From Acidobacteriota bacterium (lineage in GTDB: Bacteria > Acidobacteriota > Thermoanaerobaculia > Multivoradales > JAGPDF01): 64,000 nt of DNA. The first letter of the stretch is position 1. Each line of letters starts with the position of its first letter. Position numbers and translations under genes: made by a program. The stretch spans positions 1 to 64,000 of the forward strand of contig JACTMI010000006.1 of assembly GCA_014584695.1 (NCBI GenBank). Reading direction: 5' to 3'. A model generated the notes under the pieces. It was not told the DNA's origin and did no database searches. It saw nothing but the letters and a program-made list of their open reading frames with translations. Positions 1 through 64,000 of this stretch are shown here, piece after piece.

Positions 1-261
1 CTCGCGGGGGCCGCGCTCGGCGCGGCGCCGGTGCTCTGGGCGCTGGCGCGCGGCGACGCCGCGGCCGGGCGGGCGCCGGCGGTGGCGGGCCGATCGATGG
101 CGCTGCGGGCCGGCGGCACGCTGGCTCTCGCGCTCGCGATCGCGCTCGGCAGCGGGGTCGAACGGACGCCGTACGTGGTCTGGGTGGGGCTGGCCTACGC
201 CGCCCTGCTGGTCGCGGAAACTCGCTGGACGGTGCGCTGGCTCGCCGTCCTGGGCAAGTAG
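1..261 (+). CDS. AtpI-like small membrane protein, 5' end outside window
   Basis: This reading frame is already open at base 1 and ends at a TAG 27 bases before atpB, so the gene starts outside the window. The visible 86 residues contain two hydrophobic stretches, one around 'LALALAIALGSG' and one around 'VVWVGLAYAALLVAE'. Position and size fit the poorly conserved subunit I (UncI) that often precedes atpB and helps c-ring assembly or Mg2+ handling. I see no diagnostic motif, so the assignment rests mainly on operon position. The first internal ATG is at base 31, but nothing suggests translation starts there. Confidence 0.6.
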   Translation, partial: LAGAALGAAPVLWALARGDAAAGRAPAVAGRSMALRAGGTLALALAIALGSGVERTPYVVWVGLAYAALLVAETRWTVRWLAVLGK

Positions 262-288
262 GGACGAGAGGCAACGGGGAGTCGGTCG

Positions 289-1549
<1,261 letters not shown>

Positions 1550-1604
1550 AGCGAGCCATCGACCCGGCGCGGGCCGTCCGCGGCCGCGCCGCTCGGGAGT
1601 CCAG

Positions 1605-2186
1605 ATGAATCGATCGAGAACGCTTTTCGCCGCGCTGGCCGGTGGCTTCGCCGCCGCCGCCGCGGCCGCCGCCGAAGGGGGCGAGCCCGGCGGCGTCTTC
1701 GCCGGCGACGTCGGCAACGCCCTGTGGACCCTGGTCATCTTCGGCCTGGTCGTCTTCGTGCTGGGCAAGTTCGCCTGGAAGCCGATCCTCAAGGGCCTCT
1801 CCGAGCGCGAGGCCTTCATCCGCACCTCGCTCGAACAGGCCAAGAAGGATCGCGAGGAGGCCGCGGCGCGCCTGCGCGAGTACGGCGAGAAGCTCGACCA
1901 GGCCCGCCAGGAGGCGAGCGCCATCGTCGAGGAGGCCCGCCGCGACGCCGACGAGGTCAAGCGGCGGCTGCAGGAGGAGGCGCAGCAGGAGGGGCGGCAG
2001 ATCGTCGAGCGCGCGCGGCGCGAGGTCGAGATCGCCTCCGAGACGGCCAAGAAGCAGCTCTTCACGCTGGCGGCCGACCTCGCCACCGGGGTCGCCGGCC
2101 GCATCCTCGAGCGCGAGCTGCGCCCCGAAGACCACCGGCGCCTGATCGACCAGGCGATCACCGAGATCGACCGGAGCGGCCAGTAG
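1605..2186 (+). CDS. atpF: F1Fo ATP synthase subunit b
   Basis: Peripheral-stalk subunit b, 193 residues. The N-terminus (residues 1-24, 'MNRSRTLFAALAGGF' and an Ala run) looks like a signal peptide, followed by the genuine membrane anchor at about residues 40-58 ('LWTLVIFGLVVFVLGKFAW'). After that comes a long charged coiled coil rich in Glu, Arg and Ala, as expected for the stator dimer. Family length is usually 155-170, so the extra residues are the leader. The stop is one base from the atpH start, implying coupled translation. The operon has one b gene and no b', so it should form a homodimer. Confidence 0.94.
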   Translation: MNRSRTLFAALAGGFAAAAAAAAEGGEPGGVFAGDVGNALWTLVIFGLVVFVLGKFAWKPILKGLSEREAFIRTSLEQAKKDREEAAARLREYGEKLDQARQEASAIVEEARRDADEVKRRLQEEAQQEGRQIVERARREVEIASETAKKQLFTLAADLATGVAGRILERELRPEDHRRLIDQAITEIDRSGQ

Positions 2187-2187
2187 G

Positions 2188-2784
2188 ATGCCCGGCGACG
2201 ACAAGCTGCTCGGCGTCGCCCGCATCTACGCCGAGGCGCTGCTCGGCCTCGCCGACCGCCGCGGCGAGAGCGAGCGCGTGCTCGACGAGCTCGAGGAGCT
2301 GGCGCGCTTCGGCGCCGAGCACCCCGCGCTCTCGGCCGATCTGCTGTCGCCGCTGGCCGACGCCGCGCACCGGCGGACGTCGCTCGAGAAGATGTTCCGC
2401 GGCCGCGCCAGCGACCTGCTGGTCGACGCGCTCCAGGTGCTCAACCGCCGCAACCGGCTGGGCCTGCTGTCGAGCATCGCCACCGCCTATCGCGCGGCCT
2501 TCCAGCGCGCGCGCAAGGTGCTCGACGTCCGCGTCCGCACCGCGGTGCCGCTCGGCGAGGCCGAGCGGGAGCGCATCCGCGCCGGGGTCGCGGCCCACAC
2601 CGGCCAGCGCGCGCGGCTGATCGAACAGGTCGAGCCGGAGCTGCTCGGCGGCCTGGTGGTGCAGGTGGGAGACGACAAGTACGACGCCAGCGTCCGCAAC
2701 CAGCTCGAGCGCCTGCACGGCCAGCTGCTCGAGCGCGCGACGCGAGAGATCATCGAGGCCAGAGGCCGGGTTTCCCGAGGGTGA
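2188..2784 (+). CDS. atpH: F1Fo ATP synthase subunit delta
   Basis: The delta (OSCP) subunit, 198 residues, links the peripheral stalk to the top of F1. The N-terminal helical domain has the characteristic '[16 protein letters not shown]' opening. The C-terminal part has '[28 protein letters not shown]', which ends the family signature (shown here only to name the region, residues about 150-180). It follows atpF by one base and precedes atpA by four, so the order b-delta-alpha is canonical. Nothing about it is odd. Confidence 0.95.
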
Positions 2785-2788
2785 AGCG

Positions 2789-6871
<4,083 letters not shown>

Positions 6872-6876
6872 GGGCC

Positions 6877-7272
6877 GTGGCCGCCTCCTTCCGCGTCTCC
6901 GTCGTCACCCCCGAGCGCGAGGTGCTGGCGCTCGCGGCGCGCTTCGTCGCGCTGCCCTCCTTCGACGGCGAGATCGGCATCCTGGCGCGACGGGCGCCGC
7001 TGCTCACCCAGCTCGGCTCGGGCGCGCTGCGCATCGAGGCCGCCGAGGGCGGCACCCGCACGCTGTTCGTCTCCGGCGGTTTCGCCCAGATGGTCGACGA
7101 CAAGCTGACCGTGCTGACCGAGGAGGCGCTCGAGCCGGCGGCCGTGACGGCCGAGGCGGCCCGGCGCGATCTGGCGGCCGCAGCCGCGCTGCCCGCCCGC
7201 TCCGAAGTCGAAGCGACCAAGAAGCAGCGCGCGCAGGATCGCGCCCGGGCTCTGACCCGCGCCGCGCGCTGA
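6877..7272 (+). CDS. atpC: F1Fo ATP synthase subunit epsilon
   Basis: Small rotor subunit that couples and inhibits F1, 131 residues from a GTG at 6877, five bases after the atpD stop. The N-terminal beta-sandwich domain is recognisable ('FRVSVVTPEREVLA', 'LPSFDGEIGILARRAPLL', 'LFVSGGFAQMVDDKLTVL'). The C-terminal part is Ala/Arg-rich and helical. A GTG start is needed because there is no ATG in frame near the homologous start. It is the last gene of the operon; the next gene is convergent, 90 bases away. Confidence 0.94.
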   Translation: MAASFRVSVVTPEREVLALAARFVALPSFDGEIGILARRAPLLTQLGSGALRIEAAEGGTRTLFVSGGFAQMVDDKLTVLTEEALEPAAVTAEAARRDLAAAAALPARSEVEATKKQRAQDRARALTRAAR

Positions 7273-7362
7273 AGCGCCACCTCGTTCCCGCGCACCGTTC
7301 GCCCCCCCCTCGGCCGCCACGCGCAGCCGCGGGGGCCGTCTGCTCGGCGCCTTCGCCCGAGC

Positions 7363-10427
<3,065 letters not shown>

Positions 10428-10431
<4 letters not shown>

Positions 10432-11015
10432 CGCGGCCCCTCGGCCGGCCCCCGGCGGCCCAGCTCGCGCTGGAGCCAGGCGCGCGCCCGCAGCCACTCG
10501 CGCTGCGCCGTGCGCAGGGAGACGCCGAGCGCCTCGGCGGTCTCCTCCTCCGAGAAGCCGGCGAAGTAGCGGCACTCGACCACCCGCGCCAGCCGCTCGC
10601 TGTGGGCGCGCAGCCGCTCGAGCGCGCGGTCGACGTCGAGCAGCCGCTCGGCCTGGCTCTCGACCGCCGCCAAGTCGTCCTCGAGCGTCACCCTCTGCGC
10701 TTGCGGTCCGCCCCGCTTGCCCGCCGTGCGCGCGCGCGCGAAGTCGATCAGCACCTGACGCATGGCGCGCGCCGAGATCGCCAGGAAGTGCCCGCGGTCG
10801 CGCACGTCGAGCGCGGTCTGCTCCGCGAGCTTGAGGTAGGCCTCGTGGACGAGGCCGGTGGTGTCGAGCGTCCCGCCGGGGCGCTGGCGGCGCAGGTGGC
10901 CGTGCGCGATCCGCCTGAGCTCGTCGTAGACCATCGGCACCAGGCGGTCGAAGGCGCCCGTCTCGCCCTCGCGCAGGGCGCGCAGCAGCAGCGTCACCTC
11001 GCCGATCTCGGCCAT
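10428..11015 (-). CDS. ECF-like sigma factor (TIGR02999 type)
   Basis: Small sigma-70 family protein, 195 residues. It shows 'LVHEAYLKLAEQ' and 'FLAISARAMRQVLIDFARAR', hallmarks of the ECF-like group common in Acidobacteria and Planctomycetes, then a sigma region 4 helix-turn-helix ('GFSEEETAEALGVSLRTAQREW', positions about 150-171). No anti-sigma gene is adjacent. Instead its stop overlaps the start of a TPR kinase, and in this group phosphorylation by a neighbouring kinase is thought to replace the anti-sigma factor. A sister gene lies at 46423-47037. Confidence 0.92.
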
Positions 11016-11095
11016 CGGTCCGTCGCTCTCTCCGCGGATCGGTCGGGCATGTTACCAGCCGCGCCACGGCGCCGACATCGGCTAGGCTCGCGCCG

Positions 11096-11737
11096 GTGAC
11101 CAGCGGGCGCTCCGCGTACGAACCCGCCTTCGGCGAGGAAGAGGCCGGTCCGGTGGTGGCCGAGGCGGCCGCCGCCCGTGCCACTTTCGAGCGCGCGAGC
11201 CGCGCCTACCTGGCCTCGCCGCTGCCCTGGCTCGCCTGGGCGGTGCTGCTGCCGGCGGCGGCGCTGGCGACTCCGGCGGCTTTCCGCGGCATGCGGGAGG
11301 CCGGCGTGCTGCTGCTCTGGTCGATCGCCATCCTCGCCGGCGGCGCGGTCGAGGGGCTCGCGCTGCTCGGCGCCCGGCGCGGCGCCAGCGGCGGACCGCT
11401 CGGCGCCTGGGCGATGCGGGTCCAGGGCAACCTCTCCTTGGCCGCGCTCGCGCTGTCGGCGGCGCTGGTGGCCGCCGGTGCCCCGGCCCTGTTGCCCGGG
11501 CTCTGGTTGCTGCTGCTCGGCCACTCGTTCTTCGCGCTGGGCGGGCTGTCGCTGCCCGCGCTGCGGCGGGCTGGCCTGGTCTATCAGGTGGGCGGACTGC
11601 TCGCGCTGCTGCCGGGCGTGCCGGCGCTCGTCGCCTTCGCCGCCGCGACCGCGGCGGGCAACCTGTGGGTCGCCCTCGGCATCGCCCGGCGGCGGGCGCG
11701 GGATCAGGCGGCGCGGCTGGAGTCGGGCAGGGCGTAG
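11096..11737 (+). CDS. Hypothetical polytopic membrane protein
   Basis: Unrecognised 213-residue protein starting with GTG. After a polar N-terminus of about 45 residues come five to six hydrophobic helices rich in Ala and Leu ('PWLAWAVLLPAAALATP', 'GVLLLWSIAILAGGAVEGLALL', 'LAALALSAALVAAGAPALLPG', 'LLALLPGVPALVAFAAATAAG'). No conserved motif is visible. It starts 80 bases from the divergent sigma/kinase operon and its 3' end overlaps the convergent RDD gene by 34 bases. The reading frame is consistent and has the local codon bias, but no function can be offered. Confidence 0.7.
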   Translation: MTSGRSAYEPAFGEEEAGPVVAEAAAARATFERASRAYLASPLPWLAWAVLLPAAALATPAAFRGMREAGVLLLWSIAILAGGAVEGLALLGARRGASGGPLGAWAMRVQGNLSLAALALSAALVAAGAPALLPGLWLLLLGHSFFALGGLSLPALRRAGLVYQVGGLLALLPGVPALVAFAAATAAGNLWVALGIARRRARDQAARLESGRA

Positions 11738-12432
11738 GCGACCGAGCCCGACAGGCGGTCGACCAGCGAGCGGCCGGTGAGCGCCAGCAGGCCGGCCACT
11801 CCGAGCGTCGCCCAGGTCAACCAGTCGCCTGCCCAGCGCATCGCCGTCTGGCCGAACGACAGCGGCTCGCCGGTGGTCGATCGGGCGATCATGCCAGCCC
11901 AGGCCATGCCCGGCGTCTGGCCCCAGAAGGCGAGCGAGATCACCGAGTAGAGGAAGCTGAAGGCGAGCAGGAAGAGCGCCAGCGGCGGCACCGCGGCGAG
12001 GTCGAGCGCGGCGCCCAGGCGCTGCGCGCCGAGCGCCGCGACCGCGCCCACCGCGGCGAGCACGATCAGATCCCCCGCGGTGGCGCGCAGGCGGACGGCG
12101 AGCGGCGCTCGCCGCTCCTCGTCGCGCGGTGCCGCCGGTGCGGTGACGGCCGGCACCGGCGTCGGGCGCGGGCGCTCGGCGGCCGCCGGCGGCTCGGCCG
12201 CCCGCGCGCGGGCGCTGGAGGCGGCCGGCCGGGACGGCGGCGCCCCCTCCTCGAACAGCGGCAGCGAGTCGGTCGGCTCGGGACGCGGCGGCCGCCGGCC
12301 GGCGGGGCGGCGCGGGGCCGGCGACCGCAGCTCCGCTTCACTCGCCCCGTCCGCGTCGGCGGGGGGCGGCGCGGCCGCGGGTGCGAGCGGCAGATCGAAC
12401 AGGCCGGGCTCTTCGGAGGAGTGTGGGCTCAT
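11704..12432 (-). CDS. RDD-family membrane protein with Pro/Ala-rich N-terminus
   Basis: 242 residues. Residues 1-120 are a disordered Pro/Ala/Arg-rich tail containing the repeated short motif 'LFDLPL' / 'SLPLFEEG'. Residues about 125-240 form an RDD domain: the family Arg-Asp-Asp pattern is represented by 'VRLRATAGDLIVLAAVG' in the first helix, followed by 'FWGQTPGMAWAGMIARS', the typical 'G.TPGK...' loop. RDD proteins are small integral membrane proteins, some linked to Na+/H+ exchange; the role here is unknown. The ATG overlaps the TGA of the upstream TPR gene, so the two form a two-gene operon. Confidence 0.82.
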   Translation of the reverse strand: MSPHSSEEPGLFDLPLAPAAAPPPADADGASEAELRSPAPRRPAGRRPPRPEPTDSLPLFEEGAPPSRPAASSARARAAEPPAAAERPRPTPVPAVTAPAAPRDEERRAPLAVRLRATAGDLIVLAAVGAVAALGAQRLGAALDLAAVPPLALFLLAFSFLYSVISLAFWGQTPGMAWAGMIARSTTGEPLSFGQTAMRWAGDWLTWATLGVAGLLALTGRSLVDRLSGSVAYALPDSSRAA

Positions 12433-14558
12433 CGGACCGGAAGATACTTGACCAGGATGCGGTAGAGGAGATCCTCCTCGCGGCCGGCGTAGGTCGCCGC
12501 GAAGCGGTCGAGGCGCTCGAGCACGGGATCGGCGGCGTCCAGCTTGCGCGCCTCGGCGAAGCGCTCGCGCGCCGCCTGCGGATCGTTGCGCTGCAGGTCG
12601 AGAACGCCGAGGTTGTAGTAGCTGTCGACGATCAGGCGGTCGAGGTCGCGGTTGTCCTTCTCGTTCTCCCGCCGCCGCCAGAGCAGGCTGAGCGCGAATT
12701 CGTAGTCGCCCTGCTGCAGCAGCCGCAGCTCCTCGGCGAACGGCGCCAGCCGCTCCCGGGCGGTGACCGCGAGCTCCGCCGCGTCGGCGTCGAGCGGCGC
12801 GATCTGGGCCGCCTGCTCGAGCTGCGACCGGGCGCGCGCGTTCTCGCCGCTGGCGAGCGCCCGGCCGGCACCCTCGATCAGCTCGCGGCGCCGCTGCGCC
12901 AGGGCCGGCGCGAGCTGAGGCTTCTCGCTCTCGCGCAGCAGCGCCTCCCATTGCGAGACCAGCGACTGCGCCTCGGAATAGTGCGGGTCCTGCGGCGCCA
13001 GGCGGCGCAGTTGGGCGATGGCGATCGCGGTCTTGCCCTCGGCGTGGAGCTGCTGGGCGCGCTCGACCGGGCTCACCGCCTGGGGCACCGGCGTGGCGGG
13101 ACCCGCCTTGGCGTTGGGAAACAGCTGGCTCCACCGGCTGGCCACGAACCAGCCCCCGCCGGCGAGCAACGCCAGCACCGCGCCGCCGATCAGCAGGAAG
13201 CGCCCGGTCGGCGCGGAGGAGCGCTGGGCGACGCGGGGCGCGGCGGCGCGACCGGCCGCGGCGCGCCGCGGCGGCGCGGCCGCCATGCCCGGGTCGGGCG
13301 GCACCAGGATCTCCTCGGAGAGCTGGTCGCGCGCCACGGTCGCGGCGCGCGCCGGCGCCGGAGCGCCGAATCCCGGACTGGCCGGCGCCGGCGGCTCGAT
13401 CGGCGGCAACGTCCGCGGGGGAGCCGCCGCCGCTCCGCCCGCGGCGCGCTCGGCCAGCTTCTCGAGGTACTCCTGCGCCAGCACGTAGCCCGGCTGCAGC
13501 TCGAGCACCCGGCGGAACTCCGCCTCGGCGCCCGCGGAGTCCCCGCTGTCGAAGCGGGCGACCGCGTCGTGGAAGATCTCCTCGACCTCGCGCTCGCGCT
13601 CGGCCTTGAGCTGCCGCGCCTGCTCGATCCGGCGGGCCGCCTCCTGGTGGTCGATGTCGATCAGGAAGATCCGGGACCAGGAGTCGATCGCGCTCTGGTG
13701 CTCGCCGCGGTCGAAGGCCGCCTGCCCCTCCCGCAGGAGCTCGGCGATCCGCCCCTCGCCCTCCGGCGCGGGCGCCGCCACGTCTTCGAGGTCGAAGCCC
13801 GACGGCAGCTCGGACGGCAGCGAGAAGTCGAGCTCCGGCAGCTCGAGGTCGGCCTCGCCGCCGCCGGCCGTCTCGGCCAGGTCGGCGAAGGAACCGCTGG
13901 CGAAGGTGGTCTCGCGCGCGGCGGGGCGCTCGCGCCCGGGCTCGAACTCCGCCAGGCCGGGGTGCGTGGGGTCGAGCGAGCGCGCCTTGCGCAGCAGCCG
14001 TTCGGCCTCGTCGGTCTCGCCGACGGCGCGCGCCTGACGCGCCGACTCGAGAAAGGTGAGCACGTAGGGCTCGGCTTCGAGCCGTACCTGCGCCTGCTCG
14101 ACCAGCTCCCGCAGGCGCGGATCGGCCGCCACCGCCCGGCGCTCGCTCTCGGCGAGCGCCAGCGCTGGCGCGAACTGCCGGGCTTCGACGAGCTCGGTGA
14201 GCCGTCGTGCCAAGTCGGCGGGCGAAGTGGGGGTCGCGGCCCCCGCCGACCCGGGGACGCCGAGGCTCAGCCCCGCGAGCTCGCCGAACTCGGCCCGGGC
14301 GGGGGCCGCGGCCTGGGGCGGAGTCTGGGGTGCGCTCGCCAGCAGGTCCTGGAAGGCCTGCGGGGGGCTGCCACCGTGGATCATCTGCTGCAGCACGCGC
14401 GCCGGTCCGAACTGCGAATCGAGCCGGAGCACGAAGTCACAGCCGAGCAGGGCCTCCTGCCGGCTCCCCTGGCTGGCGAGCTGCAGCGTCTGGCGATAGG
14501 TGGTGAGGATCCGGTGCTGGACGTCCGGGGGGAGCGACGGATCGCCGGGATAGGTCAT
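12429..14558 (-). CDS. TPR-containing single-pass membrane protein
   Basis: 709-residue protein with no recognised catalytic domain. It has TPR-like helical pairs at about 120-200, 275-370 and 485-700, separated by low-complexity Ala/Pro/Glu linkers. One transmembrane helix lies at 453-473 ('FLLIGGAVLALLAGGGWFV'), so there is a cytoplasmic half and a presumably periplasmic TPR half. The segment 'LELPELDFSLPSELPSGFD' (about 238-256) resembles acidic linkers of gliding/FrzS-like scaffold proteins, but that is only a resemblance. The start at 14558 fits the beginning of helical sequence. It is translationally coupled to the RDD protein. Confidence 0.78.
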   Translation of the reverse strand: MTYPGDPSLPPDVQHRILTTYRQTLQLASQGSRQEALLGCDFVLRLDSQFGPARVLQQMIHGGSPPQAFQDLLASAPQTPPQAAAPARAEFGELAGLSLGVPGSAGAATPTSPADLARRLTELVEARQFAPALALAESERRAVAADPRLRELVEQAQVRLEAEPYVLTFLESARQARAVGETDEAERLLRKARSLDPTHPGLAEFEPGRERPAARETTFASGSFADLAETAGGGEADLELPELDFSLPSELPSGFDLEDVAAPAPEGEGRIAELLREGQAAFDRGEHQSAIDSWSRIFLIDIDHQEAARRIEQARQLKAEREREVEEIFHDAVARFDSGDSAGAEAEFRRVLELQPGYVLAQEYLEKLAERAAGGAAAAPPRTLPPIEPPAPASPGFGAPAPARAATVARDQLSEEILVPPDPGMAAAPPRRAAAGRAAAPRVAQRSSAPTGRFLLIGGAVLALLAGGGWFVASRWSQLFPNAKAGPATPVPQAVSPVERAQQLHAEGKTAIAIAQLRRLAPQDPHYSEAQSLVSQWEALLRESEKPQLAPALAQRRRELIEGAGRALASGENARARSQLEQAAQIAPLDADAAELAVTARERLAPFAEELRLLQQGDYEFALSLLWRRRENEKDNRDLDRLIVDSYYNLGVLDLQRNDPQAARERFAEARKLDAADPVLERLDRFAATYAGREEDLLYRILVKYLPVR

Positions 14559-14605
14559 GAGGCTCGCGCGCCTTGGTCCTTTCGAGTCCGGATACAGCTG
14601 GGATG

Positions 14606-16051
14606 TTAGCAGACGCCGCCCGGGCCCACCACCGCGGCGCGCTCGGCGAGCGCGGCGGCCAGCCGCTGCGGCAGACCGGCGAAGGAGCCCGAGGACATCG
14701 TCACCACGACGTCGCCGGCGCCGAGCTCGCCGAGCAGCGCCGGCAGCAGCTCCTCGACGCTCGCGGCGAGCGTGGTCACCGTGCCCCGGCGGGTGAGCTC
14801 GGAGGCCAAGGCGTCGAGATCGAGCCGCTCTTCCGGCGCCAGCCGGTCGCGATGATAGAGCGGCGCCAGGAAGACCCGCGCGGCGGGCGCGAAGGCCGCG
14901 AGATAGCCCGCGGCCAGGAAGGCGCGGCCGGCGGTCAGGCTGCGCGGCTCGAAACAGGCGACGAGACGGCGACCCGCGAAGCGCTCGGCCAGCGCGGCGA
15001 GCGTCTTGGCGACCGCGGTCGGATGGTGGGCGAAGTCGTCGAGCACCGTGACGCCGTTGGCCTCGGCCACCACCTCCTGACGGCGGCGGACGCCGCGAAA
15101 GCTCGCGAACGCCGCCGCGATCGCCGCCGGGGCGATGCCGTCGGCGCGCGCCGCGGCCCACACCGCGAGCGCGTTGGCGACGTTGTGCTCGCCCCACAGG
15201 CCGAGGTCGAGCTCGTGCGCGCCACCGCCGCGCTCGACCAGCCGAAAGCGGGCGCCGCCCGGCCGCGCCGTCACGGCGCCGTCCAAGCGCACGTCGGCGT
15301 CCGCGGCGCGACCGTAGAGCTCGACGCGACAGCGCGCCGCGGCCACCAGCTCGCGCACCCCGGGCTCGTCCGCGCATGCGATCACCCGCCCCGCTGGCGG
15401 CATCAGCGCCAGCAGTTGCCGGTACGCCTCGAGCAGCGACTCCGCGGTCGGATAGAGGTCGACGTGGTCGTGTTCGACCGAGGTCAGGATTAGGGTCTCC
15501 GGCTTGTAGTGGAGGAACTTCGCCCCGCGATCGAAGTAGGCGGCGTTGTACTCGTCGCCCTCGACCACGAAACGCTCGCCGCCGCCGCGACGGAAGCTCG
15601 TCCCGAGGTCGACCGGCAGCCCGCCGACCAGGTAGCCCGGGTCACGCCCGGCGCGCGTGAGCACCCAGGCCGCGAGCGCCGTGGTGGTCGTCTTGCCGTG
15701 GGTGCCGGCGATCACCAAGGGGCGGCGGTCGCCGAGGAAGAAGCGCGCCAGAGCCTCCGGCATCGACAGCCGCGGCAGACCGAGCCGTTCGACCTCGACC
15801 GCCTCCGGGTTGTGGCGCGGCACGGCGTTGCCGACCACCACGAGGTCGGGCCGGGGCTCGAGGTGAGCCGGATCGAAGCCCTGGAAGGGGCGGATTCCGG
15901 CGCGCTCGAGCAGGGTCGACATCGGGGGATAGAGCGGCCCGTCGCTACCCGTCAGCAGATGGCCTTCGGCTTGCAAGAGGCAGGCTAACGGAGCCATTCC
16001 CGTCCCGCCGATGGCGATCAAGTGGATGTGCAGTCGAGCGGCGTGGGGCAC
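14606..16051 (-). CDS. mpl: UDP-MurNAc:tripeptide ligase Mpl (peptidoglycan recycling)
   Basis: Mur ligase, 481 residues, joins L-Ala-gamma-D-Glu-mDAP recovered from old peptidoglycan to UDP-N-acetylmuramate in the cytoplasm. Visible features are 'HLIAIGGTGMAPLACLL' at the N-terminus, the ATP loop 'GTHGKTTTTALAAW', the Mpl-specific 'EGDEYNAAYFDRGAKFLHY' and 'DDFAHHPTAV'. These separate it from MurC, which it otherwise resembles. The start is taken as GTG at 16051, since no ATG is in frame before the conserved N-terminus. Its presence implies a diderm with meso-DAP and some wall recycling. It faces the DUF1573 gene across a 93-base divergent gap. Confidence 0.92.
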   Translation of the reverse strand: MPHAARLHIHLIAIGGTGMAPLACLLQAEGHLLTGSDGPLYPPMSTLLERAGIRPFQGFDPAHLEPRPDLVVVGNAVPRHNPEAVEVERLGLPRLSMPEALARFFLGDRRPLVIAGTHGKTTTTALAAWVLTRAGRDPGYLVGGLPVDLGTSFRRGGGERFVVEGDEYNAAYFDRGAKFLHYKPETLILTSVEHDHVDLYPTAESLLEAYRQLLALMPPAGRVIACADEPGVRELVAAARCRVELYGRAADADVRLDGAVTARPGGARFRLVERGGGAHELDLGLWGEHNVANALAVWAAARADGIAPAAIAAAFASFRGVRRRQEVVAEANGVTVLDDFAHHPTAVAKTLAALAERFAGRRLVACFEPRSLTAGRAFLAAGYLAAFAPAARVFLAPLYHRDRLAPEERLDLDALASELTRRGTVTTLAASVEELLPALLGELGAGDVVVTMSSGSFAGLPQRLAAALAERAAVVGPGGVC

Positions 16052-16144
16052 GGAGCCTCGCGAGGACAGGGGGCGGAGGATACCATTGCGGGCCGCGGCC
16101 GACCGGCCGTGCGAGCCCCTTGATCGGGCCACGGAGGAGAACCG

Positions 16145-17176
16145 ATGCAGCCACGCAGTTTCGCCAAATTGACGCTCGGCCTGGCGCTCGTCGCCGCGAC
16201 CGCGGCGTTCGCCCAGGCGCCGGCCACGACGCCGGCCGCCGCGCCGCAAGTCGTCGTCGCGGAGCCGGTGCACGACGCCGGCTCGGTGTCGAAGGGAGAG
16301 AAGGTCACCGTCGACTTCGTGCTCGAGAACCGCGGCAGCGCCGAGCTCGAGGTCACCGACGTGCGGCCGGCCTGCGGCTGCACGGTCGCCTCGTTCGACC
16401 GCAAGATCGCCCCCGGCGGCAAGGGCAAGGTCCACGCCGTGCTCGACACGGTCGACTTCCAGGGCGCGATCGCCAAGACGGTCACCGTGCTCACCAACGA
16501 CCCGGCCAACCCGAAGCTGACGCTCACCATCAAGGCGAAGATCGAGCCGCACGTCGCCGTCTTCCCCGGCTACGCGCGCTACGTCTACGTCCAGACGCTG
16601 GAGCCCGGCACCCTCGTCCAGACTTTGTGGGCGCTCGACCAGCAGGACTTCCGGGTGCTCGAAGTCCAGTCGCCCTATCCGTTCATCCACGCGACGCTGC
16701 GCGAGGCCGCGGAGGACGAGCGGCACGCCGACGGCATCGGCCGCCAGTGGCGCATCGAGATGTCCATCCAGCCCGACGCCACGGTCGGCCCGCTGCGCGA
16801 GTTCCTGGTGGTCAAGACGAATCACCCGAAGCAGAAGGAGGTCCGCATTCCGATCTCCGGCTTCGTCCGCCCGCTGCTGCACGTGACGCCCCAGGTCGCC
16901 GATTTCGGCGCCGTCGACGGGCTCTCCGAGCCGCGCGAGATCGAGCTGACGCTGGTCAACTTCGGCAACGACACGATCACCATCGAGGGCATCGACAGCG
17001 ACCGCAAGGGGGTCGCGGCCAAGGCGATGGCGACCGAGCTCGGCCGCCGCTTCAAGATCCTGGTCACGCTCTCGCCCGAGGCCGGCAAGGGCCATCTCGC
17101 CGGCACGCTCAAGATCAAGACCTCGAACCCGAAGATGCCGGTGGTCGAGCTGCCGGTCAAGGCCGCCGTTTCGTAA
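16145..17176 (+). CDS. Secreted DUF1573 protein
   Basis: 343 residues with a signal peptide (cleavage after 'AFAQ', about residue 24). The DUF1573 core is clear: 'VDFVLENRGSAELEV' followed by 'VRPACGCTVASFD' with the conserved CGCT, and 'VTVLTNDPANPKLTLTIK'. A second Ig-like half occurs at about 235-343 ('VADFGAVDG...LTLVNFGNDTITI'). Such proteins have ASPM/SPD-2/Hydin-like beta folds and are typically periplasmic or outer-surface. The enzymatic role is unknown, and none is likely. An AGGAGAACCG precedes the ATG. Confidence 0.88.
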   Translation: MQPRSFAKLTLGLALVAATAAFAQAPATTPAAAPQVVVAEPVHDAGSVSKGEKVTVDFVLENRGSAELEVTDVRPACGCTVASFDRKIAPGGKGKVHAVLDTVDFQGAIAKTVTVLTNDPANPKLTLTIKAKIEPHVAVFPGYARYVYVQTLEPGTLVQTLWALDQQDFRVLEVQSPYPFIHATLREAAEDERHADGIGRQWRIEMSIQPDATVGPLREFLVVKTNHPKQKEVRIPISGFVRPLLHVTPQVADFGAVDGLSEPREIELTLVNFGNDTITIEGIDSDRKGVAAKAMATELGRRFKILVTLSPEAGKGHLAGTLKIKTSNPKMPVVELPVKAAVS

Positions 17177-17188
17177 TGCCGATCTCAC

Positions 17189-17272
17189 AGGGGAGGGCAC
17201 GCGCCCTCCCCTCGGCCAGCGGAGTGAATCCGCTGGCCTCACCCCTCCGCGGTCGCGAGCCTCGCGGCTCGC
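17189..17272. terminator. Three consecutive hairpins between convergent genes
   Basis: Three hairpins lie in a row between the DUF1573 gene and rph, which converge. They are a 10-bp stem with a 4-base loop (17189-17198/17203-17212), a 9-bp stem with a 7-base loop (GGCCAGCGG/CCGCTGGCC, 17214-17222/17230-17238), and a 7-bp stem with a 4-base loop (GCGAGCC/GGCTCGC, 17255-17261/17266-17272). None is followed by a T-tract on either strand, so they may act as a bidirectional Rho-assisted terminator or as mRNA-stabilising ends. Confidence 0.6.
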
Positions 17273-17326
17273 TCTTGGACGTTGAGTCTGGGAGGTCTTG
17301 GGGCGGGAATCTTGGCGGGTGGCGGG

Positions 17327-18157
17327 TCAGCGGCCGCCCGGCGGGCCCCAGAGGTCGCGTTCGTCGCGGGGGGGCGTCGGCGCGCGGCGGCCGCGCTGCC
17401 GGAGCTCTGCCACCAGGGCGAGCCGGTCGGCGAGCGCGGCGCGCTGCCGCTGCGCCAGCTCGGCGATGCCTGCGAGCGCCAGGTCGAGCAGCCGGTCGAG
17501 CTCGGCGCGCTCGAAGCTGCGCTGCTCGCCGGTCCCCTGGACTTCCACCAGCCGGCCGTCGGCGGTCGCCACGACGTTGAAGTCGACCTCGGCCGCCTGA
17601 TCCTCGCCGTAGTCGAGATCGAGCAGCGGCACCCCTTCGACCAGACCGACCGACACGGCGGCGACCTGGCCCGTGAGCGGCCAATCCGGCAGATCGCCGG
17701 CCAAGTAGAGGCGGGAGAGGGCGGCGCCGAGCGCCACCCAGGCGCCGGTCACCGAGGCCGTGCGCGTCCCCGCATCGGCCTGCAGCACGTCGCAATCGAC
17801 GGTCACCGTCCGCTCGCCGAGCGCCGAGGTGTCGACCACCGCGCGCAGGCTGCGGCCGATCAGGCGCTGGATCTCCGCGGTCCGCCCCGACGGGCGCCCC
17901 TGGGTCACCTCGCGCGCGCTGCGCGAGGAGGTCGCCCGCGGCAGCATCGAGTACTCCGCCGTCACCCAGCCGCGACCGGAGCCGGCGAGAAAGCCGGGCA
18001 CCCGCCCCTCGACCGATGCCGTGACGTGGACCCGGGTGTCGCCGGTCGAAACCAGCACCGAGCCCTCGGCGAACTTCGACACGTCGAGCTCCAGCCGCAG
18101 CTCGCGCAGGGTATCGACGGCCCGCCCGTCGCGGCGTTTCGGTTCTCGCTTCTCCAT
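17327..18157 (-). CDS. rph: Ribonuclease PH
   Basis: Phosphorolytic 3'-5' exoribonuclease that trims tRNA 3' ends, 276 residues; the family is usually 240-260. Diagnostic segments are '[12 protein letters not shown]' (N-terminus), '[17 protein letters not shown]', '[19 protein letters not shown]' and '[19 protein letters not shown]'. The C-terminal 25 residues (Arg/Pro-rich, '[16 protein letters not shown]') are extra. ATG at 18157, two bases after the murI stop. It is the last gene of the amidase-GerMN-murI-rph run. Confidence 0.96.
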
Positions 18158-18159
18158 CG

Positions 18160-18969
18160 TCACCCTCCCGGCTCTCCCGCGCCGACGTCGACCAGCTCCA
18201 GCGCCACCGGGCGGCCGAGGATCTCGCCCGCCAGCCGTGCGAAACGCTCCGACCCGTCGGTCACGCAGACATGGTCCTCCCGCCGCGCGCCGGCCGGCGC
18301 GGCGAGCCCGCGCGCGGTGAGCCCGAGCGCCACCGCCTCGGCCACCGCGCGCGCCGAGTCGACCAGCGCGACCGCCGGGCCGGCGACCCGCGCCAGCAGC
18401 GGCGCGAGCAAGGGATAGTGCGTGCAGCCGAGCACCAGCGTGTCGATCTCCCGCGCCAGCAGCGGCGCCAGGTAGCGGCGCGCCACCGCCTCGGTGACCG
18501 CATCGTCCAGCCAACCCTCCTCGACCAGCGGCACGAACAGCGGACAGGCGCCCGAGTGGACCTCGAGCTCCGGCCGCAGCCGTCGCAGCGCGCGCCCGTA
18601 GGCGTCCGAGAGCACCGTCGCCTCGGTGCCGATGACGCCGATCCGGCCGGCGCTCACCGCCGCCGCGCGAGCCGCGCCCGGCTCGATCACCCCCCACAGC
18701 GGCAGCCCGGTGGACAGCCCCTCGAGCGCCAGCGCCGAAGCGGTGTTGCAGGCGACGACCACCGCCTTGACCCCCCGCGCGGTCAGGAAGGCGACATTGG
18801 CGCGCGTGTAGCGCGCCACCGTCTCCGGGGACTTGGTGCCGTAGGGCAGGCGCGCCGTGTCGCCCAGGTAGAGGATCGACTCCTCCGGCAGGCGGGCGGC
18901 GAGCGCCGCCGCGACCGTCAGGCCCCCGACGCCGGAGTCGAAGACGCCGATCGGCCGGCGGTCGGTCAC
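18160..18969 (-). CDS. murI: Glutamate racemase
   Basis: Makes D-glutamate for peptidoglycan, cytoplasmic, 269 residues. Both catalytic cysteines are in place: '[12 protein letters not shown]' and '[11 protein letters not shown]'. '[11 protein letters not shown]' provides the N-terminal Asp-Ser, and '[14 protein letters not shown]' is the substrate loop. The GTG start at 18969 overlaps the stop of the GerMN gene by four bases. The neighbouring amidase and GerMN genes support a cell-wall role for the whole cluster. Confidence 0.96.
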
Positions 18970-19541
18970 GGCGCGGCGAGCTCCGGGCGCCAGCGCAGCG
19001 CGTGGCCGGTGTCGACGTGACCGCCGAGCGACGGCCGCTGGACGCCATTCCAGAGCAGCACCACCCGCTCCGCCTCCGGCAGGTTGTCGAGCACCGTGTG
19101 CACCACGCCGTAGACGCGCAGCAGCTCCTCGGTCGAGCCGGCACCCGGTGGTTCGCCCCCTTCCTCGGCGGCGAGGTCGACGTAGGCGGTGCCGTCGGCG
19201 CCCAGGAGCACCTTGCGCGCCCGCACGCCGGTCGGAAAGAGCGGCGACCGCGGGGCGGCCGGCCGCGCCGCGAGCAGCGCGTCGACCAGCGCCACGAGGC
19301 GCGCCGCCGGCTCGCCCGCGCTCTCGACCTCGGCCTCCTCGACCTCGAGCCGGAGCTCGGCCGGCAGGTGGAGCCGCGCCGTCCAGCGGACCCGCACGGG
19401 GGCCGCGGTCGTCTCGACGGCTTCCGTCTCGGCGGCGACCGCGACCTCCGGCGCCGCCGCCGAACGCCGGAACAGCCAGAAGGTGGCGAGGAGCGTCAGG
19501 GCGCAGACCGCCACCAGCAGCGTGGCGGCGCGGCGGCTCAC
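18966..19541 (-). CDS. GerMN-domain membrane-anchored protein
   Basis: 191 residues with an N-terminal membrane anchor (about 5-24, '[20 protein letters not shown]') and a GerMN domain in the C-terminal half: '[16 protein letters not shown]', '[33 protein letters not shown]' (about residues 107-165). The domain was named after spore-germination GerM but occurs widely in envelope proteins of non-sporulating bacteria. It overlaps both neighbours by four bases. In Bacillus, racE-gerM-rph is also a neighbourhood, so this gene order appears conserved across distant phyla. Confidence 0.88.
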
Positions 19542-21073
19542 CGCGCGGCTCCCTCGGCGGTGCGGGCGTCGTACTCGCTCTTGAAGCGGCCGATGGCACG
19601 CACCAGCGTCTCGACCAGCTCCTCGCGGTAGGCCGGATCGCGCAGGCGGCGCTCCTCTTCGGCGTTCGAGATGAAGCCGAGCTCGACCAGCACCGCCGGC
19701 ATCGCGGCGCCCATGAGGACGCGAAACGGGGCCTGCTTGACGCCGCGGTCGCGCAGCTCGAGCTGGCGGTTGAGCTCCTCCTGGATGATGGTCGCGAGGC
19801 GCTGGCTGGCCGCGAGGTGCTGGCTCTGGGCGAGGTCCCAGAGCAGCAGCTGGAGGTCGAACTCCTCGGTGCCGGGGGGCGCGGCCGCCGCGCCGGCGTA
19901 GTTCTCGACCGCCGCCGCGTCGGCGGCGCGCTGGTCGCTCGCCTGGAGCGACAGGAAGTAGGTCTCGGCGCCGCGGGCGCCGCCGCGGACGGTGGAGTTG
20001 AGGTGGATCGAGACGAACAGGTCGGCCTTGTACTGGTTGGCGAGCGCCGACCGTTCGTCGAGCCCGAGGTCGATGTCCTCCTGGCGGGTGAGCACCGCCT
20101 GGACCCCCAGCCGCTCTTCGAGCCGGGTCTCGAGCGCCCGGGCGATGGCGAGCGTCAGGTCCTTCTCGGCGGCGCCGGAGGGGCCGAGCGCGCCGGTCTC
20201 CTTGCCGCCGTGGCCGGGGTCGAGGACGACGGTGCGGATGCCCCGCCGCACCGGCAGCGCCGGGCGCGGCGTCGTCGCCGCGGGCGGCGGCGCGGCGTCG
20301 GCGCGGTAGACGTCGAAGACGATCCGGAACGGGCCGCGCAGCACGTAGTGATCGGCCGCCGCCCCGGGGGCGAGCTCGAGGCGGATCCGGTCCGGCGCCA
20401 CGACCACCCGGCGCACCAGCGGATCTTCCGGCCGCTCGCGCGGGCGCGGCGGCAGCACCCGGTCACCCAGGAACGAGACCTGATAGCTCTCGCCGTTGCG
20501 CGTGACGCGGTAGCGGGGCGCGTCCGGGAACTCCAGCACGACGGTGGTGATCCCCTGGAGGTGGACCAGGTCCACTTCGACCGGCAGCTCCCGCGCCGGG
20601 GGGCGCGCGGCGGCCAGGCGCCGGGCCGCGGGGTCCCACTCGAAGCGGATGCCGAGCTCCTGGCCGTAGCTCTTCTCGAGCAGATCGAGCGGCACCAGCA
20701 GCGCGCCCTCGAGCTCGAACGGCCCCTGGGAGAGCGACAGGATCTCGGTGCCGATGGTGACCGCTGGGCTGCCCGGCGCGAGCAGGAAGCTGGTCTCGCC
20801 CAGGGTGAGGGTGAAGCTGGCGCCGAGCGCGCCGGTCTCGAGCTGGCCGCCCAGGCGAGCGGCGATCGGCGACAGCGCCACCAGCGGCCCGGCGGCGGTC
20901 TCGGCGAAGCGCAGCGGCAGGGCCTCGGCACCACCCACGGCGAGCGTCGCGGTGCCGGAGGCCAGCAGCTCGACGCGCGGCGCCCCGGTCTCCTCTGGCG
21001 GCAACTCCTGCGCGGCGAGGGGCGCGAGCCCCGAGAGCAGTCCGAGTCCCGCCGCTACCAGCGCGGCGCGCAT
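19538..21073 (-). CDS. Secreted N-acetylmuramoyl-L-alanine amidase (Amidase_3)
   Basis: Zinc amidase that cuts the stem peptide from peptidoglycan, 511 residues. A signal peptide (residues 1-21, 'MRAALVAAGLGLLSGLAPLAAQ') is followed by an AMIN-like N-terminal region of beta-rich segments (about 25-260), then the catalytic domain from 'IRTVVLDPGHGGKETGALG'. 'FVSIHLNS' carries the next zinc ligand, and 'PAVLVELGFISNAEEE' holds the catalytic Glu. ATG at 21073 is chosen because it begins a normal leader; an ATG at 21094 would add seven residues. First gene of the cluster, so the promoter should lie in 21074-21175. Confidence 0.93.
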   Translation of the reverse strand: MRAALVAAGLGLLSGLAPLAAQELPPEETGAPRVELLASGTATLAVGGAEALPLRFAETAAGPLVALSPIAARLGGQLETGALGASFTLTLGETSFLLAPGSPAVTIGTEILSLSQGPFELEGALLVPLDLLEKSYGQELGIRFEWDPAARRLAAARPPARELPVEVDLVHLQGITTVVLEFPDAPRYRVTRNGESYQVSFLGDRVLPPRPRERPEDPLVRRVVVAPDRIRLELAPGAAADHYVLRGPFRIVFDVYRADAAPPPAATTPRPALPVRRGIRTVVLDPGHGGKETGALGPSGAAEKDLTLAIARALETRLEERLGVQAVLTRQEDIDLGLDERSALANQYKADLFVSIHLNSTVRGGARGAETYFLSLQASDQRAADAAAVENYAGAAAAPPGTEEFDLQLLLWDLAQSQHLAASQRLATIIQEELNRQLELRDRGVKQAPFRVLMGAAMPAVLVELGFISNAEEERRLRDPAYREELVETLVRAIGRFKSEYDARTAEGAAR

Positions 21074-21175
21074 CACGGCGGGCGAGAATACCATCCGCGC
21101 TCGACGCCCCGCCGCGACTTGTGGGATGCTTCCGCCGGGGCTCGCGGGCCCCCGAGCCCAAAGGGGAGCCGAGGC

Positions 21176-21571
21176 ATGGAGATTCGCCAATTCCGCGTCG
21201 CGGTCAAGGCGCGCGACTTCGATCGCACCTGCCGCTTCTACGGCGAGACGCTGGCGCTGCCCCGGCTGCAGAGCTGGGACAGGGAGAACGGCCGCGGCGC
21301 CATCTTCCAGGCCGGCACCGGCATGATCGAGGTGCGCGGCCGCGCCCACGGCACCGAGTCCGGCGGCTTCGACGAGGAGTTCGACTACCAGGGCCCGAAG
21401 CAGAAGCTCGAGGTCGTCGTGATCGTCCCCTCGGCCGAGAAGGCCTACGAAGAGCTGATCTTCCGCAACAAGAACATCCCCGGCGGCCTGCGCCCCGACC
21501 CCGACGGCGTCCTGGTTTTCGAGACCCACGACCCCGACGGCGTCCGCATCATCTTCCGCCAGACCGCCTGA
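21176..21571 (+). CDS. VOC-superfamily (glyoxalase-fold) protein
   Basis: 131 residues, a complete single VOC domain: 'VAVKARDFDRTCRFYGETLALP' at the start and 'VFETHDPDGVRIIFRQT' at the end, matching the paired beta-alpha-beta-beta-beta modules. The Glu in 'GMIEVRG' and the C-terminal 'DPDGVRIIF' motif resemble metal-binding members, but the substrate cannot be assigned. AAGGGGAG sits about 8 bases before the ATG. It is followed by the tRNA-Glu gene and starts divergently from the amidase operon. Confidence 0.85.
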   Translation: MEIRQFRVAVKARDFDRTCRFYGETLALPRLQSWDRENGRGAIFQAGTGMIEVRGRAHGTESGGFDEEFDYQGPKQKLEVVVIVPSAEKAYEELIFRNKNIPGGLRPDPDGVLVFETHDPDGVRIIFRQTA

Positions 21572-21599
21572 GCACGCCACCGCCCGCGCCGCCGCGCGT

Positions 21600-21628
21600 T
21601 TGCGCGCCCGGCCACCTTTTGTTAACCT
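21600..21628 (+). promoter_or_regulatory. Likely sigma-70 promoter of tRNA-Glu
   Basis: TTGCGC at 21600-21605 and TAACCT at 21623-21628 are separated by 17 bases and end 12 bases before the tRNA. The small TTTTGTTAAC patch stands out as AT-rich against the local GC. The boxes are imperfect, so this is a suggestion. Confidence 0.45.
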
Positions 21629-21640
21629 CCCCCGGCCCGC

Positions 21641-21716
21641 GGCGCATTCGTCTAGGGGTCTAGGACGCCGGCCTCTCACGCCGGTAACACGGGTTCGAAT
21701 CCCGTATGCGCTACCA
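21641..21716 (+). tRNA. tRNA-Glu (anticodon CTC)
   Basis: A 76-base cloverleaf with CCA encoded. The acceptor stem is GGCGCAT (21641-21647) with ATGCGCT before ACCA. The anticodon stem CCGGC/GCCGG encloses the loop CTCTCAC, giving anticodon CTC (reads GAG). The T-arm ACGGG-TTCGAAT-CCCGT is perfect. GAG is very frequent in this GC-rich genome. Confidence 0.96.
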
Positions 21717-21743
21717 GATTTCTTCCGCGCTTCGACTCCCTGA

Positions 21744-21783
21744 CGGGACTCTCACTCAGCCTCCGGCTGAATGGCATGTCCCG
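21744..21783 (+). terminator. Two-tier hairpin downstream of tRNA-Glu
   Basis: An outer stem CGGGAC/GTCCCG (21744-21749/21778-21783) encloses an inner perfect stem TCAGCC-TCC-GGCTGA (21756-21770). It lies 27 bases after the tRNA and before the convergent oxidoreductase gene, so it could terminate either. There is no clear T-tract. Confidence 0.5.
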
Positions 21784-21833
21784 GACGCGCTGCCATCCGG
21801 ACTCGATCTGCGAGATCCCGCACGCCCTCCTAC

Positions 21834-22808
21834 CTAGGCGCCCAGCGTCACGACCACGCTGCCGCGCTTGCGTCCCGTCTCCACGCGGTGATGCGCGTCG
21901 ACGATCCGCTCCAAGGGGTAGGTCTGATCGATGACCGGCGTGAACGCGCCGGCTGCCGCGATCGCGGCGAGTCGGTCAAACTCCTCGACGCGCGCGAGCG
22001 CCGGACCGGCGATCACGCGATGCGCTCGGATCCTCCCGGCGAGCGGCGCGAGCAGCAGGTCCAGGAAGCCGCCGAGCACGACGAGCAGGCGCCCGTGCTC
22101 CGCGAGCGACCGCTTCACCCGCGAATATCCCGCATTGCCGACGGTGTCGACGATCATGTCGTACCTCTCCCCGCTCGCGGTGAAGTCCGCGCGGGTGTAG
22201 TCGATCACCCGGTGCGCGCCGAGCGCGCGGACCAGGTCCACGTTCGCGCCACTGCAGACCGCCGTGACCTCGGCGCCGAAGTGCCGCGCGAGCTGCACCG
22301 CGGCCGAGCCCACGGTGCCGGACGCGCCGTTGACGAGCACGCGCTCGCCGCTCGCGAGCGCCCCGCGCCGGAAGAAGCTCAGCATCGTCATGCCACCGAA
22401 CGAGAGCGCGGCGGCCTGCTCGAACGACAGATTCGCCGGCTTCCGCGCCACGAGGCCGCTCGCCGGGAGGCACCGGAGCTCCGCGTGACACCCGAACTTC
22501 GCGTCGGCGAAGGCGAAGACCTCGTCGCCGGCGCGGAATTCGTGGACCCCTGCGCCGATGGCCTCGATGGTCCCCGAGAGCTCCGTTCCCAGGATCGGCT
22601 GTCGCGGTCGCCGAAGGCCGAACGCGAGCCGGCCAAACGGTCCGAAGCCCGGCGGCATCGCGAGACTTCGCGCCCGCCAGTCGCCGGTGGAGACCGTCGT
22701 GGCGCGGATCCGGATCAGGACCTCGCCGTCCTGAGGAGTCGGCGTCGGGACGTCGCGGATCGAGACGACTTCGGGAGCACCGTACTGCTCGTACACCGCC
22801 GCTCTCAT
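21834..22808 (-). CDS. Zinc-independent MDR-family oxidoreductase (quinone reductase-like)
   Basis: Medium-chain dehydrogenase/reductase, 324 residues. The GroES-like N-terminal half starts 'MRAAVYEQYGAPEVV', and the NAD(P)-binding half has 'VLVNGASGTVGSAAVQLARHFGAEVTAV'. The usual structural-zinc cysteines are missing, placing it with NADPH:quinone oxidoreductase or enone reductase-like members that reduce reactive carbonyls. 'CSGANVDLVRALGAHRVIDY' (about 205-224) is the typical segment after the Rossmann loop. The ATG overlaps the stop of the methyltransferase gene and has AGGAAG upstream. It is last in the Cys-rich peptide operon. Substrate unknown. Confidence 0.9.
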   Translation of the reverse strand: MRAAVYEQYGAPEVVSIRDVPTPTPQDGEVLIRIRATTVSTGDWRARSLAMPPGFGPFGRLAFGLRRPRQPILGTELSGTIEAIGAGVHEFRAGDEVFAFADAKFGCHAELRCLPASGLVARKPANLSFEQAAALSFGGMTMLSFFRRGALASGERVLVNGASGTVGSAAVQLARHFGAEVTAVCSGANVDLVRALGAHRVIDYTRADFTASGERYDMIVDTVGNAGYSRVKRSLAEHGRLLVVLGGFLDLLLAPLAGRIRAHRVIAGPALARVEEFDRLAAIAAAGAFTPVIDQTYPLERIVDAHHRVETGRKRGSVVVTLGA

Positions 22809-23518
22809 AGGGTCTTCCTGATCGGTGGCCGGCTCCGCTCTCCAACCAGCGGTTTCGAGAGCATGACGGAGCGGTAGGCACCGCCGATTGCCCCCGGTTC
22901 GTCGCATTCGACCACGAGGCCCGTGCCCGCGAGGAGCGGCTCGAGCCGGCGGCTGATGTCGGAGAAGAGCGCCCGGGTGACGAGGTTGAGGAGCCGACGC
23001 GCCCTCGAGGGCTGCTCACCCGCGCGCAGGAACTTGTCGAAGATCGCGATCCGACCGCCGGGCCGCAGGACGCGCGCGGCCTCCTTCATGCCGAGCTCGG
23101 GCTGCGGCATCACCGCCAGGATCAGGTGCAAAACGACGGCGTCGAACGAGACGTCGGGAAACGCCAGCCGCCGAGCATCCTGAATCTCGGCCGAGACCGG
23201 CCGGCCGGCGCGCGCCGCCCGGCGTGCGAGGCGCTCGAGCATCGCCGGCGTGACATCGATCGCCGTCACTTCGACTCCCGCCGGCAGCAGATCGAGATCG
23301 AGACCCGTCCCGGCGCCGACGAGGAGCACGCGGTCGCCCGCGCGCAGCTCGAGCCGGTCGATCGACCGGCGCCGCGCCCCCGTGAATCCGGCCGCGCCGA
23401 CGAGCGCATCGTAGACCGGCGCCCAGAGGGTATAGAGGACGCGGTTGCGGTCGCGGCCGACGAGCGTCGGCATCAACGCGACGCCGGCCGCGAGGGTGAC
23501 TCCGATGACCCAGGGCAT
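22805..23518 (-). CDS. Membrane-anchored class I SAM methyltransferase
   Basis: 237 residues. A short N-terminal hydrophobic anchor ('PWVIGVTLAAGVALMP') is followed by 'LYTLWAPVYDALVG' and the SAM-binding motif 'VLLVGAGTGLDLDLLP'. Motif II 'VSFDAVVLHLILAVMP' and 'ARVLRPGGRIAIFDKFL' complete a class I fold. The 'WAPVYD' opening and the ending resemble phosphatidylethanolamine N-methyltransferase/UbiE-like enzymes, so the substrate may be a lipid or a small hydrophobic or thiol molecule. No arsenite-methylase cysteine triad is visible. ATG at 23518 has GGAGAAG upstream; a longer start at 23584 is open but lacks homology-like sequence. Confidence 0.85.
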   Translation of the reverse strand: MPWVIGVTLAAGVALMPTLVGRDRNRVLYTLWAPVYDALVGAAGFTGARRRSIDRLELRAGDRVLLVGAGTGLDLDLLPAGVEVTAIDVTPAMLERLARRAARAGRPVSAEIQDARRLAFPDVSFDAVVLHLILAVMPQPELGMKEAARVLRPGGRIAIFDKFLRAGEQPSRARRLLNLVTRALFSDISRRLEPLLAGTGLVVECDEPGAIGGAYRSVMLSKPLVGERSRPPIRKTL

Positions 23519-23531
23519 GGCGCTTCTCCGT

Positions 23532-23957
23532 TCAGGAGTGGACTCCGTGGACGACGGCGCGCGCCACGCACCAGGCAGCGCCACCGTAACCGACCGTGGT
23601 GACGGCGAAGCTGAGCGCCATCAGCGCTCCGAACGGCTTCGTCGGCCGCTGCGACAGGTCGGGCTTGAGCGCGAGCGCCACGAATCCCGCCGGGTTGGTG
23701 AGGGAGCCGAGGCTCATCGCCGTGACGACCGCCGGCGGCGGGGCGATCCGCAGGTGCTCGAACAGCAGGAAGAAGACGTACAGGAGCCCGGCCATCATCA
23801 GGAAGTCGAGGTGCGCCTTCACCAGGTACGGATAGCTGGGGAAGCACCGCTTCACGAACGACGACGACCGGGCTCCCGCCAGGCACCAGGCCAGCACGAG
23901 CGCCAGCGTCAGGCAGACGCTGCCAACGGCGGCCAGCATGCCCGGAACGGCAAGCAT
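23532..23957 (-). CDS. Hypothetical four-helix membrane protein
   Basis: 141 residues, four predicted transmembrane helices: 'MLAAVGSVCLTLALVLAWCLAG', 'FLMMAGLLYVFFLLFEHL', 'AVVTAMSLGSLTNPAGFVALAL' and 'ALMALSFAVTTVGYGGAAWCVA'. I do not recognise the family. Loops contain 'CFPSYPYLVKAHLDFL', with a Cys and a His that could be functional. Its ATG shares one base with the stop of the upstream Cys-rich peptide gene (TGATG), so expression is translationally coupled. The methyltransferase follows 13 bases later. It may be a transporter partner or a membrane redox protein, but that is a guess. Confidence 0.75.
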   Translation of the reverse strand: MLAVPGMLAAVGSVCLTLALVLAWCLAGARSSSFVKRCFPSYPYLVKAHLDFLMMAGLLYVFFLLFEHLRIAPPPAVVTAMSLGSLTNPAGFVALALKPDLSQRPTKPFGALMALSFAVTTVGYGGAAWCVARAVVHGVHS

Positions 23958-24151
23958 CAACGGCGCCCCGCCAGCGACGCGTCCGCGGGCGCTTCGCAGT
24001 TGCAGGCGCCGCAGCCGCAGGCCGCTCCGCCGCGGCAATCCTCGCCGCAGGCGCACGCGGCCGCGGACGGCGCCGCGACGTCCTGGCAGCCACAGGTGCA
24101 GGTGGAACCGATGCAAGAAGCGCACACGCAGATGTTCGACGAGTTCGACAC
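23957..24151 (-). CDS. Metallothionein-like Cys-rich peptide
   Basis: 64 residues with 13 cysteines (20 percent), arranged as CxC and CxxC pairs at residues 8/10/13, 18/20/22, 33/35/39, 45/47 and 50/52, with a Cys-free spacer at 23-32. There are no aromatic residues. This is the composition of a metallothionein, which binds Zn, Cd, Cu or similar ions in the cytoplasm, though it lacks the SmtA-type conserved aromatic/His pattern, so the family is not assigned. The start is placed at the GTG at 24151, because AAAAGGAG lies six bases upstream. An in-frame ATG at 24181 would add ten residues but would put the coding sequence on a palindrome. First gene of a four-gene operon. Confidence 0.72.
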   Translation of the reverse strand: MSNSSNICVCASCIGSTCTCGCQDVAAPSAAACACGEDCRGGAACGCGACNCEAPADASLAGRR

Positions 24152-24170
24152 GAGAATCTCCTTTTCCGGT

Positions 24171-24199
24171 GTTGACGTCATGTCAACGAGAGAACTCTC
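24171..24199 (-). promoter_or_regulatory. Two adjacent palindromes before the Cys-rich peptide gene
   Basis: GTTGAC-GTCAT-GTCAAC (24171-24187) is a perfect 6-bp inverted repeat, directly followed by GAGAG-AA-CTCTC (24188-24199), also perfect. They lie 20-48 bases upstream of the GTG start and look like operator sites for dimeric regulators. On the minus strand the first includes TTGACA, a possible -35 box, though no convincing -10 box follows. Confidence 0.6.
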
Positions 24200-24243
24200 A
24201 CACGCCGGCGGAACGCCGGGATTGGACGCAGCGGCTGTCGTCG

Positions 24244-24257
24244 TTGAACGAATCGGC
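24244..24257 (-). repeat. Copy 1 of exact 14-bp inverted repeat bracketing the AraC gene
   Basis: On the minus strand this reads GCCGATTCGTTCAA, identical to 25165-25178 on the plus strand. It overlaps the last base of the AraC stop codon and sits upstream of the Cys-rich peptide operon. It probably marks the AraC regulator's binding half-site at the operon promoter. Confidence 0.7.
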
Positions 24258-25114
24258 TAGATCGACTGCCGCTGGGGCCGAGAGCCGTCGGGCTCGTGCG
24301 CCGGAGCGTCGAACGGCGCGGCGATTTCCGCGAAGTCGCCCTGCATCAGTACGGACGGAGCCATGCCGACCATCTGGTAGAAGGTCCTCGTCAAGTGCGC
24401 GGCGTCGGCGAAGTCCGCCGCGTGGGCGGCGGCCGCGATCGTCCGCTCGGAACCGATCGCGACCATGGCCCGCGTCAGCTTGCGCCAGAGCATGTAGCGG
24501 CTGAACGGCAAACCTACCTGCTCCTTGAAGAGATGAGCGAAGCGGGTGGGCGACAGAAAGGCCATCCCCGCCGCCTTGTCGAGCGAAATCCGCAGGTCGT
24601 CGGAAGCGCGGATCGCCGCGAGCACCTTCGTCACGCGCGGATCCAGCCGCCGCACCGGCACCGCGCCGGGCCGCAGCCCGTTCACTGCGCGACGCACGAG
24701 GTGGGCGACGTCGTCGATCTCCTCGGGCCGGTCGACGAACGGCAGCAGTTCCTCGCGGATCGCCGCGAGCCGCGCCTCGGCGATGGGCGTGATGTCGCGG
24801 CGCAGCGTGGCGGACAGCCAGGCGCCCTCGCTCGACTCCGGATCGACGAACAGCATGACGCCGAGCGCGCCATTGCAGTCGAACGAGTGCTCGGCGTCCG
24901 ACCGCACGACGACGCCCCCACTCTCCTGCCACTCCCCGTCGCGGCCGCAGATGGCGACGGCCCCGTCGAGCGCGACGACGACCTGGATCGCGTGGTGCGC
25001 GTGCGACGGCACGACCCCCCGGGCTCTGGCCGCGAGCAGGAAACCGCCCTCCCACAGGTACCAGCGCGGGACGCTCAACCAGCGATACGGCTCCGGACTC
25101 CGGGGCTCGGGCAA
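24257..25114 (-). CDS. AraC-family transcriptional regulator
   Basis: 285 residues. The N-terminal cupin-like sensor half has 'VVPSHAHHAIQVVVALDG' (about 34-51), with the His-rich strand typical of AraC ligand domains. The C-terminal half has two helix-turn-helices: 'ISLDKAAGMAFLSPTRFAHLFKEQVGLPFSRYMLWRKL' (about 180-217) and 'TIAAAAHAADFADAAHLTRTFYQMVGMAPS' (about 230-259). The start is TTG at 25114; a stop lies just upstream in frame and the only nearby ATG is out of frame. The gene is flanked by an exact 14-bp inverted repeat, which suggests it controls itself, the Cys-rich peptide operon and perhaps the divergent lipoprotein gene. Confidence 0.9.
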   Translation of the reverse strand: MPEPRSPEPYRWLSVPRWYLWEGGFLLAARARGVVPSHAHHAIQVVVALDGAVAICGRDGEWQESGGVVVRSDAEHSFDCNGALGVMLFVDPESSEGAWLSATLRRDITPIAEARLAAIREELLPFVDRPEEIDDVAHLVRRAVNGLRPGAVPVRRLDPRVTKVLAAIRASDDLRISLDKAAGMAFLSPTRFAHLFKEQVGLPFSRYMLWRKLTRAMVAIGSERTIAAAAHAADFADAAHLTRTFYQMVGMAPSVLMQGDFAEIAAPFDAPAHEPDGSRPQRQSI

Positions 25115-25164
25115 GCCGGCATCCTAACAGCGCCCGCGCCGGCCGGCGCGGCGCGACGCCTTCG

Positions 25165-25200
25165 GCCGATTCGTTCAAGAACTCCGGCAGCTGCGTTCAA
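25165..25200. promoter_or_regulatory. Tandem AraC-type half-sites
   Basis: GCCGATTCGTTCAA at 25165-25178 is followed by GCAGCTGCGTTCAA at 25187-25200. The two match at 11 of 14 positions, share CGTTCAA, and start 22 bases apart, two helical turns. That is the usual spacing of AraC direct-repeat half-sites. They lie 51-86 bases upstream of the regulator's TTG and about 80 bases before the divergent lipoprotein start. Confidence 0.65.
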
Positions 25201-25276
25201 TCTCCGAGTCCGCCGCGGTCTCTAGTCTTTCCGACACACCGCGGCGACCACGCCGCGCTGTTGTCCGGAGACGACG

Positions 25277-25561
25277 ATGCGTAGGAGGTCCCTGACCCTG
25301 CCGGTCCTGGCGACCGCGACCGCGGTCGCCCTCCTGTCCGCTTGCGGCCACGCGATGACGATGATCCACGGAGCGGACGCGGCGACCGCAGTCGGCCTCG
25401 GGCCGCGGACGGCGGCGGAAGGCCGCTACGTCGCGACGCTCGCGACCGCGCGACCGCCGGGGCCTACGCCGTCCGAGCTGCGCCAGCGCGAGGCGTTCCT
25501 GCGCCCGCTGAGCGGGCCCTTCGAGCGCGGTGGCCCCGCCACGGCAAGTCCGACGTCGTGA
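25277..25561 (+). CDS. Small predicted lipoprotein
   Basis: 94 residues. A signal peptide ends in the lipobox 'LLSAC' (Cys22), so the mature protein is lipid-anchored. The rest has no recognised domain; it contains two Met residues and a His close to the anchor ('GHAMTMIHG'), which could bind metal but may be chance. It diverges from the AraC gene. Its stop overlaps the GTG of the next gene by four bases (GTGA), so the pair is co-translated. The lipobox and coupling support it as a real gene. Confidence 0.65.
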   Translation: MRRRSLTLPVLATATAVALLSACGHAMTMIHGADAATAVGLGPRTAAEGRYVATLATARPPGPTPSELRQREAFLRPLSGPFERGGPATASPTS

Positions 25562-25896
25562 GTCGGACCGTCGATCTCGTTCTCTGCGGTCGAGGCGACG
25601 CTCTTCTCGCCGTCGCGCTCGAGGCGATCCGGGACGGTCAGCGCATTCTCGTCGTGATGCGCACGGGCGACGCCCGCACCGCGCGCCAGCTCCGTCGTGC
25701 GCTCGGCAGCGCCGTGGACGGCGTCAGGGGCCGAGTCGCGGTCATGACGAACGCCGAGATCGTCTGTGTCGACGGCGTCGACGCCGTGGAGGCCGTACTC
25801 ATCCGGCAACTGCGGACGGGACGGATTCATGCCGTGAACGCCTCCGCATTCCGGTCGAGCACCGGATCTTCGGAATCCGCGGGGGGGCCGTCGTGA
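25558..25896 (+). CDS. Half-length thioredoxin-reductase-like (NADPH-domain) protein
   Basis: 112 residues from a GTG coupled to the lipoprotein gene. The sequence follows the inserted NADPH-binding domain of thioredoxin reductases. 'DLVLCGRGDALLAVALEAI' takes the place of 'VVVGGGDSAAEEAL', 'RILVVMRTGDARTARQLRRAL' matches the 'VTLVHRRD...RAS' strand-helix, and 'VMTNAEIVCVDGVDAVEAVLIR' matches '...NTEVVEIEGD...VEGVVVRN'. The FAD domain and CxxC are absent. The Gly-rich loop is degraded (CGRGD), so NADPH binding is doubtful. It may be a stand-alone sensor or a partner protein; I cannot name a function. Confidence 0.6.
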   Translation: MSRTVDLVLCGRGDALLAVALEAIRDGQRILVVMRTGDARTARQLRRALGSAVDGVRGRVAVMTNAEIVCVDGVDAVEAVLIRQLRTGRIHAVNASAFRSSTGSSESAGGPS

Positions 25897-25998
25897 ACCC
25901 GCCCGACACCCCTACGCTCACGCATCGTCCCGGCGCCTGCCGAGCACCCGACGCCACGACCGCACGCGCGGCTCGGCGCCCGTTGGGAGGAGGCCGGC

Positions 25999-26529
25999 AC
26001 GAGCGGAGGAGGTTTCAACTCCGGCGAGGTCTCGGTCGCCTATGGCGCCCCCGGAGGCTTCGATCTGTCCCGTTCGGTCCGCTTCTCGCAGAGCAGCATC
26101 TTCGCCGGCGAGAGCTCCGAGGCCGGCGACGAGTTCGGATTCTCGCTCGCTGCCGGCGATTTCGACCGTGACGGCCACGACGACTTGGCGATCGGTGCCC
26201 CCCACGAGGTCATCACCGGCACGGCGGACGGCCACGCGACCGTGATCATGGGATCTCCGAGCGGACTCCTGGCGAACCGTTGCCGCGGCATCACCGCCGG
26301 CCTGGAGGGCTTCCCCGGCAACGCCAACGAGCACTCCAAGAACTTCTCGTGGGCCCTCGCGGCGGGTGACTTCGACGGTGACGGCCACGCCGATCTCGCG
26401 ATCGGCGCGCCGTTCGAGACGGCGGGCACCGCTTCGGACGGCGGCGCGCAGACGATCCTCTACGGTGCGCTCTTCGCCGACGGCTTCGACAGCGGCAACC
26501 GGGACTTCTGGTCCTCCTGGGTGCCGTGA
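25999..26529 (+). pseudogene. 3' remnant of an FG-GAP repeat protein
   Basis: The frame is open from 25897 but has no plausible start. FG-GAP homology begins near 25999 ('GTSGGGFNSGEVSVAYG') and contains two calcium-type motifs, 'GDFDRDGHDDLAIGAP' and 'GDFDGDGHADLAIGAP'. It ends in 'FADGFDSGNRDFWSSWVP', the same tail as the intact FG-GAP proteins at 42954-46336. Those are about 550 residues; only about 175 remain here, with no signal peptide. The truncation point lies about 100 bases after the previous gene, marking a recombination junction. Confidence 0.72.
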
Positions 26530-26649
26530 CGCTCGCGCGCGCGCCGCACGAGCCGATGGGTTCGGGCGAGTCCGCGGAGCTTTCCGGTCTAAGTGTGGCA
26601 GCCGGCGCCGGCCATCGGCTGCCCAAGCTCCCGCCCGCCGGGCCGCCGC

Positions 26650-27897
26650 TCACCAGCGGCGCGGCACGTTGCGCACGCAGCGCAGGGTGTCCCGGGCGAT
26701 CAGCAGCTCCTCGTTGGTAGGGATGACATAGAGCTTGACGCGGCTCTCCGCCGTCCCGATCTCCCCCTCCTGGCCGCCGACAGCCGCCGCGTTGCGCTCG
26801 GCGTCGGGGGCGATGCCCAAGAACTCCAGGTCGCGGCAGATGCGCGCGCGCACGTCGGGCGAGTTCTCGCCGATGCCGCCGGTGAAGACGATCGCGTCGG
26901 CGCCGTTCATGCGCGCCAGATACGAGCCCAGGTACTTCTTCACCCGCAGGCAGAAGATCTCGATCGCCAGGTGCGCGCGGCGGTCCTGGTGCTCACTCTC
27001 CTCCTCCAGCAGATCGCGCATGTCGTTGGTCAGGCCCGAGATGCCGAGCAGCCCGGAGCGCTTGTTGAGCAACCCGTCGAGCTCCTCGAACGACATCCCC
27101 TCCTTGTGGTGCAGGAACTCCAGCACCGAGGCGTCGATGTCGCCGCAGCGGGTGCCCATCACCAGGCCCTCGACCGGCGTCAATCCCATCGAGGTGTCGA
27201 TCGACTCGCCGGCGCGGATGGCGCACACCGAGCAGCCGTTGCCGAGGTGGACGGTGACGATGTTCGTCTCCTCGTGGGTCTTGCCGGAAAGCTGGCGGTA
27301 GCGGTAGGCGACGTAGCGGTGCGAGGTGCCGTGGAAGCCATAGCGACGCACCTTGTGACGGACGTAGAGCTGGTAGGGGATGGCGTAGAGGAACGACTCC
27401 GGCGGCATCGTCGAGTGGAACGAGGTGTCGAACACCGCGACCTGCGGGACGCCGGGTCCGAACAGCTCGCGCGCCGAATAGATGCCCTTCAAGTTGGCCG
27501 GATTGTGCAGCGGCGCCAAGTCGATGCAGTCCTCGATCTGGGCGATCGTCGCCTCGTCGATGACCACGGAGCGGGTCAGCTTCTCGCCGCCGTGGACGAT
27601 GCGATGGCCGATGGCGTGGATGTCGGCGAGCGACTGGATGCCCGGCACTCCGGACTCCGGCGAGACCAGCCAGCGCAGCACGTGGTCGAGGGCGAGCCGG
27701 TGGTCGCGCAGCGGCGCGGCGCGCCGCACCGCCGGCTTGCCTTCGGCGCGCAGGGTGATCAGCGCCTCGCTGCCGATGCGCTCGACGACACCCCGCGCCA
27801 GCGCGCGATCCTCGTTGCGGTCGATCACCTCGAGGTCGGTCGAGATGACCTGGAACTTGAGCGAAGAGCTGCCGCAATTGAGCACGAGGATGTTCAT
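26650..27897 (-). CDS. ackA: Acetate kinase
   Basis: Interconverts acetate plus ATP and acetyl phosphate, 415 residues, cytoplasmic. Diagnostic segments: 'MNILVLNCGSSSLKFQV', 'HRIVHGGEKL', 'VFDTSFHSTMPP', 'YGFHGTSHRYVA', 'HLGNGCSVCAI' and 'FTGGIGENSP'. The usual 'HLGNGASI' is here HLGNGCSV, a conservative change also seen elsewhere. It faces pta across 90 bases, so the Pta-AckA pathway is divergently transcribed rather than in one operon. Confidence 0.97.
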   Translation of the reverse strand: MNILVLNCGSSSLKFQVISTDLEVIDRNEDRALARGVVERIGSEALITLRAEGKPAVRRAAPLRDHRLALDHVLRWLVSPESGVPGIQSLADIHAIGHRIVHGGEKLTRSVVIDEATIAQIEDCIDLAPLHNPANLKGIYSARELFGPGVPQVAVFDTSFHSTMPPESFLYAIPYQLYVRHKVRRYGFHGTSHRYVAYRYRQLSGKTHEETNIVTVHLGNGCSVCAIRAGESIDTSMGLTPVEGLVMGTRCGDIDASVLEFLHHKEGMSFEELDGLLNKRSGLLGISGLTNDMRDLLEEESEHQDRRAHLAIEIFCLRVKKYLGSYLARMNGADAIVFTGGIGENSPDVRARICRDLEFLGIAPDAERNAAAVGGQEGEIGTAESRVKLYVIPTNEELLIARDTLRCVRNVPRRW

Positions 27898-27987
27898 GGG
27901 GGCATGGTAGGGCCTTTGCCGCGGCGCGGCAAGTAGAATGGCGGGTGCGGCTCCGTCCGGAGCCGCCGTTTCCGAAAGGACCCCACC

Positions 27988-28959
27988 ATGAACCTCATCG
28001 CAGCCGCCCGCGCCCGGGTCCGCGGTCGCGGCGCCCGTATCGTCTACCCGGAAGGCCATGACGAGCGCGCCCAGCGCGCCGCCGCCTTCCTCGCCGCCGA
28101 GGGCCTCGCCCAACCGACCCTGCTCGGCCCGCAGGCCGCGATCCGCGCCGCCGCCCAAGCCCACGATCTGTCGCTCGCGGGCGTCACCCTCCGTGATCCG
28201 GAGTCCGACCCGGAGACCGCGCGCCTGGCCGAGCTCTACCTCGACCTGCGCCGCGCCAAGGGGGCCACCCCCGAGCTCGCCGCCGCGCGCGCCCGTCAGC
28301 GCCACTACTTCGGCGCCCTGCTGGTGCGCGCCGGCGAGGCCGAGGGGATGGTCTCCGGCCTCGACAGCGAGACCAAGCCGTTCCTGCCCGCCTTCGAGGT
28401 GATCGGCATGAAGCCCGGCTTCCGGCGCGTCTCCTCGGTGTTCCTCATGACCTGGTCGGAGAAGGTCTACTTCTACGCCGACTGCTCGGTCAACATCGAC
28501 CCCGACGCCGCGACGCTCGCCGAGATCGGCCGCGCCACCGCCGCCACCGCCCGCGCCTTCGGCCACGCACCGCGGGTCGCTTTTCTCTCCTTCTCCACCC
28601 GCGGCAGCGCCACCCATCCCCTCGTCGACAAGGCGCGCGAGGCGGCGCGCCTCTGCCGCGAGGCGGAGCCCGATCTACTCGCCGACGGCGAGCTGCAGTT
28701 CGATGCCGCGATCGTGCCGGCGGTCGCCGCCAAGAAGTGCGCCGACAGCCCGCTCGAGGGCCGCGCCAACGTCTTCGTCTTCCCGGATCTCGACGCCGGC
28801 AACATCGCCTACAAGATCACCGAGCGCTTGGGCGGCGCGCAGGCGATCGGGCCGGTCCTCCAGGGCCTCGCCCGGCCGGTCAACGACGTCTCGCGCGGCT
28901 GCTCCTGGCAGGACCTCGCCGACATCGGCGTGATCACCGCGCTGCAGGCGCAGGGTTAG
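27988..28959 (+). CDS. pta: Phosphate acetyltransferase
   Basis: Converts acetyl-CoA and phosphate to acetyl phosphate, 323 residues, the short single-domain class. '[18 protein letters not shown]' opens the PTA_PTB fold; '[21 protein letters not shown]', '[23 protein letters not shown]' and '[30 protein letters not shown]' are family segments (the last at about 267-296). Together with ackA it allows ATP formation from acetyl-CoA or acetate assimilation. GAAAGGACC lies before the ATG. Confidence 0.95.
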
Positions 28960-29032
28960 CCGGCGTACCCTCCGGCAGGGCCCGCGACGCCAGGTCGCAA
29001 GCCGCGTCGTCGGCCGCGGCTGCGTAGCGCCG

Positions 29033-29839
29033 TCATCGCTGCCGCCGGCAGGGTTCTTCGCGATCCAGGAAGGCTTCCCAGAGGCTCTCCCAGACCTTCC
29101 AGTCGTGCCCCCCGGGATGGGTGTAGACCCGCTCGGGCGGCAGCGCGCTCACCAGCAGGCGGTTGGAGCGGTCGAAGGCGTCCGCGGTGCCCCAGCCGAG
29201 GTGCAATGGGACTTTCTGTTCGCCCGCCAGCCAGGGCGCCAACCAACTCCACAGCTCCCGGCCGACATCGTCGTCGTCGACTCGACTCGGGGGCCGCCAG
29301 CGGGCCGGCCCACCCGCCGCCGCGATCTCGTCGATCACCTCCTCCGGGCCGAGGTAGGGGGCCAGGACGAACACGCCCGCCAGGTCCTCTGGGTGGTGTT
29401 TCAGGTAGAGCAGGCCGCCGATCCCCCCGAGCGAGCTGCCGACCAGCCAGATCGTGTCGTACCCGGCAGCGCGCGCCGGTGCCACGACGTCGAGACGCAG
29501 ACGCTCGACCACCGATCGGTCCCGGTAGTAGCCGAAATGGGCATCGACCGCCACGAGATCGAGGGCCAGACTCCGCGCCGCCACGGCGCTCGCGAAGCCG
29601 GCCTCGGCAAACTTCTCGGGGGCGTTCAGTCGTCCCGGCAAGAGGACCGCGAGACACCGGCTCTCATCACCCTTGACGAGCTCGAGGGTGCGCATCGGTA
29701 CGGCGGGCCGGCCGATCGGCACACAGGCGGTCAGGGCCAATCCGGTAGCAACCAGCGTCGCGCCGGCCAGGCTCCTGGACGACAGCCCGATCATGAAGCC
29801 ACGGCTACTGCTCGAGACGGCGTGCAAAGTGCCTTGCAT
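29033..29839 (-). CDS. Alpha/beta-hydrolase lipoprotein
   Basis: 268 residues. A lipobox 'LALTAC' puts the lipidated Cys at about residue 39. The hydrolase core has 'CLAVLLPGRLNAPEKFAEAGFAS', nucleophile elbow 'LVGSSLGGIGGLLYL' (GxSxG) and a terminal 'THPGGHDWKVWESLW' with the likely catalytic His. The acid is probably the Asp in 'GWGTADAFDRSN'. ATG at 29839 is chosen because AAGGAGG lies ten bases upstream; the inner ATG at 29794 would give a more usual short signal but has no ribosome site. An esterase or serine hydrolase at the membrane, substrate unknown. Confidence 0.82.
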   Translation of the reverse strand: MQGTLHAVSSSSRGFMIGLSSRSLAGATLVATGLALTACVPIGRPAVPMRTLELVKGDESRCLAVLLPGRLNAPEKFAEAGFASAVAARSLALDLVAVDAHFGYYRDRSVVERLRLDVVAPARAAGYDTIWLVGSSLGGIGGLLYLKHHPEDLAGVFVLAPYLGPEEVIDEIAAAGGPARWRPPSRVDDDDVGRELWSWLAPWLAGEQKVPLHLGWGTADAFDRSNRLLVSALPPERVYTHPGGHDWKVWESLWEAFLDREEPCRRQR

Positions 29840-29894
29840 TCTGACGCTGCCTCCTTGCTGCCTCGGGCCCTGCCCCCCCCCGTCGCCGCCGCGT

Positions 29895-30302
29895 TCAGCC
29901 CAGCCTCCGGGCGAGGAAGAAACCCACGGCCGCCACGGTTCCCGTCAGGACCATTCCCCAAGCCATGTCGACAGCGGCGACAAGGGGCGGGAACCCCCGC
30001 AGGGTGGCGAGATTGGTCAGGTCATAGGTCGCATAGGTTACGAGACCGAAGAGAGCGCCCAACACCACCACCCGGCGCAGGGACCCGCTTTCGAGGGCGG
30101 GAAAGACGACGAAGAGCAAGATCCCGCCGACGAAGAGAAGATAGAAGGCGAGCGCTGCCGCCCAGTTGACCTGCTCGGAGAGGATCGGGCCGAGCTGCTT
30201 CTGGTAGAAACCCTTCGCCACGACTCCGAGCCAGAGCATGTCGACGGCGAAGAAGAACACCGTGGTCAGCAGGTAGGTCGAAGCGATTCTGGCAAGGCTC
30301 AT
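29895..30302 (-). CDS. DUF2177 membrane protein
   Basis: 135 residues, four transmembrane helices. The family pattern is visible: 'LLTTVFFFAVDMLWLGVVAKGFY', 'LGPILSEQVNWAAALAFYLLFV' and 'TYATYDLTNLATLRGFPPLVAAVDMAWG' (the last at about 90-117). DUF2177 is conserved but uncharacterised; related proteins often accompany light- or stress-response genes such as photolyase or BLUF genes, which fits the neighbouring BLUF gene. GAAGGAGT precedes the ATG. Confidence 0.87.
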   Translation of the reverse strand: MSLARIASTYLLTTVFFFAVDMLWLGVVAKGFYQKQLGPILSEQVNWAAALAFYLLFVGGILLFVVFPALESGSLRRVVVLGALFGLVTYATYDLTNLATLRGFPPLVAAVDMAWGMVLTGTVAAVGFFLARRLG

Positions 30303-30460
30303 CGAGTGGACTCCTTCGAGCGACGGCGGTCTCCGTTACGGGCACGGCGCCGGACCGCTGCGCGCTCTCCAGCTCCGGCGGATGCTCCAGGGCATCGCAG
30401 ACCGGGGCCGATCTCTGGAGGGCGAGCGGCGCCCCGGCCGCGCTCTGGCAGGGGCAGCGG

Positions 30461-30898
30461 CTACGAACCGTCGCGGCTGACGATCGCCGCGCTCGCCATC
30501 AGCTCTTCCAGGAGGGCGAGGGCCGCCTTGCCGCTCATCGCGAACGGGTCGAGGACCGCGGTCTCCGAGAACCTCAGGACGGTGCCCAGGTTGACCCGGT
30601 TCAGGTTCACGACGCCCATCCGCCAGGTCGCGAAACGCCGCTCGCCGATCTCGGCGTAGTCGAGAAGAGTGACGTCCTTGTGGCGCGGGTCGCGCACGAT
30701 GCGGTTGTAGAGCTCGTTGACCACGGCGCGGCCCCCCTCGAGCACCTGGAGGAAGACTTTCCCCTCGGAGGAGGTGCAGAGGACGCCGGTGAGGCCGTGC
30801 GCCGCGTTGTAGGCGGCGGCCTGCTCGAGGATCGAGGCGACGAGGGCGTCGTCGACCGGGGCGTTCGCGCGGCTGGCGTAGAGGAGGCGGACGAGCAT
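30461..30898 (-). CDS. BLUF-domain blue-light photoreceptor
   Basis: 145 residues: an FAD-binding BLUF domain (about 1-95) plus a short helical cap. The photoactive residues are in place, namely Tyr7 ('LLYAS'), Asn31 ('AYNAAHGLTGVL'), Gln51 ('FLQVLEG') and Trp92/Met94 ('TWRMG'). The Tyr-Asn and Gln-Trp spacings equal those in AppA. No output domain is attached, so it must act on a partner protein. It starts 11 bases after folE on the same strand, so the two form an operon. The C-terminal helix may be the partner contact. Confidence 0.92.
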   Translation of the reverse strand: MLVRLLYASRANAPVDDALVASILEQAAAYNAAHGLTGVLCTSSEGKVFLQVLEGGRAVVNELYNRIVRDPRHKDVTLLDYAEIGERRFATWRMGVVNLNRVNLGTVLRFSETAVLDPFAMSGKAALALLEELMASAAIVSRDGS

Positions 30899-30909
30899 TT
30901 CTTCTCTCC

Positions 30910-31641
30910 CTACTTCATCCGGCCCGCCAGCAGCGAGAGGAACTCGCGCCGGAGGTCCGGGTTCTTCAGGAACGAGCCGCGCATGATGCTGTTCGTCATC
31001 TTCGAGTCCGAGTCCTTCACGCCGCGCCACTTCATGCAGTAGTGGTCGGCCTCCATCACGACGGCGAGGCCGTCGGGTTGCATTTTGTCCTGCAGGAGCT
31101 CGGCGACCTCGGTGATCGCCTCCTCCTGGATCTGCGGCCGGGCCATCACCCACTCCACGAGGCGGGCGTACTTCGAGAGGCCGATGAGGGCGGAGTGCTC
31201 GTTGGGCATCACGCCGACCCAGACCCGGCCGATGATCGGGCAGAGGTGGTGGGAGCAGGCGCTCCGCACGTTGATCGGACCGACGATCATGAGCTCGTTC
31301 AGCCGGCCCACGTTCGGGAACTCGGTCACCGGCGGCTGCGTTCCGTAGCGGCCCGCGAAGACCTCGTTGAGGTACATCTTGGCCACGCGGCGGGCCGTCT
31401 CCCGCGTGTTGTGGTCGCCCGCGGTGTCGATGACGAGCGCCTTCAGCACCTCCTCGAGCTTCGCGGCGACCTCCAGCCGGAGTTGCTCGAGCTCCCCGTC
31501 CTCGATGTAGGCGGCGATGTTGTCGTTGGCGCGGAAGCGGCCGCGCGCCTTGCGGATGCGCTCCCGGATGCGGTCGGCGACAGGCGTCTGTCCGTCGGCG
31601 CTCCGGCTCGCGGGCCCTACCGCCCCGGCTTGGCTCGACAT
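30910..31641 (-). CDS. folE: GTP cyclohydrolase I
   Basis: First enzyme of tetrahydrofolate/pterin synthesis, 243 residues, with an N-terminal extension of about 45 residues. The zinc site is 'SACSHHLCPIIGRVWVGVMP' (Cys-x-x-His plus Cys), and 'DTAGDHNTRETARRVAKMY', 'IGLSKYARLVEWVMARPQIQ' and 'VVMEADHYCMKWRGVKD' are all present. The ATG at 31641 follows CGGGAG. Co-transcription with a BLUF receptor is unusual and suggests light-linked pterin or folate supply, perhaps for photolyase cofactor. Confidence 0.96.
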   Translation of the reverse strand: MSSQAGAVGPASRSADGQTPVADRIRERIRKARGRFRANDNIAAYIEDGELEQLRLEVAAKLEEVLKALVIDTAGDHNTRETARRVAKMYLNEVFAGRYGTQPPVTEFPNVGRLNELMIVGPINVRSACSHHLCPIIGRVWVGVMPNEHSALIGLSKYARLVEWVMARPQIQEEAITEVAELLQDKMQPDGLAVVMEADHYCMKWRGVKDSDSKMTNSIMRGSFLKNPDLRREFLSLLAGRMK

Positions 31642-31809
31642 GGGCGCGATCTCCCGAAAAAAGGCTACCACGCGCCCGCGGCGCCGCATTCCGATCCGGG
31701 GCCGGAAGAGCGGCTGATCCGCTCGATCGCCAGATGCAGGAAGTCGTCTGCGCCCTGGCACGAAGGCGACCCACGCCGCGACGGTCAGCCGGTGGGCGCT
31801 CCTCGTGGA

Positions 31810-32283
31810 CTAGCCCTCTCGTCCCGGGTGCGACGGCAACTGCGCCGGCCGCGCCCCGCGGACGAACGTGCGCCAGGCGTAGCCCCACGGGATCACCAGC
31901 GCCAGCAGCGGCAGGGCGAGGAAGGACTCGGCGATCGGCTGCGCGGCCGAGCCCGCCAGCGTCCCGGCCGACCAGAGCGGCGCCGCGACGAAGGCGAGCC
32001 AGATCGACTTGTAGCCGAGGGTGAAGAACAGCAGCGGCAGCCAGCGCAGCGGCTGGAAGAGGCCGAAGAGCGCGAGGCCGGGGTAGGTGGCCCACACCGA
32101 CCAGGCGACCGCGGACAGCGGCGCCCACTCCCCCTGGTGCGACAGCAGCACCCGCCAGGCGGTCGGCGCGACGAACAGCAGCATGAGGAGATAGAAGAGC
32201 CGCAGGCCCCAGATCTGGATGGGGCGCACGCCCTCGTGGCGAAGCGGATCGGAGCGGAAGGCGCGGGCGAAGTCCATGATCAT
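31810..32283 (-). CDS. Hypothetical membrane protein downstream of XRE regulator
   Basis: 157 residues, four hydrophobic helices ('LRLFYLLMLLFVAPTAWRVLL', 'LSAVAWSVWATYPGLALFGLF', 'LPLLFFTLGYKSIWLAFVAAP', 'FLALPLLALVIPWGYAW'). I do not recognise a named family with certainty. The ATG overlaps the XRE stop by four bases, so it is the third gene of the DUF2975-XRE operon. An alternative ATG two codons in (32277) is possible. Probably a membrane partner of the same system. Confidence 0.8.
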   Translation of the reverse strand: MIMDFARAFRSDPLRHEGVRPIQIWGLRLFYLLMLLFVAPTAWRVLLSHQGEWAPLSAVAWSVWATYPGLALFGLFQPLRWLPLLFFTLGYKSIWLAFVAAPLWSAGTLAGSAAQPIAESFLALPLLALVIPWGYAWRTFVRGARPAQLPSHPGREG

Positions 32284-32546
32284 TTCTCCGGGTTGGCGGT
32301 GGCCGGGTCGGGTCCCGGAGGCAGGGCGTCCTGCCCCGGGACCTCGCGGCGAAACTCCAGCAGCTCGCCCGGCTGGCAGTCGAGCGCGGCGCAGATCGAG
32401 TCGAGGGTGGAGAAGCGGATCGCCCGGGCCTTGCCGGTCTTGAGGATCGACAGGTTGGCGACGGTGATGTCGACGCGCGCGGCCAGCTCGGTGAGCGTCA
32501 TGCGCCGCTCGTGCAGCTTCTCGTCGAGGCGCACCAGGATCGGCAC
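32280..32546 (-). CDS. XRE-family HTH regulator
   Basis: 88 residues starting with GTG. The helix-turn-helix covers about 14-60: 'MTLTELAARVDITVANLSILKTG' and 'STLDSICAALDCQPGELLEF'. This is the compact YozG-like type that pairs with DUF2975 membrane proteins. It lies one base after the DUF2975 gene. A strong AT-rich inverted repeat upstream of the operon is its likely binding site, making the operon autoregulated. Confidence 0.92.
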   Translation of the reverse strand: MPILVRLDEKLHERRMTLTELAARVDITVANLSILKTGKARAIRFSTLDSICAALDCQPGELLEFRREVPGQDALPPGPDPATANPEK

Positions 32547-32547
32547 G

Positions 32548-33060
32548 TCACACCGTGCCTTCGAGGTCGGCCCGCATGCGCGCGCCGTGCGCGAACACGC
32601 CGGCGAGCACGAACAGCAGCAGCACCGCGAGCCACGGCGCGAACGAGAACGCGTCGATGCGCCCCGCCTCCCACACCGCCGCCGCGATCGCGGCGACGAC
32701 CAGGCGCAGCAGCTCGAGCGCCAGCACGCGCCACGCGATCTGGGTCAGACGCTCGGCGTTCTCAAGGATGAACGGGTCGCCGTCGCGCACGGTCTCGACG
32801 ATCGCCAGCAGCCGCCGCAGGATCGTGTGCGCGATCGCCGCGCCGACCAGGCCGACGACCACGATCGCGCGCAGCCCCTGGCCGACCAGCGGGTGCGCGT
32901 TCACCATGTCGAAGCCGAGCGGCCGCGCCGGCCAATCCGCGATGAAGAAGCTCGAGACCAGCAGCCCCGCGATGACCAGGGCATACAGGACATTGAGGAC
33001 GATCAGGCCCCGGGTGACCGGGCGGGCGAGGGCGAGGGCGTGGGCGCTGGTGCGGGTCAT
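32548..33060 (-). CDS. DUF2975 membrane protein
   Basis: 170 residues with four transmembrane helices. Family features: 'VTRGLIVLNVLYALVIAGLLVSSF' at the N-terminus, a central 'DGDPFILENAERLTQIAWRVLALEL' (the 'G.PF...N...L..I' signature of DUF2975) and a terminal pair of helices ending 'LAGVFAHGARMRADLEGTV'. DUF2975 with a linked XRE regulator is a widespread but poorly understood pair. It is the first gene of the operon, 17 bases after the large operator. Confidence 0.9.
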   Translation of the reverse strand: MTRTSAHALALARPVTRGLIVLNVLYALVIAGLLVSSFFIADWPARPLGFDMVNAHPLVGQGLRAIVVVGLVGAAIAHTILRRLLAIVETVRDGDPFILENAERLTQIAWRVLALELLRLVVAAIAAAVWEAGRIDAFSFAPWLAVLLLFVLAGVFAHGARMRADLEGTV

Positions 33061-33076
33061 GGCGGGGTCTCCGGCG

Positions 33077-33113
33077 TATCGTTAAACAATACTAAGCATA
33101 TTGTTAAACGATA
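33077..33113. promoter_or_regulatory. 37-bp AT-rich operator of the DUF2975-XRE operon
   Basis: Two 15-base arms, TATCGTTAAACAATA (33077-33091) and TATTGTTAAACGATA (33099-33113), are inverted with one central mismatch and a 7-base spacer. Each arm also carries GTTAAAC as a direct copy (33081-33087, 33103-33109). The stretch is about 70 percent AT in GC-rich surroundings and lies directly before the DUF2975 start. Confidence 0.82.
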
Positions 33114-33230
33114 TGCAAGCTCGACAGCCGACTCGTCGAATCTGGGGGTAAAGGCTGGCCGCAAACGGTTTCCGCCCCCGTGCGCGGGAACTCCCCACCG
33201 AGTGGGCCACCTACCGCATCCCCGGGGGGG

Positions 33231-33300
33231 GGAGCAGACTCGGGCGGTAACCGGAGGGGCGAGCTCCGGTACCCCTAACGACGCGGCGCGCTGGGCGCCC
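33231..33300. repeat. Dispersed repeat family 2, copy A
   Basis: This stretch aligns with 40117-40186 over 70 bases with one single-base gap, roughly three quarters identical. Shared blocks include GGAGCAG, GTAACCG, GGCGAG, GGTACCC, GACGCGGCGC and CTGGGCGCC. Both copies are intergenic and upstream of genes. Function unknown. Confidence 0.6.
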
Positions 33301-33327
33301 TGCGTCCCCATTCGAGCAGATACCGAA

Positions 33328-33389
33328 GAGGTGCCAGCCGCTTCGCAACTCACTGAGAATCAGCATCTTGCAAAGTGGCTGGCACCTTC
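33328..33389. repeat. Dispersed repeat family 1, copy 1 (inverted ends)
   Basis: A 62-base element whose ends are inverted (AGGTGCCAGCC ... GGCTGGCACCT), so the transcript could fold on itself. It contains TCACTGAGAATC in the middle. It matches 35678-35739 at 53 of 62 positions. Size, inverted ends and intergenic position recall REP-like elements mobilised by RAYT transposases, but no transposase is in the window. Confidence 0.7.
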
Positions 33390-33416
33390 ATGGTCCGGCT
33401 GGCACCTTCATGGTCC
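33377..33416. repeat. 20-bp tandem duplication at the end of repeat 1
   Basis: GGCTGGCACCTTCATGGTCC occurs twice in perfect tandem (33377-33396 and 33397-33416), duplicating the right end of the family 1 repeat plus eight flanking bases. This suggests slippage or end-specific processing. Confidence 0.85.
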
Positions 33417-33690
33417 GTCCGCCGCGGCGGCTGACGGTCGAGACCCTGGGTCGCCACCGGGTTCTGCTGCGCGGGTCGAGTCGGGGCGCCCACCTTCCGA
33501 GCTGTCGGTGCCCGGCTTCTGGCGGATCGATCCAGCTCGGAGGGTTGCGGCTCGACCGGATGTGCAGGTCGCCGCGCTCGCACCCGTCGCGGGAGGATCC
33601 AGTCGCCGCACGCGCTCGGCATCTGGCCCGCGCCTGGCGCGCGGATCGGAGGAGTGAGAGAGTGGCCGCGGCTCGAGAGAGGGGGAGGCC

Positions 33691-34482
33691 ATGGCCGACC
33701 AGCTCGAACAGGCGCGCGCCTTCGCGCGCCTGCACGTTCCGGGATCGCCGCTCGTCCTGTTCAACGTCTGGGATGCGGGCTCGGCGCGCGCGGTGGCCGG
33801 CGCCGGCGCGCGGGCGCTCGCCACGGGCAGCCATCCGGTCGCCTCCGCGCACGGCTACGAGGACGGCGAGAAGATCCCGCTCGACCTCGCCCTCGCCAAC
33901 CTCGAGCGCATCGTCGGCGCGGTCGACCTGCCGGTGTCGGTCGACCTCGAGGCGGGCTACGGCGCCAGCCCCGAAGCGGTATTCGAGACGGTCACTCTCG
34001 CCCTCTCGGCCGGAGCCGTCGGCTGCAATCTCGAGGACCGGGTCCTCGGCACCGCGGAGCTCTTCACCGTCGCTCAGAGCGCGGCGCGGGTTCGCGCGGC
34101 GCGCGCGGCGGGCGAACGCTTCGGCCTCCCCTGCTTCGTCAACGCCCGCACCGACCTCTTCCTGGTGACGCCCGCCGCCGAGCAGGGCGACGCTCTGGTC
34201 GACGCCGCTCTCGAGCGGGCGGCGGCCTGGGCCGCCGCCGGGGCCGACGGTTTCTTCGTCCCCGGCCTCGCGGACGAGGCGCACATGGCCCGGCTCTGCG
34301 CCGCCTCGCCGCTGCCGGTCAACCTCTTCGCCCGGCCAGACGGGCCCTCGCTCGTTCGCCTCGCGGCGCTCGGCGCCGCCCGCATCAGCCACGGCCCGAT
34401 CCCCTGGCGGCTGGCGATGCGCGCTCTCGCCGAAGCCGCCCGCGAGGCGCACGGCGCCCTCGCCGGCCTCACCACCCCGTAG
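33691..34482 (+). CDS. Isocitrate lyase/PEP mutase superfamily enzyme
   Basis: 263 residues, a TIM-barrel C-C or C-P lyase/mutase. 'LVLFNVWDAGSARAVAGAGARALATGS' opens the domain; 'PVSVDLEAGYGASPEAV' carries the Mg2+-binding region (the usual DAGYG is EAGYG here), 'GCNLEDRV' and 'CFVNARTDLFL' follow. It is shorter than true isocitrate lyase and resembles the uncharacterised 2-methylisocitrate lyase/phosphonomutase-like group. The catalytic Cys motif KKCGH of isocitrate lyases is absent, so isocitrate cleavage is unlikely. GAGAGGGGGAGG precedes the ATG. Confidence 0.88.
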   Translation: MADQLEQARAFARLHVPGSPLVLFNVWDAGSARAVAGAGARALATGSHPVASAHGYEDGEKIPLDLALANLERIVGAVDLPVSVDLEAGYGASPEAVFETVTLALSAGAVGCNLEDRVLGTAELFTVAQSAARVRAARAAGERFGLPCFVNARTDLFLVTPAAEQGDALVDAALERAAAWAAAGADGFFVPGLADEAHMARLCAASPLPVNLFARPDGPSLVRLAALGAARISHGPIPWRLAMRALAEAAREAHGALAGLTTP

Positions 34483-34630
34483 CCGTTCGAAGGGAGGTCG
34501 GCGCGGGGCGCCGTGGGCTCCGCAATCGACTCGACTCGTCCCGCAGGACGGGTCATCCCCGTCCCGCTCCTCGACGCCGTCGGCCGCCCCTGCTCAGCCT
34601 TCTCTCCCGTCCAAAGACCGCTTCGCCTCC

Positions 34631-35284
34631 TCAGGCCGGGCCGAGGATGGTCCGGATCGGGACGAGGTGGGTCGAGGTGTCGCGGACCGTTACCGGCGGG
34701 ACGCGGGCGAAGCCGGTCTCGGCGCCGGCGCACTCGGCGCCGAGGGCATTGAGGCTGATCTCGTAGACGAGCGCGTCGCCGCCGGCGGCGGCGTCGGCCA
34801 GCGAATGGCCGGAGGCCGCTTCGGCGTTCAGCGGGCGGACGGTGCCGGCCGGCAGCTCGCAGAGCGGTGTCGCGAGCGTCGCCTCCCGGAAGAGCGTCGT
34901 GGTGGCGAACACGGCCAGGTGCTCGTTGGTGTTTTCGAGGTCGCAGGAGGTCGTGTAGGGAAGCGCCGCCCCGCCTTCGAGCCGCAGGTCGTAGTCCTGC
35001 GGACCGGCTGGCGTCAGCAAGAGCAGCGTCGTCGTGCTCCTGCCGTCGAAGCCGAAGAAGCGGGCGATCAGGTACTCGTCGCCGGCGTTGGCCGTGAAGC
35101 CGCGGGAGAAGGCGGTTGCCGGCGACTCGAAGCCCTGCGGGAAGGTCGCGACGCAGTAGCTCCGCCACGCCTCGATGGGTGCCGTCTGGGCATCGATCGC
35201 GCTCCCGCCGCCGCCGCAGGCGACGCCGCCGAGCACGACGCCGACGCAACCCGCCATGGCGCGCCAGAAACGAAAGGTGTTCAT
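34631..35284 (-). CDS. Hypothetical lipoprotein
   Basis: 217 residues. The signal peptide ends in 'GGVACGGGGS', a lipobox with a Gly-rich spacer, so it is lipid-anchored. The mature part contains 'GDEYLIARFFGFDGRSTTTLLLLTPAGPQDYDLRLEG' (about 67-103), which has the beta-strand rhythm of a pre-peptidase or jelly-roll-type domain, and four further Cys residues. No named domain is recognised. It is isolated, between the mutase gene and a repeat-bearing interval. AGGAGGCGAATCG precedes the ATG. Confidence 0.75.
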   Translation of the reverse strand: MNTFRFWRAMAGCVGVVLGGVACGGGGSAIDAQTAPIEAWRSYCVATFPQGFESPATAFSRGFTANAGDEYLIARFFGFDGRSTTTLLLLTPAGPQDYDLRLEGGAALPYTTSCDLENTNEHLAVFATTTLFREATLATPLCELPAGTVRPLNAEAASGHSLADAAAGGDALVYEISLNALGAECAGAETGFARVPPVTVRDTSTHLVPIRTILGPA

Positions 35285-35897
35285 CGATTCGCCTCCTCAT
35301 GACTCGGTCGTGGGGCCCTCTCGGGCCGAACCGCCAGCCCGGCGGCTCCCCCGGCGACAACCGGCCGCACTAGCCCGAACGCAAACGGCGGCGAGAAGGA
35401 GACAGGCCATGGGTGCTGCCGTGACCTGCTCCCCGCGAGCGCGCTCTGCCGAGGCGAGAGTCCTCCCGCACTCGCGGAGAGAAAGGTCGACACCGGGGCG
35501 CCAGAGATCACCAGCTCGAGCAGCGGCGTCGCCGGCCGCCAGGCCACGCTGCGCCTCGACTCCGCTGCCGGGCGGCGGCAGGTTTCTTGGCGGTATCTCC
35601 TGCCACCTCTTGGCCTTCGACTCAGCCCTGGGTGAAGAGGCTCGTCCGGGAGTCACTCGCCGATGGCTCGAGCCGAACAGGTGCCACCCGCCTCGCGGGT
35701 CACTGAGAATCTGTATCTTGCCAAGTGGCTGGCACCTTCCCGGACCTTGCACCTTCTCGGCCCGTTCTCTGAGCGGCGCCGGCGGCGAGGACGGTCCGCG
35801 GCGACGCGGCCGGGGAAGAGTTTCCCGCGGCAGCCAACCGCTCCCGAATCGGACGCGCTCTGACCTGGAGTTGCTGAGCGGTGCCGCGACCGGCGCT
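35285..35897. other. Gene-free interval with family 1 repeat
   Basis: No gene is supported in these 613 bases. It contains the second family 1 repeat (35678-35739). The frames present lack ribosome sites and show codon use unlike the neighbours. Nothing else is apparent. Confidence 0.65.
35678..35739. repeat. Dispersed repeat family 1, copy 2
   Basis: Matches 33328-33389 at 53 of 62 positions in the same orientation, with conserved inverted ends (AGGTGCCA ... TGGCACCT) and core TCACTGAGAATC. The two copies flank the block containing the mutase and lipoprotein genes. Confidence 0.7.
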
Positions 35898-36224
35898 TCA
35901 GAGCACCACGGAGCAGACCCCCGACTCTCTCGTGCCGGACCAGTGGTAGCCGGCTTTGACGCAGGCGGCGGCGTAGCTCTCGCAATCGAACTCCGCGCCG
36001 CCCGGGCCCTGCGTGCATTTCCGCTGCACGCACTCGCCCTGGCGCCCCTTCTGCAGACACTCGAAGACCCGCCTCAAGGTGCCCGAGCTGTCCGGGTCTT
36101 CCGCCGAGAAGACGTTGTCTTCGTCGAACTCGGCGAGCACCTGGGGGCGGGGACCCGGGCAGGCCGCGAGCATCAGGACGCCGAGTACGGCCGCGAGGCG
36201 CGCCGCGCCGGATGCGAAGGTCAT
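35898..36224 (-). CDS. Small Cys-rich lipoprotein
   Basis: 108 residues. Signal peptide with lipobox 'LMLAAC' (Cys22). The mature part has an acidic stretch 'EFDEDNVFSAEDPDSSG' and then six cysteines in 'FECLQKGRQGECVQRKC', 'FDCESYAAACVKAGYH' and 'SGVCSVVL', probably three disulfides in the periplasm or on the surface. The family is not recognised. AAGGAGGAGCTC lies before the ATG. It diverges from the GntR operon. Confidence 0.75.
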   Translation of the reverse strand: MTFASGAARLAAVLGVLMLAACPGPRPQVLAEFDEDNVFSAEDPDSSGTLRRVFECLQKGRQGECVQRKCTQGPGGAEFDCESYAAACVKAGYHWSGTRESGVCSVVL

Positions 36225-36337
36225 GAGCTCCTCCTTCTCGTGGCGTCGAATTTAGTACGGATCGACTACGGGGCCCGCGCGGCCCGCCGCACCTGAAGAT
36301 GCGCGGAGGGCCTCGACGGGCCTCTTGCTTTTCGCTT

Positions 36338-36361
36338 GGTGTTATGGTTAACTACAACACC
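36338..36361. promoter_or_regulatory. 24-bp palindromic operator of the GntR operon
   Basis: GGTGTT (36338-36343) and AACACC (36356-36361) are inverted arms around a central GTTAAC palindrome (36347-36352). The site ends 15 bases before the GTG of the GntR gene. YtrA-type regulators bind such GTGT...ACAC operators at their own promoters. Confidence 0.8.
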
Positions 36362-36375
36362 AGAGCGGCGGATCT

Positions 36376-36765
36376 GTGGATCGTGACTGGAACGACAACC
36401 AACCCATCTACCGGCAACTGCGCGACTTGGTGGTCGAGCGGATCCTCGACCGGGCGCTCGGTGAGGGCGATCCGCTCCCCTCGGTGCGGCAGGTGGCGGC
36501 GGACTACCGCGTGAACCCGTTGACCGTGCTCAAGGGCTACCAGGAGCTCGCCGACGAGGGCTTGGTCGAGAAGCGGCGTGGGATCGGCCTGTTCGTGGCC
36601 ATCGGGGCGCGCGAGCGACTGCTCGCTTCCGAGCGCGCGAAGTTCATGGCCGAGCAGTGGCCGCGGGTCTCCGACTCGATCCGCCGCCTCGGCCTGTCGG
36701 TGCGGGAGCTGCTCGAGACGGCGCCAGAGGAGACCGTCGAGCGGGGCGACGAGGAGGAGGGCTGA
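36376..36765 (+). CDS. GntR-family (YtrA-type) regulator
   Basis: 129 residues from a GTG. The winged helix is clear: 'PIYRQLRDLVVERIL', 'GDPLPSVRQVAADYRVNPLTVLKGYQELADEGLVEKRRGIGLFV' (about 32-75). There is only a short C-terminal dimerisation helix and no ligand domain, which defines the YtrA subfamily that controls ABC transporters. It lies 15 bases after its operator and 4 bases before the ABC ATPase gene, so it should repress its own operon. Confidence 0.93.
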   Translation: MDRDWNDNQPIYRQLRDLVVERILDRALGEGDPLPSVRQVAADYRVNPLTVLKGYQELADEGLVEKRRGIGLFVAIGARERLLASERAKFMAEQWPRVSDSIRRLGLSVRELLETAPEETVERGDEEEG

Positions 36766-36769
36766 GGCC

Positions 36770-37645
36770 ATGGTCTGCATCGAGGCCCGTGGGTTGCGCA
36801 AGCGGTTCGGTACCGCCGTCGCGCTCGACGGCGTCGACCTGCGGGTCGAGGCGGGGCGCATTCTCGGCCTGATCGGCCCCAACGGCGCCGGCAAGACGAC
36901 GGTGCTCCACGCCCTGCTCGGCCTCGTCCCGGTCGAGGGGGAGCTCGAGGTGCTCGGCCACGACCCTTGGGCGGAGCGCGACCGCTTGCTCGCCGACGCG
37001 ACATTCATCGCCGACGTCGCCGTGCTGCCGCGCTGGATGCGGGTCTGCCAGGCGCTCGACTACGTCGAAGGGGTCCATCCGCGCTTCGAGCGTGCCCGCG
37101 CCGAAGCGCTGATCGACCAGAGCGACATCCGGCGCGGGAGCCGGGTGCGCGAGCTCTCGAAGGGGATGGTCACCCAGCTCCACCTGGCGCTGGTCCTGGC
37201 GATCGACGCCCGTCTGCTGGTGCTCGACGAGCCGACGCTCGGTCTCGACATCCTCTATCGCAAGCAGTTCTACGACACCCTGCTCGCCGACTTCTTCGAG
37301 CGCCGCCGGACGATCGTCGTCACCACCCATCAGGTCGAGGAGATCGAGGACGTGCTCACCGATCTAGCCTTCCTGCGGCGCGGGCGGATCGTTCTCGATG
37401 GCACCATGGACCAGATCGCCGCCCGCTTCGCAGAGCTCGAGGCGGGCCCCGGAGAGCTCGCCGCCGCGCGGGCGCTGGGCCCGATCCACGAGCGCCAGCT
37501 GTTCGGCAAGGGGGTGCTGCTCTTCGACGGCGTCGAGCGCGAGCGCCTGGCGGTCCTGGGCGAGGTGCGCACGCCGAGCGTCGCCGACCTGTTCGTCGCC
37601 GTCATGGGGCGCGAGAGCGCCGCGGCCGCCGGAGCCGCCGCATGA
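36770..37645 (+). CDS. ABC transporter ATP-binding protein
   Basis: 291 residues. Walker A is 'GPNGAGKTT', the signature is 'LSKGM' in 'RELSKGMVTQLHLALVLA', Walker B is 'LLVLDEPTLGLD', and the switch His is in 'VVTTHQVEEIED'. The C-terminal 70 residues form the extra domain seen in drug/peptide exporter ATPases. Operon-mate of the YtrA regulator and an overlapping permease, so this is probably an exporter or envelope-stress ABC system. The substrate is unknown. Confidence 0.94.
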   Translation: MVCIEARGLRKRFGTAVALDGVDLRVEAGRILGLIGPNGAGKTTVLHALLGLVPVEGELEVLGHDPWAERDRLLADATFIADVAVLPRWMRVCQALDYVEGVHPRFERARAEALIDQSDIRRGSRVRELSKGMVTQLHLALVLAIDARLLVLDEPTLGLDILYRKQFYDTLLADFFERRRTIVVTTHQVEEIEDVLTDLAFLRRGRIVLDGTMDQIAARFAELEAGPGELAAARALGPIHERQLFGKGVLLFDGVERERLAVLGEVRTPSVADLFVAVMGRESAAAAGAAA

Positions 37646-38553
37646 ACGCGCTCGAGGCGCCGGACCTTCTCGAACGGCCCGCGCCGCCCGAGCCCATCGC
37701 GCGGCGCACGCGGCCCTTCGCCTGGTCGCTGCGTCGGGAGCTGTGGGAGAACCGCTCGGTGACGTGGGGACCGGTCGCCGTCGCCGGTCTGGTGCTCTTG
37801 GGCTCGCTGGTGCCGGTCGCCCGCTCGGCGAGCCACTTCCGCGAAACACTCGATGCCGTCGAACGGCACGCCCGCGTCACCCTGCCCTTCGGCATGGCGC
37901 CCGCGCCGATCATGCTCGCCTGTTTCCTGATCGGCCTCTTCTACGCTCTGGACGCGCTCCACGGCGAGCGGCGCGACCGTAGCTATCTCTTCTGGAAGTC
38001 CTTGCCGGTCTCCGACCGAACCACGGTGCTGGCCAAGGCCGTCGTCCCGATGGCCGTCCTCCCCTCGATCGCGCTGCTGCTCAGCCTGACGGTCTTCGTC
38101 CTGCTGCTGCTCTTCGGCACCCTCGTCTTCGCGGCGCGCGGCGTTGGCCCGGCGCTCCTCTGGCGGGAGGTCCACTGGCTGCAGGAGCCGGTGATCATGG
38201 CCTATGGCCTGGCGGTCCACGCGCTCTGGTTCGCGCCGATCTACGCCTGGCTGCTGCTGGTGTCGGCCTGGGCGCGGCGCCTGCCGCTGCTCTGGGCGGT
38301 GCTGCCGCCGTTCGCGCTGGTCGCCCTCGAGCGCGTCGTCGCCGACAGCGCGCGATTCGGCCACTGGCTCGGCTGGCGCGTGACCGGCGCGATGCAGCGG
38401 GCTTTCGCCGTCGATCCGGGGCACCTGGAGGGAATCGACCAGCTCTCTCCCGGCCGCTTTCTCGCGACCCCCGGCCTCTGGGGGGGCCTGGTCCTCGCCG
38501 CGCTCTGCTTGGTCGCCGCGACGCGCCTGCGTCGACGGCGCGAGCCGAGCTGA
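37642..38553 (+). CDS. ABC transporter permease
   Basis: 303 residues, six transmembrane helices with a cytoplasmic N-terminus of about 45 residues. 'ALDALHGERRDRSYLFWKSLPVSDRTTVLAKAVV' (about 114-147) is the characteristic ABC-2-type loop seen in YtrC/BcrB-like permeases. ATG overlaps the ATPase stop by four bases. It forms one transporter with the upstream ATPase. Confidence 0.9.
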   Translation: MNALEAPDLLERPAPPEPIARRTRPFAWSLRRELWENRSVTWGPVAVAGLVLLGSLVPVARSASHFRETLDAVERHARVTLPFGMAPAPIMLACFLIGLFYALDALHGERRDRSYLFWKSLPVSDRTTVLAKAVVPMAVLPSIALLLSLTVFVLLLLFGTLVFAARGVGPALLWREVHWLQEPVIMAYGLAVHALWFAPIYAWLLLVSAWARRLPLLWAVLPPFALVALERVVADSARFGHWLGWRVTGAMQRAFAVDPGHLEGIDQLSPGRFLATPGLWGGLVLAALCLVAATRLRRRREPS

Positions 38554-38571
38554 TCCTTTCACGGAGGTCTC

Positions 38572-39309
38572 ATGGCCATCACGCTGGTCCTGCACATCGT
38601 CGCCGGCGCCATCGGCCTGCTGGTCGGATACGTCGCCCTCTTCGCGCCCAAGGGGCGCGACCTCCACCGCCGCAGCGGCCGGAGCTTCCTCTACGCGATG
38701 CTCGCCATGTGCGCCACCGGCGGCACGATCGCCGCGGTGCGCGGCGTGGCGCCGGCGATCAACGTTCCGGCGGCGTTGCTCACCGCCTACCTCGCAGTGA
38801 CCGCGGTGACGACGCTCCGCCCGGCCGGACCCTCGCGGCCGTTCCACCTGGCGCTACTCACCGTGGCGTTCGGCGTTGGCGCCACGGACCTGCTCTTCGG
38901 TTTCCAGGCGATCGCCGCCGGAGGGACGCGGGAGGGGATGCCCGCCTTTCCTTTCTTCCTCTTCGGCGTCGTCGGCATGCTTGCTGCCTTCGGCGACCTG
39001 CGGCTCCTGCGCTCGGGTCCACCGCGCGGCGCGGCGCGCCTGCGCCGCCATCTCTGGAGGATCTGCTTCGCGCTCTTCGTGGCCGCGCTCTCGTTCTTCA
39101 TCGGTCAGGCGAAGGTGATCCCGAATGCGCTGCGCATCCCAGCGCTCCAGGCGCTGCCGATCCTCGTCGTCCTCGCCGCGATGCTCTTCTGGCTCTGGCG
39201 CCTGCGCCGTCGGCGGCGTCCGATCGAGCTTCCCGGCCTCGGCTCGCCCGCCGCTCCGCCCGACCCGCCCGCGAGCAACGCGCCCGTGTCCGATCCGGTC
39301 TTCTCGTAG
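38572..39309 (+). CDS. Hypothetical membrane protein (DUF2306-like)
   Basis: 245 residues, six to seven hydrophobic helices. The opening 'LVLHIVAGAIGLLVGYVALFAPKGRDLHRRSGRSFLYAMLAM' (about 5-46), with 'H..G......' and 'HR..GR.F', resembles DUF2306 heme-b-like membrane proteins. A Pro-rich C-terminal tail follows. CACGGAGG lies before the ATG. It follows the permease by 18 bases and is probably transcribed with it. Function unknown. Confidence 0.78.
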   Translation: MAITLVLHIVAGAIGLLVGYVALFAPKGRDLHRRSGRSFLYAMLAMCATGGTIAAVRGVAPAINVPAALLTAYLAVTAVTTLRPAGPSRPFHLALLTVAFGVGATDLLFGFQAIAAGGTREGMPAFPFFLFGVVGMLAAFGDLRLLRSGPPRGAARLRRHLWRICFALFVAALSFFIGQAKVIPNALRIPALQALPILVVLAAMLFWLWRLRRRRRPIELPGLGSPAAPPDPPASNAPVSDPVFS

Positions 39310-39325
39310 CGTTTCGGAGGCAATC

Positions 39326-40036
39326 ATGGAGCTGTCCGCCGTCGCAGCACGCCGCCAGGCCCGGCTCGCCGGGCTCCTCTACCTGGTCTCGATCACCGCA
39401 AGGATGGTCGTCGAGATCGCCGCCCGCCGACGCCTCATCGTCGCTGACGACGCCGCGGCGACCGCCGCCAACCTGCTCGCCCACCCGGGGCTCTTTCGAC
39501 TCGGCTTCGCCGCCGACCTGGTCGCCTTCGCGACCTTTCTGGGGTTCATCGCTCTCGTGCACGACCTCGTCCGCCCGCTGAGCGCGGGGCTAGCGCGTTG
39601 CGCGCTGCTGTTCGGAACGGTCTCGGTGGCCGTGCATGCGGTGACCGCGTTCCTCCACCTGGCGGCGTTGCGGGTTCTCGAGCGTCCGGAGGCGCTGGGG
39701 ATCGGCGCGGATTCCGTGCCGGCCCTGGCGCACCTGCTCCTGCGGCTGCGCTCGATCGGCTTCCACAACGTCGGCCTGGTCTTCCTCGGACTGTACCTGC
39801 TGGCGATCGGCATTCTGGTCTGCCGCGCCCGTTTTCTGCCGCGCGCGCTCGGCCTGCTGGTCGCGGCGGCGGGGGCGGCCTACCTACCGTACGTCGAGCC
39901 GGAGATCGCCGCGGTGGTCGTTTCCTGGGTCCTGATCCCGGCCGCGATCGGCCAGTTCGCGCTCGCCCTCTGGCTCCTGCTCTTCGGCCTCGACGCGCGT
40001 CGATGGCCGGAGCGGCCGCCGCTCGCCGCAGCCTGA
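39326..40036 (+). CDS. DUF4386 membrane protein
   Basis: 236 residues, six transmembrane helices. 'RRQARLAGLLYLVSITARMVVEI' at the start and 'FHNVGLVFLGLYLLAIGILVCRARFLPRALGLLVAAAG' (about 150-187) are the DUF4386 pattern. The family is uncharacterised and frequent beside regulators and ABC genes. TTCGGAGG precedes the ATG. The longer frame upstream overlaps the previous gene and is not used. Last gene of the operon. Confidence 0.85.
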   Translation: MELSAVAARRQARLAGLLYLVSITARMVVEIAARRRLIVADDAAATAANLLAHPGLFRLGFAADLVAFATFLGFIALVHDLVRPLSAGLARCALLFGTVSVAVHAVTAFLHLAALRVLERPEALGIGADSVPALAHLLLRLRSIGFHNVGLVFLGLYLLAIGILVCRARFLPRALGLLVAAAGAAYLPYVEPEIAAVVVSWVLIPAAIGQFALALWLLLFGLDARRWPERPPLAAA

Positions 40037-40116
40037 ATGGAGCCGCCGGCGAGCCCCTCGGGCAGCAGGCCTGTCGAAAGGCGAGCTTTGCCTGCGCGAT
40101 GCTCTGCCCCCGCTCC

Positions 40117-40186
40117 GGAGCAGCTGGTTGCTGTAACCGCGGCGGCGAGTTCGGGTACCCTCTACCGACGCGGCGCCCTGGGCGCC
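40117..40186. repeat. Dispersed repeat family 2, copy B
   Basis: Aligns with 33231-33300 with one single-base gap, about three quarters identical. It lies 30 bases upstream of the esterase gene, so it may carry its promoter or a leader structure. Confidence 0.6.
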
Positions 40187-40215
40187 TCACCTTTCCTGAC
40201 GAGGAGGATCCGTAG

Positions 40216-41397
40216 ATGCTCTCCCGCGCCCGTCGGCTGAACTGCGCGCTCTGGTCGCTCGTCCTGTTCGCCGGCGCGCTGCCGGCGGCGGCGAAAGGTC
40301 CGGCCCTCCTCGACATCGCCTCGACGGCGCTCGGCGAAACCCGCCACGTCGAGGTCACGCTGCCCGCGAGCTACGCCTGGGCGATGGAGCGCCACTATCC
40401 GGTGCTCTACCTGCTCGATGGCCAGACACACGGCGCGCACGCGGTCGCGTCGAGCGACTTCCTGACGGCACAGGGCCAGCTGCCCGAGCTGATCGTGGTC
40501 TCGATCCACAGCGCGGTGCGCGTGCGCGACTTCACCCAGACCGACTGGCCGCAGGCCTGGATCGGCGGCGGCGGTGCCGCCAACTTCACCCGCTTCCTGG
40601 CGACCGAGCTGGTGCCGCGCATCGAGCGCGACTACCGCACGGCGCCGTTCCGGATCCTCGCCGGGCATTCGGCGAGCGGCCAATACGTCCTGCATCAGCT
40701 GGCGACGCATCCGGCCGACTTTCATGCCTATCTGGCCCTGGCCCCGAGCCTGGACTGGGACGGCCAGCTGCCGATCCGCGAGCTCGAGTCCGCGCTGCCG
40801 CGCGCCGGTCGCCCGGCGCGGTTCGCCTACTTCGCCTACGGCGACGACGCCGAGGACGCGTTGGCCGACGACCTGCGTCTCGCGCGCGCCTTCGCCGCCG
40901 CCGCGCCCGGCTCCCTGCGCGCGGCGGTCCGCGCCTTCCCCGAGGAGACGCACTCGGCGCTGCCGCTGCTCGCCCTGATCGACGGGCTGCGGCAGCTCTA
41001 CGCCGGCTACGCGGCACCCGAGAAGTTGGCCGCCGAAGGGCTGCCCGCCGTCGAAGCCCACTACGCCGCGCTGTCGACGCGGCTCGGCACGCCGGTCGCC
41101 GTGCCCGAGGCGGCGCTCAACGAAGTCGGCTACCGGCTCCTCGGCAGCGAGCGCGTGGCCGCAGCGATCGCCGTGTTCGAGCGCGCGGCGCGCGAGAACC
41201 CGAGCTCCGCGAACGCCTGGGACAGCCTCGCCGAAGCGCTCGCTCAGGCCGCGCGTCCGGAGGAGGCCCTGCGCGCGGCCCAGCGGGCGGTGGAGCTCGC
41301 GACCCGCTTCGATCTGCCCCACCGCGCGAGCCTCGAGCGGAACCTCGCGAGGCTGCAGGACGAGGCCGCCTCCGGCGCGCCGCCCCGCGCGGACTAG
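40216..41397 (+). CDS. Secreted esterase (alpha/beta fold) with C-terminal TPR-like tail
   Basis: 393 residues with a signal peptide (cleavage after 'PAAA', about residue 25). The esterase domain is of the IroE/EstD type: 'HYPVLYLLDGQTHGAHAVASSDFL', nucleophile 'RILAGHSASGQYVLHQL' (GHSASG) and 'FPEETHSALPLLALIDGL' with the likely catalytic His. Residues about 300-385 form TPR-like helices ('NEVGYRLLGSERVAAAIAVFERAARENPSSANAWDSLAEAL'). This combination is known among periplasmic esterases and would act on ester substrates outside the cytoplasm. GAGGAGGATCC precedes the ATG. Confidence 0.88.
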   Translation: MLSRARRLNCALWSLVLFAGALPAAAKGPALLDIASTALGETRHVEVTLPASYAWAMERHYPVLYLLDGQTHGAHAVASSDFLTAQGQLPELIVVSIHSAVRVRDFTQTDWPQAWIGGGGAANFTRFLATELVPRIERDYRTAPFRILAGHSASGQYVLHQLATHPADFHAYLALAPSLDWDGQLPIRELESALPRAGRPARFAYFAYGDDAEDALADDLRLARAFAAAAPGSLRAAVRAFPEETHSALPLLALIDGLRQLYAGYAAPEKLAAEGLPAVEAHYAALSTRLGTPVAVPEAALNEVGYRLLGSERVAAAIAVFERAARENPSSANAWDSLAEALAQAARPEEALRAAQRAVELATRFDLPHRASLERNLARLQDEAASGAPPRAD

Positions 41398-41446
41398 GCA
41401 CCGCCGCGGCGAGGCAACCGCCGCGGGGTGGCTTATCCTCCGCGGC

Positions 41447-42937
41447 ATGCGCGCCCTCCTCGCTCTCGTTCTCCTCCTCGCCACCCCCTGCCACGGCTCC
41501 GACCTGCTCCAGACGGTGCGCGACTGGCGCCGCGCCAACGAGCGGCCGATCTTGGCCGAGCTGCGTTCGCTGCTCGAGCTCCCGAACGTCGCGAGCGACC
41601 GGGAGAACATCGAGCGCAACGCAGCGCACCTCGTGGCGATGCTCCAGCGGCGCGGCGTCGAGGCCAAGCTGCTCCGGGTGGCGGGGGCACCGCCGGCCGT
41701 CTTCGGAGCGCTCGACGTCGCCGGGGCGGAGCGCACCGTCGTCTTCTACGCGCACTACGACGGCCAGCCGCCCGGCGACGGCTGGCGGAGCGACCCCTGG
41801 TCGCCGGTCCTCCGCTCCGGGACCCGCGATCTCCCCTGGTCCGCGCTCGACGGCGAGATCGATCCGGAGTGGCGCATCTACGGACGCTCGGCGAGTGACG
41901 ACAAGGGGCCGATCGTGGCGATGCTCGCCGCGCTCGACGCGCTGCGGTCCGCCGGCGTGCAGCCGTCGGTCAACCTGCGCTTCTTCTTCGAGGGCGAGGA
42001 GGAGGCGGGATCGGGGCACCTCGGTGAGCTGCTCGCGACGCACCGCGAGGAGCTCGCGGCCGACCTCTGGCTCTTCTTCGACGGTCCGGTCCATCCGAGC
42101 CGCCGCGGTCAGGTCGTCTTCGGCGTGCGCGGCGTCGCCGGCCTCGAGCTGACGACCTACGGCCCCTCGAGCGCGCTCCACTCCGGGCACTACGGCAACT
42201 GGGCCCCCAATCCCGCGGCGCGGCTGGCGAGCCTGCTCGCGAGCCTGCGCGATCCGGAGGGGAGGATCCTGGTCGACGGCTTCTACGACCGGGTCCGGCC
42301 GCTGGGCGAGGCGGAGCGAGCGGCGCTCGCGGCGATTCCGGACGCCGACGAGAGCCTGCGAGACGATCTCTCCCTCGGCGCGACCGAGGCGGGCAACGCA
42401 CGGCTGGTGGAGCGGCTGATGCTGCCGGCCCTCAACCTGCGCGGGCTCCGGTCGGGGGGGGTGGGCGCGGAGGCGCGCAACGCGATTCCGACCGAGGCCA
42501 GAGCCTCGATCGACTTCCGGCTCGTGCCCGACGTGACGCCGCAGCTCGCGCGCGAGCTGGTCGAGGCCCACATCCGCGGGCTCGGCTACCACATCGTCGG
42601 GGACGAGCCGGACGAGGAGACGCGACGGCGGCACGAGAAGATCGTACGGCTCGAGTGGGAGCCCGGCTATCCCGCGTTCCGGACGCCGATGGACCTGCCG
42701 CTGGCGCGGGCGGTGGTGGCGGCGGTCGAGGCGGCGCGCGGCGAGGCGGTGGTCGCGATCCCGCACCTCGGCGGCAGTCTTCCGCTCTATCTGTTCGCCG
42801 AGATCCTCGGCGTGCCGCTCGTGGTCACGCCGATCGCCAACCACGACAACAACCAGCACGCTCCGAACGAGAACCTGCGGATCCAGAACCTCTGGGACGG
42901 CATCGACGTCGCGGCCCTGCTGATGCTGCGGCTCTGA
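41447..42937 (+). CDS. Secreted M20-family metallopeptidase
   Basis: 496 residues with a signal peptide (about 1-18). Metal-site motifs are complete: 'VVFYAHYDGQPPGDGWR' (His and Asp), 'GRSASDDKGPIVAMLAAL' (Asp), 'FFFEGEEEAGSGHLGELL' (the catalytic Glu pair) and 'VVTPIANHDNNQHAPNENLRI' (last His). The dimerisation domain lies between about 230 and 340. Likely a dipeptidase or carboxypeptidase of the CNDP/ArgE group acting in the periplasm. Confidence 0.94.
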   Translation: MRALLALVLLLATPCHGSDLLQTVRDWRRANERPILAELRSLLELPNVASDRENIERNAAHLVAMLQRRGVEAKLLRVAGAPPAVFGALDVAGAERTVVFYAHYDGQPPGDGWRSDPWSPVLRSGTRDLPWSALDGEIDPEWRIYGRSASDDKGPIVAMLAALDALRSAGVQPSVNLRFFFEGEEEAGSGHLGELLATHREELAADLWLFFDGPVHPSRRGQVVFGVRGVAGLELTTYGPSSALHSGHYGNWAPNPAARLASLLASLRDPEGRILVDGFYDRVRPLGEAERAALAAIPDADESLRDDLSLGATEAGNARLVERLMLPALNLRGLRSGGVGAEARNAIPTEARASIDFRLVPDVTPQLARELVEAHIRGLGYHIVGDEPDEETRRRHEKIVRLEWEPGYPAFRTPMDLPLARAVVAAVEAARGEAVVAIPHLGGSLPLYLFAEILGVPLVVTPIANHDNNQHAPNENLRIQNLWDGIDVAALLMLRL

Positions 42938-42953
42938 CGCGCGGCTCGGCGCC

Positions 42954-44609
42954 TCAGGGCGCGGCGCCCGACCAGGCGTTCCAGTCCCCGGTCTCGAAGT
43001 CGTCCGCGAAGAACTGGCCGTAGAGCACCGCCACGTTGCCGGCGTCGGGCGCGCCCGGCATGTCCCGTCCCGGAGCCCCGATGGCGAGATCGGCGAAGCC
43101 GTTGCCGTCGAAGTCCCCCGCCGCCAACGACGTGCCATACGAGGGCTGGCCGTCCCGAATGTCCGGGATCAGCCCGACCCGGTCGTCGTTGCCTGGAATT
43201 CCGCGGGGCCGCAGCTGGCGCGCCGCGCCGGTGAGACCTTCGAAGCGGCGGCCGGGCACGACCCATACGGCACCGGTATTCTGGAACGACCCGAGGTCCT
43301 CGCCAGCGGTTCCCACCGCCAGGTCGTCGACGCCGTTGCCGTCGAAGTCGCCGACGGCGAACGACCACCCGAAGAGGTCTCCCGGCTCACTGTTGTTCGG
43401 GGCCCCCTGGAGCAGGTCTTCCCAGAACCAGTAGGTGCGCGCCGGGCTCAGTCCGGCACCGCCGCCGTAGAGCACCACGGCCAAGCCCCCGTCCGGGATC
43501 GTCGGCGGGACGCCGTGGTCGAACCGCGGCATGCCGACCACGAGATCGTCGAAGCCGTCACCGTCGAAATCCCCCGCCGCCAGCGCCTGGCCGAAGCGCA
43601 TGCCGGCCTGCACCGGCCCGCCGAGGGCGAAGCTGCCGAAGTACCAGTGGTTGTTGAACAGCAGCGAGAACGGGCTGCCGTAGACCACCAGCACGGCGCC
43701 GACGTCGTCCTCGCTCGGCACGCCGATCGCCAAGTCGTCGTAACCGTCGCCGTTGAAGTCGCCGGCCGCCAACGCATGGCCGAACTCCTCGCCGTGCTCC
43801 GGCGTGTCCGGCAAGCCCTGGAGGCCCTGCTCCATCTCGAAGCCCACGAACGGCGACAGACCGTCGACGTGGCCGTGCGCGACGAGGACCCTGCCCCCCA
43901 AGACATCGGCGCCGGCCACGACGCGGCTGCGGTGTCGCGGCGCCCCGATCGCCAGGTCGTCGTGGCCGTCGCCGTCGAAGTCGCCGCTCGCCAGAGCTCG
44001 CCCGAACTGCTCGTACCAAAAGTCCACCCCGGACTCGAACCCGTCCAGCTCCTGCCCCGCCACCGACTGGATGCTCCCCTGGGAGCTCGGCCGTCCGGAG
44101 TGGATCTGAACCGCACCCGCGTGGAAGAGGCCCCAATCGTGGAACGGGACACCGACCGCGAGGTCGTCGCGGCCGTCGTTGTCGAAGTCGCCGACCGCCA
44201 GCGCGGCACCGTACCGTTCGCTGGCCCTCGCCGGCGAGGGCCATCCGGAGGGGTCGAGCGTCACCACCACCGCCAGCGGATCCTGCGGCGAGCCGAGCTG
44301 CACCTGCACCGAGCCGCAGTCGAGGATCGCGGCGCTGCAGTCGTTGCCGGGAATCCCGGTCGCCAGGTCGTCGTAACCGTCGCCGTTGAAGTCGCCGGCG
44401 GCGAGCGCGGAGCCGAAGGAGTCCAGAGCGCCGGGCGCGCCGGCGCCACCCTCGAAGTGACGCTGGACCGCCGAGTGGGTGAAACCGATCCAGGGAATCC
44501 GCTGGGCCGAGGCTGGAGAGGGCGTCCAGGCGCCCGCCAGCGCGAAGGCCAGGAGCCCGGCGAGCGAGCGCAGCAGGGGTCGGGGCGCGAGTCGGGTCTC
44601 AGGGGTCAT
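42954..44609 (-). CDS. Secreted FG-GAP repeat protein, copy 1
   Basis: 551 residues. The signal peptide is 'MTPETRLAPRPLLRSLAG...ASAQ' (about 1-37). Seven or so FG-GAP (integrin-alpha-like) repeats follow, each with a calcium loop such as 'GDFNGDGYDDLATGIPG' or 'GDFDGDGHDDLAIGAPR', predicting a beta-propeller. It ends in 'FADDFETGDWNAWSGAAP'. Several ATGs occur within 36 bases (44609, 44615, 44645); 44609 gives the best leader and matches the paralogue. It is a tandem duplicate of the next gene. Extracellular adhesion or polysaccharide binding is plausible but unproven. Confidence 0.88.
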   Translation of the reverse strand: MTPETRLAPRPLLRSLAGLLAFALAGAWTPSPASAQRIPWIGFTHSAVQRHFEGGAGAPGALDSFGSALAAGDFNGDGYDDLATGIPGNDCSAAILDCGSVQVQLGSPQDPLAVVVTLDPSGWPSPARASERYGAALAVGDFDNDGRDDLAVGVPFHDWGLFHAGAVQIHSGRPSSQGSIQSVAGQELDGFESGVDFWYEQFGRALASGDFDGDGHDDLAIGAPRHRSRVVAGADVLGGRVLVAHGHVDGLSPFVGFEMEQGLQGLPDTPEHGEEFGHALAAGDFNGDGYDDLAIGVPSEDDVGAVLVVYGSPFSLLFNNHWYFGSFALGGPVQAGMRFGQALAAGDFDGDGFDDLVVGMPRFDHGVPPTIPDGGLAVVLYGGGAGLSPARTYWFWEDLLQGAPNNSEPGDLFGWSFAVGDFDGNGVDDLAVGTAGEDLGSFQNTGAVWVVPGRRFEGLTGAARQLRPRGIPGNDDRVGLIPDIRDGQPSYGTSLAAGDFDGNGFADLAIGAPGRDMPGAPDAGNVAVLYGQFFADDFETGDWNAWSGAAP

Positions 44610-44674
44610 GAACATTCCGCGCGAAAAGCTCGTCCCGGGGGACATCGGCGCGGCTCTGGCCGCCGACGCCGTCC

Positions 44675-46336
44675 TCAGGGCGCGGCGCCCGACCAGGCGT
44701 TCCAGTCCCCGGTCTCGAAGTCGTCCGCGAAGAACCGCCCGTAGAGCACCGCCACGTTGCCGGCCCGGTTCGCCCCCGGCATGTTGCGTTTCGGCGCCCC
44801 GATCGCGAGGTCGGCGAAGCCGTTGCCGTCGAAGTCCCCCGCCGCCAGCGCCGCGCCGTACTCGGGTTCGCCGCTCCGAACGTCCGGAATCAGCCCGACC
44901 AGGTCGTCGTTGTCCGGCGTTCCGCGCGGGCGCAGCTGGCGGGCCGCGCCCGTGAGGCCTTCGAAACGGCGGCCGGGCACGACCCACACGGCTCCGGTGT
45001 CCGTGAAGGACCCGAGGTTCTCCCCGGGGGTTCCCACCGCCAGGTCGTCGACGCCGTCGCCGTCGAAGTCGCCCACGGCGAACGCGCTGCCGAACAGGTC
45101 CCCCGGCTCGCTGTTGTTCGGGGCCCCCTGGAGCAGGTCTTCCCAGAACCAGTAGGTTCGCGCCGGGCTCAGCCCGGAGCCGCCGCCGTAGAGCACCACG
45201 GCGAGGCCCCCATCCGGGATCGTCGGCGGCACACCGTGGTCGAACCGTGGGATGCCGACCACGAGATCGTCGTAGCCGTCGCCGTCGAAATCTCCCGAAG
45301 CCAGCGCCTGGCCGAAGCGCATGCCGACCTGCACCGGCCCGCCGAGAGTGGTGCCGCCGAAATAGAAGTGGTTGTTGAACAGCAGCGAGAACGGGCTACC
45401 GTACACCACCAGCACGGCGCCGACATTGTCCTCGCTCGGCACGCCGATCGCCAAGTCGTCGTAGCCGTCGCCGTTGAAGTCGCCGGCCGCCAAGGCGAAG
45501 CCGAACTGCTCGGCGTGCTCCGGCGTGTCCGGCAGGCCCTGGAGGCCCTGCCGCATGTCGAAGCCCTCGAACGGGAACAGCCCGCCGACGTGACCGTGGG
45601 CGACCACGACACTGCCCGCGTCGATCCTCGGGTTGCTTCCAGGGACGGCGTCTTGCGGCACCCCGATCGCCAGGTCGTCGTGGCCGTCACCGTTGAAGTC
45701 GCCGCTGGCCAGAGCGTGCCCGAACATCTCGTTGGATCGTGGAGCTCCGCCGCTAGCCGCCTCGCTCAGCCAGTGATGCGCCACCCGCTCGATGCTGCCC
45801 TGGGAGGTCGGCAGCCCATAGTGGATCTGCACCGCGCCGGGGTCCTGGCTTCCGAGCTTCTTGAACGGGATGCCGACCGCCAGATCGTCGTGGCCGTCGT
45901 TGTCGAAGTCGCCGATCGCGAGCGCGAAGCCGAATCGATCGCCGAACTCGGCCGGCAGCGGCGCTCCGGGGGCCTCGGGGTCGAGCGTCACCACCGCCGC
46001 CAGCGGATTGTGCGGTGAGCCGAGCTGTACCTGCACCGAGCCACACTCGAGGCCTGCGAAGACGCAATCGTTGCCGGGAATCCCGGTCGCCAAGTCGTCG
46101 TAACCGTCGCCGTTGAAGTCGCCGGCGGCGAGCGCGGAGCCGAAGAGGTCGACGAGGCCGGGAGCACCAGCGCCACCCTCGACGTGGCGCTGGACCGCCG
46201 AGTGGGTGAAACCGATCCAGGGAATCCGTTGGGCCGAGGCTGGAGCCGGCGTCCAGGCGCCCGCCAACCCGAGCGCTAAGAGCGCGGCCAGGGAGCGAAG
46301 CGAGGGTCGGGGCGCAATTCGAGTCTCTGGGGTCAT
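44675..46336 (-). CDS. Secreted FG-GAP repeat protein, copy 2
   Basis: 553 residues, paralogue of the gene just downstream, with the same domain order, signal peptide start ('MTPETRIAPRPSLRSLA') and identical C-terminal 18 residues. Similarity is highest in the last half ('IPDGGLAVVLYGGG', 'YWFWEDLLQGAPNNSEPGDLFG'), while repeats 2-4 differ more, which suggests gene conversion or selection on part of the propeller. The gap between the copies is 65 bases. It diverges from the second sigma factor gene with 86 bases between starts. Confidence 0.88.
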   Translation of the reverse strand: MTPETRIAPRPSLRSLAALLALGLAGAWTPAPASAQRIPWIGFTHSAVQRHVEGGAGAPGLVDLFGSALAAGDFNGDGYDDLATGIPGNDCVFAGLECGSVQVQLGSPHNPLAAVVTLDPEAPGAPLPAEFGDRFGFALAIGDFDNDGHDDLAVGIPFKKLGSQDPGAVQIHYGLPTSQGSIERVAHHWLSEAASGGAPRSNEMFGHALASGDFNGDGHDDLAIGVPQDAVPGSNPRIDAGSVVVAHGHVGGLFPFEGFDMRQGLQGLPDTPEHAEQFGFALAAGDFNGDGYDDLAIGVPSEDNVGAVLVVYGSPFSLLFNNHFYFGGTTLGGPVQVGMRFGQALASGDFDGDGYDDLVVGIPRFDHGVPPTIPDGGLAVVLYGGGSGLSPARTYWFWEDLLQGAPNNSEPGDLFGSAFAVGDFDGDGVDDLAVGTPGENLGSFTDTGAVWVVPGRRFEGLTGAARQLRPRGTPDNDDLVGLIPDVRSGEPEYGAALAAGDFDGNGFADLAIGAPKRNMPGANRAGNVAVLYGRFFADDFETGDWNAWSGAAP

Positions 46337-46422
46337 GGGCATTCCGCGCAGAAACCTCGTCGCGGGGGACATCGGAGCGCCGGCTTTCGGGCGGACCCCG
46401 CGACCGTCCTAGAATCGCCTCC

Positions 46423-47037
46423 GTGGTTCCCGACGATCCCGACGACGACCGGCCGCCGGCCGACGCGGCCGAGACCACGGCGCTGCTGGCCGCGGCGCGG
46501 GCCGGGGACCGCTCGGCGTACGACCGCGTGTTCGCGCGCGTCTACGACGAGCTGTCCCGCGTCGCGTCCCGCCAGGTGGCCCGGTTGGGCGCGGGCCACT
46601 CGATGTCGACCTCGGTGCTCGTCCACGAGGCCTATCTCAAGCTGGTCGGGCACGGCGGCGGCGCGGCCAACGACCGCGTCCACTTCTTCGCGCTCGCCGC
46701 CCGCGCCATGCGCCAGATCCTGATCGACCACGCCCGCCACCGCGGCCGGGCCAAGCGCGGCGCGGGCTCCCCCCACGTCGCGCTCGACCGGGTCGAGTAC
46801 GCCGTGGCCGACGACGGCGGGCCCGCCGTCGAAGACCTGCTGGCGCTCGACCGCGCGCTCGAGCGGCTCGCCGCGGTCGACGACGAGCTCGAGCGGCTGG
46901 TCGAGTGGCGCTTCTTCGCCGGTTTGACGCTCGAGGAGATCGCCGGCCTGACCGGCGTCTCCGAGCGGACGCTCAAGCGCGACTGGCGCGTGGCGCGCGC
47001 CTTCCTCTCGCGCGAGCTGGGCGCGGCGGCGGTCTGA
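46423..47037 (+). CDS. ECF-like sigma factor (TIGR02999 type), second copy
   Basis: 204 residues from a GTG. 'LVHEAYLKLVGHGG', 'HFFALAARAMRQILIDHARHR' and the region 4 helix 'LTLEEIAGLTGVSERTLKRDW' match the sigma factor at 10428-11015. No anti-sigma gene is nearby; the TPR kinase at 47723-50527 is the likely partner but here it is on the opposite strand with a small gene between. It may control the adjacent divergent FG-GAP pair, an inference from position. Confidence 0.92.
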   Translation: MVPDDPDDDRPPADAAETTALLAAARAGDRSAYDRVFARVYDELSRVASRQVARLGAGHSMSTSVLVHEAYLKLVGHGGGAANDRVHFFALAARAMRQILIDHARHRGRAKRGAGSPHVALDRVEYAVADDGGPAVEDLLALDRALERLAAVDDELERLVEWRFFAGLTLEEIAGLTGVSERTLKRDWRVARAFLSRELGAAAV

Positions 47038-47106
47038 CCCCGCCGGGAGGCGCGCGGGCCGGACGGCGCCCGCCCCGGCGCAACGGTCTCGGGCCGGCGT
47101 CGCCGC

Positions 47107-47634
47107 TCAGCGCCGGGTGACCACGAGATCGTCGAAGAGCACGACGAAGCCGGGTCGACCGCTGCAGACGAGGCGCACCTGGAGCGACCTGGCGTCGCCG
47201 TCGGTCACCCCCGACGCCGAGGCTTCGCGCCACTGCTCGCCGGGCGGCTGGGCGGCCGCGGCCACGGGTCCCGTCTCTCGTTCGCAGCTCTCGTCGGAGT
47301 ACTGGAAGAGGTTGGCACCGCAGTAGTACGGCGTGCCGTTCACCACCTTCGTGCGGGCTCGGACCTCGTAGGCCCCGGGTTTCGCCGCGACGCAGGGACC
47401 GAGGATGGTGACGCTGCCGTTCGGGCCGCCATCGGCGCGCAAGGCGCCGGCGCGCGGCTGCCCGTCCTCGGCGGCGTGCGCGGCGGCCGCGTCGCCGGGG
47501 GCCGCCTGCCAGCCGCTGACATCGCGGTCGAAGGAGCCGTTGGCGCCGGCGAGCAGGTTGAGATCGTCCGCCGCGCAGGCCGCGCCGGTGGCGGCGGTGA
47601 GCAGGCAGAGCACGACGAAGGCAGGACGGGGCAT
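47107..47634 (-). CDS. Small secreted carbohydrate-binding-like protein
   Basis: 175 residues with a signal peptide ending about residue 21 ('TGAACAA'). The mature part starts 'DLNLLAGANGSFDRDVSGWQ', the common opening of CBM4/9/22-like jelly-roll domains, and ends 'GRPGFVVLFDDLVVTRR', their typical last strand. Four Cys are present in the mature part. ACAGGAGACCC precedes the ATG. It sits between the sigma gene and the kinase gene and shares the kinase's strand. Confidence 0.75.
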   Translation of the reverse strand: MPRPAFVVLCLLTAATGAACAADDLNLLAGANGSFDRDVSGWQAAPGDAAAAHAAEDGQPRAGALRADGGPNGSVTILGPCVAAKPGAYEVRARTKVVNGTPYYCGANLFQYSDESCERETGPVAAAAQPPGEQWREASASGVTDGDARSLQVRLVCSGRPGFVVLFDDLVVTRR

Positions 47635-47722
47635 AGCGGGTCTCCTGTCGGATTCGCTTTCGGGTTCAGGGGTTCCGCTCCCCAGAACGCCGGCCGCGGC
47701 CGCTCGGGGCCAGGGAGTCCGT

Positions 47723-50527
47723 TCAGGGTTCTACGGTTCGAGCGACGGGCCGGCCGGCGGACCGCGCGCCGAGGAGCGCGAGCTCGGCTCGGCGGGGGTG
47801 CTCCGGGTCGAGCTCGCCGAAGATCGCGTCCGCCGCCGCGGCCTCGGCGGCGCAGGGCAGGCCGGCGGCGTCGAGGTCGAAGGCGATCTGGACGTGGGCC
47901 TCGGCGACCCTGAGGTGGCGCTCGCCGTAGATCCTCTCGACCCCGGCCAGAGCGTGGCGGTGGAGCTCGAGCGCCTCCGCGACCGCGCCGCGACCGCGCA
48001 GCACCTCGCCCAGGCGGGACTCGACGTCGAGGACATACTCGTCGTCCGGCGCGGTGAGCTCGACGAGCCGCCGGTGACACTCGCGCAGCAGCTCCTCGGC
48101 CTCGGCGAGCCGTCCCTGCTTGCCGACCTGGCGGGCGAGGTTGGCGGTCGCCATCCAGACGAACGGATGGCGCTCGCCCAGCGTCGCGCGGAACAGATCG
48201 ACCGCCTCCGCGAGCCGCGCCTCCGCGGCCGCCGGCCGGCCCCGGCCGGCCTCGACCTGGCCCAGGCCGTGGAGGATCTTGCCGACCTCGAAGTGGCGCG
48301 GATCGATGGCGCGGAAGAGCTCGAGCGCCTCGCGATGGACCGCTTCGGCCTCGTCCCAGCGGCGCTGGGCGAGCAGGAAGACGCCGAGCAGCTGGAGCGA
48401 CTGGCCGGTCGACGGGTGGGCGTCGCCCAGCCGAAGGCGGCGGATTTCGAGCGCCCGGCGGTGGAGCGGCTCGGACTCCTCGCGGCGGCCGCGACTGTCG
48501 AGCAGCGCGGCGAGGTTGAGGTAGCTCTGCGCCAGGTTGGGGTGATCCTCGCCCAGCTGGCGCTCGAGCACCGCTTGCGACGCGCGCAGCGCCGCCTCGG
48601 CCTCGTCGAGCCGGTTCTGCTGCAGCAGGATGACGCCGAGGTTGCGCCGGTGGATGGCGGCGAGCACGTGCTCGTCGCCGAGCGCGCGGCGGTAGCTCTC
48701 CCAGACCGCCCGTTCGCCCGCCTCGGCGGCGGCCAGCCGCTCGCGCCAGAACGCGACCTGGGCGAGGTCGCTGCGCGCCCGGGCGGTGGCGAGCTCGCCG
48801 GCCCCGGCGGCCTCGAGCCGGCCGAGCCCGTCGACGAGGAGCGCCTCGGCCTCGTCGAGCCGCCCCTGGGAGAGCCGCACGGAGCCGAGCGTCGCGAGCG
48901 CTTCACCGAGCCCGCCCGGCTCTGCCGGCAGCGCCTGGCGCAGCTCGCGGGCGCGCTCGGCCAGCCGCTCGGCCGAATCGAGCCGCCCCAGGCTCCGGTC
49001 GATCCGGGCGACCGACTCGAGCAGCTCGGCCTGGATCGCCGGCTCGGCGGCGAGCTCGTGCGGCAGCCGCCGGCCCGCCTGGTCGAGCAGCTCGGCGGCG
49101 GTCACCGTGCCGCCCCCCGACTGCTCCGGGTCCGCGACCTCGAACAGCCCGATCAGGAACTCCTTGACCCGCTCGGCGCGGCGCGCGTTGGACTCGGCGG
49201 CGGCGGCGCTCGCGCGCGCCCGCTCGGCCTGCCAGGCGAAGACCGCGAGGCCCGAGATCAGGGCGGCCAGGGCGACCGCCGCGGCCGCCACCCCGAGCCG
49301 GTGGCGGCCCACGAACTTGCGCGCCCGGTAGCCGATCGAGTCGGGGCGCGCCGCGACCGGGCGTCGGTCGAGGTAGCGCTCGAGGTCCTCGGCGAGCGCC
49401 TCGACCGAGCCGTAGCGGCGCTCGGGCTCGCGCCGGAGCGCCGTCAGCACGATCGCGTCGAGGTCGCCTCGCAACCGTCTGGCCGCGTGGCGAGCCTCGT
49501 GGAGCGCCGCGCGCCGCGCGGACGCCGACTCGGTCGGCGGCGCGCTCTCCAGTCCGATCGCGAGCACGGCCGTCGACGGCCGCTCGATCGTCTCGCTCGC
49601 CACCGCCGCGGCGAGCTCGCCGACGCCGCGTCCGCCGCGGCGGTGGGGGAGCCGCCCGGTCAACAGCTCGTAGGCGACGACGCCCAGGGAGTAGACGTCG
49701 GTCGCGGTCGAGACCGGCTGGCCGAGGATCTGCTCGGGGGCGGCGTAGGCCGGGGTGAGCACCCGGACTTCGGAGCGCGTCGCGTGGACCGCCCTCTCCT
49801 CCTCGGCGAGCAGCTTCGCGATGCCGAAGTCGAGCAGCTTGACCTGGCCGGCGCTCGTCACCAGGATGTTCGAGGGTTTGAGATCACGGTGGACGACCAG
49901 CCGGCGGTGCGCCGCCGACACCGCCGCCGCCACCGCGACGAGCAGCCGCAGCCGCGCCGTGAGGTCGAGCTTCCGCGCCCGGCACCAGTCGGTGATCGGC
50001 TCGCCGTCGATCTTCTCGAGCACGAAGTAGGGGCGCCCGTCGGGGGCGAGGCCGCCGTCGAAGAGACGAGCGATGCCCGGATGATCGAGCGCCGCCAGGA
50101 TCTGGCGCTCGCGCAGAAAGCGCGCCACGATCTCTTCGGAGTCCATGCCGCGCTTCAAGAGCTTGACCGCGACGACCTGGTCGAACTGACCGTCGTGGCG
50201 GCGCGCCTCCCACACTTCGGCCATGCCGCCGCGACCGAGCGGACGCTCGAGCCGCCACGGGCCGAGGACGAGGCCGGGAGCGGTCGCGGCGGCGGGCGCG
50301 CTGGCGCGGGCGGCCGCTTCGACCAGCCCGGCCGCCTGGCGGACGACGGCGCGCTCGAACCGCGCCAGGGCCTCCGGGTCGTCGACGGCGAGCAGCGCGC
50401 GCGCCTCCTCGGCTAGCCCCGGCTCGACCTCGGCCAAGCGCGCCGCGCGCGCTTCGTCCGGCAGCTCGAGCAGCTCCCCCACGAGCGCGCGCAGCTGCCG
50501 CCACCGCTCCGTGTCGGTGGGGCTCAC
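47723..50527 (-). CDS. Membrane Ser/Thr protein kinase with TPR sensor tail, second copy
   Basis: 934 residues from a GTG at 50527 (GGGAG eight bases upstream). Kinase domain about 90-390: 'GRGGMAEVWEARR', Lys122 ('VVAVKLLKRG'), 'HRDLKPSNIL' (215 region), 'DFGIAKLL'. The transmembrane helix is near 410-432 ('VAAAAVALAALISGLAVFAWQ'). The rest is TPR repeats ('LGEDHPNLAQSYLNLAALLD', 'LGDAHPSTGQSLQLLGVFL'). Same architecture as 7363-10431. The longer upstream frame is Arg/Gly-rich and is not homologous, so it is not used. Confidence 0.92.
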   Translation of the reverse strand: MSPTDTERWRQLRALVGELLELPDEARAARLAEVEPGLAEEARALLAVDDPEALARFERAVVRQAAGLVEAAARASAPAAATAPGLVLGPWRLERPLGRGGMAEVWEARRHDGQFDQVVAVKLLKRGMDSEEIVARFLRERQILAALDHPGIARLFDGGLAPDGRPYFVLEKIDGEPITDWCRARKLDLTARLRLLVAVAAAVSAAHRRLVVHRDLKPSNILVTSAGQVKLLDFGIAKLLAEEERAVHATRSEVRVLTPAYAAPEQILGQPVSTATDVYSLGVVAYELLTGRLPHRRGGRGVGELAAAVASETIERPSTAVLAIGLESAPPTESASARRAALHEARHAARRLRGDLDAIVLTALRREPERRYGSVEALAEDLERYLDRRPVAARPDSIGYRARKFVGRHRLGVAAAAVALAALISGLAVFAWQAERARASAAAAESNARRAERVKEFLIGLFEVADPEQSGGGTVTAAELLDQAGRRLPHELAAEPAIQAELLESVARIDRSLGRLDSAERLAERARELRQALPAEPGGLGEALATLGSVRLSQGRLDEAEALLVDGLGRLEAAGAGELATARARSDLAQVAFWRERLAAAEAGERAVWESYRRALGDEHVLAAIHRRNLGVILLQQNRLDEAEAALRASQAVLERQLGEDHPNLAQSYLNLAALLDSRGRREESEPLHRRALEIRRLRLGDAHPSTGQSLQLLGVFLLAQRRWDEAEAVHREALELFRAIDPRHFEVGKILHGLGQVEAGRGRPAAAEARLAEAVDLFRATLGERHPFVWMATANLARQVGKQGRLAEAEELLRECHRRLVELTAPDDEYVLDVESRLGEVLRGRGAVAEALELHRHALAGVERIYGERHLRVAEAHVQIAFDLDAAGLPCAAEAAAADAIFGELDPEHPRRAELALLGARSAGRPVARTVEP

Positions 50528-50775
50528 GGCGTCGGCTCCCGCGCGACGGCATCGTCGAGGGCCTCGAGCGCGGGCGGATCCCCGGCGCGCCAAGGATGCG
50601 GCTCCTCGGTGATGCGGCCGGCACCCGCTTCGCGTTCGCTCTCCACCCTGAAGGCCCCGCGTTCCATTGTAGCGGCGCGATGCCCGAGCCATCCCCGCCT
50701 GCGGTCGCGATCCGGGCCGCGTCGTGTCGGGCGGTTCCAACCCTCGTTTTCGACCGGCGCGCGATAATCCCCGGC

Positions 50776-51546
50776 ATGCCCCCCGCCCTGCGATCGTTCG
50801 CCGCCCAGCTCGCCTGGCTGACCTTCGCCTTCGCGCCGGGCGCTCCGATGGCGGCGGATCCGCCCGCGGTCACCGAGAGCGCCGTGGCCGGACGGCGGGC
50901 GCTGGTCCTCACCCCGCAGGGCGCGTCGGGGGACGCGGCGCTGCCGCTGCTCGTCCTCCTCCACTGGTCGGAGTCGACGCCGGAGGAGATCGCGCAGCTC
51001 GTCGACTGGCCGGCGCTGCCGGTGCGGATCTTGATCCCGCAGGGGGCCCACCCGCGGCCGAGCGGCTGGTCCTGGTTCGCGGAGGGCTATGCGGAGATGG
51101 CAGCCGAGGCGGCGCGCGCCGAGACTCTCCGGGCGGTCGACGAGATCGCCGCGTGGCTCGAGGCGGCGCGACGAGAGCTGCCGACCGCAGGGGCGCCGAT
51201 GGTCGCCGGCGTCTCCTACGGCGGCGACCTGGCCTTCCTGCTCGCCGTCCTCCGCCCCACCAGTGTCGGCGCCGCGTTCCCGGTCGCCGCCCGCTTCCTC
51301 CCCGAGTGGCTGCCCGCGGAGCGCGGCTGCGCCGCAGCCTGCCCCGCGGTCTTCGCCCTCCACGGCGACGCCGACACCGTCGTGCCGATCGCTCCGACGC
51401 GCGAGGCCGTCGACGAGCTCGCCCGCCGTGGCTGGCCGGTCGAGCTGCGCGGTTACCCGGGCGTCGGGCACGGCTTCACCCGGGCGATGCGCGACGATCT
51501 CGGGCGCGCCGTCGCGCGACGGCTGAACGCAGCGCCCGGGCGCTGA
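50776..51546 (+). CDS. Secreted phospholipase/carboxylesterase-type hydrolase
   Basis: 256 residues; signal peptide about 1-26. Alpha/beta hydrolase of the YpfH/LysoPL type: 'LPLLVLLHWSESTPEEIAQL', nucleophile 'MVAGVSYGGDLAFLLAVL' (GVSYGG), acid 'FALHGDADTVVPI' and His 'GYPGVGHGF'. All three members of the triad are identifiable. The ATG at 50776 opens the leader; earlier in-frame ATGs lie in the divergent gap. Substrate unknown. Confidence 0.85.
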   Translation: MPPALRSFAAQLAWLTFAFAPGAPMAADPPAVTESAVAGRRALVLTPQGASGDAALPLLVLLHWSESTPEEIAQLVDWPALPVRILIPQGAHPRPSGWSWFAEGYAEMAAEAARAETLRAVDEIAAWLEAARRELPTAGAPMVAGVSYGGDLAFLLAVLRPTSVGAAFPVAARFLPEWLPAERGCAAACPAVFALHGDADTVVPIAPTREAVDELARRGWPVELRGYPGVGHGFTRAMRDDLGRAVARRLNAAPGR

Positions 51547-51650
51547 GTCGCGCCGCGCCGGACCCGCGCGGTCCCAACCGGCCCGCGAGCCCCAACCGGC
51601 ACGCGCCCTGGCTCCGCACCCGGAGCGACGTTAGGATCCCGGCCGGCGCC

Positions 51651-52334
51651 ATGATCTCGCGACGTCTCGCCCGCTTCGGCCGGCTCGGTGCCGGGGAGCT
51701 CTCGACCCGGGGGCTCGTCGTGCTCGAGTTCTTCGCGATCGTCCTGGCGATTGCTCTCGGCTTCTGGGTCAACGAGTGGCGCGAGGCCCGCGGCCGCGCC
51801 CGCGAAGCCGAGACCGCCTTGCGCGGCATCGCCCGCGAGCTCGAGTACAACCTGAAGCAGGCGGAGGAGACCTGGGTCTACTATCGCGCGATCCTGCGCG
51901 AGATCGAGGCTCTCCCCGGCGCGGCGCCGGACGCCGTGCCACCGCCGCCGGTCTACGGCTACCAGCTTCCCGGCTGGCGGGGGGCGATGCCACCGCTACT
52001 GCGCTCGTCGTCGTTCGACACGATGGCGAGCACCGGCGCGCTCGGCCACCTCTCGTTCGAGCGCGCCGATCAGCTGGCGCGCGTCTACAACTTCCAGAGC
52101 GTGATCGAACGACTCGACGCCGAGATGCTGTCGCTGGTGGCCAGGGACCCGGGATTCACCCGCGCCACGACCATCCGCCACAGCTTCGGCCTCTACGTCG
52201 AGATGCTCCCCTCCCTGCTCGCCATCTACGAGGTCTGGGCGGCGCCGATTCTCGGCGAACACGGCTTCGCTCCCGTGGTCACGGATCGGGAGCTGCGCGC
52301 CGAGGTCGATCGCCGTCTCGGCCGACTGCGCTAG
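51651..52334 (+). CDS. Hypothetical single-pass membrane protein (DUF6090-like)
   Basis: 227 residues. One transmembrane helix near residues 24-42 ('LVVLEFFAIVLAIALGFWVNEW') is followed directly by a coiled coil ('REARGRAREAETALRGIARELEYNLKQAEETW', about 43-75) and a helical domain. The 'FFAIVLAIALGFWVNEWRE' start is typical of the DUF6090 group. No motif points to an enzyme. It precedes the glycosyltransferase-like gene by 22 bases and may share its transcript. Confidence 0.75.
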   Translation: MISRRLARFGRLGAGELSTRGLVVLEFFAIVLAIALGFWVNEWREARGRAREAETALRGIARELEYNLKQAEETWVYYRAILREIEALPGAAPDAVPPPPVYGYQLPGWRGAMPPLLRSSSFDTMASTGALGHLSFERADQLARVYNFQSVIERLDAEMLSLVARDPGFTRATTIRHSFGLYVEMLPSLLAIYEVWAAPILGEHGFAPVVTDRELRAEVDRRLGRLR

Positions 52335-52356
52335 CGCGCGCGGCGACTGGACGGCG

Positions 52357-54093
52357 ATGGCGCCCGACCGTGAGCTCGCCCGGCGGCCGCCCGCGCTGTC
52401 GTGGCGCGCCGGCCTCGGAGCCGATCTGGTCGTCGTCCTCCTGGTGGTCGCGACGCGGTGGGCTTTCCCGGTCGAGCCGCTCGACGACGCCTTCCTCTTG
52501 CTCGCCGTCGTCCGCAACGCGCTCTTGGGCGGCGGACCGCACCTGCTCTTCGGCGGCGAGGATGCCGCCCTGTCGACCCTCGCCTGGCCGGCGCTGGTGG
52601 CGCTGCCGGCGCTCGCCGGGATCGAGTTGCCGCGCGCGCTCGCGGCGGTGGGGCTCCTGGCCGAGGTCGCCGCGGCGCTCGCGGTGCGCCGCCTGGCGCT
52701 CGCGCTCGCGGGCTCCCCCGCCGCCGCTCTCCTCGCCGCTGCCGCCTTCGCGACCCAGCCGGTCTACCTGCTCTCGACTCTGGGTGGCATGGAGACCGCG
52801 CTCTACTGCGCGGCGCTCGCGCTCGGCGCGCGCGCGGTGCTGGAGCAGCGGCGCGGCGAGCTGGCGCTCGCCGCCGGGCTGCTCGCCTGGACGCGCGTCG
52901 AAGGGATCGCTCTGGCGCTCGCGCTACTCGCGATCGCGGCCTGGCAGTGGTCGCGCCGGCGCCCGCCGAGGGCCCCGACTGTCGCCGCGGCGGCGGTGCC
53001 GGCCGCCACGACGGTGGCGGTTCCAATCGCCACGACGGTGGCGGTTCCCATCGCTACGACGGTGGCGGTTCCGATCGCCGCGGGCGCCGCCCTCGCGCTC
53101 GCCGCGCCATTCGCCCATCTCGCCCTCTTCGGCAGCCTGCTGCCGGCGACCGTGGCCGCCAAGGCCGCCTCGGGCGGCGCCAGCTTCGAGGGGGCGACGC
53201 GGGTGGCGCTCGAGCTCGCGCGCGCGCCGCTCGGGCTCTCCGCCTACTGGCTGATCTGGCCGAGCGTCCACGCCGCGCTGGCGCTGGTCGCCGTCGCCGG
53301 CCTCGTGCGTGGAGCCCGGGATCCCGAGCTGCGCCGGAAGAGCCTGGCGGCGCTCGCGCCGGCGCTGCTCCATGGCGCGCTCTTCGTCGCGGCGGGCCGC
53401 TCCTACGCGGTCAACTTCCCGTGGTATTTCGCGCCGCCGCTGGTCGCGGTCGCGGCGCTCGTCGCCCTCGGCGCGGCGCCGGGGATCGCCGCGCTCGAGC
53501 GCCGCGCGCGGCGCGGCAAGGCGCTCCTGCCGGCCCTTCTGGCACTGGCGGTTTGGCTCGCGGCCGCGCCCTCGCTCGACCAGGGGTTCTCGCGGGTGCG
53601 CGCCTCGTTCTCCGCCCACCGCGAGCGCGCCTACGCCGCGGCGGCGCTCTGGCTCTGCCGCGGCGGCGGGGCGACGTCGCTCGCCAGCAACGAGATCGGC
53701 ACGCTCGCTTTCTTCGCGCCGCCGGGCACCGAGATCGTCGACCTGTTCGGCCTCGCGCGGCGGCCTGAGCTCGCTGGCCTCGGCTGGCTCGAGCTGCTCG
53801 ACCGCGAGCGGCCCGACGCGGTGGTCGCGCGCGCCGACTTCCGCTACCGCCGAGAGCTCGAGCGCGAGCGGCCGGGCCGCTACGTTTGGGTCCGCGCCGG
53901 CGCGCTCGACCTCGGCCTCGAGCCGGCGCTCGCCGAGCGCCTGCGGCCGGCGACCGACGAGCTCGCCCGGCTCTACCAGACGCTCGATCTCGAGCGCGAG
54001 CCCGCCGGAGCGCGGATCGCCCCGCCCCGTCGCGGGGGGCGGGCCGCCGGTGCCTCGGGTACAGTCCTGGCCGCCGGAGGAGGCTCTCGATGA
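52357..54093 (+). CDS. Polytopic membrane glycosyltransferase-like protein (GT-C type)
   Basis: 578 residues with about ten transmembrane helices in the first 400. The first extracytoplasmic loop has 'FPVEPLDDAFLLLAVVRNALLGG' with the Asp-Asp pair expected of lipid-linked-sugar (GT-C) mannosyltransferase-type enzymes, and 'LARLGG...ETALY' like spacing ('STLGGMETALYCAALALG'). The C-terminal 180 residues are soluble and periplasmic. Residues about 215-245 contain a 24-bp tandem repeat ('TTVAVPIA' three times) within a helix. The stop overlaps the next ATG. GT-C is an inference from topology and the DD motif. Confidence 0.72.
   Translation: MAPDRELARRPPALSWRAGLGADLVVVLLVVATRWAFPVEPLDDAFLLLAVVRNALLGGGPHLLFGGEDAALSTLAWPALVALPALAGIELPRALAAVGLLAEVAAALAVRRLALALAGSPAAALLAAAAFATQPVYLLSTLGGMETALYCAALALGARAVLEQRRGELALAAGLLAWTRVEGIALALALLAIAAWQWSRRRPPRAPTVAAAAVPAATTVAVPIATTVAVPIATTVAVPIAAGAALALAAPFAHLALFGSLLPATVAAKAASGGASFEGATRVALELARAPLGLSAYWLIWPSVHAALALVAVAGLVRGARDPELRRKSLAALAPALLHGALFVAAGRSYAVNFPWYFAPPLVAVAALVALGAAPGIAALERRARRGKALLPALLALAVWLAAAPSLDQGFSRVRASFSAHRERAYAAAALWLCRGGGATSLASNEIGTLAFFAPPGTEIVDLFGLARRPELAGLGWLELLDRERPDAVVARADFRYRRELERERPGRYVWVRAGALDLGLEPALAERLRPATDELARLYQTLDLEREPAGARIAPPRRGGRAAGASGTVLAAGGGSR
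53005..53076 (+). repeat. Three 24-bp tandem repeats within the membrane gene
   Basis: Three units of 24 bases (53005-53028, 53029-53052, 53053-53076) differ at one or two positions. Each encodes ATTVAVPI, so changes in copy number stay in frame. They fall in a hydrophobic segment of the GT-C-like protein. Confidence 0.9.
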
Positions 54094-55742
54094 TCCTACG
54101 TTCCGCCGTCCGCGTCACCGTCTCGGTCAGCGTCGCCGCGCTGCTCGTCGCTTCGCTCGCCGGCTGCCGGCAGACCGAGACGGCACCCGCACCGCCCGCC
54201 GGCGCCGGGCCGGCGCGGGCGGCGGCAGAGGAAGACATCCCCTGGTTCGAGGGCAGCGTCGAGGCGGCCTTCGCGGCGGCCGCCGCGGAGCGCAAGCCGC
54301 TCTTCCTCTACTGGGGAGCGGTCTGGTGCCCCCCCTGCCACGCCCTGCGCACGCGGATCTTCCCGCGGCCGGAGATCCGCGCGCGGCTCGCCGCGGCGGT
54401 GGCGGTCTACCTCGACGGCGACACCGAGCGGGCACAAATCTGGGGCGAGAAGCTCGGCACCACGGGTTACCCGACCGTGATCGTCTTCGATCCCGACGGG
54501 CGCGAGGTGACGCGGCTGCCCAGCTTGCTGGGGGTCGAGGACTTCGCCGAGCTGCTGGCGACCGCGCTCGACGCCGCGCGGCCGCTGGCCGAGCGGATCG
54601 CGGAGGCCGAGCGCGTCGGCCCGAACGGGATGCCTCCGGCCGAGCTCGAGCTGCTGGCGTTTCACGCCTGGTCCCAGGACGCGCGCTCTGGCCTCGACGC
54701 GGTCCGGCGCCGCGCGCTGCTCGAGCGCTTCTGGCGTGAGGTTCCGGCCGACCGGCCGGTCGTTCGCTCGCGCTTCCTCGCCACCTACCTGAGCGACCTC
54801 GCGGGCGAGCAGGAGCCGGTGCCGCTCGAGGATTCCCGGCGCGAAGCGCTCACCGCCGGGCTCCATGCGCTGCTCGCCGATCGCGAGCAGTGCGCCGCCA
54901 ACACCGAGCTGGTGCTCTACCGCGCCGCGGCCGTCGTCGCCCTCCTCGCGCCCGAGGCCGGCGCTCGGCGCGACCCCCTGGTGGCGGCCTGGGAGGCCGC
55001 GGCACGCGCGCTCGAGGACGACGAGAGCTGGACCACGAACGATCGCTTGACGGCGCTCGTGCCACGAGTCGAGCTGGCGCGCCTGGCCGCGGGCGAGGAG
55101 CAGCCGCTGCCACCGGCGTTGCTCCAGCGCGTCCGCGAGCGCGTCCGCTGGGCCGAGGCGCGCGTCGCCGACGACGAGGAGATGCAGGCGGTCATGGACA
55201 CCATGGCCGGCCTGCTCGAGGCCGCCGGGCTCACCGAGGAGAGCCGCGCGCTGCTCTCCGAGAAGTCGGCCTCGACGGTGGCGCCCTACTACTACATCGG
55301 CTGGCTCGCCGGGCTCGAAGCCAAAGCCGGCCACGCCGCCGAGTCCGTCGCTCTCTACCGCCGCGCCTGGCAAGAGGCGCGCGTCGCGCAGGACGGCGCC
55401 GCCGGCCGGATGACGCCGCTGCGCTGGGGGACCTCCTACCTGCGCCAAGCGATGAAGCAGACCCCGGAGGCGACCGAAGCGATCGGTGCCGACCTCGCGC
55501 GCGTGCTCGACGACGCGCTCGCCGGACCGGATGCCTTCGCCGGCGGCAACTGGAGCCGCCTCGAGTCGCTGGCCACGGCGCTGCTCGCCTGGCGCGCCGA
55601 AGCCGAAGACTCCGCGCCGCGCGGCGCCGTGGTCGAAGCCGCCCGCGCGCGGGTGCTGGCAGCCTGCGCCGGCCTTCCGAACGATGGCCCGGATGCCGGC
55701 GCCCGCTGCCGCAGCTTCCTCGCTCCCGCCCCGGGCGCCTGA
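54090..55742 (+). CDS. Thioredoxin-fold lipoprotein with helical C-terminal domain
   Basis: 550 residues. Lipobox 'LASLAGC' (Cys25). The thioredoxin domain (about 50-175) has the active site 'WGAVWCPPCHALR' (CPPC) and the cis-Pro segment 'TTGYPTVIVFDPDGRE', so it is redox-competent and faces the periplasm. Residues 180-550 are an all-helical region with 'YYYIGWLAGLEAKAGHAAESVALYRRAWQEARV' (about 410-442), TPR-like. It resembles DUF255/thiol reductase-type proteins fused to a helical scaffold. ATGA overlap with the upstream membrane gene links their expression. Confidence 0.85.
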   Translation: MILRSAVRVTVSVSVAALLVASLAGCRQTETAPAPPAGAGPARAAAEEDIPWFEGSVEAAFAAAAAERKPLFLYWGAVWCPPCHALRTRIFPRPEIRARLAAAVAVYLDGDTERAQIWGEKLGTTGYPTVIVFDPDGREVTRLPSLLGVEDFAELLATALDAARPLAERIAEAERVGPNGMPPAELELLAFHAWSQDARSGLDAVRRRALLERFWREVPADRPVVRSRFLATYLSDLAGEQEPVPLEDSRREALTAGLHALLADREQCAANTELVLYRAAAVVALLAPEAGARRDPLVAAWEAAARALEDDESWTTNDRLTALVPRVELARLAAGEEQPLPPALLQRVRERVRWAEARVADDEEMQAVMDTMAGLLEAAGLTEESRALLSEKSASTVAPYYYIGWLAGLEAKAGHAAESVALYRRAWQEARVAQDGAAGRMTPLRWGTSYLRQAMKQTPEATEAIGADLARVLDDALAGPDAFAGGNWSRLESLATALLAWRAEAEDSAPRGAVVEAARARVLAACAGLPNDGPDAGARCRSFLAPAPGA

Positions 55743-55994
55743 CTCGCTGGCCGCCCGCGCGCCGACGCCGTGCTGGTCCGCCACGCCGGCCGCCACGAGG
55801 TCGCCGCGATGGTGCGCCACTCGCCGCGCGGCGTCGGGCGCTCGCTGATCGAGTGGTACCGGAGCCTCGCCGACCGGCCCGCGCCGCGCGGGGATTCGAG
55901 GCAGAAGACGCGGGATTGTCCAGTTCCCGCGCCGAATCCCGCCAATAGGGATAGAGGCGCCGACGGCCGCGACGGTCTCGGCGGGAGGATCCAG

Positions 55995-57368
55995 ATGATC
56001 GTGCACGAGATTCGGCGCTTCGGGCCGCGAGCCCGCGCCTGCTGCCTGACCGCGCTGCTCGGAGGGCCGCTCGCTGGCGCGACGATTCCGGTGACGACGC
56101 TGCTCGATGTCGACGCCGCCGACGGGCTCTGCTCGCTGCGTGAGGCGATCGAAGCGGCGAACCTCGACGCGCCGGGCGCCGACTGCCCGGCGGGAGCGGG
56201 CGCCGACGAGATCGAGGTCGCGCTCCCCGGGACCCTCCTGCTGGCCGACGACCTGCCGGCGCTCGCCGAGGGTCTGACGCTGCGCGGGCTCGGCGCCGAC
56301 CTGACGACGATCGACGGCGGCGGACTCCACTCGCTGCTCCGGTTTCCGGGCCCGGCGAGCGGCGCGAACGACCTGCTCCGACTCGAAGCGCTCACCCTGC
56401 TCGGCGGCGTCGCGACGAACGGCGGCGCCGTTTTCGTGGGCGGCGGCCGCTCGCTCGAGATCTTCGACTGCCGCCTCGCGGGGCACACCGCCGGCACGCG
56501 GGGCGGCGCGATCCGTGGCCAAGGCTCGGCCGCGGTCGAGATCCACCGCTCGGAGCTCACCGGCAACACGGCGGCGGTGAGCGGCGGCGCCGTTTCGGTC
56601 TTCGACGGCGACTCGCTCTGGATCGTCGACTCCACCGTGGCGGTGAACTCGGTCTCTCAAGGGACCGGGGGCGGCGTCGAGTCTTACGACGTCGGCGTGA
56701 CGCGCATCGTCCGCTCCACCCTCTCGGGCAATCAGGCGGCGAGCCACGGCGGCGCGCTCTCGATCGTGCTGGGGGGCGGCACGCGGATCGAACACTCGAC
56801 CCTGCACGCCAACACCGCCGACTTCGACCAGAACGACGTCGGCTGGGGTGGCGGACTCGACGCCGCGGGCTTCGCCACGGTCACGCTGCTCAACTCGATC
56901 GTCGCCGGCAACCACGACCTCTCCTCCGCCGACGGCCGCTGTCCGGACCTCAACGCCCGACTCAGCGCGACCTTGATGACCGAGGGGTCCAATCTGATCG
57001 GTGACAACGGCTGCGAGGAGACCCTCTTCCCTGACGGAACCCCGAACGCCAACGGCGACCTGGTCGGAACGACGGCCTCGCCGCTCGATCCCGGGCTCGA
57101 GCCGCTCGACGATTTCCACGGCCCGACCCGCACGCATCGGCCGCTCACCACCTCCATCGTGATCGATCAGGGCGCCTGCCCTGGGGAGATCGCGGACCAG
57201 CGCGGGCTGTCCGATCCGCAGACCGGGCTGCGCCCGGTCGACGATCCCGCGACCCCCGACGCGGCGGACGGCTGCGACATCGGCGCCGTCGAGCGCCACC
57301 GCGAGCTCCCGTTCCACGACGACTTCGAGACCGGCGACACCTCGCGCTGGTCCGCGCTGGTTCCCTGA
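55995..57368 (+). CDS. CSLREA-domain secreted beta-helix protein
   Basis: 457 residues. After a signal peptide ('ACCLTALLGGPLAGA', about 13-27) comes 'DGLCSLREAIEAAN', the CSLREA motif, then a right-handed beta-helix of polymorphic outer-membrane (Pmp) type: 'NGGAVFVGGGRSLEIFDCRLAGHTAGTRGGAIRG' (about 137-170) and several 'SGGA', 'TGN' and 'GGGV' repeats. It ends 'FHDDFETGDTSRWSALVP', the tail also found on the FG-GAP proteins. ATG at 55995 has GGGAGGATCC upstream. Probably a surface or secreted protein. Confidence 0.88.
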   Translation: MIVHEIRRFGPRARACCLTALLGGPLAGATIPVTTLLDVDAADGLCSLREAIEAANLDAPGADCPAGAGADEIEVALPGTLLLADDLPALAEGLTLRGLGADLTTIDGGGLHSLLRFPGPASGANDLLRLEALTLLGGVATNGGAVFVGGGRSLEIFDCRLAGHTAGTRGGAIRGQGSAAVEIHRSELTGNTAAVSGGAVSVFDGDSLWIVDSTVAVNSVSQGTGGGVESYDVGVTRIVRSTLSGNQAASHGGALSIVLGGGTRIEHSTLHANTADFDQNDVGWGGGLDAAGFATVTLLNSIVAGNHDLSSADGRCPDLNARLSATLMTEGSNLIGDNGCEETLFPDGTPNANGDLVGTTASPLDPGLEPLDDFHGPTRTHRPLTTSIVIDQGACPGEIADQRGLSDPQTGLRPVDDPATPDAADGCDIGAVERHRELPFHDDFETGDTSRWSALVP

Positions 57369-57637
57369 GCACCGACCCCTGCGCGGACCGGGGGCGGCGC
57401 GGGCCGCCAGGCCCTCCGACGGGTGGCGGCGCTGCCCAGCGTGGCGCGGCGGATCGAGCCGGGCGGTCCGGCATCCTCCCGCACGACGAGCCTCCCGAGC
57501 CTTGGCCCGCCGGCCCCGTTTGCCGGTAGGCTTGTGGTTGGTCGCTCGCCCGGCGGCCTAGAGCAAGAGCTTCCGTCGCGTCGAGGATTGAGCCGCGGCA
57601 CGCGGCCGGTCCCACGGGGCAGAGAAGGGAGGATTCG

Positions 57638-58525
57638 ATGCACACTCTCGCCAGGATGCTCCTGGCCCTGGCGCTCGCGGCGCCCGGGTTCGCGCAGTCA
57701 CCTGCGCCGGAGGTCGCGCTCCCCTCGGTGACTCTCCCGCCCGAGCTCGACCGGGTGCTGCGGGACTACGAGCGGGCCTGGCAGGCGCGCGACCCGGCCG
57801 GGCTTGCCGAGCTCTTCGCCGAGGACGGCTTCGTGCTCGCCACCGGCCGGCCGCCCGTGCGGGGCCGGGCGGCGATCCGCGCGGCCTACGCCGGCGCTGG
57901 CGGCGCGCTCCACCTGCGCGCGCTCGAGTACGCGACCGCCGGCGACGTCGGCTACCTCTTGGGCGCCTACGCCTGGGCGCCGGCGGCGCCGGACGACGGC
58001 AAGTTCACGTTGACGCTGGCGCGCGACCCGTCGGGGCGCTGGCTGATCCGCTCGGACATGGACAATCCCAACCGGCGGCCGGCGGCGCAGCCCGCGGCCG
58101 GACCGAATCCCGCCGGCAGCGCCACCGCAACTCCAACCCCTTCGGAGGCGACCATGGATCTCGGTGCATTCTCGATCAGCCTCGCGGTCAAGGACCTCGA
58201 GGCGTCGCGCCGGTTCTACGAGCAGCTCGGCTTCGTCCAGTTCCACGGCGATGCCGCGCAGAACTGGCTGATCCTCAAGAACGGCGACCATGTCCTGGGG
58301 CTCTTCCAGGGGATGTTCGAGAAGAACATCCTGACTTTCAACCCGGGCTGGGACCAGAGCGCGCAGCCGTTGGCGTCGTTTACCGACGTCCGGGAGCTGC
58401 AGCGGCGGCTGAAGGCGGCCGGAATTCCGATCGTGCAGCCGGCCGACGAGACGACGACCGGCCCGGCGAGCTTCGTCCTCACCGACCCGGACGGCAATCC
58501 GATCCTGATCGACCAGCACCGCTGA
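57638..58525 (+). CDS. Fusion of NTF2-like and VOC domains with signal peptide
   Basis: 295 residues. Signal peptide about 1-19 ('[12 protein letters not shown]'). Residues 35-145 form a SnoaL/DUF4440 (NTF2-like) domain: '[40 protein letters not shown]' (about 41-80). A Pro/Ala linker (145-172) leads to a full VOC domain from '[27 protein letters not shown]' (about 173-199) to '[16 protein letters not shown]'. The VOC part starts with Met173 directly after an intact ribosome site (GGAGG at 58144-58148), so it may also be made alone. GAAGGGAGG precedes the first ATG. Function unknown. Confidence 0.85.
58144..58156 (+). promoter_or_regulatory. Internal ribosome-binding site and start before the VOC domain
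   Basis: GGAGG at 58144-58148 is five bases before an in-frame ATG at 58154-58156. It sits exactly at the linker/VOC boundary of the fusion gene. This looks like a relic of a separate VOC gene or a working internal start. Confidence 0.6.
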
Positions 58526-58538
58526 GCAGCGGCCGGGG

Positions 58539-60041
58539 CTAATCGCTCAGGATCCTGCCGCCCGGGCCGATCCGGCCGGGCAGCTCGAGGTCGCGCGCCA
58601 AGGCGCAGGCGGCGTCGAAGATCGCGGCGCGCTCGGCCAGCCGGCGGCCGATGGCGGCGCGCGCGATCCGCCGCTTGCCGAGGACGACCAGCCCGCGACC
58701 GACGCGGCGCGAGAGCCGCCCCCAGACGACCACCAGGACGCCGCCCAGCGCCGAGAGCATGGCGGCGAGCGCGCCGGTCAACCAGGGCAGGTGGGGGATT
58801 CTCGGGTAGAGGTCGTGGATCAGCCCCTGGCCCCAGCCCGCGAAGAGGCCCAGACCGAGCCAGGTCGCCGGGAAGAGCACGGCGCCCAGCAGCAGCTTGA
58901 TCGAGGCGACATCCTTGCGCCGCTTGGCCGTCACCCGCACCGCGAGCTCGATCAGGAGCGCCGTGGGGAGGTTGGCGAGGACTCCGATCAGCACCAGCGG
59001 CGGCAGCACGGCGTCGATCACCAGCCGCTGCAGCGCGAGCGCCGCCAGCACGCGGCCGTGCGGCAGCTCGGGATCCCGGTCGAGCTCGTGGTCCTCGAGG
59101 CCCAGCCGGCGCATCCGCCGGTCGTAGGCGACGAGCCGTTCACGCACGGCGGCGACCTCGGCCGGCGCGCTCTCGCGCCGCGCCCGGAACCCGGTCCACA
59201 CGCGCGCGAAGCCGAGCATCCGCTCGCGCATGTCGACCGGTCCCGACGCTTCGCCCGCGCGCGCCGCCCGCTCGGCGCGCATCAGTCGCCGCAGCCGGTG
59301 CATCAGGTCGTGCTCCTGCCAGTCGTCGGTCGCGAGCGCGGTGCGATCGAGCGCCGCGGCGAACTCTCCGGTCAGTCGCCGGGCGGCCACGCGCCGCGCC
59401 TCTTCGCCTACCGCCTCGGCCGCCGCTTCGGCCGCGGGTTCGGCCGCCGGCTCGGCCGCGACCTCGAGCGGCGGGTGGTAGACGACCAGCGCGCGCGAGC
59501 GGAAGAGGAGCTTGCGGTCGTAGTGGAGCCCCACCGGGATCAGGAACGGACGCTCCCCCTCGGCCGCTCGCAGGGCGACGTCGAGGTAGAGCCGCGCGGC
59601 GCCGGTGCGCAGCTCGAGCGGCTTCGGCTCGTCGTGGCTGTCGCCCTCGGGGAAGAGGACGGCGTAAGAGCCCGCCTCGATCGCCGCGGCGAGGGCCGCG
59701 AGGCTCGAGTCGTTGCCCCGCTTGGCGGCGCTCTGGTCGCCTCCCGCCGGCAGGTCCTGGCGGCGGAAGATCGGCACCGCGGTGGCGCGCAGTAGCGTGC
59801 CCAGGAGCGGCCAGCGGAACAGCCCGTGCCGCGCCCCGAAGACGACGCGACCGGGAAAGGTCGCGAGGATCAGCGCCGGGTCGATCAACCCGTTCGGGTG
59901 CCAGGCGAGCAGCAACCCGCCCCGCCCCACTGGCAGCGCCTCGACGCCCACCACCTCGACGCGGCGGAAAAACAGCGCCAGCAGCACCCGCGCCACCCGC
60001 CGCGGCCACCGCGAGGAGGCCCTCGCCCCGATCTCGGACAT
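58539..60041 (-). CDS. PlsC-type lysophospholipid acyltransferase, membrane
   Basis: 500 residues. The acyltransferase domain (about 40-190) has 'LLLAWHPNGLIDPALI' in place of the usual HX4D box (here H-x5-D, a variant shared with the 'HPNSLIDP' group) and 'YAVLFPEGDSHDEPKPL' with the FPEG box. After a helical region of about 110 residues with an Ala/Glu repeat, the C-terminus carries two to three membrane segments ('DAVLPPLVLIGVLANLPTALLIELAV', 'LLGAVLFPATWLGLGLFAG'). Likely acylates a glycerophosphate or related lipid in the inner membrane. Confidence 0.87.
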   Translation of the reverse strand: MSEIGARASSRWPRRVARVLLALFFRRVEVVGVEALPVGRGGLLLAWHPNGLIDPALILATFPGRVVFGARHGLFRWPLLGTLLRATAVPIFRRQDLPAGGDQSAAKRGNDSSLAALAAAIEAGSYAVLFPEGDSHDEPKPLELRTGAARLYLDVALRAAEGERPFLIPVGLHYDRKLLFRSRALVVYHPPLEVAAEPAAEPAAEAAAEAVGEEARRVAARRLTGEFAAALDRTALATDDWQEHDLMHRLRRLMRAERAARAGEASGPVDMRERMLGFARVWTGFRARRESAPAEVAAVRERLVAYDRRMRRLGLEDHELDRDPELPHGRVLAALALQRLVIDAVLPPLVLIGVLANLPTALLIELAVRVTAKRRKDVASIKLLLGAVLFPATWLGLGLFAGWGQGLIHDLYPRIPHLPWLTGALAAMLSALGGVLVVVWGRLSRRVGRGLVVLGKRRIARAAIGRRLAERAAIFDAACALARDLELPGRIGPGGRILSD

Positions 60042-60120
60042 GATCCGCCGCCGAGTCTAGCGGCAGTTGCGTGGAAGCGCCTGCGGCGGGCCTCGGGCTT
60101 CGGTTGCTAGACTCGCGGCG

Positions 60121-60630
60121 ATGGCGACCGGCCGGTTGCGGGACGTCTTCCGGGCCCTCGCGGAGCTCGTCGAGGAGGGCACCGTGGGCGACTACGCCCT
60201 GGTCGAAGCCGTCGCCGCGATCTTCTACGCCGAGGCGATCCGCACCTACGACCTCGACGTCGCCGTCTCGCTGCCACTCGCCGCGGGCGCGATCCTCTCG
60301 TTGGCACCGCTCCACGAACGTCTACGCGCCATGGGCTTCGCCGCCGACGGCGAGCACGTCCGGATCCACGGCGTGCCAGTCCAGTTCCTGTCGAGCGACC
60401 CGCCGCTCTGGCGGGAAGCGGTCAGCACGGCGCGGCGCTTCGACTACGACGGCATCGAGGTCCGGGTGGCGCCGCCCGAGCATCTCGTCCTGATGGCGCT
60501 CGAGGCGCCGACCGTGCGCCGCCGGGAACGCGCCGCGCTGCTGCTCGAGTCCGGCGCGGTCGATCGCCCGGCGCTCGAATCGCTCGCCGCCCGGCACGGA
60601 CTCGCGCTCCCGGAGGCTTGGCGTGCCTGA
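60121..60630 (+). CDS. Putative nucleotidyltransferase-fold protein (AbiEii/MNT-like)
   Basis: 169 residues. 'VGDYALVEAVAAIFYAEAIRTYDLDVAVSLP' (about 22-52) fits the nucleotidyltransferase core: the Asp-x-Asp in 'YDLDVAV' would be the catalytic pair. 'IHGVPVQFLSSDPPLWREAV' and 'RVAPPEHLVLMALEA' follow, as in DUF6036/AbiEii-like proteins. The usual GG/GSx motif is not obvious, so activity is uncertain. A small gene overlaps its end by eight bases. The pair resembles a toxin-antitoxin-type arrangement. Confidence 0.7.
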   Translation: MATGRLRDVFRALAELVEEGTVGDYALVEAVAAIFYAEAIRTYDLDVAVSLPLAAGAILSLAPLHERLRAMGFAADGEHVRIHGVPVQFLSSDPPLWREAVSTARRFDYDGIEVRVAPPEHLVLMALEAPTVRRRERAALLLESGAVDRPALESLAARHGLALPEAWRA

Positions 60631-60814
60631 GCACTCCGCCACCGACCGCGAGCGCGCCTTCGCCGCCAAGTGCCGCTGGCACCAGGAGCAGGCGCGCCTG
60701 CCGCTGCGCGAGAAGTTCCGCATCCTGCTCGAGCTGCAACGCCAGGACCACCCCATCCTCGCCGCCCGCGGCGCCCTCGAGCCCTGGCAGCAGCCGTGGG
60801 CCGTGGAGCCCTAG
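60623..60814 (+). CDS. Small partner protein of the nucleotidyltransferase gene
   Basis: 63 residues from a GTG, overlapping the previous gene by eight bases. Sequence is charged and helical: 'FAAKCRWHQEQARLPLREKF' then 'ILLELQRQDHPIL' and a Trp-rich tail 'EPWQQPWAVEP'. I recognise the pattern as one that accompanies such nucleotidyltransferase genes, but no named domain. Likely acts with the upstream protein. Confidence 0.65.
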   Translation: MPEHSATDRERAFAAKCRWHQEQARLPLREKFRILLELQRQDHPILAARGALEPWQQPWAVEP

Positions 60815-60829
60815 CCGCGCCCTCCCGGA

Positions 60830-63412
60830 CTACTCCTTCCCCGCCTTGAGCTCCGGGTCGGCGAACCAGTCGTTGGGGCGCCGGTGGACGATGAGGCGCG
60901 CCCCCTTCTTCGACAGCACGAGCTCGAACGAACCGACGCCGCAGGAGAGCCGTCCCTCGACGCGCTGTTGGCCGAACTCCCGGCTCTCGATGCCGATGGT
61001 CTGCGGCTTGTACGGCGTGCCGGCGAGCGACAGGACGCCGTCGGCGTCGCTCTCGTAGGCCCGCCGTTCGCGGTCTCCGGCGAGCTGGATCTTCGCCCCG
61101 GCGATCGGTTTCCCGGCCTCGTCCCGCACCCAGCCGACCATGCGACACGGTTTCGGCACGAACGTCCGCACCGTGACGCCGCCGATCAGCCGCTCCTTCC
61201 CGGCCCCCTCGCCCTCGAGCGGCGTCGCGAAGATCCCGACCTCGCAGTCGGCGCGCTCGCCTGCGCGGGCGTCGCGCGGCGCGTCGAAGGTGACCTCGAT
61301 CTCTTTGGGGCAGTCGCGATAGGGGTGGAGCGCGAAGCGGGTCTCGCTCACCTTGCACGCCCAGGCGTTGCGCTTCGACTTCGCCCGCACTTCGAACCTC
61401 GCGGTCACCGGGAACGGGTTTTCGACCCGCACGGTGTAGAGCGACGGCGCCACGGCGAGGTTTCTCTGGGTGACGTTGTTGTCGAAGTTGGAGTCGAAGC
61501 CGAAGTCGATGGCGATCTGGGCGCACTGGTGCCCGGACGAAGCGGGGGTCCACGGCTGGCTGACGGTGACGGTCGTCGCCGCCGGCACGGTGACCTGCTG
61601 GGTGCCGACATGGAAGAACTGGTTGTTGCCGGCGCCGAAGACGTAGACCCCGAAATTGACCAGCACAGTCGCCGGCGCGGCGCCGGAGTTGCGCACGTCG
61701 GCGGTCAGGGTGTTCGCCACCCCCTGCTGCGGCGGCGCGGCGGTGTCGATGTCGATGGTGTTGTTCCACGACGGCAGGCCGCCCGCGAGGGCGCACGGCT
61801 GGCCCGGCGCTCCGGGCGGCCCGATGCAGGTCGGGAAGCCGACATCGGTCACCGCCGCGGCCGAGACCGCCGGCCAGACGTTGAGCATTCCGGCACCCAG
61901 ATCGTTGTCCCAGGCCGGATCGACCGCCGCGAACGCCGCGGTGTTGAGGCTGGTGTCGGCGCTCCGTTTGAGCAGGTCCTTGACGCTCCCCGGATCCATC
62001 GCCGGCCGCGCCGACAGCACGACCGCCGCGGCTCCGGCCACCTGCGGGCTCGCCATCGAGGTGCCGCCCTGGGAGAAGTAGAGCGTGGTCGAGTTGAACT
62101 GCGCCGAGGAGACCGCCTCGCCGGGGGCCGAGAGGTCGGGCTTGAGCGCCAGCAGGTCCGGGGTCGCGACGTTGAAGTCCATCCGCGGCCCGCGCAGGAA
62201 CTGGCTGTAATTGGTGTCGTCGCCGCGCGCCACGGTGTCGCGGTCGTTGGTGCCGCCGACGGTGACGGCGAACGAGGCCGAGCCGGGGAACATGGTGCGC
62301 ACGGTGCCGGCGGCGAGGCCGCAGTTCGAAGCATTGCCGTGCGCGACCGCCATGACGATGCCGAGGCTCGACAGGTAGTTGACCTGTTGCGCCATGGCGG
62401 AGGTGCCGTCGTCGTCGGTGCAGAAGCCGATGCTCATGTTGACGACGCGGATGTTGAACGCCGCGCGGTTGAGGCCGACCCAGTCGAGGCCTTCGGCGAC
62501 GTTGGTGGTGGTGCAGAAGCCGAGGGCGTCGCAGATCTTGACGTCGACCAGTCCGGCGCCGGGCGCCACTCCGGCGCAGTCGGTGGCGGAGCCGTCGTCG
62601 GGAGTGCTGCAGACGCGCCCCGCGACGCCCTGTCCGAGGGCGATGCCGGCGACGTGGCTGCCGTGGCTGTGGTCGTCGTCGGGGTTCAGGGTCCCGTCGG
62701 CCGGCTCGTCACCGGCATCGGTGCAGGAGCCGTTGCCGAGCGGCGCCGGCTCGCAGGAGTCGTCGATGCCGTTGAGGTTCGTGTCTTCGAAGATCAGCGG
62801 ATTGAACCCGGCGACGAACTTGCCGGCGAACTGTTCGTGGCCGTCGTCGACGCCGGTGTCCATGACGGCGATGTTGAGCCCGGCGCCGGTGAAGCCGGCG
62901 TCGGTGGCGGTGTTCGGGGAGAAGGTGACGCTGGGGCGCGACTGGACGGAGCGCGCCGACACGTCGTCCATGATCTGGCCGACCAGCTGGAGCTCGACCA
63001 TGGCCACTTCGGGCAGCGCCGCGATCTTCGCGATGTCCTCGTAACGCACGCTGTCGAGAGCGACGAAGGTGATGAGCTTGCCGATGTAGGAGATCCGTCC
63101 GAACCCGCCGAGCCGCGCCTGGATCTCTTTGAAGGAGCGGCAGCCGTTGAGGTTGACGAGGATGTCGACGAGCTCACCCTTCTCGTAGCGGCGGGTGATC
63201 TCGTCGTCGACGAAGTCGCGATCGCGGTCGCGGATCCAGGTGGTGTGCTTGCGCTGCCCGTTCATCCCCTGGATCCCGTGCCCCTCGACCGGCTGCTGCC
63301 AGGCCAGCGGGGTGAACTGGGAACCCGCGGCGGGCGCCACCGCGAGGAGCAGCGCGGCGAAGCCCCCGAGGAGGAGGACGTGGCTGACCCGGCGACATTG
63401 GAGCTTGACCAT
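60830..63412 (-). CDS. Secreted subtilisin-type (S8) serine protease
   Basis: 860 residues from ATG at 63412 (GGAGAG upstream). Signal peptide about 1-30. A propeptide-like region (about 80-150, 'VDILVNLNGCRSFKEIQARLGG') is followed by the catalytic domain: Asp185 ('NIAVMDTGVDDGH'), His253 ('HSHGSHVAGIALG'), Asn360 ('VAHGNAS') and Ser452 ('GGTSMASPQVAGAAA'). Between Asp and His is an insertion with a thrombospondin-type Ca2+ loop 'DTNLNGIDDSCE'. After the protease come a CARDB-like domain (about 555-660) and a carboxypeptidase-regulatory-like repeat near 760-810. Extracellular protein degradation is likely. Confidence 0.95.
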   Translation of the reverse strand: MVKLQCRRVSHVLLLGGFAALLLAVAPAAGSQFTPLAWQQPVEGHGIQGMNGQRKHTTWIRDRDRDFVDDEITRRYEKGELVDILVNLNGCRSFKEIQARLGGFGRISYIGKLITFVALDSVRYEDIAKIAALPEVAMVELQLVGQIMDDVSARSVQSRPSVTFSPNTATDAGFTGAGLNIAVMDTGVDDGHEQFAGKFVAGFNPLIFEDTNLNGIDDSCEPAPLGNGSCTDAGDEPADGTLNPDDDHSHGSHVAGIALGQGVAGRVCSTPDDGSATDCAGVAPGAGLVDVKICDALGFCTTTNVAEGLDWVGLNRAAFNIRVVNMSIGFCTDDDGTSAMAQQVNYLSSLGIVMAVAHGNASNCGLAAGTVRTMFPGSASFAVTVGGTNDRDTVARGDDTNYSQFLRGPRMDFNVATPDLLALKPDLSAPGEAVSSAQFNSTTLYFSQGGTSMASPQVAGAAAVVLSARPAMDPGSVKDLLKRSADTSLNTAAFAAVDPAWDNDLGAGMLNVWPAVSAAAVTDVGFPTCIGPPGAPGQPCALAGGLPSWNNTIDIDTAAPPQQGVANTLTADVRNSGAAPATVLVNFGVYVFGAGNNQFFHVGTQQVTVPAATTVTVSQPWTPASSGHQCAQIAIDFGFDSNFDNNVTQRNLAVAPSLYTVRVENPFPVTARFEVRAKSKRNAWACKVSETRFALHPYRDCPKEIEVTFDAPRDARAGERADCEVGIFATPLEGEGAGKERLIGGVTVRTFVPKPCRMVGWVRDEAGKPIAGAKIQLAGDRERRAYESDADGVLSLAGTPYKPQTIGIESREFGQQRVEGRLSCGVGSFELVLSKKGARLIVHRRPNDWFADPELKAGKE

Positions 63413-63698
63413 GGGAGCTCTCCGTTCCTGGGCCGGCGCGAGTCCGACCCACGTTGGTCCGCCACGGAGGCAGGGCACCACGCCCCCATCCTCAGGGCGG
63501 CGAGCCGGCCCCGGAGGATCGGCCCGTCAGGGAGATAGACGAACGAAGAGGCGATTCCGGTCGCAAAGAGAATCAACCGAGATGCCTAGAGTAGGCCACT
63601 TCAGTCAACCTGCCATCAGCGCAGGGTCGAAGTACCTGGAGTCCGCCAAGGACAGCGTTCCTTTTCTGTGCCTCGAGAACGAGGTACCATTCGGGACG

Positions 63699-64000
63699 AT
63701 GAACTTTCAATCAGAAGATCAGCTGGTTGAGCACCTCGTGGCCGAACTAGAGGGACTTCGCCCTTGGGGGCTCCGCGACCTCGTGCGCGAGTTTTCTTAC
63801 GGCGCTGGCCGGGCAGACGTGGTGGGTGTTCTCGAAAGTGGTGGCGTGATTGCAATAGAAGCCAAGCTCGAGCGCTGGAAGGAGGCCCTTCACCAAGCCT
63901 ATCGAAACACCTGTTTCACCAATCACTCATATGTTCTGTTGCCTTGGGCTGCAGCGCAGAGAGCATCGTCTTTCTTGGGAGAGTTCGAGCGCCGCGGAGT
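63699..64000 (+). CDS. PD-(D/E)XK nuclease-like protein, 3' end outside window
   Basis: The gene runs off the right edge. The first 100 residues carry Asp40 in 'FSYGAGRADVVGVL', then Glu54-Ala-Lys56 in 'VIAIEAKL', the D-(X)n-E-x-K signature of PD-(D/E)XK nucleases, followed by 'ALHQAYRNTCFTNHSYVLLP', a helix-strand pair often seen after the core. Codon use (ATA, TTT, CAA) and lower GC than the rest of the window point to recent transfer. An in-frame ATG at 63582 with open sequence is an alternative start. It could belong to a restriction or other defence locus, but most of the gene is not visible. Confidence 0.6.
   Translation, partial: MNFQSEDQLVEHLVAELEGLRPWGLRDLVREFSYGAGRADVVGVLESGGVIAIEAKLERWKEALHQAYRNTCFTNHSYVLLPWAAAQRASSFLGEFERRG

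Follow-up and report, generated by a model that had tools for sequence, protein, structure and literature searches.

The cysteine-rich peptide encoded on the minus strand at 23957-24151 of the window (the whole 64 kb stretch of DNA analyzed here) belongs to an unnamed family of bacterial proteins that probably bind metal (metallothioneins). The family is absent from the libraries searched and comprises 19 members, 18 in the window's phylum (the window's own copy included) and one on a Cupriavidus megaplasmid. It is quite probable that the peptide is a metallothionein for some soft metal, under the control of an AraC-type regulator, and close to an even bet that the metal is copper; the label "metallothionein" is itself one that we infer from cysteine layout and gene context. 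The gene has the following setting.

23957..24151, minus strand: cysteine-rich, metallothionein-like peptide gene, from GTG 24151 to TGA 23957 (64 aa, 13 Cys)
24158..24163, minus strand: Shine-Dalgarno sequence AAGGAG, ahead of GTG 24151
24171..24187, minus strand: inverted repeat GTTGAC-N5-GTCAAC in the leader, an RNA hairpin or a DNA dyad
24221..24249, minus strand: direct-repeat operator 1, upstream of the peptide gene, two GTTCAA-type half-sites with a 22-base period
24257..25114, minus strand: AraC-type regulator with a C-terminal HTH_18 domain and an N-terminal invariant HxHHxxQ...H, cupin-like below threshold
25173..25201, plus strand: direct-repeat operator 2, on the upstream side of the regulator and pointing away from it
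23532..23957, minus strand: MemA, a hydrophobic, probably membrane protein whose start overlaps the peptide stop; present at 6 of 18 loci, counting the window
22805..23530, minus strand: class I SAM-dependent methyltransferase, lying downstream and read in the same direction
21834..22907, minus strand: zinc-binding dehydrogenase, quinone reductase-like; homologue in the flanks of 4 of 18 loci, window included
25277..25561, plus strand: divergent lipoprotein frame, its N-terminal part like a YtkA-like lipoprotein and its end like a MauG-like C-terminus

The initial annotation had described a peptide of 64 residues and 13 cysteines at these positions, leaving the strand unstated, with CxC clusters around a cysteine-free middle spacer and a Shine-Dalgarno-backed GTG 30 bases into the longest frame, and all of this is borne out. 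That frame opens at ATG 24181, a codon that falls within the leader inverted repeat. The 18 other members each have an ATG at the position equivalent to GTG 24151, with GGA in the preceding 16 bases; these ATGs were chosen by eye, and longer alternatives exist for some of the frames. The comparison supports GTG 24151 as the likely start of the window peptide. Cysteine makes up 20% of its residues, it contains neither histidine nor aromatic residues, and it has no hydrophobic segment. The cysteines run CxCxxCx4CxCxC (six), then, after a 10-residue cysteine-free spacer, CxCxxxC, five residues and CxCxxCxC (seven). Because homologues exist, the peptide is a genuine gene, and a chance ORF is ruled out by homology, selection and shuffling: it is the sole ORF of 40-120 aa in the window with at least 11 cysteines in 50 residues, and a comparable ORF was absent from 30 of 30 first-order Markov-shuffled windows.

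The family was reached through whole-genome searches and through the window regulator as a second probe. Searching 59 genomes of relatives with the peptide gave 11 non-self matches, one of which is a real relative in a sister genus (G004, locus L002); six others (L003-L008) lack a peptide of this pattern, and the last four have no locus. Contig scans, whether with the peptide alone or with an alignment of two rows, yielded no confirmed relative, and it is possible that low complexity hampered confirmation by tblastn. When the window regulator was run, with a limit of E<=1e-60, against 297 genomes of the phylum, there were two matches besides itself, both directly followed by the peptide. With four aligned rows as the query, the peptide was recovered from 7 of the 396 genomes sampled across the phylum and from 13 of the 150 sampled in family f76, counts that include the window's own genome and others already known. 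The 18 same-phylum members are spread over four families (f1, f39, f68 and f76). Most genomes of the window's class lack the gene, which counts against our reading: the two-row alignment found it in 2 of 148 genomes of the class, and in none of the three other genomes of the window's genus.

The remaining member is encoded on plasmid pMTS1 of Cupriavidus sp. P-10 (Pseudomonadota; locus L051). The style of some proteins encoded near the other 18 hints at Acidobacteriota, which would place Cupriavidus in another phylum. We accepted the plasmid member despite an E-value of 0.003 because it retains the cysteine pattern and the Shine-Dalgarno site and is immediately preceded by an AraC-type gene. 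Used as a query against the plasmid collection, the Cupriavidus peptide matched nothing, not even its own record; the filter thus conceals peptides of this kind, which makes the plasmid count at least one. The window regulator found no match in the same collection at E<=1e-30, and the Cupriavidus regulator found itself and one distant Sinorhizobium protein (38%).

Across the 19 proteins the cysteine pattern is constant and the residues between vary. The shared layout of 12 cysteines is CxCxxCx4CxCGC, a cysteine-free spacer of 10-11 residues, and CxCGxxCxCGxxCxC, in peptides of 50-64 aa with 11-14 cysteines, so that the clusters and spacer seen in the window peptide recur in its homologues. Ten alignment columns are invariant and eight of these are cysteine (M1, C8, C10, C18, C20, G21, C22, C35, C45 and C47; the invariance of M1 rests on the chosen start codons), and C13, Q23, C33, G36, C39 and C41 are kept in at least 90% of members. 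The window copy has two extra cysteines near its C-terminal end, and a single histidine occurs in 5 of the 19 peptides. Most pairs compared are under purifying selection, with dN/dS (NG86) below 0.5 in 15 of the 16 equal-length pairs of at least 62% identity; the pairs share members, so they are not independent, and none includes the window copy. Against our reading stand the remaining pair, L030/L031, at 1.8, and the loss of one of the 12 cysteines in 4 of the 19 members (C41 in the window, C13 in L013, C33 in L020 and C39 in L021).

Small size combined with a high cysteine content in CxC and CxxC clusters at conserved positions is what is expected of a metallothionein, and the family shows both. 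The initial annotation had remarked on the lack of SmtA-type residues, and the SmtA-type profile PF02069 (Metallothio_Pro) agrees, matching none of the 19 members at E<=1; the homologues that it had proposed to look for exist, making 19 members with the window's. Its suggestion of a possible new metallothionein family is supported; the regulator, the operators and the metal-efflux context are additions of the present analysis. An SmtA-type metallothionein is ruled out by this profile. Moreover, none of the 18 genomes holding the gene has an SmtA-type match above cut-off anywhere (G004 has two below it elsewhere), in a scan whose positive control, Synechococcus elongatus, was found. Scanned singly, the 19 members match nothing in NCBIfam at E<=1, and in Pfam there are two chance-level matches, to one member each (RecT, E 0.32; Metallothio_PEC, E 0.57). 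The family profile has no match at E<=1 among PDB chains.

The layout suggests how the peptide may work. CxC clusters joined by a linker are a metal-cluster layout, and the two clusters (six plus six conserved cysteines, mostly as CxC, with a cysteine-free linker) would enclose soft metal ions, Cu(I) being the likeliest, the resulting metal-thiolate clusters on a cytosolic peptide holding the free ion low. A role in cytosolic metal buffering is drawn from this layout, from conservation on Cys, Gly and one Gln, from the lack of a hydrophobic segment, from metal pumps at two loci and from a partner locus that bears YtkA. The AraC-type neighbor would bind the direct-repeat operators flanking its own gene and, upon metal excess or a linked stress, would activate the peptide gene together with the genes on its other side, the YtkA-like gene and the MauG-like enzyme where these are present. 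Metal binding, the choice of copper, operator binding with activation, and the ligand of the regulator are each predictions from these data.

Regulator and peptide are nearly always encoded side by side. Their genes adjoin at 18 of the 19 loci (17 of 18 in the phylum, and Cupriavidus); in G606 the regulator lies on a separate contig from the peptide. In all but one of the adjoining pairs the regulator is followed by the peptide on one strand (17 of 18), and the pair in G004 converges. All 13 peptide-bearing genomes among the 150 of family f76 also carry the regulator, which at E<=1e-50 is found in 15 of the 150; the other two are G598, where the match sits at a contig end and the peptide site would lie past that end, and G640, where the match is split and contains a stop codon, and neither locus holds such a peptide. 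The G004 regulator is 64% identical to the window's and the Cupriavidus regulator 31%. The window regulator scores 53.4 bits against PF12833 (HTH_18; cut-off 33.6), which places it in the AraC/XylS group; HTH_18 was matched directly in the window and Cupriavidus proteins, and the regulators of other loci were assigned by homology. It is presumed to be an activator.

Matches of the regulator to solved structures are confined to the helix-turn-helix region, and its N-terminal region has sub-threshold matches alone (PnbB, E 0.0075; Cupin_2, E 0.16). Within that region H38, H40, H41, Q44 and H76 are invariant in 17 of 17 aligned regulators, a set that would suit a cupin metal site, a non-metal ligand being possible as well. 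It is tempting to speculate, tentatively and as something we would sooner doubt than expect, that the partner is itself a metal sensor in which metal binding at a cupin-like histidine site turns on a dedicated Cu-thionein, with the leader mRNA hairpin tuning expression. If true, AraC-type sensing would be a class of metalloregulation apart from ArsR/SmtB, MerR/CueR, CsoR and CopY.

The leaders of the 18 same-phylum loci share one order: a direct repeat, AGCCGATTCRTYCA / AGCCGCTTCGTTCAAT, with a period of 22 bases, a TGnGAnACT-like block that may be a -10 region, the inverted repeat, and an AAGGAG-like site. At 16 of 19 loci the peptide gene is preceded by the consensus RTTCAWN8GCNGCTSCGTTCAAT with no more than 4 mismatches, the best of 100 shuffles for each locus being 5 or 6; these counts are descriptive because the consensus was written from some of the same loci. 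On the upstream side of the regulator, and directed away from it, the consensus recurs with 3 mismatches or fewer at 13 of 19 loci and with 5 to 9 at the others (best of 50 shuffles, 4 to 7). In the window's genome (4.35 Mb) the consensus at up to 3 mismatches falls at 24221-24249 (minus) and 25173-25201 (plus) and nowhere else, with a reversed-pattern control at 0; these two sites follow from how the consensus was built, and the informative part is the absence elsewhere. Against our reading, the leaders of L023 and L028 have 6 mismatches, no better than shuffles, and the Cupriavidus leader, whose regulator is also the divergent one noted above, has 9 and lacks the operator.

The inverted repeat is recognizable in most of the 18 same-phylum loci and poor in L022 and L031. 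Its arms pair at 101 of 108 positions across the 18 loci, allowing G-U, with the arms entered by hand, a two-base bulge in L030 left out and L051 excluded; re-dealt 3' arms equal this in 6.4% of 10,000 permutations, which makes the pairing not decisive for an RNA hairpin. Shuffles at single loci were mostly non-significant.

The neighbors were counted in flanks that reach 8 kb at most, and less where a contig ends, with an annotation that is not exhaustive. CusA/CzcA pumps above the TIGR00914 cut-off lie within 8 kb at 2 of the 19 loci (L051 and L049), a low number that weighs against our reading; L040 has an RND fragment of unassigned type. On Cupriavidus pMTS1 (L051 7116-14814) regulator and peptide stand directly ahead of a CusA/CzcA-type efflux operon, in the order regulator, peptide, CzcI-like protein (23 bits, cut-off 100), outer-membrane efflux protein, RND adaptor (over the cut-off for HlyD_3 in Pfam, just under it for RND_mfp in NCBIfam) and CusA/CzcA pump (over cut-off). 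As the pMTS1 record carries just 2 features in the collection, missing annotation at this locus has no meaning. It is possible, if distinctly less probable than copper, that the peptide is a zinc/cadmium metallothionein, SmtA-like in action and unrelated in sequence, a reading whose share overlaps that of a soft-metal metallothionein in general. Two six-cysteine clusters could hold Zn or Cd, and the Cupriavidus copy does precede an efflux operon with a CzcI-like protein, albeit one below cut-off, and a CusA/CzcA pump. However, histidine is scarce, the spacing is CxC and PF02069 does not match; the L049 pump (G571; 1157 bits, cut-off 701) carries the segment AIGAMVDAAIIMIEN, which we take to be CusA-type, and the YtkA context also speaks against zinc. 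Rare histidine and mostly CxC spacing favor copper over zinc, and it is for these features, together with the CusA-like pump segment and the copper role of YtkA, that we prefer copper. The available text of PMC13344008 describes YtkA domains as acting in copper handling in B. subtilis.

YtkA-like and MauG-like genes occur near four loci, the MauG-type di-haem enzyme having been tested with Pfam in L047 and L038. The window's short divergent lipoprotein has no Pfam match itself, and it has homologues at four other loci, of which the one tested, in L038, has a YtkA domain by Pfam. The end of the window frame 25277-25561 (ELRQ.EAFLR.LSGP) resembles the C-terminus of the MauG-like enzyme when set against L038, L039, L047 and L048, and it continues the YtkA-like start without a change of frame; the whole is apparently a deletion remnant or an assembly artefact. 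MemB is near 13 of 18 loci, and neither MemA nor MemB belongs to a Pfam or NCBIfam family. Together with the dehydrogenase, the MauG-like enzymes and a cytochrome P460 near the peptide in L034, these are not classical metal-resistance genes, and they could suggest redox or electrophile stress in place of metal. The peptide might then be a thiol-based buffer that scavenges oxidants or nitric oxide while the AraC regulator responds to an organic or oxidative cue; the quinone-reductase-like, MauG-like and P460 neighbors fit such a role. We consider it unlikely, as the cysteines form a metal-cluster layout, heavy-metal RND pumps stand at two loci, and the neighbors differ from locus to locus.

Methyltransferases lie downstream in the window and in L048, and the window's has no homologue at E<=1e-4 in any of the 17 other loci. 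Beside a regulator and hydrophobic proteins, a small cysteine-rich peptide with such an enzyme downstream could also be the precursor from which a modified or secreted product (RiPP, bacteriocin or metallophore) is made. This is very improbable: there is no leader, as the first cysteine comes some 7 residues after the start; the window peptide is free of hydrophobic segments; and there is no recognized peptide-modifying enzyme among the scanned ORF families common to at least three loci.

A metallothionein under an AraC-type regulator would differ from the nearest described systems. Beside SmtA stands an SmtB/ArsR-type repressor gene, which is not so for all of the SmtA/BmtA family. As generally described, MymT, the copper metallothionein of mycobacteria, has a regulator and a layout unlike those found here. 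The CxCGxxCxC spacing resembles that of the eukaryotic Cu-thioneins (Neurospora MT and Drosophila MtnA) and of the plant PEC type, whose profile is touched by a single member without significance, and the resemblance is likely to be convergence. With SmtA/BmtA (PF02069) the family shares small size, cysteine richness and a probably cytosolic location, and differs in its two-cluster CxC layout, few histidines, lack of a profile match and AraC-type neighbor; the available text of PMC7387436 places the regulator gene smtB next to smtA too. MymT is likewise short and cysteine-rich, and copper, suspected here, is reported for it in the accessible parts of PMC7558416 and PMC7387436. By 2020, according to the latter as far as available, biological function had been investigated for two bacterial metallothioneins only, SmtA and MymT; excerpts of later work concern PmtA of Pseudomonas (PMC11237414) and, from Anabaena, NmtA with its ArsR-type regulator (PMC8790569). 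In the literature within our scope, outside which most subscription papers fall, we found neither a bacterial metallothionein family of this pattern nor an AraC-type metallothionein regulator. If our reading is true, the known ways in which bacteria buffer soft metals would gain one more family, which the profiles used do not connect to the others and which has an AraC-type regulator and operators of its own; its 19 members yield a profile for finding more.

Some further ORFs recur around these loci. A conserved small ORF family lacking a credible Pfam match, present in the window (25342-25896, plus strand), L039 (4281-4625) and L038 (4838-5182), sits near the genes upstream of the regulator. 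In G004 (L002 30-1400) a repeat protein with ALFADGFESGN near its end precedes the peptide gene, and at 26185-26529 (plus strand) of the window, some 2 kb away from the module, ALFADGFDSGN stands close to the end of an encoded protein.
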